A stretch of 64,000 nucleotides of DNA, taken from NCBI GenBank assembly GCA_019187485.1, contig JABAQR010000002.1:1-64000 (forward strand), written 5' to 3'. The stretch comes from Lysobacterales bacterium (GTDB lineage Bacteria > Pseudomonadota > Gammaproteobacteria > Xanthomonadales > SZUA-5). How positions within the stretch are numbered: position 1 is the first letter of the stretch; each line of letters starts with the position of its first letter. The notes under the pieces are model-generated. The model did not search any database. It saw nothing but the letters and a program-made list of their open reading frames with translations, and was not told where the DNA came from. The position numbers were made by a program, and so were the translations under genes. Below, piece after piece: positions 1 through 64,000 of this stretch.

Positions 1-1225
1 GCGCCGCTGGGCCTGGCAGCGACGCTGGCCGCTGGGCGCTGCGGCTGCGGTACTGTTGGCCCTGGTCGGGGGGGTGACGGCCACCTGGCAGCAGGCGCGC
101 CGCGCGCAGGCCGAAGCGGAGCGCGCGCGCAGCCACCTGTCGGCGCTGTTGGACGTGATCGGCGCGGCGAGCCCGGAGGACTACCTCGGGCACGATCCGG
201 TGGCGAGCGAGTTCCTCGTCGAGGCCGCGCGTCGACTGCGCGCACTCCCGAACGCCGATCCGCTGTTGCAGTGGCAGGCGCAGGCGCAGATCGGGCAGGG
301 CCTGATCAACCTGGGGCGCCCGCAGGCGGCGGTGCCGGTGCTGGAGGCGGCGTTGGCCGCCGCCGCCGCCTTGCCGGGCGAGGATGCGGTCGGGCGTGAG
401 CTCGATGGCTTGCGTCTGCTGCTGCTGGCGCAGTCGGATTCCGTCGGCGACGCCGAATTGCAGGCGCTTGCGGGGCGCATCACGGAGCTCGCGCTGCGCG
501 CGGACACGCCGCCCGGGGCGGCGCTCAGCGCGCTCGCCGCGGGCGCCAGTGAACTCGGGCGGCGCGGCAGGTTCACGGAAGGCCGCAGCCTGCTCGAGCG
601 CGCGCAAACGCTGCTCGATCGCGCCGAGGTCAACCCGAACCAGCGCGAAAACTACTGGCGCCAGCGCGGCTGGCTGGCGCTGCGCGCGCGCGATCTGGGC
701 ACGGCCAGGGACGCGCTGGGCCAGGCGCTCGCGGTGATCGACGCCCATCCGGCGGACTTCAGTGCGATGCGCCGCGCCGAGGGCGGCTGGCTGCTGGCCG
801 AATGCGCGCTGCAGGCTGGCGATGCGCGGCGTGCGCGGGATTGGCTGGCGCAGGTAGCTCCGCAGTATCAGCAGGCCTTCCCGGTGCCGCACGGCGAGCG
901 TCTGACGCTGGCCTTGATGCAGGCGCGCGCCGAGTTGCTTGCCGGTGATCTGGAGGCTGCGCGGCTACACCTGGACGAATCCAGGCGCTTCGGCGCCGGA
1001 CTTGGACTGTCACCGGTCGACCTGCGGCAGTGGCTCGCCGTGGACATCGAACTCGCGGCGCGCAGCGGCGATTGCGGTGGGGCGCGCGACCGCGCGGCGC
1101 AACTCGCAGGCCTGCCTGCCATCGCGCCCCTGCCGAGTCATGCGTACATCGAGGCCATTGCCCTGCGACATCTCGATGCCGCATGTCCGGAGGCGGATGT
1201 CAGACCAGATCACGATCCGACGTAA
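1..1225 (+). CDS. C-terminal part of a membrane-anchored TPR protein, probably a Ser/Thr kinase (5' end outside window)
   Basis: The reading frame is open from base 2 and the start lies upstream, so only about 407 residues are visible. They begin with an Arg/Trp-rich patch, then one hydrophobic helix (about residues 10-28), then QQARRAQAEAERAR and a long Ala/Leu-rich helical region with repeated A-x-x-L-x-x-A-L pairs typical of TPR solenoids. In Lysobacterales this arrangement follows a cytoplasmic PknB-type kinase domain, with the TPRs in the periplasm. The kinase domain itself is not in the window, so that part is inference. Other membrane-anchored TPR sensors would look the same. The next gene starts just past its stop. 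Confidence 0.6.
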   Translation, partial: RRWAWQRRWPLGAAAAVLLALVGGVTATWQQARRAQAEAERARSHLSALLDVIGAASPEDYLGHDPVASEFLVEAARRLRALPNADPLLQWQAQAQIGQGLINLGRPQAAVPVLEAALAAAAALPGEDAVGRELDGLRLLLLAQSDSVGDAELQALAGRITELALRADTPPGAALSALAAGASELGRRGRFTEGRSLLERAQTLLDRAEVNPNQRENYWRQRGWLALRARDLGTARDALGQALAVIDAHPADFSAMRRAEGGWLLAECALQAGDARRARDWLAQVAPQYQQAFPVPHGERLTLALMQARAELLAGDLEAARLHLDESRRFGAGLGLSPVDLRQWLAVDIELAARSGDCGGARDRAAQLAGLPAIAPLPSHAYIEAIALRHLDAACPEADVRPDHDPT

Positions 1226-1256
1226 GCGTGGGTCGGTCTCCGCCACGGACGCTGCA

Positions 1257-2873
1257 ATGCGCCTGCCCGTTTACGTCAGTCTGCTGCTCGCGCCGCTCCT
1301 CGCCTCCGCAGAAACCTTCACCGTCGACACCAGCAGCGACGCCAGCCTGAGTGCCTGCACGCCGGCGCCGGGCGATTGCAGCCTGCGCGGGGCGCTGCTG
1401 CGCGCCAACGCGAACGTCGATGCCGACGTCGTCGCCTTCGCGCTGCCCCCCACCGACGCCGGTTACCAGGTCGCCAGCGAGCACTGGCAAATCGCCGTCG
1501 GCGACTTCGCCTTGCCACCGATTCTGGCACCGGTGCTGATCGACGGTTACACCCAGCCCGGCGCGGGCGCCAACACCCTCACGCCGGTCCAGGGCGGCCT
1601 CGACGGCACACTCAAGATCGAGATCCGCGGCATTTCGCAGTTCCGCACCCAGCAGAATGGCCTGGAAATCGGCGGCAACGAATTCAATCAGGCAGCAAGT
1701 ACCTTCCGTGGCCTGGCGATCAACAGTTTCGGCGCGCAATTGCTGCTTCACGGCAGCAGCGCGCATCGCGTGGAGGGTTGTTATCTCGGCACCGACATCG
1801 CCGGCCAGGAGGCTGCGGTGAGCAGCAATTTCGGACGCGGTCTGGGTGTGCGCATCCAGGGTCCGGGGCCCTACGTGATCGGCGGCACCGCACCCGCGAC
1901 GCGCAACCTGCTGAGCGGCCTCGCCGGGGCGGTGGCCAACTTCGCCGCGTCGGACGGGGTGCACATCGAAGGCAATCTGTTCGGCACCAACGCCGCGGGC
2001 AACCTCCCGATCGGCGATACCGTCGATGCGTTGAACCTGCTCGGGCCGTTCACGAATGCGCGCATCGGCGGCAGCGACGCCTTCGCGCGCAATGTCATTG
2101 CCGCCAGTCACTTCAGTGCGATCCGCATGAGCAGCAGCGGCAACGACTCCTTCGTCGGGACGCGCATTGAAGGCAACTATTTCGGCACGGATGTCAGCGG
2201 TCGCCTGGAGTTGGGCAACGGACACAATCCGCAGAGCCCCTCGCAGCCGCAGCCGACCATCCTGGTGGGCGGCGGGCCGGACTGCGCGCTCGAAATCGGT
2301 GGTCTCGCGCCCGGACAGGCCAATCTGATCGCCAACGGCGGCGCCGCCGGCCTGCAGGTCGACAACTGCACCGGCACTTCGTCGCCGCTGAATCGCTATC
2401 GCAACAACCGCGGGCCGGCCATCGACAACGTCTTCGGCGGGGGCGCGAACGGCCCCACCGCGAACGACCCCGGCGATGCCGACACCGGCGGCAACCGCCT
2501 CCAGAACTTCGCCGCGGTGACGCTGCCAGGCGGCTTCCTGCCGGCGGGCGGGGCGGGCGTCGAACTGGACTTCGTGGTCGATACCGCCATCGCACACGCC
2601 AGTTATCCGCTGCGCGTCGATTTCTATCGCGCCGACTGCGGCGGCGGTAGCCGTCAGTTCCTCGGCTCCACGCAGGTCCAGGCGGTCGATGCGCAGACTC
2701 CGCGCAGCTTCACGCTGGCCTCGCCCGACGGCGGCAATGTGCTGCCGCTGACGGCGCTGGCGGTGGACGCGGACGGCAACAGCAGCGAGTTCGCGCCGGT
2801 ACAGGGCGAAGCCATTTTCGCCGACGGGCTCGAAGACCAGGCGTCCACCCTGACCCCGGGGCGCTGCGAGTGA
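1257..2873 (+). CDS. Exported CSLREA-type right-handed beta-helix protein
   Basis: A 538-residue protein with a Sec signal peptide (MRLPVYVSLLLAPLLASA, cleavage before ETFTVD). The mature start carries GDCSLRGALLRAN, which matches the CSLREA motif found just after the signal peptide of secreted parallel beta-helix proteins. Gly/Asn-rich turns recur through the body (IGG, GNLFGTNAAGN, EGNYFGTDVSG), as expected of stacked helix rungs. The C-terminus has IFADGLE followed by a short Cys-containing tail. An earlier ATG at 1197, with GGAGG only three bases before it, is possible but would give a long n-region, so 1257 was chosen. Likely secreted or surface bound; ligand unknown. Confidence 0.72.
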   Translation: MRLPVYVSLLLAPLLASAETFTVDTSSDASLSACTPAPGDCSLRGALLRANANVDADVVAFALPPTDAGYQVASEHWQIAVGDFALPPILAPVLIDGYTQPGAGANTLTPVQGGLDGTLKIEIRGISQFRTQQNGLEIGGNEFNQAASTFRGLAINSFGAQLLLHGSSAHRVEGCYLGTDIAGQEAAVSSNFGRGLGVRIQGPGPYVIGGTAPATRNLLSGLAGAVANFAASDGVHIEGNLFGTNAAGNLPIGDTVDALNLLGPFTNARIGGSDAFARNVIAASHFSAIRMSSSGNDSFVGTRIEGNYFGTDVSGRLELGNGHNPQSPSQPQPTILVGGGPDCALEIGGLAPGQANLIANGGAAGLQVDNCTGTSSPLNRYRNNRGPAIDNVFGGGANGPTANDPGDADTGGNRLQNFAAVTLPGGFLPAGGAGVELDFVVDTAIAHASYPLRVDFYRADCGGGSRQFLGSTQVQAVDAQTPRSFTLASPDGGNVLPLTALAVDADGNSSEFAPVQGEAIFADGLEDQASTLTPGRCE

Positions 2874-3188
2874 GTCCGTCACCGTAGGGTCCAAACCGCG
2901 CGGGAGGCGAAGCCGAGTCCGGACCGGCGCCGGGCTCGGAGCGGGCTGGCGCCAAAGAGCCGGCGCTGCGATCGGCGCGGGAAATCCGGGCCAGTGTCAA
3001 TGCCTGAACGCCAGCCGCGTCCATGACTTGCGCTGGTTCGCTTTCACCTCGCGACTGCTGTAAGGTCCGCGCTGCTCGTGTGTTACCGGCGGTCCCCGCT
3101 GTTCACGCTTCTCGTTTCACCCCATTCCAGCGATCCGCGCAGCTTTGGCACGCATCGGGATCGCACCATCCTCGATGAGGTCGCCATC
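2874..3188. other. Intergenic stretch without recognised gene
   Basis: 315 bases between the beta-helix gene and rhlE. No conserved ORF, strong terminator or repeat was seen. It should carry the rhlE promoter and leader, but no clear -35/-10 pair stands out. Confidence 0.5.
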
Positions 3189-4493
3189 ATGAATTTCGAA
3201 TCCCTCGGGCTCTGCCCCGAATTGCTGCGCGCGCTCGCCGCCGCAGGTTATGACACGCCGACCCCGATCCAGGTGAAGGCGATCCCCGAAGTGCTCGCCG
3301 GCCACGACCTGATGGCCAGTGCGCAGACCGGTACCGGCAAGACCGCTGGCTTCGCCCTGCCGATCCTGCAGATGCTCAAGCAGGCGGGCGAGCGCGTGGT
3401 GCCCAAGGGCGTGCGCGCCCTGGTACTGGTGCCGACGCGCGAACTCGCCGCCCAGGTGCTGGCCAGCGTGCAGCGCTACGGCAATGAACTCAAGCTCAGC
3501 AGCACCGCAATCTACGGCGGCGTCAGCGAGCGTCCGCAGATTGCCGCCGCCGCGCGCGGCATCGACGTGCTGATCGCCACGCCCGGCCGCCTGATGGACC
3601 TGATGCAGCAGAACGCGGTGTCGCTGTCCGGCGTGCGCCACCTGGTGCTGGACGAAGCCGACCGCATGCTCGACATGGGCTTCCTGCCGGCGATCAAGCG
3701 CATCCTGCAGAAGCTGCCGAAGCAGCGCCAGACGCTGATGTTCTCCGCCACCTTCGCGCCGGAACTGCGCGACCTGGCGCAGACGATGCTTCACAATCCG
3801 GCGGAAGTGGACGTCAGCCCGCGCAACAGCACGGCGGTCACCGTCGAGCACCGCGTGCACCTGATCGAAGACGCGAAGAAGCGCGATGCGCTGCTGCACC
3901 TGCTGCACAACGAGCCGCGCCAGACGCTGGTGTTCAGCCGCACCAAGCACGGCGCCGACAAGGTCGTGCGTTTCCTCGACAGCTACGGGTTCAAGTCGGC
4001 CGCGCTGCATGGCAACAAGAGCCAGAACGCGCGCACCCGTGCGCTCGGCGGCTTCAAGAGCGGCGAGATCCAGATCCTGGTCGCCACTGACATCGCCTCG
4101 CGCGGCATCGACATCAAGGAACTGCCGGCGGTGGTCAATTTCGACCTGCCGAACGTGCCCGAGGACTATGTGCACCGGATCGGCCGCACCGGCCGCGCCG
4201 GCGCTTCGGGCTTGGCGATCTCGCTGGTCGGGCGCGAGGACCAGGCGCACCTGAAGGGCATCGAGCGCCTGCTCAAGCAGCCGCTGAAGCGCGAGGCGCT
4301 CGGCAACTTCGTGCTGCCCGAACGCGTCGCTCCGGAAGTGCAGAAGGTGCGACAGCCGCAGCCCCAGCGCAAGCCGCAGCGTTCGACCCAGCCGGTGCAT
4401 GCGGTGCATCCGCATCCGGCGCGTGCTCAGGGACGGCCGCAGCAACGGCAGTCGCAGAGCCAGCGCGGCGGTGGGCGTTCCCCCGGCCGCTGA
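3189..4493 (+). CDS. rhlE: DEAD-box ATP-dependent RNA helicase RhlE
   Basis: 434 residues starting MNFESLGLCPELLRAL, the usual RhlE opening. All DEAD-box motifs are present in order: Q motif (TPTPIQ), motif I AQTGTGKT, Ia PTRELA, Ib TPGR, II DEAD, III SAT, then in the second RecA lobe TDIASRGIDI and HRIGRTGR. The C-terminal 70 residues are Gln/Arg/Pro-rich and disordered, as in other RhlE proteins. It unwinds short RNA duplexes in ribosome assembly or RNA decay. The ATG at 3189 begins the conserved N-terminus; upstream in-frame starts would add non-conserved residues. Confidence 0.93.
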   Translation: MNFESLGLCPELLRALAAAGYDTPTPIQVKAIPEVLAGHDLMASAQTGTGKTAGFALPILQMLKQAGERVVPKGVRALVLVPTRELAAQVLASVQRYGNELKLSSTAIYGGVSERPQIAAAARGIDVLIATPGRLMDLMQQNAVSLSGVRHLVLDEADRMLDMGFLPAIKRILQKLPKQRQTLMFSATFAPELRDLAQTMLHNPAEVDVSPRNSTAVTVEHRVHLIEDAKKRDALLHLLHNEPRQTLVFSRTKHGADKVVRFLDSYGFKSAALHGNKSQNARTRALGGFKSGEIQILVATDIASRGIDIKELPAVVNFDLPNVPEDYVHRIGRTGRAGASGLAISLVGREDQAHLKGIERLLKQPLKREALGNFVLPERVAPEVQKVRQPQPQRKPQRSTQPVHAVHPHPARAQGRPQQRQSQSQRGGGRSPGR

Positions 4494-4686
4494 TCGAAGC
4501 GGTCGGATGGCGAGGCAGCCGCGCAGCGACCGACCGGCCTTCGCCAATCCCTGCCTTGCAGCCATCCGGTGCGAACGCCTTTGGCGCCGCGCAGGAGCGC
4601 AGTCCTCCGGGCTCGGGCCTTGGGCTTGGTCCGGAGGGAGGCGCTGCGCCGGCTTGTGTGAGGCGCTGCGGTGCAGGTCTCGCCGG

Positions 4687-5526
4687 CTATTGCTTCACCG
4701 CCAACAGCATTTCGCGCTGGCGTCTGCGCTCGGCGCGCTGCATGAAGTACCAACCGATCACGCCGACCGTCGATACGGTCACGATCAGGATGGTCGCCAG
4801 CGCGTTGATCTTCGGGCTCACGCCCATGCGTGCCGAGCTGAATACCTGCATCGGCAAGGTGGTCGACGAAGGTCCCGAAACGAAACTGGCCAAAACCAGG
4901 TCGTCGAGCGAGAGCGTGAATGCGAGCAGCCAGCCCGAGACCAGCGCTGGCGCGATGATCGGCAGCGTGATCACGAAGAAGACCTTGATGCGGTTGGCGC
5001 CGAGATCCATCGCCGCCTCCTCCAGCGAGCGGTCGAGCTCGGCCAGTCGCGAGCTGATGATCACGGTCACGAAGGCCATCGTCAGGGTCACGTGCGCCAC
5101 CCAGATGGTGGTCATGCCACGCGCAAAATCGAACCCGGTCCAGGTCGACAGCGAAACGAACAGCAGCAGCAGGGAGAGCCCGGTGATCACCTCGGGCATC
5201 ACCAGCGGCGCGGTCACCATCGCCGCGAACAGGGTCTTGCCACGGAAGGCACGCAGGCGGGTCATCACCATCGCCGCCATCGTGCCCAGCACCACCGCCG
5301 CGCAGGCGGTGAAAAAAGCGATCTTCAGGCTCACCCAGGCGGCGCCCAGCATCTGCTCGTCCTGGAACAGCGCTGCGTACCATTTGGTCGAAAAGCGCGA
5401 CCACACGGTGACCAGCCGGTTCTCGTTGAAGGAGTAGACGATCAGGCTCAGCATCGGCGCGTACAGAAAAAAGAAGCCGAGGCCGAGGAAAGACCAGGTC
5501 CACGCGGAGTTGCGGGGGTGGTTCAT
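4687..5526 (-). CDS. potI: Putrescine/spermidine ABC transporter permease PotI-type
   Basis: 279 residues with six predicted membrane helices. The EAA loop (LEEAAMDLGANRIKVFF) is the site where the permease contacts the ATPase. The start is FLGLGFFFLYAPMLSLIVYSFN, typical of PotC/PotI. The ATG overlaps the potH stop by four bases (ATGA), so the two are translationally coupled. It is the last gene of the minus-strand polyamine run. It forms the inner-membrane channel with PotH, driven by PotG and fed by PotF. Substrate is inferred from the neighbouring puu genes. Confidence 0.9.
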   Translation of the reverse strand: MNHPRNSAWTWSFLGLGFFFLYAPMLSLIVYSFNENRLVTVWSRFSTKWYAALFQDEQMLGAAWVSLKIAFFTACAAVVLGTMAAMVMTRLRAFRGKTLFAAMVTAPLVMPEVITGLSLLLLFVSLSTWTGFDFARGMTTIWVAHVTLTMAFVTVIISSRLAELDRSLEEAAMDLGANRIKVFFVITLPIIAPALVSGWLLAFTLSLDDLVLASFVSGPSSTTLPMQVFSSARMGVSPKINALATILIVTVSTVGVIGWYFMQRAERRRQREMLLAVKQ

Positions 5527-6440
5527 GTCAGCTTCCCCTCCATCTCCCTTGCCTGGGCGCGATGGAAGATCACGATCGGCACGATCAGGATTGCCAGCAT
5601 CGCCATTGCCACCGCCGAGGCGACCGGCCAGTCGCGGTTGTTGAAGAATTCCTGCCAGAGCACGCGGCCGATCATCAGGGTGTCGGGGCCACCGAGCATC
5701 TCCGGGATCACGAATTCTCCGACCACCGGAATCGCCACCAGCATGCAGCCGGCAATGATCCCGGCCTTGCTGAGCGGCAGCGTGACCTTCAGGAAGGACT
5801 GCCAGGGTTTCGCGCCGAGATCGGCGGCGGCTTCCAGCAGCCGGTGGTCGTGCTTGACGAGGTTGGTGTACAGCGGCAGCACCATGAAAGGCAGGTAGGC
5901 ATAGACGATGCCGATGTAGACCGCGAAGGGTGTGTGCAGCATCTTGATCGGTGCGTCGATCAGGCCGAGGTTCAGCAGGAAATTGTTGACCAGACCGTTG
6001 GGCTTCAGGATGCCGATCCACGCGTAAATGCGGATCAGGAAGGAGGTCCACGAGGGCAGGATCACCAGCAGCAGCGCGAAATTGCGTGAGGACGCCGGCA
6101 GGCGCGAAATCGCATAGGCCATCGGATAGCCGATGGCGAGGCAGAGCAGCGTGGCGACCACTGCGATCCACAGAGAGGACAGGTAGGCATTGAGGTAAAT
6201 GCTGTCTCCGAGCAGGAACAGGTAGTTCTCGCCGCGCAGCTTCAGCACCGGGAATCCGTCCACCCAGTACAGCACGTCGGTGAAGGGCGGCATCGCGATC
6301 GCCGCCTTTGCGAAAGAGATTTTCAGCGCGATCAGGAAGGGAATCAGGAAGAACAGCAACAACCAGAAATAAGGCACCGAGATCAGCGCCCAGCGCGGCG
6401 CCGGCAGGAAACGCCTCCATCCACCGGTGAGCGCGCTCAT
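5523..6440 (-). CDS. potH: Putrescine ABC transporter permease PotH-type
   Basis: 305 residues with six membrane helices, a PYFWLLLFFLIPFLIALKISF opening and an EAA loop (LEAAADLGAKPWQSFLKV), as in PotB/PotH permeases. ATGA overlaps of four bases join it to potG upstream and potI downstream, giving a tightly coupled potGHI block. The start chosen is the ATG inside the potG stop; a longer form would begin within potG. Partner of PotI in the membrane channel. Confidence 0.9.
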   Translation of the reverse strand: MSALTGGWRRFLPAPRWALISVPYFWLLLFFLIPFLIALKISFAKAAIAMPPFTDVLYWVDGFPVLKLRGENYLFLLGDSIYLNAYLSSLWIAVVATLLCLAIGYPMAYAISRLPASSRNFALLLVILPSWTSFLIRIYAWIGILKPNGLVNNFLLNLGLIDAPIKMLHTPFAVYIGIVYAYLPFMVLPLYTNLVKHDHRLLEAAADLGAKPWQSFLKVTLPLSKAGIIAGCMLVAIPVVGEFVIPEMLGGPDTLMIGRVLWQEFFNNRDWPVASAVAMAMLAILIVPIVIFHRAQAREMEGKLT

Positions 6441-7585
6441 GAGGTCAGCACCACGCCTTCGAGATCGCCCCAGGACACCCACACGGCATCGTTCCAGGTG
6501 AATCCCTCCGAGGCCCAGCGCTGCTGGTTGACGAAGTTGCAGAGCACTTTCATGCCGCGCGCCAGGCGGATGTGGTAGACCGAATGGCTGCCGAAGTAGG
6601 CGATGTCCTCGATCACGCCCTGCGCCTTGTTGTGCGGCGCCGCCGGTTCCTGCTTGCTGATCTGGACCTTTTCCGGACGCAGTGCGAAGGCCACCTCCAT
6701 GCCCGAATAGCCGGTCACGCCGTGAGCGACGTGGATGGGGTCGGGCAGGGCCGGGCAGGCGATCGTCACGAAGTCCTTTTCGTCCTGATCGATCTTGCCG
6801 TCGAAGAGATTGACCGAGCCGATGAACTCCGCGGTGTAGCGCGAATTCGGCTGCTCGTAGATCTCGTCCGGCGTGCCGATCTGGCGGATGCGCCCGGACT
6901 CCATGATCGCGATGCGGCCAGCCATCGTCATCGCTTCTTCCTGGTCGTGAGTGACCATCACGCAGGTCACGCCGGCCTTCTCGATGATGGACACCAGTTC
7001 CAGTTGCATCTGCGAGCGCAGTTTCTTGTCGAGCGCGCCCATCGGCTCATCCAGCAGCAGCAGTTTCGGCCCCTTGGCCAGCGAACGCGCCAGTGCGACG
7101 CGTTGCTGCTGGCCGCCGGAGAGCTGATGCGGTTTGCGTTTGGCGTACTTGCCCATCTGCACCAGTGCCAGCATCTCCTCGACGCGCCGGACGATCTCCT
7201 CCTTTGGCTTGCGGTCCTGCTTCAGGCCGAAGGCGATGTTCTGCTCCACCGTCATGTGCGGGAACAGCGCGTAGGACTGGAACATCATGTTGACCGGCCG
7301 CTCGTAGGGCGGCAGGGCGGTCAGGTCCTGCCCTGCCAGCACGATGCGCCCGGAGGTCGGTTTCTCGAAGCCGGCCAGACAGCGCAGCAGCGTCGATTTG
7401 CCGCAACCGGAAGCTCCCAGCAGCGCGAAGATCTCGCCCTGGCGGATGTCGATCGACACGTCGTCGACGGCGACGAAACCGTCGAACTCCTTCCTCACGG
7501 TGTCGATCCGCAAGTAGCCGTCGATCCGCTTGTCGGCGCTTGCCGCGACTGGCGCAAGCGGTGTGCTGGTGATGGCCGATGTCAT
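6437..7585 (-). CDS. potG: Putrescine ABC transporter ATP-binding protein PotG/PotA-type
   Basis: 382 residues, full length for the family. Walker A is GASGCGKST, the Q-loop follows MMFQSYALFPHMTV, the signature is LSGGQQQR, Walker B is LLLLDEPMGALD and the switch His lies in VMVTHDQEEA. The last 120 residues form the TOBE domain (IAYFGSHSVYHIRL) common to Pot/Mal-type ATPases. It energises PotHI at the cytoplasmic face. It follows potF after a 94-base gap holding a stable hairpin, which could lower transporter expression relative to the binding protein. Confidence 0.93.
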   Translation of the reverse strand: MTSAITSTPLAPVAASADKRIDGYLRIDTVRKEFDGFVAVDDVSIDIRQGEIFALLGASGCGKSTLLRCLAGFEKPTSGRIVLAGQDLTALPPYERPVNMMFQSYALFPHMTVEQNIAFGLKQDRKPKEEIVRRVEEMLALVQMGKYAKRKPHQLSGGQQQRVALARSLAKGPKLLLLDEPMGALDKKLRSQMQLELVSIIEKAGVTCVMVTHDQEEAMTMAGRIAIMESGRIRQIGTPDEIYEQPNSRYTAEFIGSVNLFDGKIDQDEKDFVTIACPALPDPIHVAHGVTGYSGMEVAFALRPEKVQISKQEPAAPHNKAQGVIEDIAYFGSHSVYHIRLARGMKVLCNFVNQQRWASEGFTWNDAVWVSWGDLEGVVLTS

Positions 7586-7638
7586 GGGCTGGTGCGCCTT
7601 TGGCTACTTCGTTGCGATCCTGCGGCTTTCGGTCGCGA

Positions 7639-7672
7639 CCGGCGGGCGCAATCTTGCGAACGCGCCCGCCGG
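7639..7672 (-). promoter_or_regulatory. Stem-loop between potF and potG
   Basis: An 11-bp perfect GC-rich stem (7639-7649 with 7662-7672) encloses a 12-nt loop, just after the potF stop and 54 bases before the potG start. No U-tract follows, so it is more likely an mRNA stabiliser or partial attenuator than a full terminator. Similar hairpins after solute-binding genes let them outproduce their permeases. Confidence 0.55.
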
Positions 7673-7679
7673 CTCCACC

Positions 7680-8837
7680 TCACTGGCTGGTCTTGATCGT
7701 GGTCCAGGCACGGTTGAAGATGCGGTCCACTTCGGGCGGGATCACGGCGAGGTTGTACAGCGTGGCCTGGACTTCCGGCGAGGGGTAGACGCGCGGGTCA
7801 TTGAGGATCGCCGGATCGATCAGTTCCTTGGCCTTGGCGTTGCCGCTGGCGTAGGAGACGTAGTTCTGGATGTTGGCGGTCACATCCGGGCGCAGGATGT
7901 AGTCGATGAAGACGTGCGCATTGTTCGGGTGCGCGGCATCCTTGGGGATCGCCAGCATGTCGAACCACACCGGTGCGCCCTGCTTGGGAATCGCATAGCC
8001 CACCTGGACGCCCTTGCCGGCTTCTTTGGCACGGTTGGCCGCCTGAATCACGTCGCCGGACCAGGCGAGTGCCAGGCAGGCATCGCCGTTGGCGAGTGCG
8101 TCGATCACCTGCGAGGAGTGGAACTGGGTGATGTGCGGGCGGATCAGCAGCATGCGGTCGACCGCTTTCTGGATCACCGCCGGGTCGAAGCTGTTCGGCT
8201 CTTCGCCGAGATAGTCGAGCACCATCGGCAGGATCTCGGAGGGCGTATCCAGCACGTACACGCCGCAGTCGGTGAACTTGGAGACGAGATCCGGTTCGAA
8301 GAAGATCTTGAGGTCATCGACCGGCGCGGCTTCGCCGAGGCGTTCCTTGACCTTGTCGACGTTGTAGGCGATGCCGGTGGTGCCCCACATGTAGTTCGCC
8401 GAATAGGTGTTGCCCTTGTCGTTCTGCGCGATCAGCGCCTGGATCTGCGGGTCGAGGTTGGCGTAGTTCGGCAGCTTGCTCTTGTCCAGCGGCATGAACA
8501 CACCGGCCTGGATCTGGCGCGCGAGGAAGGTCAGCGAGGGCACCACCACGTCGTAGCCCGAGTTGCCGGTCATCAGCTTGGCTTCGAGCACTTCATTGCT
8601 GTCGAACACGTCGTAGGTGACGTCGATGCCGGTCTCCTTCTCGAAGTTCGCGATCGTGTCCTCGGCGATGTAGTCGGACCAGTTCAGCACGTTCAGCACC
8701 TTGGGCTCTTCCGCCGGTTTGGCCGGCTCCGCGGGTTTCGAGTCCGCCGCGGATGTGGACCCTGACGGCGCTTCATCCTTGCCGCAGGAGAGGATGCCGG
8801 CACAGGCCAGCGCGAGCAGACTGAGGCGCAGTTTCAT
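7680..8837 (-). CDS. potF: Periplasmic putrescine-binding protein PotF/SpuD-type (probable lipoprotein)
   Basis: 385 residues of the polyamine-binding PotD/PotF family: KVLNVLNWSDYIAEDTIANFEKETGI is its hallmark start, followed by YDVFDSNEVLEAKL and YMWGTTGIAYNVDKV. The N-terminus is a signal peptide ending ILSC, so lipid attachment at that Cys is likely; a Ser/Ala/Pro-rich linker follows. It captures putrescine or a related polyamine and delivers it to PotHI. An SD-like GGAGCTT precedes the ATG. Exact substrate (putrescine, spermidine or both) cannot be read from sequence. Confidence 0.92.
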   Translation of the reverse strand: MKLRLSLLALACAGILSCGKDEAPSGSTSAADSKPAEPAKPAEEPKVLNVLNWSDYIAEDTIANFEKETGIDVTYDVFDSNEVLEAKLMTGNSGYDVVVPSLTFLARQIQAGVFMPLDKSKLPNYANLDPQIQALIAQNDKGNTYSANYMWGTTGIAYNVDKVKERLGEAAPVDDLKIFFEPDLVSKFTDCGVYVLDTPSEILPMVLDYLGEEPNSFDPAVIQKAVDRMLLIRPHITQFHSSQVIDALANGDACLALAWSGDVIQAANRAKEAGKGVQVGYAIPKQGAPVWFDMLAIPKDAAHPNNAHVFIDYILRPDVTANIQNYVSYASGNAKAKELIDPAILNDPRVYPSPEVQATLYNLAVIPPEVDRIFNRAWTTIKTSQ

Positions 8838-8929
8838 CGGAAGCTCCTTCGGGGGCACGGCCGAAGCCGGGTGGATGAATCTCGCGTTTTTCCCACGCGG
8901 CGGGGGGTGTGTCAACGGCGGAACGGGGC

Positions 8930-9030
8930 ATGGGGCACGGGAAAGAAGCGTGCGGCCAGATGGAGAGCGTGAGCGGGAGTTCGTGCGAGCCTTTGCGTGC
9001 CTCGTGCCCCGCTTCACAGCTCCCCAGCCG
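8930..9030. repeat. Loose inverted repeat with GGGGCAxGGGGCACGG arm
   Basis: Between spuC and potF a G-rich direct doublet (around 8934-8948) faces CGTGCCCCGC at about 9004-9013, which runs into the spuC stop. The pairing is 8-9 bp. The layout resembles the other repeat-armed elements in the window, but this copy is imperfect. Confidence 0.35.
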
Positions 9031-10372
9031 TCTCATCCAGCGCCCGCCACGTTTTCTCGACCAGCTCATCGACCTGCGCGCGGCTGATGACGAGCGGCGG
9101 CGACAGCAGCATCGAGTCGTAGGTGGCGCGCAGGATCAGGCCGTTCTTCAGTGCCAGGTCGCGGCAGCGCACGCCGACCTTGCCGCGCTCGGTGAAGAAT
9201 TTGCGCTCGCTCTTGTCCGGCACCAGCTCGAGCGCGCCGACCATGCCAGTGATGCGCGCTTCGCCCACCAGCGGATGCGCGCCGAGTTCCAGCCAGCGCT
9301 GGCGCAGGTAGCCGGCGGTGTCGGCCTTGCAGGTATCGACGATCTTCTCCTCCTGAAGGATGCGGAGGTTCTCCAGCGCGACCGCGCAGCACACCGGATG
9401 GCCCGAGTAGGTGTAGCCATGCGCCAGTTCGCCGCCTTGGGTCGCGAGCACTTTCGCGACCCGGTCGTTGAACATCACCGCACCGAGCGGGATATAGCCG
9501 CTGGTGATGCCCTTGGCGAGGGTCATGATGTCCGGGCGGAAGCCGAAGGTCTGGCAGCCGAACCACTCACCGGTGCGGCCGAAGCCGCAGATCACCTCGT
9601 CGGCGACCAGCAGCACGTCGTACTGGCGGCAGATGCGCTCGATCTCCGGCCAGTAGCTCATCGGCGGGATGTACACGCCGATCGCGCCCATGATCGGTTC
9701 GCCGATGAAGGCGGCGACGCGCTCTGGGCCAAGTTCGAGGATCTTCTGCTCCAGCCGGCGCGCGGCGACCAGGCCGTATTCCTCGGGGTCGAGATCCCCG
9801 CCGTCGGCGAACCAGAAGGGCGGGTCGATGTGGTGGATATCCGGGATCGGCAGCCCGCCCTGGGCGTGCATGCCCTTCATGCCGCCGAGGCTGGCGCCGG
9901 CGACCGTCGAACCGTGGTAGCCATTGTGGCGGCCGATGAAGATGTTCTTCTGCGGCCGGTCCTGCACCGCCCAGAAGTGGCGGACCATGCGCAGGATGGT
10001 GTCGTTGGCTTCCGAGCCCGAGTTGCTGAAGAAGGCGTGGTTCAAGTCATACGGAGTCAGCTCGGCGAGCTTGGCGGCAAGTTGCACCGTCGGCGCCGTC
10101 GTGCACTGGAAGAAGCTGTTGTAGTACGCCAGCTCAGTCATCTGTTTCGCAGCGACCGCCCCCAGCTCCGGCCGGCCGTAGCCGATGTTCACGCACCACA
10201 GCCCGGCGAAGGCGTCCAGCAGCTGGTTGCCCTCCGCGTCCCACACATAACAGCCCTCGCCGCGCGTCAACAGCCGCGTGCCCCTCTTCGCGAGCGCGGC
10301 GTTGTCGTTGAAGGGGTGCAGGTGGTGCGCGGCGTCGAGCTGCTGCAGGGTGCGGGTGTCGAGGTGGGTCAT
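9014..10372 (-). CDS. spuC: Putrescine (polyamine):pyruvate aminotransferase, class III PLP, SpuC-type
   Basis: 452 residues, close to Pseudomonas SpuC along its length as I recall it: GLWCVNIGYGRPEL, FFSNSGSEANDTILRMVRH, GRHNGYHGSTVAGASLGGMK, VADEVICGFGRTGEWFG, then the PLP lysine in TLAKGITSGY (about K287). It would move the amino group of putrescine, cadaverine or another polyamine to pyruvate, giving 4-aminobutyraldehyde and alanine. It sits between puuA and potF on the same strand. The direct transaminase and gamma-glutamyl routes are therefore encoded together. Substrate range is inferred. Confidence 0.85.
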   Translation of the reverse strand: MTHLDTRTLQQLDAAHHLHPFNDNAALAKRGTRLLTRGEGCYVWDAEGNQLLDAFAGLWCVNIGYGRPELGAVAAKQMTELAYYNSFFQCTTAPTVQLAAKLAELTPYDLNHAFFSNSGSEANDTILRMVRHFWAVQDRPQKNIFIGRHNGYHGSTVAGASLGGMKGMHAQGGLPIPDIHHIDPPFWFADGGDLDPEEYGLVAARRLEQKILELGPERVAAFIGEPIMGAIGVYIPPMSYWPEIERICRQYDVLLVADEVICGFGRTGEWFGCQTFGFRPDIMTLAKGITSGYIPLGAVMFNDRVAKVLATQGGELAHGYTYSGHPVCCAVALENLRILQEEKIVDTCKADTAGYLRQRWLELGAHPLVGEARITGMVGALELVPDKSERKFFTERGKVGVRCRDLALKNGLILRATYDSMLLSPPLVISRAQVDELVEKTWRALDETAGEL

Positions 10373-10407
10373 GTGCGCTCCGGGTGGATCACTGCTTGTC
10401 TGAAAGA

Positions 10408-10555
10408 GCGGGGCCGGGGACTGGGGGCTGGGGCTTGTGCGCCGAAGAGCGAGGAGGGCCAGTGGGCTCAAGGTGAGCGCTGCAAGCGCATGCGAGGATT
10501 TCCAGTCTTCGAGTCCTCCCGCGCACCCGCCCCAGCCCCCAGTCCCCAGCCCCGC
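10408..10555. repeat. Palindromic element with GGGGCTGGGG-type arms (copy 1)
   Basis: Left arm 10408-10433 and right arm 10530-10555 are inverted copies of 26 bp with one mismatch. The arms consist of repeated GGGGxCTG units. The 96-base interior is ordinary sequence. It fills the gap between spuC and puuA. The same arm recurs at 14442, 41014 and 43855. Confidence 0.8.
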
Positions 10556-10568
10556 CATTGCTCCCCGT

Positions 10569-11954
10569 TCACACCGTCAGCAGCAGGAACTCCCGTTCCC
10601 ACGAGCTGATCACGCGCAGATAGGTTTCGTATTCCTTGCCCTTCACCGCGGCGTAGCAGTCGACGAAGCGCTCGCCGAGCAGGCTGCGCAGCGGTTTGCA
10701 GACTTTCAGGCTGTTGAGCGCGTCTTCCAGCGAACGCGGCAGGGCGAAGCCCTTGTCCTGGGCGCTGCCCGACAGCGGTTCGCTGGGGGTGAGTTTCTCG
10801 ACGATGCCGAGATAGCCGCAGGCGAGCGTGGCCGCCATCGCGAGGTAGGGGTTGGCGTCCGAGCCGGCGAAGCGGCTCTCGACGCGGGTGTTTTCGGCGC
10901 CGTCCATCGGTACGCGCAGGCCGCAGGTGCGGTTGTCGTAGCCCCACTGCACGTTGATCGGAGCCACTTGGCCGAGCGCGAGGCGGCGATAGGAATTGAC
11001 GTTCGGCGCGAAGAAGCTCATCGCCATCGGCACGTACTTCTGCAAACCGCCGAGGTAGTGCATGAACAGCGCGCTGTGCTGGCCGGGCTTGTCGCCGGCG
11101 AATACGTTCTCGCCGTCTTCGTCGGCCAGGCTCTGGTGGATGTGCATCGCACTGCCGGGCTCATTCGCCATCGGTTTGGCGAGGAAGGTGGCGTACACGC
11201 CGTGGCGCAGCGCGGCCTCGCGCATGCAGCGTTTGAACAGGAACACATGGTCGGCGCGCGACATCGCTTCGGCGTGCTGGAAGTTGACTTCCAGTTGCCC
11301 GGCGCCCGATTCGTGGATCAGGGTATCGACGTCGAGTTCCATGGTCTCGGCGTAGTCGTACATCAGGTCGAGGATCGGGTCGAACTCGTTGACTGCGTCG
11401 ATCGAGTAGGACTGGCGTGCGGTCTCCGGGCGCCCCGAGCGGCCGGCCGGTGGTTGCAGCGGGAAGTCCGGATCGGTGTTCTTTTGCACCAGGAAGAACT
11501 CGAGTTCGGGCGCGACGATCGGCTTCAGGCCGATGCCCTCGTACAGCGCCAGCACGCGCCGCAGCACGTTGCGTGGCGCGAGGTCATGCGCGCGGCCGTC
11601 GCGCGTGTAGCAGTCGTGGATGATCTGCGCGGTGGGGTCGGAGGCCCACGGCACCATGCGCACGGTGTCGGCGTCCGGGCGCAGATACATGTCCGAGTCC
11701 GAAGGCGAGACCAGTTCGTCGTACTCGTCCGGGTAGTCGCCGGTGACGGTGGTGGCGAAGATGCCCTCGGGCAGGCGCGTGCCGTAGTCGTGGCTGAACT
11801 TGGTCGCGGGAATGATCTTGCCGCGCGCGTTGCCGGTGAGGTCGGGCACCAGGCACTCGACCTCGGTGATGCGGCGTTCCTTGAGCCACAGCTTCAGCGA
11901 GCTCTCCTGCTGCTCGGCCTCGCTGGGGCGCGGGGACTTCTTCTTGCGCGCCAT
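10569..11954 (-). CDS. puuA: Gamma-glutamylputrescine synthetase, glutamine synthetase-like (copy 1)
   Basis: 461 residues of the type-III-like glutamine synthetase family. An N-terminal beta-grasp (CLVPDLTGNARGKI) precedes the catalytic barrel with PELEFFLV, GAGQLEVNF, GSAMHIHQSL, NRTCGLRVP and ESRFAGSDANPYLAMAA, the metal-, ATP- and glutamate-binding segments. It should ligate glutamate to putrescine using ATP, the first step of the Puu pathway. It lies two bases after puuD in one transcript. A lysine-rich start (MARKKKSPRP) is unusual but short. The second paralogue at 13061 may use a different polyamine. Confidence 0.85.
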   Translation of the reverse strand: MARKKKSPRPSEAEQQESSLKLWLKERRITEVECLVPDLTGNARGKIIPATKFSHDYGTRLPEGIFATTVTGDYPDEYDELVSPSDSDMYLRPDADTVRMVPWASDPTAQIIHDCYTRDGRAHDLAPRNVLRRVLALYEGIGLKPIVAPELEFFLVQKNTDPDFPLQPPAGRSGRPETARQSYSIDAVNEFDPILDLMYDYAETMELDVDTLIHESGAGQLEVNFQHAEAMSRADHVFLFKRCMREAALRHGVYATFLAKPMANEPGSAMHIHQSLADEDGENVFAGDKPGQHSALFMHYLGGLQKYVPMAMSFFAPNVNSYRRLALGQVAPINVQWGYDNRTCGLRVPMDGAENTRVESRFAGSDANPYLAMAATLACGYLGIVEKLTPSEPLSGSAQDKGFALPRSLEDALNSLKVCKPLRSLLGERFVDCYAAVKGKEYETYLRVISSWEREFLLLTV

Positions 11955-11956
11955 CG

Positions 11957-12709
11957 TCAGCTCCTCGCGTCTGCGTGTGCACGCACCGCCTGCGCGAAGT
12001 GTTCGAAGGTGCGGCGGTAGAAATCGTTCTCGAGCACTTTCCACTCCGGATGCCACTGCACGGCGAGCAGGAAGCTCTCGCCGCTGGCCAGGCGCACGGC
12101 TTCGATGAGTCCATCGGGTGCGGTGGCTTCCACGGCGAGCCCGTTGCCGAGGCTGCGGATACCCTGGCCGTGCAGCGAGTTGACCATCGCGGTGTCGCCA
12201 GCGAAGGAGTGCAGCAGGCCGCCGGGTGCGAGCGTCACCGCGTGCGCCGGCGCGTACTGCACATCGAGCGGCTGGCTCTGGTCCTCGCGGTGGTCGTGGT
12301 GGCCGACCGTTGCGTGCACCTTCTGCAGCAGCGTGCCGCCGAAGGCGACATTGACCTCCTGCAGCCCACGGCAGACCGCCAGCACCGGCACCCGCGCGCG
12401 TACCGCCTGGAGTACCAGCGGCAGGGTGTTGGCGTCGCGGTGCGCATCGTGCGGATTGCCTTCCCAGCTCGGCTCGTTGCCGTAGTGGTGCGGTTCGATG
12501 TTGCTGTACGAGCCGGTCAGGAAGATCCCGTCGAGGCGTTCGAGCAAGGTTGGCAGATCCAGCGGCGGGTCCAGCGAAGGGATCGACAGTGGTGTCCCGC
12601 AGCCGGTGTCGACGAGCGCGCGGAGGTACTTCTCGCCGACCGCCTGGAAAGGATGCGGGCCGATGATCTTGCGATCACAGGGCACACCGATGAGCGGCTG
12701 CTTGGCCAT
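11957..12709 (-). CDS. puuD: Gamma-glutamyl-gamma-aminobutyrate hydrolase PuuD-type
   Basis: 250 residues, class I glutamine amidotransferase fold of the peptidase C26 group. PLIGVPCDR opens the protein, the nucleophile is in VLAVCRGLQEVNVAFGG, and the His/Glu of the triad are in VQWHPEW. HGNEPSW-like residues near position 95 match the PuuD family. It cleaves gamma-glutamyl-GABA to glutamate and GABA, the last step of the Puu route. It is first in the minus-strand run and its promoter must lie in the divergent gap at 12710-13060. The ATG at 12709 is the only start giving the conserved N-terminus. Confidence 0.86.
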   Translation of the reverse strand: MAKQPLIGVPCDRKIIGPHPFQAVGEKYLRALVDTGCGTPLSIPSLDPPLDLPTLLERLDGIFLTGSYSNIEPHHYGNEPSWEGNPHDAHRDANTLPLVLQAVRARVPVLAVCRGLQEVNVAFGGTLLQKVHATVGHHDHREDQSQPLDVQYAPAHAVTLAPGGLLHSFAGDTAMVNSLHGQGIRSLGNGLAVEATAPDGLIEAVRLASGESFLLAVQWHPEWKVLENDFYRRTFEHFAQAVRAHADARS

Positions 12710-12793
12710 GCACAGGCTCCCGAAGATGCCGGCAAGGTACGCGGAGTGATCGATTTTTTCAACGGGTGTGCTTCGATTGGGACGCCTGTTGGT

Positions 12794-12954
12794 GGACGCA
12801 AAGGACGCAAAGGACGCAAAGGGCGCAAAGGACGCAAAAACAGCGACGGTCGGACTTGGGTTCCAGGAGACGCCAAGCGAAGGCCTGCTGGGCTCAGTGG
12901 AGAACTGCTTCTGCTTCCTTTGCGTCCTTTGCGTCCTTTGCGTCCTTTGCGTCC
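12794..12954. repeat. Nonamer-armed inverted repeat (GGACGCAAA)5 ... (TTTGCGTCC)4
   Basis: Five tandem copies of GGACGCAAA (12794-12838, the fourth reading GGGCGCAAA) face four copies of the reverse complement TTTGCGTCC (12919-12954) across an 80-base spacer. It occupies the divergent promoter region of puuD and puuA2. A second, degenerate copy lies at 37496-37607. The spacer has no convincing ORF. The rest of the 351-base gap holds no gene. Confidence 0.9.
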
Positions 12955-13060
12955 GAATCCGGCGCCCGTTCAAGGCGAGGTCTTCGGCAACCGATGAGTA
13001 TTTTTTACGCGCTCCGCCGCTCTGCTAGCATCGCCGGCACCTCCTGACGGCGATGCCACC

Positions 13061-14428
13061 ATGTCGGATTACGCCCTGCCAGCCGCGGATGCGGCGGTGC
13101 TGCAGCAGATTCCGGGCTGTGAGCTGATCGACCTGATCCTGCCGGATCTCAACGGCCTGCTGCGCGGCAAGCGGGTGACGCGCGATGCGCTGGCGAAGGT
13201 CTACGAGTCGGGCGTGTGCCTGCCGATGTCGCTGCTCGCGACCGACATCACCGGCAACACCGTCGAGGAAACCGGGCTCGGCTACGACATCGGCGACGAG
13301 GACCGCATCTGCCGGCCGGTGCCGGGCACGCTGCGGCCGGTGCCGTGGCAGAAAAAGCCGATGGCGCAACTGCTGCTGTGCATGGAGGACGCGCAGGGCG
13401 GGCAGTTCGTTGCCAATCCGCGTGAGGCGCTGCGGCGCGTGCTCGCGCGCTTCGATGCGCTCGGGCTGACACCGGTGGTGGCGGTGGAACTCGAGTTCTA
13501 CCTGCTGGATGCGAAGCAGACCGAGGACGGCCGCCCGCAGACCTCGATCAACCCGGCGACGGGGCAACGCAACCGCACGACGCAGGTCTATTCCCTCGAA
13601 GACCTCAACGACTACCAGACCTTCACGGACGCGGTCGCCGACGCCTGTCGTGCGCAGGCCATCCCGGCCGACACCGCCGTCGCCGAGTACGCGCCAGGCC
13701 AGTTCGAGATCAATTTGAAGCACCGCGCCGACGCGCTTGCCGCCTGCGACGACGCGATCTGCCTGAAGCGCGCGATCAAGGCCGTCGCCGAACGCCAGGG
13801 CATGCTCGCGAGCTTCATGGCCAAGCCCTTCGTCGACCAGGCCGGCAGCGGCACCCACATCCACGTCAGCCTGCTCGACCGCAACGGGAACAACCTCTTC
13901 GCCGGCACGCCGGACGCGCCGGCGCCGGCGATGCTCGCGGCCATCGGCGGCCTGCAGCGCAGCTCGCGCGACTGCATGCTGATGTTCGCGCCGCACGCCA
14001 ACAGCTACCGGCGCTTCGTGCTGAACGCCTTCGTGCCGCTCAACGACTGCTGGGGCTACAACAACCGCACCGTGGCGATGCGCATCCCGCACAGCGATCC
14101 GGCCAACACCCGCATCGAGCACCGCATCGCCGGCGCCGACGCCAACCCGTACCTGGTCACCGCCGCGGTGCTCGCCGGCATGCTGCACGGTCTGCAGAAC
14201 GGCTTCGATCCCGGCCCGCCGATCGTCGGCAACGCCTACGAGCAGACCGAATCGCGCACCCTGTTCTGGCGCGACACCATCGCCGACTTCATGGCGAGCG
14301 GGTTCATCGGCGACACCTTCGGCCCCGACTTCCGCCACATCTACGGCCAGCAGAAGCTCAAGGAGCTGCGCAGCTTCTACCGCGAGGTGACGACGCTGGA
14401 GTACGCGTGGTACCTGCGGCAGGTGTGA
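13061..14428 (+). CDS. puuA: Gamma-glutamylputrescine synthetase, glutamine synthetase-like (copy 2)
   Basis: 455 residues with the same fold and motifs as the enzyme at 10569: LIDLILPDLNGLLRGKRV, VAVELEFYLLD, APGQFEINLKH, GSGTHIHVSLLD, NRTVAMRIP and EHRIAGADANPYLVTAA. It resembles E. coli PuuA more than the first copy does, with the LLATDITGNTVEETGLGYDI segment. It leads a plus-strand pair with puuB, the next enzyme of the pathway, which strongly supports a gamma-glutamylpolyamine role. The ATG at 13061 begins the conserved region. Confidence 0.88.
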   Translation: MSDYALPAADAAVLQQIPGCELIDLILPDLNGLLRGKRVTRDALAKVYESGVCLPMSLLATDITGNTVEETGLGYDIGDEDRICRPVPGTLRPVPWQKKPMAQLLLCMEDAQGGQFVANPREALRRVLARFDALGLTPVVAVELEFYLLDAKQTEDGRPQTSINPATGQRNRTTQVYSLEDLNDYQTFTDAVADACRAQAIPADTAVAEYAPGQFEINLKHRADALAACDDAICLKRAIKAVAERQGMLASFMAKPFVDQAGSGTHIHVSLLDRNGNNLFAGTPDAPAPAMLAAIGGLQRSSRDCMLMFAPHANSYRRFVLNAFVPLNDCWGYNNRTVAMRIPHSDPANTRIEHRIAGADANPYLVTAAVLAGMLHGLQNGFDPGPPIVGNAYEQTESRTLFWRDTIADFMASGFIGDTFGPDFRHIYGQQKLKELRSFYREVTTLEYAWYLRQV

Positions 14429-14441
14429 AGGTGGAGCAAGG

Positions 14442-14599
14442 GCGGGGCTGGGGCGAGTGCGCGGCAGTGCGCGGCAAGCTACAACCTGTCGGTCGCGCTT
14501 GAGGACGCAAGCGAGCATCTCGTCCGGCACCTCGAGCTCGATGCACACTCGCCCTCAGCCCTCAGCCCTCAGCCCTCAGCCCTCAGCCCCCAGCCCCGC
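14442..14599. repeat. GGGGCTGGGG-type palindromic element with CCCTCAG heptad array (copy 2)
   Basis: GCGGGGCTGGGG at 14442-14453 is inverted at 14588-14599. Just inside the right arm are five exact tandem CCCTCAG heptamers (14552-14586) and a variant sixth. It fills the gap between puuA2 and puuB. Copy number of the heptad could vary by slippage. Confidence 0.8.
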
Positions 14600-14621
14600 A
14601 TTTCGCCTCGATCAACGGCGC

Positions 14622-15899
14622 ATGAGCCCCCACATCCCCTCCTGGTACTCCGCCACCGCCCACCCCGCCCCGGAGCACCCGGTGCTGCGCGGATCCGAGC
14701 GCGCGGACGTGGTCGTGCTGGGCGGCGGGCTCACCGGGCTGTCGGCGGCGCTGGAACTGGCCGAGCGCGGGTACTCGGTGGTGGTACTGGAAGCCGAGCG
14801 CGTCGGCTGGGGGGCGTCCGGGCGCAGTGGCGGTCAGGCGATCTTCGGCTACGGCTGCGAGATGGCGAAGATCGCCGCGCAGATCGGCCTCGACGACGCG
14901 CGCAAGCTGTTCGACTGGTCGGTCGAGGGCGTCGAACTGATCGCACAACGCTGCGCGAAGCACGCCATCGACTGCGATTTCGTCGCCGGCCATGCGCATG
15001 CGGCGATCAAGCCGCGCCAGGTCGAGGAGCTGAAGCACTTCCAGCACGATCTCGAGAGCCACTACGGCTACCCCGGCACCGAGTTGTGGGACCGCGCGCG
15101 CTTGCAGCAGGAACTCGCCACCGCGCGCTACGCGGCGCTGCTCTACGACCCGCGCAGCGCGCACATCCATCCGCTGAACTACACCCTGGGGCTCGCGCGT
15201 GCGGCGAGCGCGCTCGGCGTGCGCATCTTCGAGGGCAGCCGGGTGACGCGCATCGTCGAGGGTGATCACCTGTGCTTCCGCACCGCGCAGGGCGAGGTGA
15301 ACGCGGCCTTCGGCGTGCTCGCCGGCAACGCCTGGCTCAGCGGCCTGGTACCGCAGCTCGAGGACCGCATCATGCCGGTCGGTACCTACATCTGCGCCAG
15401 CCGGCCGCTGGGCGCCGAGCGCGCCCGGGCGCTGATCCGCAACGGCATGGCGGTGGCCGACATCAACTTCGTGCTCGACTACTTCCGGCTGAGTTCGGAC
15501 CACCGCATGCTCTTCGGCGGCCGCGTCAGCTATTCCGGCATCGACCCGCCCGCGCTCGGTCCGCGCATGCGTGCGCGCATGCACGCGGTGTTCCCGCAGC
15601 TCGCCGATGTCGACATCGAACACGTCTGGGGCGGCTACGTCGACATCAGCATGAGCCGCGCGCCCGACTGGGGGCGCATCGGTTCGAATCTCTATTACGC
15701 ACAGGGCTTTTCCGGCCACGGCATCGCCGCCACCGGCCTCGCCGGCCGGGTGATCGCCGAGGCCATCCACGGCCAGTCCGCGCGCCTGGACGTCTACCAG
15801 CGCATCCGCCATCGCGCTTTCCCAGGTGGCCGCACGCTGCGCACGCCTGCGCTGGTACTGGCGATGCTGTGGTTCCGGCTGAAGGACTGGATGCCCTGA
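14622..15899 (+). CDS. puuB: Gamma-glutamylputrescine oxidase PuuB-type (FAD, DAO family)
   Basis: 425 residues of the DadA/GlyOx family. A Rossmann FAD motif (VVVLGGGLTGLSAALELAERG) sits at about residues 28-48, followed by WGASGRSGGQAIFGYG, the PuuB-type continuation, and a C-terminal FSGHGIAATGLAGRVIAEAI that closes the FAD site. It oxidises gamma-glutamylputrescine to the aldehyde with release of ammonia and peroxide. It follows puuA2 after a 193-base gap occupied by a palindromic element. The start (MSPHIPSWYSATA) matches the family opening PSYY/WYxAT. Confidence 0.88.
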   Translation: MSPHIPSWYSATAHPAPEHPVLRGSERADVVVLGGGLTGLSAALELAERGYSVVVLEAERVGWGASGRSGGQAIFGYGCEMAKIAAQIGLDDARKLFDWSVEGVELIAQRCAKHAIDCDFVAGHAHAAIKPRQVEELKHFQHDLESHYGYPGTELWDRARLQQELATARYAALLYDPRSAHIHPLNYTLGLARAASALGVRIFEGSRVTRIVEGDHLCFRTAQGEVNAAFGVLAGNAWLSGLVPQLEDRIMPVGTYICASRPLGAERARALIRNGMAVADINFVLDYFRLSSDHRMLFGGRVSYSGIDPPALGPRMRARMHAVFPQLADVDIEHVWGGYVDISMSRAPDWGRIGSNLYYAQGFSGHGIAATGLAGRVIAEAIHGQSARLDVYQRIRHRAFPGGRTLRTPALVLAMLWFRLKDWMP

Positions 15900-15976
15900 A
15901 GCAGCTTGCGTCCGGACGCCCACGCAACGCGCGAACGTGTAGCGTTGCGATCCGGGCGGGTGCGCAGGAGTTCGAG

Positions 15977-16726
15977 TTGACAATCAGTCTGCGATGGTGC
16001 TGCTGGCTGTGGATCGCCCTGGCCCTATGTTGCCCGTTGCGGGCCGCGGAGTTGACGGTGTCCGCCGCGGCCAGCCTGACGAATGCCTTCCGGGAGCTCG
16101 CCCGGGTCCACGAAGCACACCACCCGGACACGCGCGTGCTGCTGAACTTCGGCGGTTCCGGAGCTTTGCTGCAACAGATCGCCAATGGCGCACCGGTGGA
16201 CGTGTTCGTCTCGGCGGATCGGGAAACGATGGACCGCGCCGTCGCGGAACGGCTGGTTGGACCGGCCCGCGACTTCGTCGCGAACAGTCTGGTGCTGGCG
16301 GTGCCGGCCGATGGCGGACTCACCGTGACTTCCTTGCAGCAGCTCGCGCAGACGCGGCTTGCGCGCATCGCGATCGGCAATCCGGCGACGGTGCCCGCCG
16401 GGCGTTACGCGATGCGGGCACTGACAGTCGCCGGGCTGCACGAAGGCATGACGGAGCGCCTGATCCACACCCAGCACGTGCGCCAGGCGCTCGACTACCT
16501 GGCGCGCGGCGAGGTGGACGCCGCCTTCGTCTATTCCAGCGACCTGCTGGCGATGCCCGGGCGCGTGCGGCTTGCCTTCGAGCTGCCGCTGGATCCACCG
16601 GTGCGCTATCCGGTCGCGCCGGTGCGGGACTCCGCGCAGCCGGCCGAAGCCGCACGTTTCATCGATTTCCTGTTCTCGGACGAGTGCCAGGCGATCTTGC
16701 GCCGGCACGGCTTCCGCTCGCCCTGA
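15977..16726 (+). CDS. modA: Molybdate ABC transporter periplasmic binding protein ModA
   Basis: 249 residues. No ATG fits; a TTG at 15977, six bases after CAGGAG, gives a clean signal peptide (WCCWLWIALALCCPLRAA, cut before ELTVSAAASLTNAF). The mature protein has the ModA hallmarks SAAASLTNAFRELA, NFGGSGALLQQIANGAPVDVFVSA and AFVYSSD. It binds molybdate or tungstate in the periplasm. It begins 77 bases after puuB on the same strand, so it may be read from the puu transcript. The TTG start is inferred from the SD spacing. Confidence 0.9.
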   Translation: MTISLRWCCWLWIALALCCPLRAAELTVSAAASLTNAFRELARVHEAHHPDTRVLLNFGGSGALLQQIANGAPVDVFVSADRETMDRAVAERLVGPARDFVANSLVLAVPADGGLTVTSLQQLAQTRLARIAIGNPATVPAGRYAMRALTVAGLHEGMTERLIHTQHVRQALDYLARGEVDAAFVYSSDLLAMPGRVRLAFELPLDPPVRYPVAPVRDSAQPAEAARFIDFLFSDECQAILRRHGFRSP

Positions 16727-16736
16727 TTCCCGCGCG

Positions 16737-17402
16737 ATGGAAGCCGCCTGGCCGGCGCTGGCACTGTCGCTGAAGGTCGCCGTGTGGACCTGTGCGATCT
16801 CGCTGGCCCTCGGCGCCGGCCTCGGCTGGCTGCTGGCACGGCGCCGTTTCCCGGGGCGCGAACTGCTCGACACCCTGCTGACGCTGCCGCTGGTGCTGCC
16901 GCCGACGGTGCTCGGTTACTACCTGCTGGTGCTGTTCGGGCGCCGCGGCTGGCTCGGCGGCTGGCTGCAGGAACAGCTCGGCATCCAGTTGATCTTCACC
17001 TGGCAGGGCGCGGTGATCGCGGCCTCGGTGGTCGCCTTCCCGCTGGTGTTCAAGCCGGCGCGCGCGGCCTTCGAAGGCGTGGACACACAGCTCGAACAGG
17101 CCGGTCGCGTGCTCGGGCTGTCGGAATGGGCGCTGTTCTGGCGGGTCACGCTGCCGCTGGCCTGGCGCGGCATTCTCGCCGGGCTGCTGCTGGCTTTCGC
17201 GCGGGCGATGGGCGAGTTCGGCGCGACGCTGATGGTCGCCGGCAGCATCCCCGGACGCACGCAGACGCTGTCGGTGGCGGTCTACGAAGCGGTCCAGGCC
17301 GGCCAGGACGCCACCGCCGCGCTGCTGGTCGCCATCACCACGCTGGTGTGCACCGCGGTGCTGCTGGCCGCGGGCTGGCTCGGCCGCCGGGAGCGCCGAT
17401 GA
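16737..17402 (+). CDS. modB: Molybdate ABC transporter permease ModB
   Basis: 221 residues with five to six membrane helices, ending at the normal ModB length. TLPLVLPPTVLGYYLLVLFGRRG is diagnostic, and the EAA-type loop (LEQAGRVLGLSEWALFWRVTLP) and FARAMGEFGATLMVAG are typical. Its start is 10 bases after modA; its stop overlaps the modC start by four bases. Confidence 0.93.
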   Translation: MEAAWPALALSLKVAVWTCAISLALGAGLGWLLARRRFPGRELLDTLLTLPLVLPPTVLGYYLLVLFGRRGWLGGWLQEQLGIQLIFTWQGAVIAASVVAFPLVFKPARAAFEGVDTQLEQAGRVLGLSEWALFWRVTLPLAWRGILAGLLLAFARAMGEFGATLMVAGSIPGRTQTLSVAVYEAVQAGQDATAALLVAITTLVCTAVLLAAGWLGRRERR

Positions 17403-18082
17403 GTGCCCCGCCGCTGATCGACCTCGAGCTGCGCAAATCCCTGCGGGCGGGGGCGCGCCGCTTCGAACTGGCGCTGCGGCTGCGCTCGCACAACGAACGC
17501 ATCGTCGTGCTCGGGCCCTCGGGCGCCGGCAAGACCCTGCTGCTGCACCTGATCGCCGGCCTCACGCGTCCGGACGCCGGATCGATCCACCTGCAGGGTC
17601 GCTGCCTGCACGATTCCGCTCGGCGCGTCGATGTGCCGGCGCGCGCACGCGGCGTCGGTTTCGTGTTCCAGGACTACGCGCTGTTCCCGCACCTGGACGC
17701 GCGCCAGAACATCGGCTTCGGCCTGCACCGCGGCTGGCGCGGACCGTCGCGCCGCTGGCGCGATCCGCGCGTCGAGGAATGGCTGCAGCGCTTCGGGCTC
17801 GGCGAAGTGGCGCACCAGTATCCGTCCGAGCTGTCCGGCGGCCAGCGCCAGCGCGTTGCGCTGGCACGTGCGCTGGTGTCGGCGCCCTCGGTGCTGCTGC
17901 TGGACGAGCCCTTCGCCGCGCTCGACACCGGCCTGCGTCGCAGCCTGCGCGCGGAACTGGACCAGTTGCAGCGCCGCCTGCGGGTGCCGATGCTGCTGGT
18001 CACCCACGATCCGGAAGACGCTGAGTACCTGGGCGGCGAGGTATTGCGCTTGCGCGAAGGACGGGTCGAATCCGCGGACTGA
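17399..18082 (+). CDS. modC: Molybdate ABC transporter ATPase ModC, short form
   Basis: 227 residues with Walker A GPSGAGKT, Q-loop VFQDYALFPHLDA, signature LSGGQRQR, Walker B VLLLDEPFAALD and the switch His in LLVTHDPEDA. It ends right after the ATPase core (LRLREGRVESAD). Canonical ModC is about 350 residues with a C-terminal Mop domain that binds molybdate and inhibits transport; that domain is missing here. The downstream sequence does not encode it in another frame, since agmatinase begins on the other strand. Either this lineage uses a short ModC or feedback control is done elsewhere. Confidence 0.9.
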   Translation: MSAPPLIDLELRKSLRAGARRFELALRLRSHNERIVVLGPSGAGKTLLLHLIAGLTRPDAGSIHLQGRCLHDSARRVDVPARARGVGFVFQDYALFPHLDARQNIGFGLHRGWRGPSRRWRDPRVEEWLQRFGLGEVAHQYPSELSGGQRQRVALARALVSAPSVLLLDEPFAALDTGLRRSLRAELDQLQRRLRVPMLLVTHDPEDAEYLGGEVLRLREGRVESAD

Positions 18083-18088
18083 TCCGCG

Positions 18089-18105
18089 GACCCGACCCTC
18101 GGGTC
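18089..18105. terminator. Short hairpin between convergent modC and agmatinase genes
   Basis: GACCCGA and TCGGGTC (18089-18095 with 18099-18105) form a 7-bp stem in the 21-base gap between the two stops. A nearby doubled TCCGCGGA can also pair. There is no U-tract, so termination is only suggested. Confidence 0.35.
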
Positions 18106-19069
18106 AGCCCTGCGCCGCCGCGCACAGCGCGAGCATCTCCTGGGCTACGCTGGCCGCGGCCAGCGCGGTGATTTCGGCGTGGTCGTAAGGTGGCGAGACT
18201 TCGACCACGTCCATGCCGACCACGTCCAGGCCAGCAAGGCCGCGCAGCAGTTCCAGCGCCTGGTGGGTGCTGAAGCCGCCGACCACCGGCGTGCCGGTGC
18301 CCGGCGCGTACGCGGGATCGAGGAAGTCGACGTCGAAGCTCAGGTAGCAGGCGCGCGTGCCGACGCGCGCACGGATCGCGGCGATCGTCGCGGCGATGCC
18401 TTCGCGGTGCATCCAGCGCGCGTCGAGCACCTGGTAGCCGTGGGTCTCCGGGTTCTTCGTGCGCATGCCGAGCTGGATCGAGCAGGCCGGATCGACCAGG
18501 CCCTCGCGCGCGGCGTGGAAGAACATGCTGCCGTGATCGATGCGCGGCTCGGCATCGGCCCAGGTGTCGCTGTGCGCGTCGAAGTGGACCAGCGCCAGCG
18601 CTTCGCCGCGCTGCGCGTGCAGCGCGCGCAGGATCGGGTAGCTGATGAAGTGATCGCCGCCGAGCGCGAGCACGCGCACGCCGGCGCGCGCGAACTGCGC
18701 GAACTGCGCCTCGATCAGCGCGGGCACCCGATCCGGGTGGCCGGCGTCGAAATACACATCGCCCCAGTCGACGATGTGCAGCGCCTCGCAGGGATCGACG
18801 TCCCAGGCGTAAGGGCCGCACCAGGCCAGCGAAGCCGACGCCGCGCGGATCGCGCGCGGGCCGAGCCGTGTGCCCGGGCGATTGGTCGTGGCGAGGTCGA
18901 AGGGCACGCCGACGACCGCGAGGTCGACGCCGGCGAGTTCCCTGGTGTAACGCCGACGCAGGAAGCTCAGTGCACCCGAATAGGTGGGTTCGGCGAGCGA
19001 GCCGTAGGGGCTCGTCCGGGTGAAGGCGAGGTCGGTGGTGGTCGGGTGTGCGGACTTCGGTTCGTTCAT
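18104..19069 (-). CDS. speB: Agmatinase (arginase/ureohydrolase family)
   Basis: 321 residues with every manganese-binding signature of the ureohydrolase family: LALGGDHFISYP, VHFDAHSDTW and LSFDVDFLDPAYAPGTGTP. PYGSLAEPTYSGALSFLRR at the start and VVGVPFDLATTNRPGTRLGPRAIR match agmatinases rather than arginases. It hydrolyses agmatine to putrescine and urea, feeding the puu pathway. It lies 110 bases downstream of the aminotransferase gene on the same strand. Guanidinobutyrase or a related guanidine hydrolase is the main alternative. Confidence 0.86.
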   Translation of the reverse strand: MNEPKSAHPTTTDLAFTRTSPYGSLAEPTYSGALSFLRRRYTRELAGVDLAVVGVPFDLATTNRPGTRLGPRAIRAASASLAWCGPYAWDVDPCEALHIVDWGDVYFDAGHPDRVPALIEAQFAQFARAGVRVLALGGDHFISYPILRALHAQRGEALALVHFDAHSDTWADAEPRIDHGSMFFHAAREGLVDPACSIQLGMRTKNPETHGYQVLDARWMHREGIAATIAAIRARVGTRACYLSFDVDFLDPAYAPGTGTPVVGGFSTHQALELLRGLAGLDVVGMDVVEVSPPYDHAEITALAAASVAQEMLALCAAAQG

Positions 19070-19179
19070 GGCGACATGCCTGCAGGTCGTGGCAGGGGAC
19101 CGGCCTGACGGCCCGCTGCCCGATGGTCTGCATGCACCCGCGGCCAGGACAGGCTTGACCGCGGTGAAATCCGTGCGGG

Positions 19180-20550
19180 TCAGGTGGTCTCGCGAATCGC
19201 CTCCGCCAGCCGCTCGAAGATCGCGTCGATGTGCGCCTTCTCGATGATCAGCGGCGGCGACAGCGCGATCACGTCGCCGGTGGTGCGGATCAGCAGGTCC
19301 TTGTCGTGGAAGCAGCGCGTGAACACCTCGTAGGCGCGCGCGCCGACCGCGCCTGGTCGCGAGGCCAGCTCGACCGCGCCGATCAGGCCGAAGTTGCGGA
19401 TGTCGATGACGTTCGGCAGTTCCCGGAGCGCGTGCAGCGCGTCCTCCCAGTACTGGCCGAGTTCGATCGCCTTGTCGAAGAGTTTCTCTTCGGCGTAGAT
19501 GTCCAGCGTTGCCAGCGCCGCGGCACAGGCCACCGGGTGGCCGGAGTAGGTGTAGCCGTGGAACAGCTCGATCGCGCCTTCCGGGCCGTGCATGAAGGCG
19601 TCGTGGATGGTGTTGGAGACCAGCACCGCGCCCATCGGGACGGCGCCATTGCTGAGACCCTTGGCGATCGTGATCAGATCCGGCGTGACCCCGAAGCGCT
19701 GCGCGGCGAAAGGCATGCCGACGCGCCCGAAACCGGTGATGACCTCGTCGAAGATCAGCAGGATGCCGTGCTTGTCGCAGATCTCGCGAACGCGCTTGAG
19801 ATAACCCTCAGGCGGCAGCACCACGCCCGCCGAGCCGGCGATCGGCTCGACGATGACCGCGGCGATGGTGCTGGCATCGTGCAGCGCAACCAGGCGCTCC
19901 AGGTCCTCGGCGAGTTCCACGCCGTGCGCCGGCAGCCCGCGGCTGAAGGCGTTGCGGTTGAGGTCGAGCGTGTGCCGCAGGTGGTCGGTGCCGGGCAGCA
20001 GTGCGCCGAAGAACTTGCGGTTGTTTGGCAGGCCGCCGACGCTGATGCCGCCGAAGCCGACCCCGTGGTAGCCCTTCTCGCGGCCGATCAGGCGCGTGCG
20101 CTGGCCCTCGCCACGCACGCGGTGCCAGGCGATCGCGATCTTGAGCGCGGTGTCCACCGACTCCGAGCCGGAGTTGGTGAAGAACACGCGCTTGAGCGGC
20201 TCCGGCGCGATCCCGGCCAGGCGCTCGGCCACCTTGAAGGGCAGCGGATGGCCCATCTGGAAGGTCGGTGCGAAGTCCATCGTCGCGATCTGCTGGCTGA
20301 CCGCATCGACGATGCGCCGGCGCGCGTGGCCGGCGTTGCAGCACCACAACCCAGCGGTGCCGTCGAGCACCTGGCGCCCGTCGACCGCGCGGTAGTACAT
20401 GCCTTCGGCGCCGGCGAGCAGGCGCGGACGGTGCTTGAACTGGCGGTTCGCCGTGAAGGGCATCCAGAAGGCGTCCAGATGCTCCGGCTGGCTGGTCGCC
20501 TCGGCGGCGTAATGGGCGGCGTAGGGGCCATGATCGTGCGCAGTGGTCAT
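19180..20550 (-). CDS. Omega-amino acid:pyruvate aminotransferase (beta-alanine/GABA type, class III PLP)
   Basis: 456 residues, similar throughout to Pseudomonas beta-alanine:pyruvate aminotransferase as I recall it: DAFWMPFTANRQFK, GLWCCNAGHARRRI, FTNSGSESVDTALKIA, GREKGYHGVGFGGISVGG, LLIFDEVITGFGRVG and the PLP lysine in TIAKGLSNGAVPMGAV (about K297). It probably removes the amino group of beta-alanine or GABA, the products of polyamine breakdown, yielding a semialdehyde and alanine. The ATG at 20550 follows GAGAGGAA; an in-frame ATG at 20583 is less likely. It is divergent from the puuR-like gene, with two dyad sites between them. Confidence 0.83.
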   Translation of the reverse strand: MTTAHDHGPYAAHYAAEATSQPEHLDAFWMPFTANRQFKHRPRLLAGAEGMYYRAVDGRQVLDGTAGLWCCNAGHARRRIVDAVSQQIATMDFAPTFQMGHPLPFKVAERLAGIAPEPLKRVFFTNSGSESVDTALKIAIAWHRVRGEGQRTRLIGREKGYHGVGFGGISVGGLPNNRKFFGALLPGTDHLRHTLDLNRNAFSRGLPAHGVELAEDLERLVALHDASTIAAVIVEPIAGSAGVVLPPEGYLKRVREICDKHGILLIFDEVITGFGRVGMPFAAQRFGVTPDLITIAKGLSNGAVPMGAVLVSNTIHDAFMHGPEGAIELFHGYTYSGHPVACAAALATLDIYAEEKLFDKAIELGQYWEDALHALRELPNVIDIRNFGLIGAVELASRPGAVGARAYEVFTRCFHDKDLLIRTTGDVIALSPPLIIEKAHIDAIFERLAEAIRETT

Positions 20551-20564
20551 CCCCGATTCCTCTC

Positions 20565-20622
20565 TGTCGAAAATTCTTGACATCTTAGCGCGAGATGGTC
20601 CGGTGTTGTCGAATATCTGGCA
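20565..20622. promoter_or_regulatory. Two related operator-like dyads between the aminotransferase and puuR genes
   Basis: Site 1 (20565-20582) reads TGTCGAAAATTCTTGACA and site 2 (20607-20622) reads TGTCGAATATCTGGCA. Both begin TGTCGAA, are partly symmetric and have AT-rich centres, and their centres are about 41 bp apart (roughly four helical turns). Site 2 touches the regulator start. They are plausible autoregulatory sites for the neighbouring XRE-cupin protein. Confidence 0.5.
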
Positions 20623-20633
20623 ACATGTGCGCG

Positions 20634-21182
20634 ATGGACATCGGACTTCGATTGCAGGGCGTACGCAAGCTCAAGGGTCTGTCCCAGCGTGAGCTTGCCA
20701 AGCGCGTTGGCGTCACCAACAGCACCATCTCGCTGATCGAGCAGAACAAGGTCAGCCCGTCGATCTCTTCGCTGAAGAAGGTGCTCGACGGCATCCCGAT
20801 CACGCTCGCCGAGTTCTTCACGCCGGAGGAGGCAGTGGCCGAGGACGGCCCTTTCTTCCGTGCCGACCAGCTGCCCGACCTCGGCAACAACGGCATTCAT
20901 TACTTCCTGGTCGGTCGCCACGACCGCCGCCGCCGCCAGATGTGCATCCTGCGTGAGCTGATGCCGGCGGGCAGCGACACCGGAGCGGAAATGCTGAGCC
21001 ACGAAGGCGAGGAAGGCGGCGTCGTCATCAGTGGCCGCGTCGAGGTGACCGTAGGCGCCGACGTGCGCGTGCTCGGCCCCGGCGATGCCTACTATTTCGA
21101 CAGCCGCAGCCCGCACCGCTTCCGCAATGTCGGCGACGGCGAGGCGCTGCTGGTGAGCGCGAGCACGCCGCCTACTTTCTGA
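20634..21182 (+). CDS. puuR: XRE-family transcriptional regulator with cupin domain, PuuR-like
   Basis: 182 residues. The N-terminal helix-turn-helix (about residues 5-60: RLQGVRKLKGLSQRELAKRV, TNSTISLIEQNKVSPSISSL) is followed by a linker and a C-terminal cupin_2 barrel (about 105-180, with MLSHEGEEGGVVISGRVEV and GDAYYFDSRSPHRFRN). This layout, length and the KKVLDGIPITLAEFF bridge match PuuR, the putrescine-responsive repressor. MDIGLRL is the usual opening, so 20634 is preferred over the ATG at 20625. It probably represses the flanking aminotransferase and puuC genes and itself. Confidence 0.85.
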   Translation: MDIGLRLQGVRKLKGLSQRELAKRVGVTNSTISLIEQNKVSPSISSLKKVLDGIPITLAEFFTPEEAVAEDGPFFRADQLPDLGNNGIHYFLVGRHDRRRRQMCILRELMPAGSDTGAEMLSHEGEEGGVVISGRVEVTVGADVRVLGPGDAYYFDSRSPHRFRNVGDGEALLVSASTPPTF

Positions 21183-21183
21183 C

Positions 21184-21265
21184 GGTGTTGGTTCCTGGTG
21201 TTGGCGGAAGCGGACCCCGGGTGCATCGCGATTTCCGGCTTTGACCAACACCAACAACCAGCACC
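21184..21265. repeat. Inverted repeat with GGTGTTGG-rich arms
   Basis: Arms 21184-21204 and 21245-21265 are 21-bp inverted copies with three mismatches, each made of repeated GGTGTTGG/GGTTG words, around a 40-base spacer. It lies in the 119-base gap between puuR and puuC and starts two bases after the puuR stop. It could act as a terminator or an RNA stabiliser. Its design resembles the other repeat-armed elements. Confidence 0.7.
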
Positions 21266-21301
21266 AGCTCCGTTGGATAGCAGCCCGCACAGGACCTACC
21301 G

Positions 21302-22789
21302 ATGACCCCACCCGACTGGCACACCCGCGCCGCCAACCTGACGCCGCCGCGCCAGGCCTTCATCGACGGCAAGGCCGTCGACGCCGCCTCCGGCGAGACC
21401 TTCGATTGCATCAGTCCGGTCGATGGCCGGCTGCTGACGCGGGTGGCCTCCTGTGGCGCAGAAGACGTCGAACGCGCCGTCGTGTCCGCGCGGCGCGCCT
21501 TCGAAGACGGGCGCTGGAGCGCGCGCACGCCGACGCAGCGCAAGCGCGTGCTGCAAAAACTCGGCGAGCTGATGCAGCAGCACCGCGAGGAACTGGCGTT
21601 GCTGGAGACGCTCGACATGGGCAAGCCGATCGCCGACGCGCTCGGCATTGACGTGCCGGCGAGCGTACGCTGCGTGCTGTGGACCGCCGAGGCGATCGAC
21701 AAGGTCTACGGCGAGGTCGCGCCGACCGGACCGGATGAACTCGGCTTGATCACGCGTGAACCTCTCGGTGTGATCGCGGCGATCGTGCCGTGGAACTTCC
21801 CCTTGCTGATGGCGGTGTGGAAGCTCGCGCCGGCGCTCGCGACCGGCAATTCGGTGGTGCTGAAGCCTTCCGAGAAATCGCCGCTGACCGCGCTGCGGCT
21901 GGCCGAACTGGCGATCGAGGCCGGCATCCCCGCCGGCGTGCTGAACGTGCTGCCGGGATTCGGCAAGACCGCCGGCGAGCCGCTGGCGCTGCACATGGAC
22001 GTCGACGGCCTGGTGTTCACCGGCTCGACCGCGGTCGGCAAGCATTTGCTCGGCTGTGCGGCGCGCTCGAACATGAAACGGGCCTACATGGAGTGCGGCG
22101 GCAAGAGCCCGAACGTGGTGTTCGCCGATGCGCCCAGCCTGCAACAGGCCGCCCAGGCCGCCGCCTCCGGCATCTTCTTCAACCAGGGCGAAGTCTGCAC
22201 GGCGGCCTCACGGCTGCTGGTCGAGCGCTCGGTCAAGGACGAGTTCGTCGCGATGGTGGTCGCGGCCGGCCGGCGCATGCAGCCGCGCCATCCGCTCGAT
22301 CCGGACGCGCCGATGGGTGCGATGGTCGACGAGGTGCAGATGCGGCGCGTGCTCGGCTACATCGAGCAAGGTCGCGCGCAGGGCGCGCAGCTGCGCCTCG
22401 GTGGCTCGCGCACGCTCACCGAGACCGGCGGCTACTACATCGAGCCGACCATCTTCGACGACGTCCAGCCGCAAATGACGATCGCCCGCGAGGAGATCTT
22501 CGGCCCGGTGCTTTCCGTGATCGGCTTCGACGGCGAGGAGGAAGGACTGCGCATCGCCAACGACACGCCCTACGGCCTCGCCGCCGGCGTCTGGACCCGC
22601 GACATCAGCAAGGCGCACCGGATGGCGCGCCGCCTGCGCGCCGGCAGTGTCTGGGTCAACTACTGGGACGGCGGCGACATGACCGCGCCCTTCGGCGGCT
22701 ACAAGCAGTCCGGCAACGGTCGCGACAAGTCGCTGCACGCCTTCGAGAAGTACACCGAGCTCAAGGCGACCTGGGTCAACCTGGGGTAG
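21302..22789 (+). CDS. puuC: Gamma-glutamyl-gamma-aminobutyraldehyde dehydrogenase PuuC-type
   Basis: 495 residues, exactly the length of E. coli PuuC. Aldehyde dehydrogenase motifs are complete: VPWNFPLLMAVWKLAPALATG, FTGSTAVGK, the catalytic Glu in MECGGKSPNVVF and the catalytic Cys in FFNQGEVCTAASR. The start AANLTPPRQAFIDGK also fits PuuC. It oxidises the aldehyde made by PuuB to gamma-glutamyl-GABA with NAD(P), and may also accept aminobutyraldehyde from SpuC. It lies downstream of puuR on the same strand and is probably controlled by it. Confidence 0.9.
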   Translation: MTPPDWHTRAANLTPPRQAFIDGKAVDAASGETFDCISPVDGRLLTRVASCGAEDVERAVVSARRAFEDGRWSARTPTQRKRVLQKLGELMQQHREELALLETLDMGKPIADALGIDVPASVRCVLWTAEAIDKVYGEVAPTGPDELGLITREPLGVIAAIVPWNFPLLMAVWKLAPALATGNSVVLKPSEKSPLTALRLAELAIEAGIPAGVLNVLPGFGKTAGEPLALHMDVDGLVFTGSTAVGKHLLGCAARSNMKRAYMECGGKSPNVVFADAPSLQQAAQAAASGIFFNQGEVCTAASRLLVERSVKDEFVAMVVAAGRRMQPRHPLDPDAPMGAMVDEVQMRRVLGYIEQGRAQGAQLRLGGSRTLTETGGYYIEPTIFDDVQPQMTIAREEIFGPVLSVIGFDGEEEGLRIANDTPYGLAAGVWTRDISKAHRMARRLRAGSVWVNYWDGGDMTAPFGGYKQSGNGRDKSLHAFEKYTELKATWVNLG

Positions 22790-22998
22790 GGCGGCCCAGC
22801 GCGGGCCCGGAAAATCGGGACGCCTTCCGCCGTCGGAGGGCAGTGCTCCGGTCGCGCACGACCGCGGATCCCGACAACGGCTGCGGACCCCGTCGTTTGC
22901 TTTTTTTTGCTTCGTTCGTGCCGATTGTGGAGCAGGCATTCCGACGGGCACGCACCGGCACCAGTACACTCACGCGCTCACGAACAGGTTGGGCGACC

Positions 22999-24464
22999 GT
23001 GAGCCAGCGCTGGCGACCGCATTCCGAGCCCTGGGTGATCGCGCACCGCGGCGCCAGCGGGCTGCTGCCGGAGCACACCTTGCCCGCCTATGCGCTGGCG
23101 ATCGAGCAGGGCGCGGACGTGATCGAGCCGGATCTCGTCGCCAGCGCCGACGGTGTGCTGCATGCGCGCCACGACCTCGGTCTTGCGCGCAGCACCGATG
23201 TCGCCAGCCATCGGCGGTTCGCCGGCCGCCGGCGCCGCGACGAGGACGGTGTCGAGGACTGGTGGATCGCCGATTTCACCGCGGCTGAACTCGCCACGCT
23301 GCGTGCACGCCAACCCTGGCCACAGCGCCCGCGGGAGCGCGATGGCTGCTACCGGTTGCCGTACTTCGCGCAGGTGCTCGATCTGCTGCTGCTGGAGCGG
23401 CGCCGGCGCGAGCGCCCGCTGCTGGCCTATCCCGAGCTCAAGCATCCCGAGTATTTCGCGGCGCGCGGGATCGATGTGGTCGCGTGCCTCGCCGCCGAGC
23501 TGGAAGCGCGTGACCTGATCGGCGCCGATGCGCCGCTGCTGGTGCAGTGTTTCGACCGGTCGACGTTGCAACGGGTGCGCGAGCGCACCGGCCTGCGCAC
23601 GGTGCTGCTGGCGAATACGCTGCCTGCGGTGGACACGCCCGGCGTCGACGGTTTCGGGATCGCCAAGGCAGCGCTCGCGACGCCCGAAGGCCGCGCCTTC
23701 GTGCGCGCCGCGCACGCCGCCGGACGGATGGTGCACGCATGGACCTATCGCGACGACCAGCCGGTCGCCGGCCGTGACCCGTTGTCGGAGTGCCGCAGCG
23801 CCTACGCGGCCGGTCTCGACGGCCTGTTCAGCGATTTCCCGGCGACCGCGCTGGCCGCGCGTCGCGCCTGGCGTGCCGGCGAGCTGCGCATCGAGTGCCT
23901 CAGCGGGGCGGCGATCACGCCCTGGCTGCCCGCACTCGCCGCGCTGCGCATCCGTGTGTTCCGCGACTGGCCCTACCTCTACGATGGCGATGCCGCCTAC
24001 GAGTCCGCCTATCTGCGGGCCTACGCGGCTTCGTCGCGCAGCCTGGTCGTGCTCGCATGCGATGGCGACGAGGTGGTCGGCTGTTCCACGGCGACCGCGC
24101 TGACCGACGTCGACTCGCAGTTCCGGGCGCCTTTCCAGGCGGCCGGCATCGATCCCGAATCGATCTGCTACTTCGGCGAATCGGTGCTCGACCCGCGCTA
24201 CCGCGGACGCGGCCTCGGTCACCGTTTCTTCGACGAGCGCGAGGCGCACGCACGCGCACTCGGCTACGCCACTGCGGCGTTCTGTGCGGTACAACGCGCC
24301 GCCGACGATCCGCGCCGGCCGATCACTCACCGGCCGCTCGACGAGTTCTGGCGCGCGCGCGGCTACCAGCCGCAGCCGCATCTGGTCACCGAATTCGCCT
24401 GGCGCGAGCTCGACGACCCGGCACCCCGTGCGCACCGCATGCAGTTCTGGACGCGCGAACTGTC

Positions 24465-24468
<4 letters not shown>
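22999..24468 (+). CDS. Fusion of glycerophosphodiester phosphodiesterase and GNAT acetyltransferase
   Basis: 489 residues in one frame. Residues about 8-295 are a GDPD/GlpQ-type barrel: AHRGASGLLPEHTLPAYALA, EPDLVASADGVLHARHD, YPELKHPEYF and FSDFPATALAARRAW. Residues about 305-489 form a GNAT-like domain (LVVLACDGDEVVGCSTATAL, ESVLDPRYRGRGLGHRFFDER, FWRARGYQPQP) with the acetyl-CoA R-G-x-G-L-G loop. GlpQ-type enzymes are normally exported; here no signal peptide precedes the barrel, so it should be cytoplasmic. The GTG at 22999 is the likely start. Its stop overlaps the next start (ATGA). Joint function unknown. Confidence 0.78.
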
Positions 24469-27583
<3,115 letters not shown>

Positions 27584-27584
<1 letters not shown>

Positions 27585-27742
27585 TGTCCTGTCCCGCAAG
27601 TAGCGTGAAGAAGTTCCGGATGGATTTCGTCGCGAGACAAGGCGGGAGGAGGAGCCATAGTGGTTCTATGGCGACGACGAGCAACGCAGTATCGCGGCGA
27701 AAGACGCCGGAACTATTCGACGGTATTTGCGGGACAGGACAC
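27584..27742. mobile_element. 159-bp MITE-like element, IS630/Tc1-type ends
   Basis: Perfect terminal inverted repeats of 16 bp (GTGTCCTGTCCCGCAA and its complement) bound the element, each preceded or followed by TA within CTAG, as expected from TA target duplication at a CTAG site. An inner GTTCCGG/CCGGAAC pair extends the symmetry. The interior is too short for a transposase. It begins inside the TAG stop of the histidine kinase. The remaining bases to 27902 show nothing recognisable. Confidence 0.72.
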
Positions 27743-27902
27743 TAGCCCGGATGCTCCATGAAGTCGCGCGGAAATATTCCGGTTTCGTTGCGGCGACCCG
27801 GAGGCGGCGGAACAGAGTCCGGACAGTCTGTGCAGGAGTTCCGAACCGGGTGTCCGCGGTCCACGGGTCGACGATTGCGACCGGAGGCGGATCCGGGAGC
27901 GA

Positions 27903-30158
27903 CTATTGCAGCACGACCACCACCACCGCGTAGGCCGGCAGGGTCAGGTCGAAGGCCAGACTGCGCGCACCGAGGAGCTGCACGGGGACGCTGGCGCTCT
28001 CGACCCGGGCGAGAGCGTCGGCGATGCCGGCGTCGGCGATGCGCACGGTGCCGGCGTCGAACTGGGTGGCCAGGCGCAGGCTGGACTGCGATGGCGCGCT
28101 CAGCACGCGCGCGCTCGCCACCGGCTCGATGTTGTGAACCTGCATGCGCAGGCTGCGGCTGCTGCCGGCATCGTTGCTGACCAGCAGATGCAGGCCACCG
28201 CCGGCACGCGCGGCAAGCACGGCCGGCGCATCGGGGTGGTCGGCAAAGTCGCCGCACAGCCCTTGACGACAGGTCTCGGTGTGCAGACGCGTGCCGGCGG
28301 CGAGTTGTCGGTAGGCCCAGAAGCCCCAGGCGCCGGGACGCAGGTCGATGGCGGGGTTGCCATCGTCGGCCTTGAACAGCGACATCGTCGTGGTCCCGGC
28401 GTAGTAGTGCGCGGCTTCGACTCCGAACTCGTCCTCGTGCAGCAGCACCAGCGCGCCGGCGACGAAGCTGGCCATGCGGCGATCATCGAACAACGCCTCG
28501 CCGCAAGCCTGGCCGAGGCCGATGTTCCATTCGCTGATGTGCAGCGGCGTCGCTGCCAGACCCTGGTTTGCCATCTGCCCGCGCAGCGTGCGCAGCCAGT
28601 CGCGCATCCGTGTCAGGGTGGCGGCGGCGCAATCGCCGTAGTAGTGCGCCGAGAAGAAGTCCAGCCGCGCGCTGCCGACTTCCGCGACGAAACTCTGGGT
28701 CAGCGATCCCGGCTCGGCCATGCCGCGCACCACGTTGTGGGTGAAGCCGGGACCGCCGACCGCGATGGGACGGCCGGTGGCCGCGGCATGGCCATTCACC
28801 TGGTCGACGCTGTCGCGAAACAGGCGATGGAAGTCGCCATCAGCGCCGTTCCAGAACATGCCGTCGGGCTCGTTGTGAACCTCGACGAACTCGGGATCGG
28901 CGCGCGCGTCGGCGGTCGCCGCGAAATCGCCGACCAGGTGTCGGTAGAGGTTGCCCGCGACCCGTGCCCACGCCGCCACGTCGCGGCTGTCGTTGGGTCC
29001 GTTGTAGCTCTCGCCGAGGCGCAGGTAGACGCGCGCTCCCGCTGCGAGCACTTCGCGCACCCGCGCATCCATGCCGCTGAAATCGTAGTTCGCGGCAAGG
29101 TCGATGGTGGCCGCGTCGTTCACCGTCCAGGCCACGCGCGCGCCCGGTCCGGTGGGTGTGTTGACGCAGGTGTTGAGCGTGGTCGGCGGTTGCAGCGCCA
29201 GGTTCTCGATGCGCGCGTCGCGATAGATCTCACACAGATCGACGCCGACATCGTGCAGACGCACGCTCTGCACGCCGAAGGCGCGGTAGCCGGCGCTCAT
29301 GTCGTACCGGTAGTTGGGTGCGCGCCGACCCGCATGCACAGGCCCCTTGTTGACGCCGAGCAAGCGCCGGACCGGACCGCGCGCGAGCGCGGCATCGATG
29401 CGCACCGCGTACTCTCCGGCCGGTGCCGTCAATCCCTCGGATTGCGCGATATCGTCGGTGCGCACGCCGATCACGCTGCGCGTGACGCCGTCGCCGGCGA
29501 CGAAACGATCGCGCTCGGCAACCGTCAGCGGCAGCGAGATCCCGGGCGTCGCGGTGAACTCGAACCGCAGGCGCAGACCATCGCGGCGCACGCCGGCCAC
29601 GCGCGTGCCGGTGGCATCGCGCAGACCGAGCGCACTCCCGTCGCTGTCCAGTTCGCCACGCAAGGCCAGAGTCGTGGCCGGTGCTTCGCCCACGCGTTCG
29701 GTCACCAGCCAGCGCCCGACCAGACGATCGAGCCGATCCGGCCAGGCAAACAGGAAGCGCTCTACCGGCATGCTGGCACCGCCCCAGCGCAACACGCCGC
29801 TCACCGGCGAGTCGAACTCCAGCGCGAAGCTGCCGGCGGCATGTGCGCTCACCGTGGGTGCCTGGTAGCTACAGCCCAGGCACTGACCGCCACTGGCGTG
29901 GTACAGCGTACCGCGCAACTGGCCGATGCGGTCGTCGCGATCCGGCAGCGCCTCCCAGGTGGCCGTGGCGATCAGCCACAGTGGGCTGCCATCGGCTTCG
30001 TACAGATAGAAGGTGAGCGTGTAGACATCGCCCTGACGTTCGATCTGGAAGCCGGAGCCGGAGGCGTCTGGATTCCACCACAAACCATCTTCGGCGCGTT
30101 CCGCGGCGAGAAGCGGCCCGGCCAGGACCAACCACAACCACGCCATGATGCGGCGCAT
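27903..30158 (-). CDS. Secreted clan GH-A glycoside hydrolase (GH39-like) with N-terminal beta domain
   Basis: 751 residues with a signal peptide (MRRIMAWLWLVLAGPLLAA). Residues about 22-120 start GLWWNPDASGSGFQIE, a beta domain frequent in exported Lysobacterales proteins. The central barrel carries the two catalytic glutamates of clan A: acid/base in EVHNEPDG (about E430) and nucleophile in LHISEWNIG (about E543). FFSAHYYGD and LRLGESYNG fit GH39-type substrate pockets. The last 130 residues form a beta-sandwich. The start follows GGAG by seven bases. The target glycan (xylan, mannan or an exopolysaccharide) is not predictable here. Confidence 0.72.
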   Translation of the reverse strand: MRRIMAWLWLVLAGPLLAAERAEDGLWWNPDASGSGFQIERQGDVYTLTFYLYEADGSPLWLIATATWEALPDRDDRIGQLRGTLYHASGGQCLGCSYQAPTVSAHAAGSFALEFDSPVSGVLRWGGASMPVERFLFAWPDRLDRLVGRWLVTERVGEAPATTLALRGELDSDGSALGLRDATGTRVAGVRRDGLRLRFEFTATPGISLPLTVAERDRFVAGDGVTRSVIGVRTDDIAQSEGLTAPAGEYAVRIDAALARGPVRRLLGVNKGPVHAGRRAPNYRYDMSAGYRAFGVQSVRLHDVGVDLCEIYRDARIENLALQPPTTLNTCVNTPTGPGARVAWTVNDAATIDLAANYDFSGMDARVREVLAAGARVYLRLGESYNGPNDSRDVAAWARVAGNLYRHLVGDFAATADARADPEFVEVHNEPDGMFWNGADGDFHRLFRDSVDQVNGHAAATGRPIAVGGPGFTHNVVRGMAEPGSLTQSFVAEVGSARLDFFSAHYYGDCAAATLTRMRDWLRTLRGQMANQGLAATPLHISEWNIGLGQACGEALFDDRRMASFVAGALVLLHEDEFGVEAAHYYAGTTTMSLFKADDGNPAIDLRPGAWGFWAYRQLAAGTRLHTETCRQGLCGDFADHPDAPAVLAARAGGGLHLLVSNDAGSSRSLRMQVHNIEPVASARVLSAPSQSSLRLATQFDAGTVRIADAGIADALARVESASVPVQLLGARSLAFDLTLPAYAVVVVVLQ

Positions 30159-30367
30159 GCGCTTTCTCCATGACCCGAATGAACCCCGGCGGTTACAACG
30201 CATGGCGGTTGCGCGCGTTGACGGCGTGCGTGTCGCGGTTTCGTCGCATGCCGTATGCCAGCGAACGGGTAGTCGCGGGTCCCGGCACGCCGGGCCTGCC
30301 GCCGGCGATGATCGCGTCGGCGTTGCGAGTGGCGGTCGGGGCGGCTCCATGACCGCGCGGCGCGGGT

Positions 30368-31423
30368 TCAGCCGGTTCGTGCGACGACGCGGTTGCGGCC
30401 GGTCCGCTTGGCGCGGTAGAGCGCGCGGTCGGCGAGGTCGAGCAATCGTTGTGGCGGCGCTTCGGTCGTCGGCACCAGTGCGGCCACGCCGACGCTGATC
30501 GTGACCACCGGTGCGACCGGCGAGTCCGGATGCCGCAACGCCAAGGCCGCGAATGCGCGGCGCGTCTTCTCGGCCAGCGCGCGGGCCGGGCGCAGACCCG
30601 TGTTCGGCATCAGCATCGCCAACTCCTCGCCGCCGAGGCGGGCGGCAAGGCAGGGCGCGGGACAGGCGGCGGCGCAAACGTGCGCCAATTCGCGCAGGCA
30701 GTCGTCGCCATAGAGATGGCCACGGCTGTCGTTGAGGCGCTTGAAGCAGTCGGCATCGACCAGCGCGAGCGCCAGCGGTGCGCGCTCGCTCCCGTGGCGC
30801 CGCCATTCCTCGCACAGGCGTGCGTCGAAGCAGCGGCGGTTGGCGATGCCGGTGAGACCGTCGCACATCGCCCAGTCCCGCAGGCGACGATTGGCGGATT
30901 CGAGTTCGGCGATCACCCGCGCGAGGTGGATCACGCCCGCCACCTGCGCGGCGATCGCATCGAAAACCGTGCGCACTTCCGCGCTGAACACGGACCGGTC
31001 GGTGCTTTCGAGGTTGAGTACCCCGAGCAGGCTTCCACGGTGGTGGATGGGCACGAGATATTCCGCGCGCACCTCGCGGTTGCCGGCGACATAGTCCGGA
31101 TCGGCGCCGACATCGGGGATCCACTGCGCCCGGCCCAGGCGCGCGCAGCGGCCGGCCGCGCCCACCGTGACCGGCCACGGCAGCCCGCCATCGGGCGGAC
31201 TGAGATCGAGATCGCCGGCCAGCACCTCGGTCGTGAAATGACTGCCGGCCTCGTTCAGCAGGATGATGCTCGCGACCGCGACCGGCAGCCGTTCGACGAT
31301 GCCCTCGACGATGCCACGCAGCACCGGCTGCAGCGAATCGCCCTGGACCGCCTGGCGCGATACGTGCGCGAGGATCTCGGTCAGATTCGTGCGGCGCGCA
31401 CGCCGGTGGTCCTTCGATGTCAT
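30368..31423 (-). CDS. GAF-GGDEF diguanylate cyclase
   Basis: 351 residues, no membrane helices. A GAF sensor domain spans about 15-170 (LPVAVASIILLNEAGSHFTT, SLLGVLNLESTD). A GGDEF domain spans about 185-351 with DGLTGIANRRCFD, ALVDADCFKRLND and the active site ARLGGEELAML (GGEEL, a functional variant), then ISVGVAAL and ADRALYRAKRTGRNRV. No RxxD inhibitory site lies five residues before the active site, so product inhibition is probably absent. It makes c-di-GMP from GTP in response to a GAF ligand. Start chosen at the ATG before KDHRRARRTNL; the SD is weak. Confidence 0.87.
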   Translation of the reverse strand: MTSKDHRRARRTNLTEILAHVSRQAVQGDSLQPVLRGIVEGIVERLPVAVASIILLNEAGSHFTTEVLAGDLDLSPPDGGLPWPVTVGAAGRCARLGRAQWIPDVGADPDYVAGNREVRAEYLVPIHHRGSLLGVLNLESTDRSVFSAEVRTVFDAIAAQVAGVIHLARVIAELESANRRLRDWAMCDGLTGIANRRCFDARLCEEWRRHGSERAPLALALVDADCFKRLNDSRGHLYGDDCLRELAHVCAAACPAPCLAARLGGEELAMLMPNTGLRPARALAEKTRRAFAALALRHPDSPVAPVVTISVGVAALVPTTEAPPQRLLDLADRALYRAKRTGRNRVVARTG

Positions 31424-31628
31424 CGTTGCCAGATTCGGGCCCGGACGATCCGATGATGGCCTGCCCGCGGCCGTGGTCAATGGCCATCGGCGACGATCCG
31501 CGCATTTGCCGGTCCGAAGTTCGTCCGCCGCTGCGGCTCTGCCGGGCGACACGATGCCATCCGCGATCCGCGGTCGCGTCGCAAGCGGCGCTCCTGCACA
31601 ATGCGGAACCGCTGCCGGAGGACTGCGC

Positions 31629-32294
31629 ATGGCGCTGGTCGAGCTATCCGCCCACGACGGCGCCCGTCCATGGGCGCACCATTGCACGCCGTTGCGGGCA
31701 AATGGCCTGGGTCTGGTCGTGGTCCAGGAGATTTTCGGAGTCACGCCGCACATCCGCGCGGTCGCCGAAGGCTATGCCGGCGACGGCTTCGAGGTGCTCG
31801 CGCCGCGCGTCTTCGACCGCATCCAGGCCGATGTGCAGCTGGACTGCGACGTGGAGGGTCTGGCACGCGCTCGCGAACTGGTCGCTCAGCTCGGTTTCGA
31901 CGCACCGCTGCGCGATGTGCGTGCCGCCGCCGACTGGCTGCTGGCGCGTGGCTGTCGCGCGGTTGGCGTGGTCGGTTACTGCTGGGGCGGTGTGCTCGCA
32001 TTCCTCGCGGCGACGCGGCTGGGCCTGCCGGCGGCGAGCTACTACGGCCGCCTGATCCCGCTGTTCCTGCACGAGCGTCCGCAGGCGCCGTTGATCTTCC
32101 ATTTCGGCGAGCGCGATGAATTGATTCCGAAGGAGATCGTCGACCGCGTCGCCGTGCGCTACCCGCAGGTCCCGTTGCATCGCTACCCGGCCGGGCACGC
32201 CTTCAACCGGATCGGAGAAGCGCACGGCGATCCGGAATGCGCCGCGCTGGCACGCGCACGCACGCTGGCGTTTTTCGAAACCGCACTGACATGA
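31629..32294 (+). CDS. Dienelactone hydrolase family protein
   Basis: 221 residues of the DLH alpha/beta-hydrolase family. VVVQEIFGVTPHIRAVAEGYA is the hallmark. The catalytic Cys is in VGYCWGG (about C118), Asp in GERDELIP and His in YPAGHAFN. The family hydrolyses dienelactones in catechol degradation, but many members act on other esters or lactones, and no aromatic pathway is visible here. The stop overlaps the HIT gene start by four bases, so the two are co-translated. Confidence 0.85.
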   Translation: MALVELSAHDGARPWAHHCTPLRANGLGLVVVQEIFGVTPHIRAVAEGYAGDGFEVLAPRVFDRIQADVQLDCDVEGLARARELVAQLGFDAPLRDVRAAADWLLARGCRAVGVVGYCWGGVLAFLAATRLGLPAASYYGRLIPLFLHERPQAPLIFHFGERDELIPKEIVDRVAVRYPQVPLHRYPAGHAFNRIGEAHGDPECAALARARTLAFFETALT

Positions 32295-32743
32295 GCGGGT
32301 TTGTGCTCGACTCTCGTCTGGCCAGGGACAGCGAACTGCTGGAGGTGATCGACGCCATCGAAGTGCGCATGATGCTGCGTGTGCCCTGGCCCTGGCTGCT
32401 GCTGGTGCCGCGGGCGGACGGCGCCGTCGAACCGTTCGATCTGGACGTGCGGATGCGCAACCGATTGTGGCAGCTGACGCTGGAGACCGGCGCGGCGCTG
32501 AAGACGGCCACCGGCGCCGACAAGATCAACCTTGGCGCGCTCGGCAACATCGTGTCCCAGCTGCATGTGCATGTGGTTGCGCGGCACCGCGACGATCCGG
32601 CCTGGCCGCAACCGGTCTGGGGGTGCCGCGTGCCCGTGCCCGCCGAGGCCGAGGAACGCGTGCGCATCGAAACACTGCGTGCGCTCGCCGCTCAGATCGC
32701 GCGTTCCATGCCCGGTCGCGCGAGCGTCGCCTCGCAGCCGTAG
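32291..32743 (+). CDS. HIT-domain nucleotide hydrolase
   Basis: 150 residues of the histidine-triad superfamily. GADKINLGALGNIVSQLHVHVVAR holds the triad region; the first His of the classic HxHxH is Gln (QLHVHVV), as I recall for this bacterial subfamily, which otherwise resembles Ap4A hydrolase or AMP-lysine hydrolases. PWPWLLLVPR near residue 33 is also typical. Its last 52 bases overlap the 3' end of the convergent MBL gene, an unusually long overlap, so its C-terminal tail should be regarded as flexible. Confidence 0.82.
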   Translation: MSGFVLDSRLARDSELLEVIDAIEVRMMLRVPWPWLLLVPRADGAVEPFDLDVRMRNRLWQLTLETGAALKTATGADKINLGALGNIVSQLHVHVVARHRDDPAWPQPVWGCRVPVPAEAEERVRIETLRALAAQIARSMPGRASVASQP

Positions 32744-34083
32744 CGCGCGCGCAGTTCGCGCGCCAGCGCTTCGCGCGCGCTGTCCTCGCCGTGCACCAGG
32801 TACGCCGGCGGGCGCTGGTCGAAATGTCCGTACCAGGCGAGCAGGCCTTGCTGGTCGGCGTGCGCCGACAGGCCGCCGACGGTGTGGATATGCGCGTTGA
32901 CGCGGATCGTCTCGTGGAAGATGCGCACGCTCGAATGGCCGTCGACCAGTTGCCGCCCGAGCGTGTTCTGCGCCTGGTAGCCGACGATCATCACGTGCGC
33001 GCCGGGCCGCCACAGGTTGTGCTTGAGGTGGTGGCGGATGCGGCCGCCGTTGCACATGCCGGAGCCGGCAATGAAGATGCAGCCGCGCGGATGCTTGTTG
33101 AGCTCGCGCGACTCTTCGACCGAATCGACGAAGCGCAATCCGGGCAAGGTGAAGGGATCGTCGCCATTGCTCCACTGGGCCTTGCCTTCACGGTCGAACA
33201 GGTGCGTGTGGCGACGGTAGACATCGACCACCTTGGACGCCATCGGGCTGTCGAGGTAGATGCGCCAGCGCTTGACCTGCCACTCGTCGTAGTACTTGCG
33301 GAACCAGTAGAGCAGTTCCTGCGTTCGCCCGACGGCAAAGGCCGGGATGATCACGTTGCCGCCGCTCGAGCGCGCCGCTTCCAATACTTCACCGATCTCG
33401 ACAATGGTCTGTGGCCGCGGGCGGTGCAGGCGGTCGCCATAGGTGCTCTCCATCAGTACCAGGTCCGCCTCGTGCACCGGCGTCGCGTCGCGCATGATCG
33501 GTGTGCCGTCCGGGCCGATGTCGCCGCTGAACACCAGCTTGCGCTCGCCGGCGCCCTCGTCGACCCAGACCTCGACGATCGCCGCGCCGAGGATGTGGCC
33601 GGCATCGAGCAGGCGCAGGTGGACACCCGGGAAGAGTTCGAAGCGCGAGTCGTATTCGTGCGCCTGCAGGCGGCCGATCGCGGCCTGCACGTCGGCCAGA
33701 CCGTACAGCGGCTCCAGGTGCTTCAGTCCGCGTCGGTCGCGCAGGCGGTTGGCGTGCTCGACATCCTGCTCGGCCAGGCGCGCCGCGTCCTCGAGCATCA
33801 CCCGCACCAGGTCCGCGGTCGCCGTCTGCGTGTGGATGCGGCCGGCGAATCCGCGCTTGACCAGCAGCGGCAGGCGCCCGCAGTGGTCGATGTGCGCGTG
33901 ACTGAGGATCACCGCGTCGAGGTCGGCGGGATCGAAGGGGAAGTGCTCGCGGTTGCGCGCATCTTCCTCGCGCCCGCCCTGGATCATTCCGCAGTCGAGC
34001 AGGATCTTCTTGCCCGCCGCGCGCAGCAGATGACAGGAACCGGTGACCTCACCGGCGGCGCCGAGGAACTGGATGCTGGGCAT
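32692..34083 (-). CDS. MBL-fold/beta-CASP RNA nuclease (RMMBL type)
   Basis: 463 residues. The metallo-beta-lactamase core has SHAHIDHCG, DAGHILGAA and FSGDIGPDG. A beta-CASP insert (IIPAFAVGRTQELLYWFRKYY, DSPMASKVVDVY, GSGMCNGGRIRHHLKHNL) and a C-terminal RMMBL segment (VGGLSAHADQQGLLAW) follow, the architecture of archaeal/eukaryal CPSF-type nucleases and their bacterial relatives. All metal ligands appear intact. It probably processes or degrades RNA in the cytoplasm. It is the last gene of a four-gene minus-strand run. Confidence 0.87.
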   Translation of the reverse strand: MPSIQFLGAAGEVTGSCHLLRAAGKKILLDCGMIQGGREEDARNREHFPFDPADLDAVILSHAHIDHCGRLPLLVKRGFAGRIHTQTATADLVRVMLEDAARLAEQDVEHANRLRDRRGLKHLEPLYGLADVQAAIGRLQAHEYDSRFELFPGVHLRLLDAGHILGAAIVEVWVDEGAGERKLVFSGDIGPDGTPIMRDATPVHEADLVLMESTYGDRLHRPRPQTIVEIGEVLEAARSSGGNVIIPAFAVGRTQELLYWFRKYYDEWQVKRWRIYLDSPMASKVVDVYRRHTHLFDREGKAQWSNGDDPFTLPGLRFVDSVEESRELNKHPRGCIFIAGSGMCNGGRIRHHLKHNLWRPGAHVMIVGYQAQNTLGRQLVDGHSSVRIFHETIRVNAHIHTVGGLSAHADQQGLLAWYGHFDQRPPAYLVHGEDSAREALARELRARYGCEATLARPGMERAI

Positions 34084-34185
34084 GGCGGGTGATCCGGGGT
34101 GTGATGGCGAGCACGGGGGACATGAGCACGGACGCGGTTGCGACCGCTCGTTGGTTGCCGACGACCGACAAGCGAGCGTCCGCGC

Positions 34186-35046
34186 TCAGACGCCCACCGC
34201 CACCGGCCTCGCCGGATCGCAGATCCAGCCGCTCCATGAGTCGGGATACAGCCGCGAGCCGCGCAAGCCGGCGTGGTCCATCGCCAGACGGTTGTGGCAG
34301 GCGGTCACGCCGGAGCCGCACATGTGCACGACCTGCGTTGGCGCATACCCGCCCAGCAACTCGCCGAACTCGGCGCGCAACTGGCTCGCATCCTTGAAAC
34401 GGCCGTCGGGTTTCAGGTTTTCGGTGAAAGGGCGGTTGATCGCGCCAGGCACGTGTCCTGCGACCGGGTCGATCGGTTCGACCTCGCCGCGAAAGCGTTG
34501 CGCGCCGCGTGCGTCCAGCAACAGGATCGCGCGGTCCGCCAGCCCGCGCTGAACTGCATCGGCGTCCAACCAGGCGGTCGCAGCCAGATGCAGATGGGCC
34601 GGCAGACGCGAGGCGGGCCGGAGCGGTGGCGGGCCGGTCTCCACCGGCAGACCCTCGGACTGCCAGGCCGCGAAGCCACCGTCCAGCACCTTGACGTGGC
34701 TGAAGCCGAGGCAGCGCAGAAGCCACCACAGGCGGGCGGCATACACGCCGCTGTCCTGGTCGTAGGCCACGATGTGGGCGTCGCGGGTCAGGTCCAGACG
34801 CGCCAGCGAGGCCGCCAGGCGGGTCATGTCGGGCAGCGGGTGGCGGCCATGGACGGCGGAACGGCCGAGATCGGAGAGATCCCGGTTGAGGTCGGCATGG
34901 CGCGCGTGCGGGATGCGCGAAATCGCATAGGCGCGGGCACCGGCCTGCGGATCGGACAGCTCGAAACGGCAGTCGACGATGCGCAGCGGACGGTCCGCCA
35001 GCCGGGGGACGAGGTCAGCGGTCGAGATCAGCGGGGTCGAAGCCAT
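34186..35046 (-). CDS. sseA: 3-mercaptopyruvate/thiosulfate sulfurtransferase SseA-type
   Basis: 286 residues with two rhodanese domains. The N-terminal one is inactive (VVAYDQDSG-like loop, here IVAYDQDSGVYAARLWW). The C-terminal one has the catalytic loop HMCGSGVTACHN, the same C-G-S-G-V-T-A found in E. coli SseA and indicating mercaptopyruvate rather than thiosulfate preference. It transfers sulfane sulfur to cyanide or thiols. Its start overlaps the Nudix gene by 32 bases, evidence for one transcript. Confidence 0.88.
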   Translation of the reverse strand: MASTPLISTADLVPRLADRPLRIVDCRFELSDPQAGARAYAISRIPHARHADLNRDLSDLGRSAVHGRHPLPDMTRLAASLARLDLTRDAHIVAYDQDSGVYAARLWWLLRCLGFSHVKVLDGGFAAWQSEGLPVETGPPPLRPASRLPAHLHLAATAWLDADAVQRGLADRAILLLDARGAQRFRGEVEPIDPVAGHVPGAINRPFTENLKPDGRFKDASQLRAEFGELLGGYAPTQVVHMCGSGVTACHNRLAMDHAGLRGSRLYPDSWSGWICDPARPVAVGV

Positions 35047-35659
35047 GTCGATCCAGACGCTCCAGCAGATTGACCAGCATTCCCGCGGTGGCGCCCCAGA
35101 TGTAACGCTCGCCGTAGGGGTAGGCATAGTATCCGCGCAAGCGGCCGCGGAAGTGGCGTTCCTCGCGTTTGAGGTTGCGGCGGTCGAGCAGGAAGCTCAG
35201 CGGCACTTCGAAAACTTCGTCGACTTCGCGTTCATTCGGGCATGTGGACGCGGCCGGATCGACCACTCCGACCACCGGAGTCACCGCGTAGGCGCTGATC
35301 GTGCCGTAGACATCGAGCAGGCCGAGTGGGCGCACCCGTGCCGGATCGATGCCGAGTTCTTCGTGGGTTTCGCGCAGTGCCCCGGCGACCGCGTCCGGGT
35401 CGCTGGCGTCGATGCGACCACCGGGGAAGCTGATCTGACCGGCGTGGGTGGGCATCTGCGCCGTGCGTCTGGTCAGCAATACCTGCCAGCCCTGCGCGCG
35501 GCGAATCAGGGGCACCAGCACGGCCGCCGGTCGCAGCGGCTGGTCGGCCGGCAACAGACCGTCGAGTTCCGCAAGATTGCTCGGTGCGTCGGTGGCGGAG
35601 TCGAGCGGCCGCAACGCAATCGCCAGTCGATCCAGCCACACGGGCAGACGCTCAATCAC
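35015..35659 (-). CDS. Nudix hydrolase, CoA pyrophosphatase type (NudL)
   Basis: 214 residues. The segment VLLTRRTAQMPTHAGQISFP followed by GGRIDASDPDAVAGAL and RETHEELGI is the combined CoA-Nudix signature, including the LLTxR..HxGQIxFPGG block that separates CoA pyrophosphatases from other Nudix enzymes. It cleaves CoA or oxidised CoA to phosphopantetheine and 3',5'-ADP, probably as housekeeping. The start is GTG at 35659, preceded by GGGAGCG. It overlaps the DUF1289 gene by eight bases and sseA by 32. Confidence 0.87.
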   Translation of the reverse strand: MIERLPVWLDRLAIALRPLDSATDAPSNLAELDGLLPADQPLRPAAVLVPLIRRAQGWQVLLTRRTAQMPTHAGQISFPGGRIDASDPDAVAGALRETHEELGIDPARVRPLGLLDVYGTISAYAVTPVVGVVDPAASTCPNEREVDEVFEVPLSFLLDRRNLKREERHFRGRLRGYYAYPYGERYIWGATAGMLVNLLERLDRHGFDPADLDR

Positions 35660-35855
35660 GGCGACGCTCCCGCAGCGGCAACACCTCGCTCATGATCCGC
35701 CGTCGCTCGTGGTCGGGCAGGCTGCCCCAGGCGCCGATCTCGGCGCTCGTGCGCAGGCAGCCTTCGCACAAACCGTTCGCGTCCAGGGTGCACACGCCGA
35801 TGCAGGGACTCAGGGCCTGCGGCGGAGCCGGGCGCCAGTTCGCATTCCAATCCAT
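35652..35855 (-). CDS. Small DUF1289 protein
   Basis: 67 residues. Four cysteines in SPCIGVCTLDANGLCEGCLR, then a charged helix EIGAWGSLPDHERRRIMSEV, are the DUF1289 signature (Fe-S or zinc binding suspected, function unknown). It starts the four-gene DUF1289-Nudix-SseA-MBL run and overlaps the Nudix start. The ATG at 35855 gives the whole domain and nothing extra. Confidence 0.82.
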   Translation of the reverse strand: MDWNANWRPAPPQALSPCIGVCTLDANGLCEGCLRTSAEIGAWGSLPDHERRRIMSEVLPLRERRRD

Positions 35856-35958
35856 TCGCGGAGTGTATCGCTTGCCACCGCCCGCGAGTGCGTGGAAGCA
35901 TCCGCGCCATGCAAATGCCGGACGCAGACGCATTCGCCGATCCGCATGGAGATCCGGG

Positions 35959-36378
35959 GTGCTAGCCATCGCCGGCAAGATCCTGCGCGACTATGGCCGT
36001 GTCCTCGGCGAGATCGAGCCCGGCTGCTGCGCGTTGCCGGAGTCCTTCCTGCCGCATCCGCGGACGCGCATCCACGAGGCGACGATCAGCGTGCTGAAGC
36101 GCCTGGATCCGGCCGATGAGACGCTGCGCGATGCCTTGATCCGCGGCTTCGTGTTCCTGCGCCAATTCGTTGATGATGCCGAGGCCGAACGTGTGGCAGA
36201 GGGCCAGGCGCAGCTCGACGCACTCGCACTGGATGCCGGGCAGACACCGCAGTCGCCGCAGGCACTGGACGCGCTGCGCGTGCTCAACCGCATCAAGTTG
36301 GAAATGGAGCAGGCGCTGGTGCAGGCCTGCCAGGCGGCCGGATTGCCGCTGGAGCGGGCGCCATCGATGCTGCGCTGA
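35959..36378 (+). CDS. Hypothetical 139-residue helical protein
   Basis: Not recognised. A GTG at 35959, seven bases after GGAG, gives 139 residues that look soluble and largely helical (LRDALIRGFVFLRQFVDDAE, ALDALRVLNRIKLEMEQALV), with no signal peptide or membrane helix and one pair of adjacent cysteines (GCCAL). The coding start lies 103 bases from the divergent DUF1289 gene. Reading frame, codon use and SD support a real gene; no function can be assigned. Confidence 0.6.
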   Translation: MLAIAGKILRDYGRVLGEIEPGCCALPESFLPHPRTRIHEATISVLKRLDPADETLRDALIRGFVFLRQFVDDAEAERVAEGQAQLDALALDAGQTPQSPQALDALRVLNRIKLEMEQALVQACQAAGLPLERAPSMLR

Positions 36379-36453
36379 AACGCAGCGGGTGGCGAGTGAT
36401 GAGGCGGGACACCGCAAGTTGCGGGCGGTCATTGCCAGATTGAAACTTCGCCC

Positions 36454-36477
36454 AATCGAGCGCTCGTGCGCTCGATT
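36454..36477. terminator. Perfect 10-bp hairpin between convergent genes
   Basis: AATCGAGCGC and GCGCTCGATT pair around TCGT between the hypothetical gene (ends 36378) and fkpA (ends 36582). There is no U-tract on either side, so it may be a factor-dependent or two-way terminator or an mRNA 3' end protector. Confidence 0.45.
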
Positions 36478-36581
36478 CGCTGATCAGCCATCCATGGCCG
36501 GCGTTTCGTCCCTCGCGGCCGGACCGCCCGGCAAGAAGCTCGCCCCCGGGCGGGCGCGGCATCGCCGCGCGGACCGCAACC

Positions 36582-37298
36582 TTACTTCACTTCGATCAGT
36601 TTGATGTCGAAGATCAGGGCCGAATTCGGGCCGATCGGACGCGGGCCGCGCTCGCCGTAGGCCAGGTCCGGTGGCAGGAAGATCTGCCAGTGGTCGCCCA
36701 CACGCATCAGCGGCAGCACTTCCTGCCAGCCCTTGAGCACCTGGTCGACCTGGAACTTGGCCGGCACGCCGCGGGCGAAGGAGCTGTCGAACTCGAAGCC
36801 GTTGGTCAGCGATCCGCGGTAGTGCACGGTGACCTCGCTGGTGGCGGTCGGGCGCGCACCGTTGCCTTCCTCGATCACGCGATACTGGATACCGGAGGGC
36901 AGGGCGACGATGCCCTTCTTGGCGCGGTTCTCGGCCATGAACTTGTCGCTGGCGGCCTTGTTGTCGGCGGCCAGCTTGCGGAACTTGGCCTCGGCCTCGG
37001 TGCGCAGCTTGTTTTCCAGCAGTTCCATTTGCGCCCCGAGTTCCTCGCGTGGATAGGCGACTTCCTTGCCGGCGAAGCCATCCCGCAACGCGCGAATCAC
37101 GCCTTCGAGGTCGATCTCGACGCCGCGCTCCTTGAGGTCGGCGCCGAACTGGTAGCCGACCGCATAACTCATCTTGGTGCGGTCGATCGTCGCAGCCGGC
37201 GCCGTGGTCGCCGGGGCGGCGCTCGAGGCGGGCGTCTGCGCGAAGGCGGACAACGACAACATTGCGGCGGCAAGCGCCGCCAACCCGGTGATTTTCAT
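36582..37298 (-). CDS. fkpA: Periplasmic FKBP-type peptidyl-prolyl isomerase (FkpA/Mip-like)
   Basis: 238 residues: signal peptide (MKITGLAALAAAMLSLSAFA), a helical dimerisation domain at about 35-130 (SYAVGYQFGADLKERGVEID, charged helix to 125), then the FKBP domain at about 135-238 (VTVHYRGSLTNGFEFDSS, LPLMRVGDHWQIFLPPDLAYG). The active-site Tyr, Phe, Asp, Trp and Tyr are kept. It assists folding of envelope proteins. GGAGGTT precedes the ATG. Mip is the alternative name for the same architecture. Confidence 0.9.
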   Translation of the reverse strand: MKITGLAALAAAMLSLSAFAQTPASSAAPATTAPAATIDRTKMSYAVGYQFGADLKERGVEIDLEGVIRALRDGFAGKEVAYPREELGAQMELLENKLRTEAEAKFRKLAADNKAASDKFMAENRAKKGIVALPSGIQYRVIEEGNGARPTATSEVTVHYRGSLTNGFEFDSSFARGVPAKFQVDQVLKGWQEVLPLMRVGDHWQIFLPPDLAYGERGPRPIGPNSALIFDIKLIEVK

Positions 37299-37495
37299 TT
37301 GGAACCTCCGATCTGGAGCGGGATACGCAGCGCGTCGCGGGAGCCGCGACGGTTGCGCCATGAAGGGGCGGGCGGATTCTAAGGGCATGCTCGCGCCGAC
37401 GTCACGCCCGCAGCGGCACGATGCAATCCTCATTCAGGAAAGCCGTTCGTCGGGTACGGCGCGAGTTGGCGAGGAAGTCGAAAGGCTCTTTCGTG

Positions 37496-37607
37496 TCCGC
37501 AAAGGACGCGAAGGGAAGCAGGGGCAAGCAAGCGCATGGGGCCGACGGTGACCGTTCGCCTGGTTCGTTCTCTGGCTCTTCTTGGCGTCCTTTGCGTCCT
37601 TTGCGGA
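37496..37607. repeat. Degenerate GGACGCAAA-armed inverted repeat (copy 2)
   Basis: Two degenerate units of the nonamer at 37496-37515 face GGCGTCC TTTGCGTCC TTTGCGGA at 37584-37607 across about 68 bases. It is shorter and more worn than the copy at 12794 but has the same unit, orientation and spacing, and it too sits between divergent genes (fkpA and pspA). The rest of this 504-base gap holds the pspA promoter region and no gene. Confidence 0.72.
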
Positions 37608-37739
37608 TCCAAGGCTCTTCCCGCGTTGTCGAATGCCCTGCGGCGAATTCCACCCATCCCTGGCGCAGTTCGCCATCCGGGCTGTGCCGGAGGCTGGCGC
37701 CAGTGACACCGACTGTATCAGAATCAATCACTTGTCGAG

Positions 37740-37756
37740 TTGGCACAGGTCTTGGA
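37740..37756 (+). promoter_or_regulatory. Sigma-54-like promoter before pspA
   Basis: TTGGCAC-A-GGTC-TTGGA matches the -24 element exactly. The spacing to the -12 element is right, but TTGGA replaces TTGCA. It lies 47 bases before the pspA start. psp operons are classically sigma-54/PspF controlled; no pspF is in the window. Confidence 0.4.
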
Positions 37757-37802
37757 ACAGTGGGTGTACCCGCACGGGTGCAATCGCACAGGAGAACGCA
37801 AC

Positions 37803-38471
37803 ATGGGTGTCTTTTCCCGCCTTTCCGACATCGTCAACGCGAATCTGAACTCGCTGCTGGACAAGGCTGAGGATCCGGAGAAGATCGTCCGTCTCATGAT
37901 CCAGGAGATGGAGGACACGCTGGTGGAAGTCCGTTCGGCCGCTGCCAAGGTGATCGCCGAGCGCAAGGAACGCGAGCGTCAGCTCGGCGTGCTCGACCAG
38001 GAACAGCGAGACTGGGAACACAAGGCCGAGCTCGCCTTGCGCAAGGACCGCGAGGACCTCGCGAAGGCCGCGCTCGCGCACCGCGCCGCACTCGCCGACC
38101 AGGCCAAGACGGTCGCCGGCGACCTCGGAGTGCTCGCCGAGAACCTGACCAAGCTCAACGACGACATCGCCAAGCTGCAGGCGAAACTGCAGGACGCGAA
38201 GGCCCGCCAGCGCACGATCGTGCTGCGCGCGCAGAACGCACAGACCTCGTTGAAGGCGCGCACGCACATCCACTCGGCCAAGATCGACGACATGCTGAAC
38301 CGTTTCGACCATGCCGAACGGCGCATTGACGCGGTCGAGGCCCAGGCGGAAGCTCTCGGGCTCGGACGTGCCAAGAACCTCAACCAGGCCTTCGCGGATC
38401 TCGAGTCCGAAGAGCGCATCAAGGCCGAGCTGGAGGCGCTCAAGGCCCGTATCCACCAGCCGAAGGGGTGA
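37803..38471 (+). CDS. pspA: Phage shock protein A (PspA/IM30 family)
   Basis: 222 residues, nearly all coiled coil after an amphipathic N-terminal helix (MGVFSRLSDIVNANLNSLLD). EDPEKIVRLMIQEMEDTLVE is the PspA signature. It binds stressed inner membrane and, in enterobacteria, restrains PspF. AGGAG sits 8 bases before the ATG. It leads a tight pspABC run. Confidence 0.93.
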   Translation: MGVFSRLSDIVNANLNSLLDKAEDPEKIVRLMIQEMEDTLVEVRSAAAKVIAERKERERQLGVLDQEQRDWEHKAELALRKDREDLAKAALAHRAALADQAKTVAGDLGVLAENLTKLNDDIAKLQAKLQDAKARQRTIVLRAQNAQTSLKARTHIHSAKIDDMLNRFDHAERRIDAVEAQAEALGLGRAKNLNQAFADLESEERIKAELEALKARIHQPKG

Positions 38472-38476
38472 GTCCA

Positions 38477-38716
38477 ATGTGGGCGGCACTGGAAGCACCG
38501 CTGGTCGTATTCCTGGTTGTCGTGGTGCCGATCTGGCTGGTGCTGCACTACCGCAGCAAGCGCCAGTCGGCACCGGAAGCGGGTTCGCCGCCGCCGGCGC
38601 AGCCGGTCGGCGAACTCGCCGAGCTGTGGCAGACGGCGCGGCGCATGGAAGAGCGCATCCGCACGCTGGAGCGCATCCTGGACGCTGATACCCCCAACTG
38701 GCGAGGTCGCACATGA
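38477..38716 (+). CDS. pspB: Phage shock protein B
   Basis: 79 residues: one N-terminal membrane helix (LEAPLVVFLVVVVPIWLVLHY) then a charged coiled coil (LWQTARRMEERIRTLERIL). WLVLHYRSK matches PspB. ATG at 38477 follows GGGGTGAG; a GTG three codons earlier is possible. It begins five bases after pspA. Confidence 0.88.
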   Translation: MWAALEAPLVVFLVVVVPIWLVLHYRSKRQSAPEAGSPPPAQPVGELAELWQTARRMEERIRTLERILDADTPNWRGRT

Positions 38717-38778
38717 GCCGTTGTCACCGATTCGGATACCAGTACGCCGGAGATCGTCCTTTTGCGGGAGCTGCTTAC

Positions 38779-39180
38779 ATGAATCACCGCTTCAGCCCCG
38801 GCCCGCGTCTCTACCGGGACGTCGACCGCCGCTGGATCGCCGGCGTGCTCGCCGGTGCAGCGCGTCATTTCGGGTGGAACCTGTGCGCGCTGCGAACGGT
38901 CGCGATCATCGCCTGCATGACGCCGATCGTGCCGGTCATCGTGATCGGCTATGTGCTGTGCGCGATGTTCCTGCCGCCGCGCAGCGACCACGCCGTTGAA
39001 TCGCCGCCGCCGCCACCGCAGCCCGCCGCAAGCGACTGGCAGCCGGCGCCGCCGGCCCACGTCGGCGCGAGCGAGCTGCGTACCCGCATCCGCGAGATGG
39101 AAGAGCGGCTGCGCGCGATGGAGGCCTACGTCACCAGCAGCAAGTACGAGATCGACCGCGAGCTGAAGCGCGGTCCCTGA
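38779..39180 (+). CDS. pspC: Phage shock protein C (PspC domain)
   Basis: 133 residues. The PspC domain at about 10-65 (RLYRDVDRRWIAGVLAGAAR, then the membrane helix IIACMTPIVPVIVIGYVLC) is followed by a Pro-rich linker and a coiled coil (LRTRIREMEERLRAMEAYV). The ATG at 38779 has GGGAG eight bases upstream and begins the conserved domain. An earlier ATG at 38713 overlaps the pspB stop and would add 22 residues. Partner of PspB in sensing envelope stress. Confidence 0.87.
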   Translation: MNHRFSPGPRLYRDVDRRWIAGVLAGAARHFGWNLCALRTVAIIACMTPIVPVIVIGYVLCAMFLPPRSDHAVESPPPPPQPAASDWQPAPPAHVGASELRTRIREMEERLRAMEAYVTSSKYEIDRELKRGP

Positions 39181-39200
39181 GCGATCGCACGGTAAGACGC

Positions 39201-39233
39201 ACGAAGGCCCGCGTGAGCGGGCCTTCGTCGTTT
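39201..39233. terminator. Rho-independent-type terminator after pspABC
   Basis: A perfect 12-bp stem (39201-39212 with 39217-39228, GTGA loop) followed by CGTTTCC. It sits between the convergent psp operon and the lipoprotein gene and may serve both. Confidence 0.75.
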
Positions 39234-39254
39234 CCGGCTGCGCTGTTCCCGGCC

Positions 39255-39971
39255 TCAGCGGCGCGGAAACTCCTGCGACCAATCCGGAACGGACACTTTC
39301 GGGATCTGCACCGGCTGGCCGTGCGCGCTCAGGCGCGCCAGCAGCTTCTCGCCGGTCTGCAACTCCGCATCGATGCGCAGCAGGTGCGCATTGGCCTCGT
39401 CGACGCAGGCATCGAGCTTGCGGAAGCGCGTCAGCAAGTGTGGCCGCTGCGCGAGATCCACGCTGCGGGTGCGGCACTCGCCGGCGGCGGGGCTGGCGTC
39501 CACCACCAGCGTAGCCTCGTCCTGCGGCAGCGCGGTCAGCGCCTCCACCAGCAGCGCGACGGCGGTCGCGGCCTGGCCGGCGACATCGTAGCCGCTCGGC
39601 GATTCGCGGAAGTAGCGGCCGCCGTGGAGCAGCCAGTTGCCGTCGGCCTCGCCGGGCTTCGGCAGGGTGCGCAGGCCGAAGGCATAGTCCTGGGATTCGC
39701 TGGCGCCGGTCGCGAACTGCTGGCTGCCGTCGGGCAGCGTGATCTCGGCTTCGAAGCGCACGCTGCCGCCGCTGGTCAGTGCGCGCAGCGCGCGCTCGTA
39801 GGGCGTCTTCACCGCGGCCAGTTGCGGCGGTGGCGGCGCCTTCGGCGCGCTGTCGGCGACGGTGTTCGCCGAGCTTTCCGGGGTCTCGGCGACCTCTTCC
39901 TCGCCACCGCAGGCGACGAGCAGGACGCTCAGGGCGAAAGGCAGCAGCAGGCGGATCGCGGATCGGGACAT
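39255..39971 (-). CDS. Hypothetical lipoprotein
   Basis: 238 residues. The signal ends LLVACGGEEE, a lipobox with Asp/Glu-rich residues after the Cys, suggesting transfer to the outer membrane. A Pro/Ala linker is followed by a domain with GSVRFEAEITLPDGSQQFAT and one further Cys pair (GECRTRS, LDACVDEAN). No family was recognised. It stands alone, 80 bases downstream of phzF and convergent with pspC. Confidence 0.68.
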   Translation of the reverse strand: MSRSAIRLLLPFALSVLLVACGGEEEVAETPESSANTVADSAPKAPPPPQLAAVKTPYERALRALTSGGSVRFEAEITLPDGSQQFATGASESQDYAFGLRTLPKPGEADGNWLLHGGRYFRESPSGYDVAGQAATAVALLVEALTALPQDEATLVVDASPAAGECRTRSVDLAQRPHLLTRFRKLDACVDEANAHLLRIDAELQTGEKLLARLSAHGQPVQIPKVSVPDWSQEFPRR

Positions 39972-40051
39972 CGGCTTTGGCTCGGGATCGGAGGCAGTGG
40001 ACGCGTCGGACCACAGCCGGCCGCGCATGTTCCCCGCGGTACCCGTGCCGT

Positions 40052-40942
40052 TCAGGTTCCGCTTTCTGCGAGATTCACCGCGCCCCGGATCAGCGCGCAG
40101 CAGCGACCGCCGATCTGCACGCGCCCCGGACCCGGGCTCGCGACGCGCACTTCGCCGGCGCGACCGACCGCATGGCCCTGGCTGGCGTCGTAGCGCCCGC
40201 CGAGCGCGGCGAGCCGGCCTTGCGCCGCCAGCCACTCGCCGACCGCCGCCTGCGCACTGCCGGTGACCGGATCCTCCGGTACGCCGGAGGCCGGTCCGAA
40301 GGCGCGCAACTCCAGCGGCACCGCCTGCGCGGGCTCGAAGGAGAACACCGCAAGGCCGGTGGCCGCGGTGGCACGGCTCAGGCGCGTGATCAGTTCCAGG
40401 TCCGGCACGCTGGCGCGCACCTGGGCGCGGCTGCCGAGCTCCATCAGCATCCAGCGTGCGCCGACGTCGGAGAGGATCGGCCGCTCGCCGACGCTGGCGC
40501 CGACGAGGCCGATCGCGCGCGGCAGCGCCTCGATCACCTCCGGCGCCAGCGCGCTGCGCCTGGGCACCGGCGCCTGCACCGACACCAGTCGCTGCGGACC
40601 GTCGCCATCCACTTCGACTTCGAGCAGGCCGGCGCCGCACTGCTGGACCAGGCGCCGGCCCTGCGGCCGCACCAGGCCGGCGTCGAGCAGCGCCCAGGCG
40701 GTTCCGACCGAGGGATGGCCGGCGAAGGGCAGTTCCTCCATCGGCGTGTAGATGCGCACCCGGTAACTCGCCCCCGGCGCGTCGGCGCGCAGCACGAAGG
40801 TGGTTTCCGACAGGTTGGTCCAGCGCGCGAAGCGCTGCATCGTGTCCTCGTCGAGGCCATTGGCATCCAGTACCACCGCCAGCGGATTGCCGAGCATCGG
40901 CGTCGCCGTGAACACATCGACCTGGACGAAGGGACGCAGCAT
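40052..40942 (-). CDS. PhzF-family isomerase/epimerase-like protein
   Basis: 296 residues of the diaminopimelate-epimerase-like PhzF fold. VDVFTATPMLGNPLAVVLDA, ARWTNLSETTFVL (the catalytic Glu), ELPFAGHPSVGTAWAL and EDPVTGSAQAAVGEWL are the family blocks. PhzF isomerises dihydro-3-hydroxyanthranilate in phenazine synthesis, but no other phz genes are present and most homologues have unknown substrates. Confidence 0.85.
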   Translation of the reverse strand: MLRPFVQVDVFTATPMLGNPLAVVLDANGLDEDTMQRFARWTNLSETTFVLRADAPGASYRVRIYTPMEELPFAGHPSVGTAWALLDAGLVRPQGRRLVQQCGAGLLEVEVDGDGPQRLVSVQAPVPRRSALAPEVIEALPRAIGLVGASVGERPILSDVGARWMLMELGSRAQVRASVPDLELITRLSRATAATGLAVFSFEPAQAVPLELRAFGPASGVPEDPVTGSAQAAVGEWLAAQGRLAALGGRYDASQGHAVGRAGEVRVASPGPGRVQIGGRCCALIRGAVNLAESGT

Positions 40943-41013
40943 GGCGGCAAACTCGGATACGGCCGTTCAGGCTCGCGCGATGGACTGTCGGGCGCAAGTG
41001 CTGTGGGGCAGGA

Positions 41014-41130
41014 GCGGGGCTGGGGCGCAGGAATGGAGTTCGCGAGATCGCAGAGGTTTTTGACCCTGCGCACGCGCGGCTCCCCGTGATCCCGCGCTTT
41101 GCCGCGCACACGCCCCAGCCCCAACCCCGC
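41014..41130. repeat. GGGGCTGGGG-type palindromic element (copy 3)
   Basis: GCGGGGCTGGGGCG at 41014-41027 is inverted at 41111-41130 (12 bp perfect, with one extra arm unit on the right). It lies in the 324-base gap between phzF and lysAC, which are transcribed divergently; nothing else was recognised there. Confidence 0.75.
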
Positions 41131-41266
41131 ATGCCCCCTGCTGCACCGCCGCACACGTGCCGGACGATGCGCCACCGCAACGCCACAATCCCGCTCGCAA
41201 GCTCTTGCTGCAGTGCGTTAAGGTTGGCGCCCCTTTCCGGGAGCGAGCGAGGTCGACGCGGTCGTC

Positions 41267-43846
41267 ATGCGCTGGATAGTCCTGAAGTTCGGCGGCACCA
41301 GCGTGTCGCGACGGCACCGTTGGGAGAACATCGGCGCGTTGATGCGCGCGCGTCGGCAGGAAGGCGCGCGGGTGCTGACGGTGGTCTCGGCGCTGTCCGG
41401 TGTCACCGACGCGCTGAAGGCGCTGATCGCGCTGCATGGCGATCCCGCCGCGATGACCGCCGCTGCCGAGGCGCTGATCGAGCGCCATCTCGAGTTCGCG
41501 CGCGAACTCGACGTCGCACCGGAGGTGCTGAACGAGCGCGTCGCCGAGCTGCGGCGCCTGGTCGGCGACGTGCGCGCCGCCGCCGGCGGCCACGCCTGGC
41601 AGGCCGAGCTGCAGGCGCAGGGCGAACTGTGGTCGAGCACGCTCGGCGCGCATTTCCTGGCCTCCCTCGGCTTGCCGGTGCAATGGCTGGATGCGCGCGA
41701 CTTCCTGACCAGCCGCGAGCAGCCGCTGCAGACCGAGTGGGCGCGCTACCAGAGCGCGATCTGCGAACCGCGGCCGAGCGCGGCGGTGCGCGAAGAACTC
41801 ACCGGGCGCGGCGCACTGTTCCTGACCCAGGGCTTCATCGCCCGCCATCCCGGTGGCGACAGCGTGATCCTCGGGCGCGGCGGCTCCGACACCTCGGCCA
41901 GCTACTTCGGCGCGCTGCTGGGTGCCGAACGCGTCGAGATCTGGACCGACGTGCCGGGCATGTTCAGCGCCAATCCGAAGCAGGTGCCGGACGCGCGCCT
42001 GCTGCGTCGGCTCGATTACGACGAGGCCCAGGAAATCGCCACCACCGGCGCCAAGGTGCTGCATCCGCGCGCGATCGGCCCGGTGCGCGAAGTGCGCGTG
42101 CCGCTGTGGATCAAGGACACCGAACGCCCCGAACTGGCGGGCACGCAGATCGCCGGCGAAGCCGCCGGCGGCGCGCCCAGCGTCAAGGCGATCTCGATGC
42201 GCAGCGGCATCACGCTGGTGTCGATGGAATCGATCGGCATGTGGCAGCAGGTCGGCTTCCTCGCCGACGTGTTCGCCTGCTTCAAGCAGCATGGGCTGTC
42301 GGTGGACCTGATCGGCTCGGCCGAAACCAATGTCACGGTCTCGCTGGATCCCTCCGACAACCTGCTCGACGCCGGCACGCTCGACGCGCTCTGCCGCGAC
42401 CTCGCGCGCGTCTGCCGGGTGCGCGTGATCGCGCCCTGCGCCGCGGTCACGCTGGTCGGGCGCGGCATGCGCGGCATGATGCACCGGCTGTCCGAAATCC
42501 TCGCCGAGATCGGCGCGCGCCGCGTGCACCTGGTCTCGCAGTCCTCCAACAACCTCAACCTGACCTTCGTGATCGATGCCGCCGACGCCGACGGCGTGGT
42601 CCCGGCGCTGCACGCGCACCTGGTGCGCGCCGGCCTCACCGGCGCCGATGGCGATCCGGTGTTCGGCCCCTCCTGGCGCGAGATCGTCGCGCCGCGGGCG
42701 GCGCCGCCACCCGCCTGGTGGGAGTCGCAGCGTCCGGCGCTGCGGACGCTCGCCGAAGCGGCGACGCCGGTCTACGTCTATGCCGCGAGCGTGGTGCGCG
42801 AGCGCGCCAGCGACCTCAGGGCGCTGCGCGCGGTCGATCGCCGCTGGTACGCGCTGAAGGCCAACCCGCACGCCGGCGTGCTGCGCGCACTTGCGGCGCA
42901 GGGATTCGGCATGGAGTGCGTCTCGCAAGGCGAACTCGAGCATGTGCGCGCGGTGCTGCCGGAGCTGCCGGCCGAGCGCATTCTGTTCACGCCGAACTTC
43001 GCGGCGCGCCGCGAATACGCGGCGGCCTTCGCGCTCGGCGCGCGCGTGACCATCGACAACCTGACGATCCTGCAGCGCTGGGGCGAATTGCTCGCCGGTC
43101 GCGAGATCCTGCTGCGGCTGGACCTCGGCCGCGGCCTCGGCCACCACGACAAGGTGCGCACCGGCGGCGAACGCAGCAAGTTCGGCATCGGCCTGTCCGA
43201 CCTCGACGCCGCGCTCGCGGCCAGCGCGGCCTGCGGCGCCGAGGTCGTCGGCCTGCACGCGCACCTCGGCAGCGGCATCCTCGACGTCGCCCACTGGAAG
43301 GCGGTGTATGCCGAACTCGCCGCGCTCGCCGAGCGCATCCCCAGCGTGCGCGTGCTCGACATCGGCGGCGGCCTCGGCGTGCCGCACGAACGCGGCGAGA
43401 CCCCGCTGGCGATGGCGGAACTGGATGCCGCGCTGGCCGAGGTCAAGGCGATGTACCCGCGCTTCGAGCTGTGGATCGAGCCCGGGCGTTACCTCGTCGC
43501 CGAGTCCGGTGTGCTGCTCGCGCGCGTCACCCAGGTCAAGCACAAGGCCGGCGTGAACTTCGTCGGCGTCGACGCCGGCATGCACACGCTGCTGCGCCCG
43601 GCGCTGTACGAGGCCTTCCACGAGATCGCCAACCTGAGCCGCATCGACGCACCCGCCGAAGGCCGCTGGCAGGTGGTCGGGCCGATCTGCGAATCCGGCG
43701 ACGTGCTCGGCCGCGACCGCGCGCTGCCGGCGCCGCAGGAAGACGAGATCCTGCTGGTCGCCCACGCCGGCGCCTACGGCGCAGCCATGGCCTCGCGCTA
43801 TAACCTGCGCGAAGCGGTCAGGGAGGTGTGGGCGGATGAGTTGTGA
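41267..43846 (+). CDS. lysAC: Bifunctional aspartate kinase / diaminopimelate decarboxylase
   Basis: 859 residues. Residues about 1-460 are a complete aspartate kinase: VLKFGGTSVS, GRGGSDTSASYFGALL, TTGAKVLHPRAI and two ACT domains (SIGMWQQVGFLADVF; VTLVGRGMRGMMHRL). Residues about 485-859 are a PLP diaminopimelate decarboxylase with the lysine in RRWYALKANPHAGVL (about K531), GLHAHLGSGI, EPGRYLVAESG and CESGDVLG. This fusion is known from Xanthomonadales and joins the first and last steps of lysine synthesis. The catalytic residues of both halves look intact. It is followed 167 bases on by murL. Confidence 0.93.
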   Translation: MRWIVLKFGGTSVSRRHRWENIGALMRARRQEGARVLTVVSALSGVTDALKALIALHGDPAAMTAAAEALIERHLEFARELDVAPEVLNERVAELRRLVGDVRAAAGGHAWQAELQAQGELWSSTLGAHFLASLGLPVQWLDARDFLTSREQPLQTEWARYQSAICEPRPSAAVREELTGRGALFLTQGFIARHPGGDSVILGRGGSDTSASYFGALLGAERVEIWTDVPGMFSANPKQVPDARLLRRLDYDEAQEIATTGAKVLHPRAIGPVREVRVPLWIKDTERPELAGTQIAGEAAGGAPSVKAISMRSGITLVSMESIGMWQQVGFLADVFACFKQHGLSVDLIGSAETNVTVSLDPSDNLLDAGTLDALCRDLARVCRVRVIAPCAAVTLVGRGMRGMMHRLSEILAEIGARRVHLVSQSSNNLNLTFVIDAADADGVVPALHAHLVRAGLTGADGDPVFGPSWREIVAPRAAPPPAWWESQRPALRTLAEAATPVYVYAASVVRERASDLRALRAVDRRWYALKANPHAGVLRALAAQGFGMECVSQGELEHVRAVLPELPAERILFTPNFAARREYAAAFALGARVTIDNLTILQRWGELLAGREILLRLDLGRGLGHHDKVRTGGERSKFGIGLSDLDAALAASAACGAEVVGLHAHLGSGILDVAHWKAVYAELAALAERIPSVRVLDIGGGLGVPHERGETPLAMAELDAALAEVKAMYPRFELWIEPGRYLVAESGVLLARVTQVKHKAGVNFVGVDAGMHTLLRPALYEAFHEIANLSRIDAPAEGRWQVVGPICESGDVLGRDRALPAPQEDEILLVAHAGAYGAAMASRYNLREAVREVWADEL

Positions 43847-43854
43847 ACGGAGTA

Positions 43855-43984
43855 GCGGGGCTGGGGACTGGGGGCTGGGGCGCACCGTCACAGCGTCGCG
43901 GGAACCCGTGCGCCCTCTTCTCGGGTGCCACCGGGAACTCACGACCTTGCGTCTGCGCGCCCCAGCCCCAGACCCCAGCTCCGC
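43855..43984. repeat. GGGGCTGGGG-type palindromic element (copy 4)
   Basis: Arms at 43855-43883 and 43957-43984 are inverted, with the same units as the 10408 copy, including GGGGACTGGGGGCTGGGG. It starts nine bases after the lysAC stop and ends 30 bases before murL. Confidence 0.8.
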
Positions 43985-44013
43985 ACTTGCGGTCTGGCGC
44001 GGCGATTAGAGCC

Positions 44014-45402
44014 ATGACCTCCCGCCCCACCGCCACCACCTTCCGCCTGACCGAGGCCAGTTACGCCGACGGCGAAGTCCGCTTGGGCTACGCCTTCGAC
44101 GAGGGCGCGACGATGGTCGAGCGCATCCGCTTCCCGGGCGCGCCGGCCGCGGTGCCGTCCGGTCGCGAGGCGGCCTTTGCGCGTGCGCTGGCCTTGCTGC
44201 ACGGCATCGCCGGGGTCAGCTACTGGAAAGCGCTGGTGCCGGAGCGCATCGTCGTCGACGGCGAGCCTTTCGATCCCGCGCTCGCCGCGCTGCTCGACGA
44301 GGTCTGGCTGCACGGCCTCGGCGAGTTTGCGCACGCGAACGGGCTCGACCTGCGCGGACGCATCCGCTTTCCGCACGCGGACCAGTCGGCGCCCGCCGCG
44401 ACCGCGCTCGGCCTGCAACGGCGCGCGCTGGTGCCGATCGGCGGCGGCAAGGACTCGCTGGTCAGCATCGAAACCCTGAAGCGGGCAGAGGAACCGGTCG
44501 CCGTGGTCTGGATCGGACGCAGCGACCTGATCCGCGCCTGCGCCCAGGCAACCGGCCAGCCGCTGCTGAACATCGAGCGCGAGATCGCGCCGGAGCTGTT
44601 CGAGCTGAACCGCCGCGGTGCGTGGAACGGCCACATCCCGGTCACCGCGATCAACTCGGCGATCCTGGTGCTGGCCGCGCTGCTGTACGGCTACGACGAG
44701 ATCGTGTTCTCGAACGAGGCCTCGGCGAGCGCCGGCAATCTCGTCGTCGGCGAACTCGACATCAACCACCAGTGGAGCAAGGGGCTGCGCTTCGAGGCCC
44801 TGTTCGCCGGCTACGTAAGCGAGGCGATCGCGCCCGACCTGCGCTACTACTCGCTGCTGCGGCCATTCTCCGAACTCGCCGTGACCGAGCGCTTCGCGGC
44901 GCTGACCCGCTACCACCCGCTGTTCTCGAGCTGCAACCGCAACTTCCGCATCCTCGGCGAGCGCCCGTCGTCGCGCTGGTGCGGCGAATGCCCGAAATGC
45001 CGTTTCGTGTTCCTCGCGCTCGCACCCTTCATGAGCAAGCCGGCGCTGCTGGCGATCTTCGGCCGCAACCTGCTCGACGAGCCCGAACAGATGGAAGGCT
45101 TCGACGCACTGCTGGAATTCGGCGCGGTCAAGCCTTTCGAGTGCGTCGGCGAAGGCCGCGAATCGCGCGCCGCGCTGCTCGCGCTGTCGGCGCGCGCCGA
45201 CTGGCGCGAGGACGCGCTGGTGCGGCGTTTCGTCGACGAGGTGTTGCCGCGGATCGATGCCGGCGGGCTGGAGCTGGAACCGCTGCTGCGGCCGGCAGGC
45301 GAACACCGCGTTCCTGAGCGGTTGTGGGCGTCGTTGGGGCTCAGGCCTGAGGTTCCCCCGCGCTACTCAAGGGGAGAAGGGGGTGCTTCCGGCGCCGGGT
45401 GA
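44014..45402 (+). CDS. murL: UDP-MurNAc-L-Ala-L-Glu epimerase MurL-like
   Basis: 462 residues. ALALLHGIAGVSYWKALVPE, HGLGEFAHANGLDLRGRIRF and the PP-loop-like VPIGGGKDSLVSIETLK resemble MurL of Xanthomonas, which uses ATP to convert the terminal L-Glu of UDP-MurNAc-L-Ala-L-Glu to D-Glu for peptidoglycan. A cluster of cysteines (SSCNRNF, RWCGECPKCRFVF) is conserved in the type. Its partner ligase MurD2 is not in this window. The ATG at 44014 starts the conserved domain, though the SD is weak. The extreme C-terminus is loose sequence. Confidence 0.75.
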   Translation: MTSRPTATTFRLTEASYADGEVRLGYAFDEGATMVERIRFPGAPAAVPSGREAAFARALALLHGIAGVSYWKALVPERIVVDGEPFDPALAALLDEVWLHGLGEFAHANGLDLRGRIRFPHADQSAPAATALGLQRRALVPIGGGKDSLVSIETLKRAEEPVAVVWIGRSDLIRACAQATGQPLLNIEREIAPELFELNRRGAWNGHIPVTAINSAILVLAALLYGYDEIVFSNEASASAGNLVVGELDINHQWSKGLRFEALFAGYVSEAIAPDLRYYSLLRPFSELAVTERFAALTRYHPLFSSCNRNFRILGERPSSRWCGECPKCRFVFLALAPFMSKPALLAIFGRNLLDEPEQMEGFDALLEFGAVKPFECVGEGRESRAALLALSARADWREDALVRRFVDEVLPRIDAGGLELEPLLRPAGEHRVPERLWASLGLRPEVPPRYSRGEGGASGAG

Positions 45403-45502
45403 GGGATGGCTCCTCAGGTGGTCGGTCGTTCGGAGACCCCGCGCCTTCCGCAAGGGACTCGGTGTCCGCTTCGGTCGCGTTCCCGGTGAGAGACGCATCA
45501 CG

Positions 45503-45532
45503 AAAAAGGGCGACGGGTTACCCCGCCGCCCT
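45503..45532 (-). terminator. Terminator downstream of the large secreted protein
   Basis: On the minus strand an 11-bp stem with one mismatch (45507-45517 with 45522-45532) is followed by a run of T (45503-45507). It lies 21 bases past the stop at 45554. Confidence 0.75.
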
Positions 45533-45553
45533 GATCGAATCGCACTCGACTGC

Positions 45554-48541
45554 TCAGTCGCAGCGCTTGATCTCGACGTTGTCGATGTTCCAGCCCTCGG
45601 CGCGTCCAACCGAGGCATCAGAAGTGACGTGGAAGCGGAAGCGCACGTTCGACTGGCCTGCGAACTGCGCCAGGTCGATGACCGACTTCAGATAGGCCTG
45701 CGGATCGCCGCACCAAGCCGACTTCGGCGCGGCCGGGTTGCCGCTGCCGAGCGGGCCGTCGTAGGGATCGGTTTGCAGGCCGGTCGTGATTTGCGTGTAC
45801 GCACCGCCGTTGACCGAAACCTCGATGAAGCCGCCGTCGTAACAGCCCCCGGTGCGATCCTCCATCATCTGCCGGCTCTGGAAGGACAGGAAGAGGCCAT
45901 TGCCGACCGTGGGTAGGTTCACCGCCGGGCTCAGGTAGCGATGATCCACTGCGGCAGCGGCCGGCGTCAGGCCCTGAAGTGCCTTGGTTCCGGCAAAGGG
46001 GAAGGCCGTGGTGATCGCCCAGCTCGCATTACCGCTGCCGCCCTCGGGGCCCCAGCCGGTTGCCGCTCCCTCGAAGTCCTCGTTGAGCACGATGGTGGAT
46101 CCGGCGGGGCAATCGCCCGGGGCGGTCTGCGTGGTGAAGCTGAAGGTGGCGGAGGTCGGTAGCGCGCCGTTGGCGCCGTTGTCGAAGCCGTTCGCGAACA
46201 GGCCGTCGCCCGAGGGGCAGGCATTGCGCGCGGTCACCCGCCAGTAGTAGGTGGTGCCGGTGTCGAAGGCCGGCGGCGTCCAGGAAGTCGTGCGCGTCGT
46301 GGTGCTGGCCACGATGTCGGCGAAGGCCGGGTCGGTCGCCACCTCCACCTGGTAGTCGTAGGCGTGTGCGGCCGCATTCCAGTTGAAGGTGATCGTCGCC
46401 GGCTGGTTCACCGCAGCGTCCGGCGGCGAAACCAAGGTCGAGCCACCCGCGCCGGTGCTGGCGATGAACACGTCGAAGGCGTCGCTGCGGACCACCGGAG
46501 TCCCGCTGCCGCCGCTGCCCTGGAGGTTGACGGTGTAGTCTCCGGTCGCGGCGCCTGCGGCCGTGGTCATGGTCAGCGTGCTGCTGACACCCCCGGCGGT
46601 CGGCGTTACCGGATTCGGGGCGAAGCTCGCGCTCGGGAACACCGCGCTGTTCAGCCCGGGGGTGCTCAGCGTGACTGGATCGGAGAAACCGTTGAGCGCC
46701 GTCAGTTGCAGGTCGACGTCGGGCACCGGGTCGCCGGCGCACAGACTGAACGGACCGTCGCTCGTGCCCATCTGGTAGCTCGGGCCCGCCACATTGCTCT
46801 GCGCACGCGCCGCAAAAGAGCGCTGCGAGGTGGTCGACGGCGGTGTGACGATGCGGTTATCGGTCCAGGTCATGCCGATGATGTTGTTGTCCGGCGACAC
46901 CGACAGGCCGTTGTAGTCGCCCCACTCCTGACCATCATTGATGTTCTCCGACACCACCGAAGAAACGCGAGTCTCGTCGATCCAGGTCGCGCCGCCGTCG
47001 GTGGAAGTCGCGTAGTACCAGTCCGCCTTGTGGCGCACGCCCGCGCCCGAATTGCGCGTGTCCTGCCAGCCGACGTGCACATTGCCGAGGCCGTCGACAT
47101 CCATCCACGGCTGGAAACGGTCGACGGTGGTCTGGTCGGCGGTCGAGTGCGGTGTGGTGGCGACGGTCCAGGTCATGCCTTGATCGTCGGAATACACAAC
47201 CTGGATCCAGGCGTGGCTGGCAGCCGCCGAACCACCGCCGTTGCCGGGGCTGCCGGCGGCCGCGTTCTCGTCGGTGAACGCCACGTAGACGCGACCATCG
47301 CGCGGACCGCCGCTGTTGTCGACGTCGACGACCGCGTAGATGAACACCCGGCGGCTTTCCATCGCCGGGATCGCGAAGTCGAAGCGTCCGTGCAGGTCGT
47401 AGATCTGCCGTGCGAGGCCGGCGGTGGCGCCGTTCAGATCCTGGAAGGTGGCGCCACCATCGTCCGAACGCAGCAGATACATCTCGGCTGATCCAGTGGT
47501 GATGCTCGGGTACACGTAGTAGACCCGGCCCTGGCGATCGGTCGAGATGTCGCTGCCGATGCCGCGTTCGTCGGCACTGAAGGAAATGGTCGGCGCGAAG
47601 GTCAACGGCGACCCGCCTTGCACCGGCAGCGCGGTCGAACGCGCAAATTGCATGACGTTGCCTTGGTGCCAGGTCAGGTAGACGCGGTCCTTGAACAGCG
47701 AACTGGAAGACTTGTCGATGTGGATGAACTCCTTGTCGGAGCTGGCCGTGGAGGTGTGCACCGGGCCCAGCCAGGTCTGGCCGTTGTTGAAGGACCAGTA
47801 GACCGTCGAGCACAGACTGAAACCGCAGCCGCTGGCCGCCTGTCCGAGGGTGGCGGCAAAGGCGATCGCGCCGTTGGAGGTGAACTCGATGGCGGGGTCG
47901 CAGCAGGTGCCCGGCAAGGCCCCGGAATTGCCCCAGGTGATGCCACCGTCCGTGGAATAGGACATGCGCTGGCCGCCCGAACCATTGGATCCGGCGATGA
48001 CGATGTTGCCGTCGGTCGGATGGTGCTCGATCGTGGTTTCGTTGTCGCTGAGCGTGCCGTCGAAAGGTCCTTCGGTCAGGATCGTCGCGCGGTTGCGCGC
48101 AACCGGATCGGTGGCGAAGCGCTGCGGCGGCGGATTCGCCGCGTAGTGGTACTTGCCGCGCTCGGTCAGGTGATGCACGCCGCCCTGAATCAGGCCGCCG
48201 AAACGGTATTGGAATTCCTTGTCGATCTCGCGCGGATAGACGTCCGATTCCAGCGGAAAGCCCTGGGCCTGCATCTCGCGGCGCTTGAGGATCTTGAAGA
48301 AGGCGGGAACGGTCGGGAGGTAGCGATCATTCGCGGGCAGGACCGCGACGTCCGCGCGCGTCAGCGCGTAGTTGCGGTCATCCCAGGGACCGAAGCTGAG
48401 CAGCTTGGCGTAGTCGAGCGAAGGATCGGCGCCGAGCGCCTGGTTCGGTTGGAAATTCGGATCGGCCGCCGCAAAGGCCGCCGGTCCCAGCAGCAAAATC
48501 GAAAGGAGGAGTCCACGCACCCACACAACCGCAGGAGACAT
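45554..48541 (-). CDS. Very large secreted sialidase-fold (BNR-repeat) protein with Ig/Fn3-like domains
   Basis: 995 residues with a signal peptide (WVRGLLLSILLLGPAAFA). Asp-box (BNR) motifs of the S-x-D-x-G-x-T-W type recur: STDGGITWG, FNNGQTWLG, SDDGGATFQ, SDDQGMTWT, STDGGATWI, so the central 450 residues should be a six-bladed sialidase-like propeller. Next come an Ig-like region, an Fn3-like domain (FNWNAAAHAYDYQVEVATDP), GLFANGFDNG, and a C-terminal jelly-roll (LNEDFEGAATGW to the end). Sialidase catalytic residues could not be confirmed, so a binding role is as likely. ATG 48541 follows GGGG; a TTG four codons earlier is possible. Confidence 0.75.
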   Translation of the reverse strand: MSPAVVWVRGLLLSILLLGPAAFAAADPNFQPNQALGADPSLDYAKLLSFGPWDDRNYALTRADVAVLPANDRYLPTVPAFFKILKRREMQAQGFPLESDVYPREIDKEFQYRFGGLIQGGVHHLTERGKYHYAANPPPQRFATDPVARNRATILTEGPFDGTLSDNETTIEHHPTDGNIVIAGSNGSGGQRMSYSTDGGITWGNSGALPGTCCDPAIEFTSNGAIAFAATLGQAASGCGFSLCSTVYWSFNNGQTWLGPVHTSTASSDKEFIHIDKSSSSLFKDRVYLTWHQGNVMQFARSTALPVQGGSPLTFAPTISFSADERGIGSDISTDRQGRVYYVYPSITTGSAEMYLLRSDDGGATFQDLNGATAGLARQIYDLHGRFDFAIPAMESRRVFIYAVVDVDNSGGPRDGRVYVAFTDENAAAGSPGNGGGSAAASHAWIQVVYSDDQGMTWTVATTPHSTADQTTVDRFQPWMDVDGLGNVHVGWQDTRNSGAGVRHKADWYYATSTDGGATWIDETRVSSVVSENINDGQEWGDYNGLSVSPDNNIIGMTWTDNRIVTPPSTTSQRSFAARAQSNVAGPSYQMGTSDGPFSLCAGDPVPDVDLQLTALNGFSDPVTLSTPGLNSAVFPSASFAPNPVTPTAGGVSSTLTMTTAAGAATGDYTVNLQGSGGSGTPVVRSDAFDVFIASTGAGGSTLVSPPDAAVNQPATITFNWNAAAHAYDYQVEVATDPAFADIVASTTTRTTSWTPPAFDTGTTYYWRVTARNACPSGDGLFANGFDNGANGALPTSATFSFTTQTAPGDCPAGSTIVLNEDFEGAATGWGPEGGSGNASWAITTAFPFAGTKALQGLTPAAAAVDHRYLSPAVNLPTVGNGLFLSFQSRQMMEDRTGGCYDGGFIEVSVNGGAYTQITTGLQTDPYDGPLGSGNPAAPKSAWCGDPQAYLKSVIDLAQFAGQSNVRFRFHVTSDASVGRAEGWNIDNVEIKRCD

Positions 48542-48660
48542 CACACACCCCAAGCATGGTCAGGAGCGCGCGAGGGTACGCCGCGGGACGGACACCGTCC
48601 ATCCATCGGAGGAATACTTTCGTGACATTTCTCGCCACGCACACCTTCGGCGCGTGCGGA

Positions 48661-50403
48661 TCAGCACAGGCGCGCGCGCAGCCGGGAGTGCTCCTCGCGC
48701 AGCTCGGACGGTACCCGATCACCGAAACCCGCGAGGTACTCGCCAATCTCGTCGGCCTCGCGGCGCCAGCCCTTGGTGTCGACCGCCAGCAACTTCCCCA
48801 CTGCCTCACCGAGATGTTCCAGTCCGCGCAGGTCCAGGTCCTCGTGTCGCGGCAGATGGCCGATTGGCGTCTCGACCGCGCCGACCTCGTGTTTGCAGCG
48901 AGCGATGATCCATTGCAGCACGCGCAGGTTGTCGCCGAAGCCTGGCCACAGGAACTTGCCGTCGGCGTCCTTGCGGAACCAGTTGACGTGGAAGATCCGT
49001 GGCAACCGGGTCAGACGCTCGCCGAAGGACAACCAGTGGCCGAAGTAGTCGGCGAAGTTGTAGCCGCAGAAAGGCTTCATCGCCATGGAATCGCGCCGTA
49101 CCACGCCGACCGCACCGGTCGCCGCGGCGGTGGTTTCCGAGGCCATGGAGGCACCGACGAGCACGCCGTGCTTCCAGTCGCGCGCCTCGAACACCAGTGG
49201 CACCAGCGACTCGCGGCGGCCGCCGAAGATGATCGCGGAGATCGGCACGCCACGCGGGTTGTCGGCTTCCGGGGTGAAGCTCGGGCATTGACGCATCGAC
49301 ACGGTGAAACGCGAATTCGGGTGCGCCGCCGGGCCGTTCGCCGGATCGAAGTCGCGTCCCTGCCAGTCCTTCGCCGGATGTTCGTCGGACAGGCCTTCCC
49401 ACCACGGGCGGTTGTCGGCGGTGACCGCGACATTGGTGAAGATCGCGTCGTGGCCCAGAGTGTCGATGGCGTTGCGGTTGGTCTTGCGGCTGGTGCCCGG
49501 GGCCACACCGAAGAAGCCCGATTCCGGATTGATCGCGTACAGGCGGCCATCGGGGCCCGGGTGCAGCCAGCAGATGTCGTCGCCGACCGTCCACACCTTC
49601 CAGCCCGGATGGGTCTCCGGCGGGATCAGCATGGCAAGGTTGGTCTTGCCGCAGGCCGACGGGAAAGCGGCGGCTACATAGTGTGTCTGTCCTTCCGGGT
49701 TCTGGATGCCGACGATCAGCATGTGTTCGGCCAGCCAGCCCTCCTCGCGCGCCTGCCAACTGGCGATGCGCAGCGCGTGGCACTTCTTGCCGAGCAGCGC
49801 ATTGCCGCCGTAGCCGGAGCCATAGCTCTGGATCAGCAATTCCTCCGGGAAGTGCATGATGAAGCGGCGCTCGGGGTCGAGTTCGCCGATCGAGTGCAGA
49901 CCACGCACGAAGCGTCCCTCGCGCTCGATGCGCGCCAGTGCCGGGCTGCCCATGCGGGTCATGATGCGCATGTTGGCCACCACGTACGGGCTGTCGGTGA
50001 TCTCGACGCCGCAGCGCGAATACGGCGAATCGATCGGCCCCATGCAGTAGGGCACCACGTACATCGTGCGCCCACGCATGCAGCCGGCGAACAGCGCGTC
50101 CATCTTCGCGTGCGCCTGCGCCGGCTCCATCCAGTGGTTGTTCGGGCCGGCGTCGTCGGCGTGACGGGTGCAGACGAAGGTCAGGTGCTCGACACGCGCC
50201 ACATCCGACGGATGCGATCGGTGCAGGAAGCAGTCGGGGTGGGTCTGCGGATTCAGCGGCAACAGTTCGCCGCGTTCGACCATCAGCGCTTCCAGTTCGC
50301 GGCGCTCGGCTTCGCTGCCCTCGCACCAGTGGATCGCGTCCGGTTTCGTCAGTTGCGCGACTTCCTGTACCCACGAATTCAGCACGTCCAACCGAGATGT
50401 CAT
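48661..50403 (-). CDS. pckG: GTP-dependent phosphoenolpyruvate carboxykinase
   Basis: 580 residues of the GTP-type PEPCK. Hallmarks are YVVPYCMGPIDSPYSRCGVE, GSGYGGNALLGKKCHALRIA, the kinase P-loop with the reactive Cys (FPSACGKTNLAM), TVGDDICWL and FFGVAPGTSRKTN. It converts oxaloacetate to PEP for gluconeogenesis. The ATG at 50403 has AGGA eight bases upstream. Together with PEP synthase at 60260 it points to growth on amino acids, polyamines or fatty acids rather than sugars. Confidence 0.95.
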   Translation of the reverse strand: MTSRLDVLNSWVQEVAQLTKPDAIHWCEGSEAERRELEALMVERGELLPLNPQTHPDCFLHRSHPSDVARVEHLTFVCTRHADDAGPNNHWMEPAQAHAKMDALFAGCMRGRTMYVVPYCMGPIDSPYSRCGVEITDSPYVVANMRIMTRMGSPALARIEREGRFVRGLHSIGELDPERRFIMHFPEELLIQSYGSGYGGNALLGKKCHALRIASWQAREEGWLAEHMLIVGIQNPEGQTHYVAAAFPSACGKTNLAMLIPPETHPGWKVWTVGDDICWLHPGPDGRLYAINPESGFFGVAPGTSRKTNRNAIDTLGHDAIFTNVAVTADNRPWWEGLSDEHPAKDWQGRDFDPANGPAAHPNSRFTVSMRQCPSFTPEADNPRGVPISAIIFGGRRESLVPLVFEARDWKHGVLVGASMASETTAAATGAVGVVRRDSMAMKPFCGYNFADYFGHWLSFGERLTRLPRIFHVNWFRKDADGKFLWPGFGDNLRVLQWIIARCKHEVGAVETPIGHLPRHEDLDLRGLEHLGEAVGKLLAVDTKGWRREADEIGEYLAGFGDRVPSELREEHSRLRARLC

Positions 50404-50593
50404 GGGTAAATCCTGTATTTTCAATTACTTATGTGCGCACTCGTGGCGCCGAGGTCGCGAACATAGCGGGCGGTGGGCGGAATTTCAATGAAGGGCGGCG
50501 TACTTGTGCAGCCTTGTCGGGGAGAGCGGCGCGCCGGTGCCATCACTCTTGCGTGTGGCGGTCATCGCGACGGCGATCCTCCGCAATCTTCCG

Positions 50594-51232
50594 TCACTCC
50601 GCCGGGATCAGCGTGTCGATCATGTGCCCGACGTAGGCGTCGAAGGCTTCGGAGGAGGCCAGTCGTGAGGAACGGAGCTGCAAGGTCAGTTGCAGCAATC
50701 CCACGTAGGCCGAGTAGGCCAGTCGCGCGCGGTGCATGGAGGCTTCGACATCCATGCCCGCCTGCTGGAACACGCGCGCGAGGTAGGACATGCGCTCCTG
50801 CGAGACGCGATCCATCACCGGCGCCACCACCGGATGGTCGGCAGCTTTCAGCAGGGCCGCGTAGATCTTGTGCGAACGCATCTCGCGACTGGTCAGGCGG
50901 AACAGCTCGCGCAGGCGCTTGCGCGGGTTCTCGATGGACTCGACGCGGGCGACGATGTTGTGGGTGTCCGACTCTTCCCAGCGCTTGAGCGCGGCCTCGA
51001 TGAGCGCATCGCGATGGCTGAAATGCCAGTAGAAACTGCCTTTGGTAACCCCGAGCCGGCGCGCCAGCGACTCCACCGCGACCGCGGCGACACCCTCCTC
51101 GGCCATCAGTTCGAGCGCGGCGAGTTCCCAGTCCTGGGCGGACAGACGTTGTTTTTCGCTACGCTCGGGGATGGGATGCAGGGCGGAAATGGCAAGACTC
51201 CTCGATTCAAACGGGTCGATGCAGATCGTCAT
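50594..51232 (-). CDS. TetR/AcrR-family transcriptional regulator
   Basis: 212 residues from the ATG at 51232. The helix-turn-helix is at about 30-75 (QDWELAALELMAEEGVAAVA, RRLGVTKGSFYWHFSHRDAL). The ligand domain has a YSAYVGLLQLTLQL helix. It is divergent from an alpha/beta hydrolase-fadE operon, with a perfect 14-bp palindrome at that promoter, so it probably controls acyl-CoA oxidation. The start is uncertain: the ATG lacks an SD, while GAGGAG lies seven bases before an in-frame ATT at 51190. Confidence 0.87.
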   Translation of the reverse strand: MTICIDPFESRSLAISALHPIPERSEKQRLSAQDWELAALELMAEEGVAAVAVESLARRLGVTKGSFYWHFSHRDALIEAALKRWEESDTHNIVARVESIENPRKRLRELFRLTSREMRSHKIYAALLKAADHPVVAPVMDRVSQERMSYLARVFQQAGMDVEASMHRARLAYSAYVGLLQLTLQLRSSRLASSEAFDAYVGHMIDTLIPAE

Positions 51233-51400
51233 GGCCGGAGCGATTGTGCAGCCTTTCGGTGTCGAGGAGACGGTCTGGTGCGATGCGCCCGGAGCTGGTC
51301 GCGAGCGCGGCCGCCGACGGATCGAAGCCCGTGCGACGTCGATTCGGGATGCCGCCTCGCCGGGAGCATGGGGCGCGTAGCAGAGAGGCGAACGGTATCC

Positions 51401-51442
51401 ATACGCAAGCGTATTGACTGCTCTGCCACCCGTCAACATACT
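51401..51442 (+). promoter_or_regulatory. TetR operator-like palindrome and promoter of the hydrolase-fadE operon
   Basis: The perfect palindrome ATACGCAAGCGTAT (51401-51414) abuts a -35-like TTGACT (51414-51419), followed after 17 bases by CATACT (51437-51442). Transcription would start at about 51449-51450, at the ATG of the hydrolase. Binding of the divergent TetR protein here is inferred. Confidence 0.6.
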
Positions 51443-51449
51443 CGACCGC

Positions 51450-52325
51450 ATGGAGTCATCCGCCGCATCCGTCGTCACCGAGATTCCGGCGCCGCGCCTG
51501 CGTCGGTACGCCGGGTGCGGGGGCCTCGCGCTGGCAGTCGAGCACTATGGACCCGAGGACGCGCCAGCGCTGCTGTTCGCGCACGGATTCGGGCAGAACC
51601 GGCACGCCTGGCGGAGCACCGCGACCCAGCTCGGGGACGAAGGCTGGCACGGGCTGGCGATCGACGGTCGCGGCCACGGCGACTCCGACTGGGTCGCCGC
51701 CGGCGACTACGAGTTCGACCACTTCGCCGAGGACCTTGCGGCGATCGCCCGCACCCGGGACGAACTGCCGATCCTGATCGGGGCCTCGATGGGCGGCCTG
51801 CTCGGTCTGCTGATCGAAGGCGAGAGCCCATCGCCGGTGTTCCGCGCGATGGTGCTGGTCGACGTGACGCCGCGCTGGGAGACCGAGGGCGTCGGTCGCA
51901 TCCTCGATTTCATGGCGGCGCATCCGCAGGGTTTCGACAGCCTGCAGCACGCAGCGGACGAGGTCGCGCGCTACCTGCCGCACCGCGAGCGCAAGGACCC
52001 GGAGCGATTGCGCAGCCAGTTGCGCGAACACGCCGACGGGCGCTGGCGCTGGCACTGGGATCCACGCCTGCTCGGACGCGTCGCGCAGCAGGCGGAGGGT
52101 TACATCCCGCGCCTGCAAGCGGCCGCGCGGCGCGTGCGCATCCCGCTGCTGTTGCTCAGCGGCGGCCGCAGCGACGTGGTGTCGGCGCACACCATCGACG
52201 AGTTCCTGCACGCGGTGCCGCAGGCCGAGCACATCTGCATCGAGGACGCCACGCACATGGTGGTGGGCGATCGCAACGATGTCTTCACGCGGGAAATCTC
52301 CCGCTTTCTGAAACGCTTCGCCTGA
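51450..52325 (+). CDS. Alpha/beta hydrolase
   Basis: 291 residues with the usual alpha/beta hydrolase landmarks: ALLFAHGFGQNRHAW (oxyanion region), AIDGRGHGDSDW, the nucleophile elbow IGASMGGLLGLLIEG, Asp in LLLSGGRSDVVS and His in EDATHMVVGD. The family is broad (esterase, epoxide hydrolase, thioesterase). The 23-base gap to fadE and shared promoter suggest a role with fatty acyl compounds, perhaps a thioesterase or lipase. The start is at or next to the predicted transcription start, so a leaderless mRNA is possible. Confidence 0.84.
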   Translation: MESSAASVVTEIPAPRLRRYAGCGGLALAVEHYGPEDAPALLFAHGFGQNRHAWRSTATQLGDEGWHGLAIDGRGHGDSDWVAAGDYEFDHFAEDLAAIARTRDELPILIGASMGGLLGLLIEGESPSPVFRAMVLVDVTPRWETEGVGRILDFMAAHPQGFDSLQHAADEVARYLPHRERKDPERLRSQLREHADGRWRWHWDPRLLGRVAQQAEGYIPRLQAAARRVRIPLLLLSGGRSDVVSAHTIDEFLHAVPQAEHICIEDATHMVVGDRNDVFTREISRFLKRFA

Positions 52326-52348
52326 ATCCGGCGACCCAAGGAGTTCCG

Positions 52349-54823
52349 ATGACCGGTCTGATTCCCCTGCTGGCGCTGCTCACGGTCGGCCTCGCATGCG
52401 GCTTCCTGCGCGCCCCGCTGCGCGCCTGGACTGCGGCGAGTACCGTCGCGCTTCTGCTGGCGACGCTCTACGGCGGTGCGTCCTGGGTGACGCTTGGCCT
52501 GACCTGGCTGGCTTTCGGCGCGATCGCCGTGGTGCTCAACCACCGCCCCCTGCGCATGCGCCTGTTGAGCCAGCCGATGCTCGAGACCTACCAGCGCATC
52601 GCACCGCAACTCTCGGAGACGGAGCGGGTCGCGCTCGAAGCAGGGACGGTCGGCTGGGAAGGAGAGTTGTTCTCCGGCGCGCCACGCTGGGGCAAGTTGC
52701 TGGCGCAGCCGGCGCCGCAGTTGTCGAGTGAGGAGAAGGCCTTCCTCGAAGGTCCGGTCGCCGAAGTCTGCGCGCTGCTGAATGACTGGGAGATCACCCA
52801 TGAGCGCAATGACCTGCCGCCGCAGGTCTGGGATTTCCTCAAGCGCCACCGCTTCTTCGGCATGATCATCCCGAAGCAGTATGGTGGCCTGGGCTTCTCG
52901 GCGCACGCGCACTCGGCGGTGCTGCAACGCCTGGCCGGCATCAGCACCACCGCAAGTTCGACGGTGGCGGTGCCGAACTCGCTCGGTCCGGCCGAATTGC
53001 TGCTGCATTACGGCACCGAAGAGCAGAAGAACCACTACCTGCCGCGGCTGGCCGACGGCCGCGAAATCCCCTGCTTCGGGCTGACCAATCCCTGGGCCGG
53101 CTCGGACGCCACCTCGATCCCGGACTTCGGCGTGGTCTGCCGGCAGCTGGTCGACGGCAAGGAAGTGCTCGGCCTGCGCCTCAGCTTCGAGAAGCGCTAC
53201 ATCACGCTGGCGCCGGTGGCCACCGTGATCGGCCTCGCCTTTCGCATGCTCGATCCCGAGCGCTTGCTCGGCGACCAGGAAGACATCGGCATCACGCTGG
53301 CGTTGGTGCCGCGCGCGACGCCGGGTCTGGAGATTGGGCGCCGCCACCTGCCGCTGAATATCCCCTTCCAGAATGGCCCGGTCAGCGGCAAGGACATGTT
53401 CGTGCCGCTCGACTGCCTGATCGGCGGTCGGGCCTATGCCGGCCAGGGCTGGCGGATGCTGGTCGAATGTCTGTCGGTGGGACGCGCCATCTCCCTGCCT
53501 TCGAGCGCCACCGGCAGCGTACGCATGGCCGCGATCGCGACCGGTGCCTACGCGCGCATCCGCAAGCAGTTCGGCATGTCGATCGGCCGCTTCGAGGGCG
53601 TGGAGGAAGCGCTCGCGCGCATCGGTGGTCTCTCCTACGCGGTCAGCGCGGTATCGCGGATGACCGCCACAGCGGTCGATCAGGGTGAGAAGCCTGCCGT
53701 GCCATCGGCGATCGCCAAATACCACGCCACCGAACTCGGCCGCGCGATCATTCAGGATGCGATGGACGTGCACGGCGGCAAGGCAGCGATCCTGGGCCCG
53801 AGGAACTATCTCGGCCGCGCCTGGCAGGGAGCACCGGTCGGCATCACCGTCGAAGGCGCCAACATCCTGACCCGTAACATGATCGTCTTCGGTCAGGGTG
53901 CGGTGCGCTGCCATCCCTACGTGCTCAAGCTGATGCGGGCGGCGGCGTTGGCGGATCCACAGCGCCGCATCGATGAATTCGATCGCACCGTGTTCGGCCA
54001 TGTCGGCTTCGCGGTCTCCAATGCCTGCCGCGCCTTCGTCTACGGCATCACCCACAGCCGCGTGGGCAGCGCTCCCGCCGATCCCTACACCCGCAAGTTC
54101 TATCGCAAGCTCTCGCGCTACAGCGCGGCACTGGCGCTGGTTGCGGACATCTCGATGCTGCTACTGGGCGGCAAATTGAAACAGAAGGAAAGGTTGTCGG
54201 CGCGTTTGGGCGACGTGCTCGCCTATCTGTACATCGGCTCGGCGATGCTCAAGCGCTTCGAGGATCAGGGGCGTCCGGAACTCGATCGCCCGCTGCTCGC
54301 CTGGGCGATGTACGAGTGCGTGTACCGCATGCAGCAGGCGCTCGACGGCGTGCTGCGCAACTTCCCGGTGCGACCGGTCTCCTGGCTGCTGCGCGCGCTG
54401 GTGTTCCCGATCGGCCGACGCGAGACCACGCCGGGCGACCGTCTGGGTCATCGCGTCGCGACCCTGCTGATGTATCCGAACGAGGCGCGCGATCGCCTCG
54501 CCGAGTTCTGCTTTCTGACGCCGACCGCCTTCAACCCGATCGGGCAGATGAACGCGGCGCTGGCGGCGGTCATCGAGGCCGAGCCGGTCGAGCGAAAGGT
54601 CGCAAAGGCGATCCGCGCCGGCACCATCGGCGCGCCGACGGCGGACGCGCAACTGATCGAGGCTGTGCAGTACGGCGTGATCGACGAAGCCGAGCTTGCA
54701 TTGTTGCAACGTACCCGCGCGGAGATCGCCGAGATCATCGCGGTCGACGACTTCGAGACGGCCGACCTGGTTGCCGGCAGGCGCGCCGAGAGCGGTCGGC
54801 CAGCTTTGCGCAGCGCGGCCTGA
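52349..54823 (+). CDS. fadE: Acyl-CoA dehydrogenase FadE (long form)
   Basis: 824 residues, the length of E. coli-type FadE. Two to three N-terminal membrane helices (GLIPLLALLTVGLACGFL, AASTVALLLATLYGGASW) precede the flavoprotein core: FFGMIIPKQYGGLGFSAHAH, CFGLTNPWAGSDATSIPD, FEGVEEALARIGGLSYAVSA, MDVHGGKAAILGPRNYLGRA and TVEGANILTRNMIVFGQG. It carries out the first step of beta-oxidation and would sit at the inner membrane. AAGGAG is seven bases before the ATG. Likely repressed by the divergent TetR protein. Confidence 0.93.
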   Translation: MTGLIPLLALLTVGLACGFLRAPLRAWTAASTVALLLATLYGGASWVTLGLTWLAFGAIAVVLNHRPLRMRLLSQPMLETYQRIAPQLSETERVALEAGTVGWEGELFSGAPRWGKLLAQPAPQLSSEEKAFLEGPVAEVCALLNDWEITHERNDLPPQVWDFLKRHRFFGMIIPKQYGGLGFSAHAHSAVLQRLAGISTTASSTVAVPNSLGPAELLLHYGTEEQKNHYLPRLADGREIPCFGLTNPWAGSDATSIPDFGVVCRQLVDGKEVLGLRLSFEKRYITLAPVATVIGLAFRMLDPERLLGDQEDIGITLALVPRATPGLEIGRRHLPLNIPFQNGPVSGKDMFVPLDCLIGGRAYAGQGWRMLVECLSVGRAISLPSSATGSVRMAAIATGAYARIRKQFGMSIGRFEGVEEALARIGGLSYAVSAVSRMTATAVDQGEKPAVPSAIAKYHATELGRAIIQDAMDVHGGKAAILGPRNYLGRAWQGAPVGITVEGANILTRNMIVFGQGAVRCHPYVLKLMRAAALADPQRRIDEFDRTVFGHVGFAVSNACRAFVYGITHSRVGSAPADPYTRKFYRKLSRYSAALALVADISMLLLGGKLKQKERLSARLGDVLAYLYIGSAMLKRFEDQGRPELDRPLLAWAMYECVYRMQQALDGVLRNFPVRPVSWLLRALVFPIGRRETTPGDRLGHRVATLLMYPNEARDRLAEFCFLTPTAFNPIGQMNAALAAVIEAEPVERKVAKAIRAGTIGAPTADAQLIEAVQYGVIDEAELALLQRTRAEIAEIIAVDDFETADLVAGRRAESGRPALRSAA

Positions 54824-55428
54824 GCGCCCGCCCATCGAACGCGGTCGCCACGCAATGCGTCGCGCCCGCCAGGCTGCGCGGGCCTGCAAGCAGAACCGTA
54901 GCCAGCGCTCACATCGTGCGGTGGGTCGGCCTGCAAGGAGGTCAAACGACGCCTCGAAGTCGGGTTCCATCGCGCACAAAAAACCGCGACGGTGTCGCCA
55001 CCGTCGCGGTTGCGAAGGTCATCCGCTGGGGAGTGCACTTGAAAGCGGAGGCGCCGACCACGGCCATCACCCATTGGCCAGCGCACCGCGCAGGATGCCA
55101 CGAGATCGCGCCCCAGTCGAAAAACTTGTATGACGCCGTGTTGAGGTTTCGTCAAGCTGGTGAGATTTCTCATCAAGAGAATATGGTATCTTATTGATTA
55201 TAAATATTTTGCATCACACAAGTATTGACCGTTGGCGTCGGGGCAGGGCACGCGAGGTGATATCCGCTCGCCGGGTGACACGTCCGCTCCGCACCAGGAT
55301 CTGTCGATCCGGTAGCTGCCGCCGCCCCGCGCGATTGACCCCGCCCGGCGCGCCGGACCGTTGACATGGACGATGCCGGAATGCGCGAAAATGCGCGCAC
55401 GGCTGGAATCCGCAGGGGGCGGACGGCC
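54824..55428. other. 605-base intergenic region with an AT-rich island
   Basis: No convincing gene. It holds a strong minus-strand terminator (54976-55011), ordinary GC-rich sequence, and an AT-rich island at about 55160-55220 that stands out in this genome and carries TATAAT on the minus strand. The upstream part of the following cyclase gene may include its leader. Confidence 0.6.
54976..55196 (-). ncRNA. Candidate minus-strand small RNA
   Basis: A 13-bp perfect stem (54982-54994 with 54999-55011) is followed on the minus strand by TTTTTT, a textbook terminator, yet no minus-strand gene ends here. About 190 bases upstream lies TATAAT (55202-55197). A transcript of roughly 215 nt would result. 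The -35 element is poor. The only minus-strand ORF in the region reads through the terminator and looks non-coding. Confidence 0.4.
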
Positions 55429-56424
55429 ATGTGGACGCGACTCAAGGGCGACTTCGATCTCGCGATACTGGTCATTTTCGGCGGCTGCGCCGGACTCGCG
55501 ATCACCCCCTTCTCGTTTTTCCGCTTCGCCAACGGCCAGTACCTGCTGGGACTGGTCGACCTCGCGATCGTCGCCGCCATCGGCGCAGCGGTCGTGCATG
55601 CCGTGCGCAGCGGCAACACCCAACGCGCCGGCTTCTTCATGGCGATCGTGATCAACGTCGGTTGCATCGTGGTGACCCTGATGTTCGGTCGTCACGGTCT
55701 GATGTGGGTGTATCCGGTGATCGTCATCAGTTTCTTCCTGACGCGGCGTGTGTATGCGGTGCTGCTCGGCGCCTGCCTGATCGCGATCTGCGCCTTCGAT
55801 GCGCGCAGCTACGTGAGCAGACTGGAACTGGTGTCCTTCATGGTCACCGGTGCGCTGGTGGTGCTTTACACCTGTCTGTTCGCCTGGCGCACCGGAACCC
55901 AGCAGGCGCGACTGCAGATCCTCGCCTCGCGCGATCCGCTGACGAACACCGGAAACCGACGCCTGCTCGAGGTCGAACTCGACGAAGTCAGCACCGAGCG
56001 CGCCCGCTCCGAGTCGACGCTGGCGATGCTGGACCTCGATCACTTCAAGGAGGTCAACGACCGTCACGGACACGAGGCGGGCGACCGGGTGCTGGTGCAG
56101 TTCTCGGCACTGGTGTTGCAGACCATGCGTCGCCAAGATCGACTGTATCGGTATGGTGGCGAGGAGTTCGTGCTACTGATGCCGGGTTGCAGCGTGGTCG
56201 GCGCGCAGGCGCTGATGGCGCGGTTGCAATCGACGGTACGCGCGCAGTTGCGCAGCCCGGGCGGACCGGTCAGCGTCTCGATCGGTCTCGCCGAGGCGCG
56301 TGCCGGCGAAGACTGGTCGCGCTGGCTGGCCCGCGCCGACGCGGCACTGTACGCCGCCAAACGCGCGGGACGCGACCGCGTGGTCGTCTCGGGCGAGGAG
56401 TCGGGCGGGGCGAAAGCAGCGTAG
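55429..56424 (+). CDS. Membrane-bound diguanylate cyclase (GGDEF)
   Basis: 331 residues. Five or six membrane helices span about 10-150 (LAILVIFGGCAGLAITPFSF, LLGLVDLAIVAAIGAAVVHA, LELVSFMVTGALVVLYTCLF). The GGDEF domain at about 165-325 has DPLTNTGNRRLLE, AMLDLDHFKEVNDRHGHEAG, the active site YRYGGEEFVLLMP, and ISIGLAEARAG. It makes c-di-GMP in response to a membrane or periplasmic cue. The ATG at 55429 has AGGGGG nine bases before; ATGs at 55366 and 55381 are possible longer starts. Confidence 0.87.
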   Translation: MWTRLKGDFDLAILVIFGGCAGLAITPFSFFRFANGQYLLGLVDLAIVAAIGAAVVHAVRSGNTQRAGFFMAIVINVGCIVVTLMFGRHGLMWVYPVIVISFFLTRRVYAVLLGACLIAICAFDARSYVSRLELVSFMVTGALVVLYTCLFAWRTGTQQARLQILASRDPLTNTGNRRLLEVELDEVSTERARSESTLAMLDLDHFKEVNDRHGHEAGDRVLVQFSALVLQTMRRQDRLYRYGGEEFVLLMPGCSVVGAQALMARLQSTVRAQLRSPGGPVSVSIGLAEARAGEDWSRWLARADAALYAAKRAGRDRVVVSGEESGGAKAA

Positions 56425-56660
56425 ACGGCCCCGTGGACTGGCGGGACCGCTACTCGCATCCCCCGGGCCGGGAACGCTGCAATGCCTGCCGAATCTGTAC
56501 ACATATCCGCAAATGATGATGCTTGACGGTGGCTTCGCCGCGTAGTCCGGGTGCTTGCCGCGTGCTGCGGCCGCGGTCTCAGCCTCCCGCCCGTGGGTGC
56601 GCGATCGCGCGGCGCAGGGGCTACCATAGCCCTCGCTTGGGAACGCGGCGGGGAGGCGGC

Positions 56661-57725
56661 GTGACAGAGGCGTGGATGGTCTACGGTGCCTATGGCTACA
56701 CCGGGCGCCTGGTCTTGCAGAAGGCGGTCGCTGCGGGGTTGAAGCCGGTGGTGGCTGGCCGCAACGGGGCGCGTACCGAATCCGTGGCGCTCGAGTTCGG
56801 GCTGCCGCACCGCAGTTTCGCGCTCGAAAACACCGAGGGTCTTCGCCGCGGACTCGATGGCATGCGCGCGTTGTTGCATTGCGCCGGCCCGTTCTCGACG
56901 ACCGCGGCGCCGATGATCGCCGCCTGCTTGCAGGTCGGCTGCCACTATCTGGACATCACCGGCGAGATCGATGTGTTCGCCTACGCACACGCCAACGACG
57001 GCGCAGCGCGCAGGCGCGGCATCGCGCTGCTTCCAGGCGTGGGTTTCGACGTCGTGCCCACCGACTGTCTGGCGGCGATGTTGAAGCAGGACCTGCCGGA
57101 CGCCACCGAACTGGTGCTTGCCTTCGATGCCGAGGGCGGCCCCAGCCGCGGCACCGCGCTGACCAGCGTCGAGGGGCTCGGCAAGGGCGGTCGCGTGCGC
57201 CGCGACGGCGAGCTCAGGCGCGTGCCGCTCGGATACAAGGTGCGCGAGTTCGCGTTTCCGCGCGGCAACCGGCAGACCGTGACCATTCCCTGGGGAGATG
57301 TCTACACCGCCTTCGTCAGCACTGGCATTCCGAATACCGAGGTGTACATGGCCTTGCCGCCACGCACCATCGCCGGCCTGCGCCGGATGCGCTGGCTGAC
57401 GCCGCTGCTGGGCCTCCCGCCGGTACAGTGGCTGTTGAAGCGACGGGTTGAGGCGAGCGTCGCCGGGCCGTCGGAGAAACGCCGAGGCGACAGTCACGCC
57501 TATGTCTACGGCGAAGTTCGCAACTCACGCGGCGAAGTGCGCGCCGCCACGCTGACCACTCCGAACGGTTACGAGCTGACCGCCGAGGCCGCCTTGCGGA
57601 TCACGCGGTACCTCGCCACGGATCCCGGCCCCCACGCCGGCTACTACACACCCTCGCTGCTGATGGGAGCGGAGTTCGTGAAATCGCTGCCGGGTGTGCG
57701 GTACGCGCGGGCGCACCAGCAGTGA
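56661..57725 (+). CDS. Saccharopine dehydrogenase-like NAD(P)-binding protein
   Basis: 354 residues. The Rossmann start MVYGAYGYTGRLVLQKAVAA with AGRNGARTESVALEFGL, then LLHCAGPFSTTAAPMIAACL and CHYLDITGEIDVFAYAH, place it with saccharopine-dehydrogenase/trans-acting enoyl reductase-type proteins. The substrate is unknown; no lysine catabolic gene is adjacent. GTG at 56661 follows GGGAGG by four bases; the ATG at 56676 is the alternative. Confidence 0.82.
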   Translation: MTEAWMVYGAYGYTGRLVLQKAVAAGLKPVVAGRNGARTESVALEFGLPHRSFALENTEGLRRGLDGMRALLHCAGPFSTTAAPMIAACLQVGCHYLDITGEIDVFAYAHANDGAARRRGIALLPGVGFDVVPTDCLAAMLKQDLPDATELVLAFDAEGGPSRGTALTSVEGLGKGGRVRRDGELRRVPLGYKVREFAFPRGNRQTVTIPWGDVYTAFVSTGIPNTEVYMALPPRTIAGLRRMRWLTPLLGLPPVQWLLKRRVEASVAGPSEKRRGDSHAYVYGEVRNSRGEVRAATLTTPNGYELTAEAALRITRYLATDPGPHAGYYTPSLLMGAEFVKSLPGVRYARAHQQ

Positions 57726-57746
57726 TGCGCGCGCCCGGAATTCCCG

Positions 57747-58223
57747 TCACCGGTGGGGGAGCGTTCCCTCGATGATCCCCCGCAGCAGACGCACCTGGGC
57801 GAGGTCGGACTGCAGATAGGCCGAGCGGAAGGCGCTCCGATGGTCTTCGCCGATTTGCGGATCGGCGTCGACGTGCGGGCTGTGGTAGCGGAAGCGCAGG
57901 ATCAGGTGACCGGGGGCGGGCGATTCGATCGCGACGGTGCGGCTGCCGCCGGCGAGCGTGGGCGGTGCGAGGATACGTTGCGTGATCCTTGCCGAGGCGA
58001 CGTCGGCGCTGATTTCGTCGATCACCTCAAGGGCTCCGAAACCGAGTGTGCGTCGCCAGCACAGTTCGCTGATCGGGCGCACTTCGACGGTATCGAGCTC
58101 CGGTCGCACCCGCCAGGGCTCGCGCGCGGCCCGCAGCAGCGCCGTCCACAGCGCAGCGGCATCGACCACCACCGCGTCCGGCAGACGCGGATCGTTGATC
58201 TGGATGACATGTTCGAAGTCCAT
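57747..58223 (-). CDS. AtaL-like (DUF1857, SRPBCC-fold) protein
   Basis: 158 residues. MDFEHVIQINDPRLPDAVVV, a WTALLRAAREPWRVRPELDT helix and ELCWRRTLGFGALEVIDEI resemble the AtaL-like/DUF1857 group of START-like small-molecule binders. Function unknown. It follows the GTPase gene by nine bases in a YceI-GTPase-AtaL run and converges on the saccharopine-dehydrogenase-like gene with a 21-base gap. Confidence 0.72.
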   Translation of the reverse strand: MDFEHVIQINDPRLPDAVVVDAAALWTALLRAAREPWRVRPELDTVEVRPISELCWRRTLGFGALEVIDEISADVASARITQRILAPPTLAGGSRTVAIESPAPGHLILRFRYHSPHVDADPQIGEDHRSAFRSAYLQSDLAQVRLLRGIIEGTLPHR

Positions 58224-58232
58224 CGTTCTGGC

Positions 58233-59519
58233 TCAGGCCTTGAGCCGCGCCAGGATCTCGGCGCGCGCGTCCTTGAGGATCGAGTCGCGGTCCAGGCTGC
58301 CGAGGATCTCCTCGACCACGCGTTTGGGTCCCTTCTCGCCCCAGCTCTTGCCGTTCGCCAGGTAGGCTTGCGCGGCGCGTCCGGTGAGGTAGGTGGAGAA
58401 ATAGGCGAGCGCGCCCTGGGCGCCCGCGGTGAGCGCGGTCGACAGGCCGACGCTGATGCCCTTGAGCGCGCTCGCGAGCACGTTGACGCCCCAGATCGCG
58501 CCCATCAGCAGTGCGATCTGGGCGGCGATCCGCAGCACCAGTTCGCCGGCCTCGGCCTTGGTCAGCGGCAGGCCGTAGACGTGCCCCAGGTGCATCACGA
58601 GGGCGACGTCGAGCCCGGCGGCGGCGGCGAGGTCGGCGAGCGGCAGCGGGTTCATGCCGACCGCCACACCCTTGCCCAGCGCATAGTTGCGGATCAGCTG
58701 GTCGGCGACGTCGGCGCGCACCTCGGTCAGGCGCCGCCCGACTTCGTCCGACAGGCGTCCGGCGAACAGCCCGGCATTGAGCGCGGCCAGCGTCTTGCCC
58801 TCGCTGGCCAGCAACTCGTACATGCGGCTGCGCAGTTCGGCCACGTCGCTCGCGGGCGTCTCCAGGGTCTCGCTCTCGCTGCCGTCGGCGGCGATCCGGA
58901 TCACCCGCCGCTGCGCCGGCAATGCGCTCGCCGCCAGCACCTGGTCGGCGCGCAACAGCCCCGCGGTGTGCTCGCGCAGGCGCGCGAGGAGCGCATCGCG
59001 CTCGCCGCGGGTGTAGCGGTCGGCCTTGTTCAGCACCAGCAGCAGCGGCCGGCGGGTCTGCGTCAGCTCGCGCAGCGCCTGCGCCTCGGATGCGGTGAGA
59101 TCGCCGTCGACGACGAAGATCACCAGGTCCGAGCGCGCCGCCACATGCCGCGCCAGGCGCTCGCGCTCGGCGCCATCGATCTCGTTGATGCCGGGGGTGT
59201 CGATCAGGTGCACGCCGCTGTCGCCGATGCGCTGCCACTGCGCGCTCTCGCGGGTCGTGGTGGTGCCGTGCAGCACGCCGACGCTGAAGCGCGCGCTGCC
59301 GGTCAAGGCGTTCAGCAGCGCCGACTTGCCGACGCTGACGCGGCCGAACACCGCGACGTGCAGCTCGCCCTGTTCGAGCTTGGCGATCAGGCGCTCGACT
59401 TCGGCGAACTCCGGTTCCAGCGCGCGTCGCACTTCGGCGGGCAGCGCCGGGTCCTCGATCAGCGCGCGCAGGCTGTCGACCGTCTGCGTGAGGTGTCGCT
59501 GCTGGGTGTCGCCGGTCAT
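58233..59519 (-). CDS. Dynamin-like/Era-type GTPase with C-terminal hydrophobic domain
   Basis: 428 residues. The GTPase domain at about 45-230 has G1 [15 protein letters not shown], a TTTT switch I, G3 LIDTPGINE, and G4 [10 protein letters not shown]. The C-terminal third has hydrophobic stretches ([40 protein letters not shown]) and a DUF697-like look, suggesting membrane association. Role unknown; such GTPases are often linked to envelope stress. Its ATG shares one base with the yceI stop (TGATG). Confidence 0.82.
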
Positions 59520-60136
59520 CAGCGCTTGCCCGGCCGGCGCTCGCGCGGCTGCGCCCACTGGCCCTCGACTTCGATGCGCAGCTCGACCGCGTCCGCGAGC
59601 GTGCCTGCCAGCGCGTCCAGCCCGAGCGCGGCGCGGCTCAGGGTGGCCTGCGCGGAGAAGCCCGCGGTGGCCTTGAGCGTGTACGGATGGGTGCCGATGC
59701 GATTGACGCGGACTTCCAGCACCAGCGGCGCGCTGCGTCCTTTCAGCGTCAGTTCGCCATGCAGGCGCGCGCGGCCTTCGCCCAGCGGTTCCCAGCGGGT
59801 GCCGAGGAAGCGCGCCTCGGGGAAATTCGCGGCGTCGAACCACTTGCGCGACAGCATCGTGCGGTTCCAGCCGGCATCGCCGAGGTCCAGCGAGGCGATC
59901 TCGATGCGCACGTCGGCACGGTTGGCGCCAGGGTCGTCCGGGTCGTAGGTGAAGCCGCCGTGCCAGCGCGCGAAGCGGCCGACCGAGGTCGAGAAACCCA
60001 TGTGGTCGGCGTGGAACAGCAAGGTCGAGTGCACCGGATCGAAGCGGTACTCGACCGGCGCCGCGGCCGCCGCGCCGGCGACCGCCAACGTCAGCGCACA
60101 GGCAAGAGCGCGGGTGGATCGGATCGAAATCGGCAT
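59519..60136 (-). CDS. YceI-family periplasmic protein
   Basis: 205 residues: signal peptide ([20 protein letters not shown]) then the YceI lipocalin-like barrel. [60 protein letters not shown] and [16 protein letters not shown] are its blocks. YceI proteins bind isoprenoid or lipid-like ligands in the periplasm. It leads the YceI-GTPase-AtaL run and is divergent from ppsA across 123 bases. Confidence 0.9.
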
Positions 60137-60259
60137 GTGCCGACGATAGTCGCAGCGACCCGCCGCTGGCGAGCGTCGGGACTCGGCTCGCACCCGCCGC
60201 CACTGGATCACTCGATCGCTGCCACGCATCATCCGCGCGCCCTCGCTGCAGGAGATCCC

Positions 60260-62641
<2,382 letters not shown>

Positions 62642-62660
62642 TGGTGCGCTTCGTCGCGTC

Positions 62661-63599
62661 CTACGGACCGCCCAGGATCACCCCTGTCTCCGGCCTGATC
62701 TTCTCGCCGTGCACCGTGAACTGGAAGGGCACCGAGACCAGTTCGCCGCCGCGGTTGCGCTGAATCACGAAGTGCAGGTGCGGACCGGAGGAGAAGCCGG
62801 TGTTGCCGCTCTTCGCGATCACCTCGCCGGCGCGCACGCGGTCGCCGATGGCGACGAGCACGCTCTCGAGTTCGAGGTGGGCATAGACCGCCATCGTGCC
62901 GTCCGGGTGCAGCAGGCGGATGTGATTGGCGCGGTCGCCGTATTTGGACAAATCGGTGCCGGCGCCGTGAAAATCGCTCTCGACCGCCATCACGACGCCG
63001 CCGCGGGCGGCACGTACCGGCGTGCCGAGTTCCAGCGAGAGATCGACCGCGTGCCGGCTGTGCGCTTCGGAGTGGCTGTAGCTGCCGCCGAAGCCCTGGT
63101 CCACGCGCACGCGCAGGCCATCCGGGAATGGCAGCAGGTATTCGGCGCTGTCGTCGTGGCGTGCCTGCGGTGACCCCGGCAGGTAGCGATAGGTCCACTG
63201 GTAGCGCCAGGACTGGCGGCGATCAAAGGGCTGCACTTGCAGCACCTGGGTGTGTTGCTGCGCGGGGATCACGACGCTCGCCGGCAGCGCCGGTTCGCTG
63301 ACGATGTTGCTCTGGTTCTGGAAGGCGAGCAGCACCTCGACCGGCCCGCCATAGCCGTTCCACAGCGTGTAGCGGCGATCATCCTGGGGACCATCCTCGC
63401 GCAGGTGGATCAACTGCCTGGGATCGACCTCGACCAGTTGTTCGCTGACCTCACCGCGGGCGTCGGTCGGCGGACGGTCGCTGAAATGCACCACGCCCTG
63501 CTCGTCGCGATAGGAATAGATGCGCTTGGCCTCGGCGGCGCTGAACGCGGACATTGCCAGCGACAGCAGAACGCACAGACGGAGTGACGACTGGATCAT
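62661..63599 (-). CDS. M23-family zinc metallopeptidase with N-terminal DUF4124
   Basis: 312 residues: signal peptide (LRLCVLLSLAMSAFSAAEA), a DUF4124-type segment (RIYSYRDEQGVVHFSDRPP), a beta-rich middle, and a C-terminal LytM domain. Its ligands appear as HSRHAVDLSLE and GPHLHFVI, with YAHLELESVLVAIGDRVRAGE between. All zinc ligands seem present, so it should cut peptidoglycan cross-links or other Gly-rich peptides in the periplasm. It starts four bases after the truncated SGNH gene and probably shares its transcript. Confidence 0.86.
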   Translation of the reverse strand: MIQSSLRLCVLLSLAMSAFSAAEAKRIYSYRDEQGVVHFSDRPPTDARGEVSEQLVEVDPRQLIHLREDGPQDDRRYTLWNGYGGPVEVLLAFQNQSNIVSEPALPASVVIPAQQHTQVLQVQPFDRRQSWRYQWTYRYLPGSPQARHDDSAEYLLPFPDGLRVRVDQGFGGSYSHSEAHSRHAVDLSLELGTPVRAARGGVVMAVESDFHGAGTDLSKYGDRANHIRLLHPDGTMAVYAHLELESVLVAIGDRVRAGEVIAKSGNTGFSSGPHLHFVIQRNRGGELVSVPFQFTVHGEKIRPETGVILGGP

Positions 63600-63603
63600 C
63601 GGG

Positions 63604-64000
63604 CTAGCCTAGCGGACGATCGCTGCAGCCTTCCAGTGCGAAGGTACGCGCCGGCCGGGTACGCAGCAGCTCGACGCTGTACGCGTGGATGCGCTCGGCG
63701 AGCAGGCGCTGGCCGGCCTCCGAGAGGTGGACAAAGTCGAAGAAGAAGGGGCGTGCATCGGCATCGAAGACGTCGCCGGTGTCGCGCGCATGCGGCAGCG
63801 CTTGCAGGCGCGCGCGCACGGCTGCGCGCGTGGCGCGCTGCAGGCGCACATGTTCGGCTGGAGAGGCGCCGATGATTGCCGCCTCGTCGGCGCGCGGCGA
63901 CGCGCGGTCGAACACGGTCGGCTGCCACAGCGCGAGCACCGGCACATCGGCGAGCGCGCCGATCGCCGCCGCCTGGCGCGCCTGCAGCGCCCAGTGCGCG
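63604..64000 (-). CDS. SGNH/GDSL-type hydrolase, C-terminal part (5' end outside window)
   Basis: The frame is open to the right edge; about 131 C-terminal residues are seen. FFFDFVHLSEAGQRLLAERI matches SGNH block V with the catalytic D-x-x-H (DFVH), and PVLALWQPT fits the preceding strand. The nucleophile and block III lie beyond the window. Esterase or lipase-like activity is inferred. A single Cys lies near the C-terminus. Confidence 0.72.
   Translation of the reverse strand, partial: AHWALQARQAAAIGALADVPVLALWQPTVFDRASPRADEAAIIGASPAEHVRLQRATRAAVRARLQALPHARDTGDVFDADARPFFFDFVHLSEAGQRLLAERIHAYSVELLRTRPARTFALEGCSDRPLG

Follow-up and report, generated by a model that had tools for sequence, protein, structure and literature searches.

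Tandem-unit inverted repeats of a Lysobacterales genome as probable gene-less copies of a hairpin element encoding a predicted GxxExxY nuclease

The REP/BIME systems with a RAYT (TnpA-REP) consist of high-copy, gene-less intergenic palindromes and a single enzyme gene framed by the same repeats, and the element family described here is built likewise. The enzyme of the REP/BIME-RAYT systems is an HUH tyrosine transposase, whereas the one found here is a predicted PD-(D/E)XK nuclease, and the arms, unlike those of REP/BIME, are arrays of 9-10 bp units that extend up to ~45 bp. MITEs are likewise short, gene-less and dispersed, with inverted ends, and the loops of the present copies fit an origin by internal deletion; the differences from MITEs are that no known transposase was found here and that the arms are internally repetitive, with a variable number of units.

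The 23S rRNA IVSs (S23p/four-helix-bundle, TIGR02436, PF05635) also hold a single small ORF inside stem-forming inverted arms. The IVS of Coxiella, with 28-bp inverted ends and tandem heptamers, was called selfish (PMC4990558) and is the nearest described unit of the TIGR02436 type; the intergenic TIGR02436 units reported below have the same architecture. Published IVSs lie within 23S rRNA genes, whereas the units found here are located in gaps between protein genes and are accompanied by many gene-less copies. In addition, the IVS gene is unrelated to GxxExxY, and the long copy of the arm type present in the window encodes PF13366, not S23p.

The nearest earlier notice that was found concerns paired sites of Geobacter metallireducens, reported in 2009, in which sets of three tandem units, on opposite strands, are paired across a gap of variable length (PMC2700814). 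One class of these sites, with the consensus TCTCCGTS[Y], was proposed to represent IHF/HU-type regulator sites (PMC2700814). This consensus is the reverse complement of the GxxExxY-type unit SACGGAGA; the same paper reads the sites as regulator sites, and no link to GxxExxY or to mobility was found there. In the literature searched, with subscription papers outside the search, no link of GxxExxY to repeats was found, GxxExxY, PF13366 and related names being mentioned only in passing, and the arm sequences were not printed in any paper found. To our knowledge, the GxxExxY nuclease family has no assigned function, and there is no agreement on what explains the intergenic repeats of this kind that are found across many phyla.

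The window, a stretch of 64,000 nucleotides from a Lysobacterales bacterium, contains one such element at 12794-12954 (Table 1). Five tandem GGACGCAAA units (12794-12838) face four inverted TTTGCGTCC units (12919-12954) across 80 bases, with a partial right-arm unit at 12912-12918. This structure, claimed in a sequence-only reading, is real: the units were located, and the RNA fold of the element is a hairpin of -107.3 kcal/mol (z = -10.0), with 0 of 200 shuffles equally good. The loop is short and without a gene, and its AACAGCG start provides an AGC-containing inner boundary, as seen just inside the arms in most other copies. The listed PuuD-like ORF (11957-12973) extends through the element, and no Rfam family matched in the window at gathering thresholds. 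A second, worn copy, also claimed beforehand, was present at about 37493-37610, with TGTCCGCAAAGGACGCGAAGG facing CTTGGCGTCCTTTGCGTCCTTTGCGGATCC between divergent FKBP-type and pspA-like genes (names from translations). Both window copies lie in divergent gaps (puuD-like/puuA-like and FKBP-type/pspA-like), are intergenic with protein genes on either side, neither being in a 23S rRNA gene, and have CRCDRAK-like units of 8-10 bp in tandem, in two inverted arrays that read inward.

Table 1. Coordinates of the two element copies and of the genes flanking the first, in positions of the window.
Feature	Coordinates	Strand	Description
Left arm	12790..12838	+	TGGT, then five tandem 9-bp units GGACGCAAA, the fourth being GGGCGCAAA
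Loop of window element	12839..12911	.	Starts AACAGCG
Right arm	12912..12954	-	Four tandem TTTGCGTCC and a partial unit; left arm inverted
Flanking gene, PuuD-like class I glutamine amidotransferase	11957..12749	-	Name from translation; outside the element
Flanking gene, glutamine synthetase-like (PuuA)	13061..14428	+	Name from translation; outside the element
Second copy, left arm	37493..37515	+	GTCC-type, GTGTCCGCAAAGGACGCGAAGGG
Second copy, right arm	37581..37610	-	CTTGGCGTCCTTTGCGTCCTTTGCGGATCC

Repeats of other kinds were also observed in the window. An intergenic inverted pair without a gene at 10410-10556 has repeated GGGGCT-like units (GCGGGGCCGGGGACTGGGGGCTGGGGC facing GCCCCAGCCCCCAGTCCCCAGCCCCGC) and shows a likeness to four-helix-bundle-type arms. 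At 14440-14600, (GCCCTCA) x 6.6 at 14551-14596 has a weak inverted partner, GGCGGGGCTGGGGCGAGTGC, upstream, and these repeats may be another gene-less arm pair. The ~165-bp element at 27582-27746, with long inverted ends (CTAGTGTCCTGTCCCGCAA ... TTTGCGGGACAGGACACTAG), is classical MITE-like and of another type.

The genome to which the window belongs (G000; 3.83 Mb in 81 contigs, 99.5% complete) carries a dispersed family of these elements. The 17-mer GACGCAAAGGACGCAAA, with up to 2 mismatches, gave 92 + 84 = 176 matches, against 2 + 0 for the reversed pattern, and the window structure is therefore not due to chance. The sequence-only reading had preferred a dispersed element to local slippage, which these counts bear out, and dozens of copies dispose of its own caveat that the genome might contain only two. 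Most matches pair as an arm, a loop of ~20-150 bases and an inverted arm; the arms have about 2-7 units in 9- or 10-bp steps, and their subtypes have TGGACGC or GTCCGC as outer unit and inner variants such as GGGGCGC. The census of copies was partial, with about 47 sites inspected, among which only one was a long copy, and this carried PF13366. For the 40 copies with callable neighbours, 29 were in tandem, 6 in divergent and 5 in convergent gaps, genes being called by a simple GC-position rule that makes the figures approximate. The supposed preference for sites between divergent genes failed in this census, and the promoter-regulatory role suggested along with it consequently has no special support. 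No target-site duplication was found, given palindromic ends and empty sites in relatives that have diverged beyond base-by-base alignment, and no strain-level insertion polymorphism was found.

The long copy (G000:C5:7114-7608) is located in the carA/carB gap (names from translations) and has a loop of about 400 bp, inside which sits the only PF13366/TIGR04256 (GxxExxY) gene of the genome (E 1e-38), at only some 10-20 bases from either arm. Its arms consist of the same units as the gene-less copies. Either AGC or GGC was found within 17 bases inside the last unit in 39 of 44 copies, an inner boundary that most short copies have in common with the gene-bearing ones, where it is GTAGAAGCG beside the gene in G000 and GTAGAGC in G005; the shared boundary is suggestive, and only that, of short copies being internal deletions. 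The own arms of G000 copies had a mean similarity of 52, compared with 48 for arms of other copies, a weakly informative difference. The window copies are very probably gene-less members of this GxxExxY-armed family.

The AlphaFold model of the GxxExxY protein (pLDDT 92) was most similar to SSO0001, which we take to be a Cas4-family nuclease (Z 10.0, 102 residues, rmsd 3.0), followed by restriction enzymes, lambda-type exonucleases and Hjc, with Z 6-8, values that may reflect a common arrangement alone. The GxxExxY, D and ExK residues were invariant in 40 sequences. Judging from the PF13366 match (E 4e-39) and the modelled PD-(D/E)XK fold with conserved D and ExK, the protein is a predicted nuclease that has fold and active-site residues in common with the Cas4, lambda-exonuclease and Hjc nucleases; its sequence kinship to these is distant, the PDB sequence search giving no confident match and none better than E 0.24. 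The PADLOC defence search returned nothing beyond a weak Cas4b match (E 0.017). A GxxExxY match was absent from phage records, and distant relatives were present in 8 plasmid records, two of which were inspected and were uninformative on insertion.

Among nine genomes of the family, gene and repeats were found together in G000, G002 and G005, neither in five, and repeats without the gene in G001 (77% complete). The carA/carB gap of G005 and that of a Rhodanobacteraceae genome (L041) also contain GxxExxY, with other arm subtypes. In G005 every short copy sampled has GTCC-type arms, as does the gene copy, which suggests that gene-bearing and gene-less copies undergo the same arm changes from one genus to the next. 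At L041:5956-6430 the likely GxxExxY start codon lies inside an arm of GCAAATGAAC units, so that this arm may double as the source of the translation start. The puuD/puuA gap lacks the element in G001 and G007, shows no arm units by eye in G008, and has a different, GGGCACGGG-like inverted repeat in G002.

The layout of a gene within arms recurs across phyla. A scan of genome contigs yielded 80 GxxExxY loci from many phyla and the Methanosarcinales. When the left flank was compared with the reverse-complemented right flank, a score of at least 30 was obtained for 69% of 72 loci, against 5% of mispaired flanks and 1% of displaced windows of the same contigs, and about 30% of the surveyed loci were without clear arms. 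The arm units across phyla, of 8-10 bp, read about CRCDRAK plus 2-3 bases (e.g., ACGCAGATGA, ACACGGATTA, CGCAGAGGA and CGCAAAGGA). At GxxExxY loci 448 such units pointed inward and 90 outward, and 64 of 111 loci had two or more inward units on each side, against 3 of 111 with two or more outward units. Where a genome has two or three divergent GxxExxY genes, as several do, each gene has arms that differ from those of the others. Arm similarity tracks protein similarity (Mantel r 0.38, against at most 0.10 in 2000 permutations), and gene and arms therefore travel as a unit. The occurrence of this build in archaea and in many bacterial phyla suggests a widespread, unrecognised kind of mobile element.

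The presence of the gene is also correlated with that of the repeats. At least 10 generic three-unit arrays were found in 34 of 65 gene-positive and 6 of 333 gene-negative genomes (398 genomes of the phylum; p 4e-25), the association being present within the best-sampled family (p 3.5e-6) and outside it (p 1.9e-3), with p-values that overstate the significance, the genomes not being phylogenetically independent. One or more such arrays occurred in 123 of the 398 genomes, low counts including chance matches, and to this extent the impression of recurrence in other genomes, drawn originally from translated repeats, stands at the DNA level. A similar count covered 50 genomes of other groups that have GxxExxY: of the 13 with CGCAGAT two or more times in their own gene arms, 9 contained four or more dispersed copies of CGCAGATRAACGCAGAT (CGCAGAT repeats), versus 5 of the 37 others (p 3.5e-4). 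Four near-complete genomes (G013, G026, G045 and G116) have many arms and no PF13366 gene even at E 0.1, which counts against the simple model. In G045 (L273-L276), with 22 CACAGAG-type arrays, either the gene has been lost or another factor spreads the arms.

A second gene family has the same build. The carA/carB gap of G002 (L196, G002:C7:49288-49777) contains a (GGGACCC)-type inverted element around a 23S_rRNA_IVP/TIGR02436 four-helix-bundle gene, and the same gap hosts unrelated small genes in similar arms in different genomes, namely GxxExxY in G000, G005 and L041 and the four-helix-bundle gene in G002. Inverted tandem arms were detected at 67% of 27 TIGR02436 loci and at 0 of 54 controls, with units such as TAGGCAG, GTGAGTA and GAGGGAT, and GxxExxY-type arms at 0 of the 27. 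Five TIGR02436 genes are present in G000 (L241-L245), four of them between inverted tandem arms whose units differ (AGCAACTAG, GTGAGTAGT, AGTTTTCAG and GGGGCAGG type), the fifth having AAAAGGG/CCCTTTT-like flanks. The arm unit can thus be predicted from the enclosed gene. This speaks for an encoded protein that recognises the arms or, at the minimum, for gene and arms being strictly inherited together; at the same time, a build common to two unrelated genes leaves room for an arm-making process independent of the gene.

On balance, we favour a reading of the window copies as gene-less versions of a hairpin element that encodes a nuclease, and as mobilised by this nuclease, mobilisation being deduced from the association of gene and arms. 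The full-length element is a pair of arms closely framing one small GxxExxY gene. The nuclease would recognise its own arms by their repeated units, in duplex form or as an extruded hairpin, and would cut or trim DNA there, after which host repair or replication would place the palindromic unit at further intergenic sites by copying or conversion. Copies that have no gene but retain the arms would travel in trans, much as transposases carry MITEs or REPs. Transcribed arms would fold into long hairpins, and this may render an insertion between the genes of an operon tolerable. The main difficulty for a nuclease-mobilised element is the single gene beside dozens of gene-less units, a feature not seen in ordinary transposons: GxxExxY genes are few and divergent in each genome, and the gene-bearing copy does not multiply.

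That last observation also fits tandem-unit palindromes spread by host processes alone, namely template switching and hairpin repair at replication forks, the small genes being enclosed and persisting as cargo. The same explanation would account for arms in genomes that have no gene and for a build common to two unrelated small gene families, where the arms could be made independently of the enclosed gene. Against it stand arm units that are specific to the gene family and follow nuclease similarity, and the finding that the gene is a predictor of repeats both within the best-sampled family and elsewhere; we consider it rather unlikely. The nuclease could instead be a resident regulator, defence or chromosome-maintenance protein, with the arms as putative binding sites, autoregulatory around its own gene. 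The sites are indeed paired and intergenic, and similar ones of Geobacter metallireducens were taken as global regulator sites (PMC2700814), but promoters and divergent gaps are not preferred, many sites being in tandem gaps, the defence search gave just the Cas4b match, and the element is missing at the same site in relatives, which makes this role unlikely in our view.

The broad behaviour of the family (intergenic, palindromic, non-autonomous and of high copy number) is also that of REP/BIME-like palindromes mobilised by a REP-associated tyrosine transposase. The arms are tandem arrays, and the search of G000 for Y1_Tnp (PF01797; RAYT) gave 0 matches at E <= 0.001, which contradicts a RAYT/REP origin in G000, barring a RAYT gene hidden in an assembly gap; such an origin is extremely improbable. 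As for a known transposase family, which the sequence-only reading had set against its own proposal, Y1_Tnp is absent at that threshold and the gene enclosed by the arms encodes a predicted PD-(D/E)XK nuclease. Ordinary transcription terminators or attenuators between genes would explain the very stable hairpin, but not why near-identical units recur at scores of sites that are unrelated and often in tandem gaps. A T-tract search of the element was negative and the terminator reading, a highly improbable one, was dropped. Because the tested defining features of REP/RAYT and IVS are lacking and the enzyme does not belong to a known transposase class, the elements are placed in a family outside both, as a provisionally new class whose apparent behaviour resembles that of REP/RAYT and MITE systems.

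In the widest form of the proposal, for which we see about an even chance, GxxExxY, as a lone PD-(D/E)XK nuclease recognising arrays of ~9-10 bp units, is the mobility enzyme of a new and very widespread class of transposable units and spreads its own gene as well as many gene-less palindromes, with a parallel four-helix-bundle (S23p/IVP) class having its own arm units, and the two together would explain many of the so far unexplained tandem-unit intergenic repeats of bacteria and archaea. Tying GxxExxY to intergenic repeats gives each of them a testable role. If the proposal is true, a mobile system with a single nuclease and no known transposase would join the few known ways by which prokaryotic DNA spreads, and many palindromes now regarded as 'regulatory' would have to be reinterpreted as mobile DNA.
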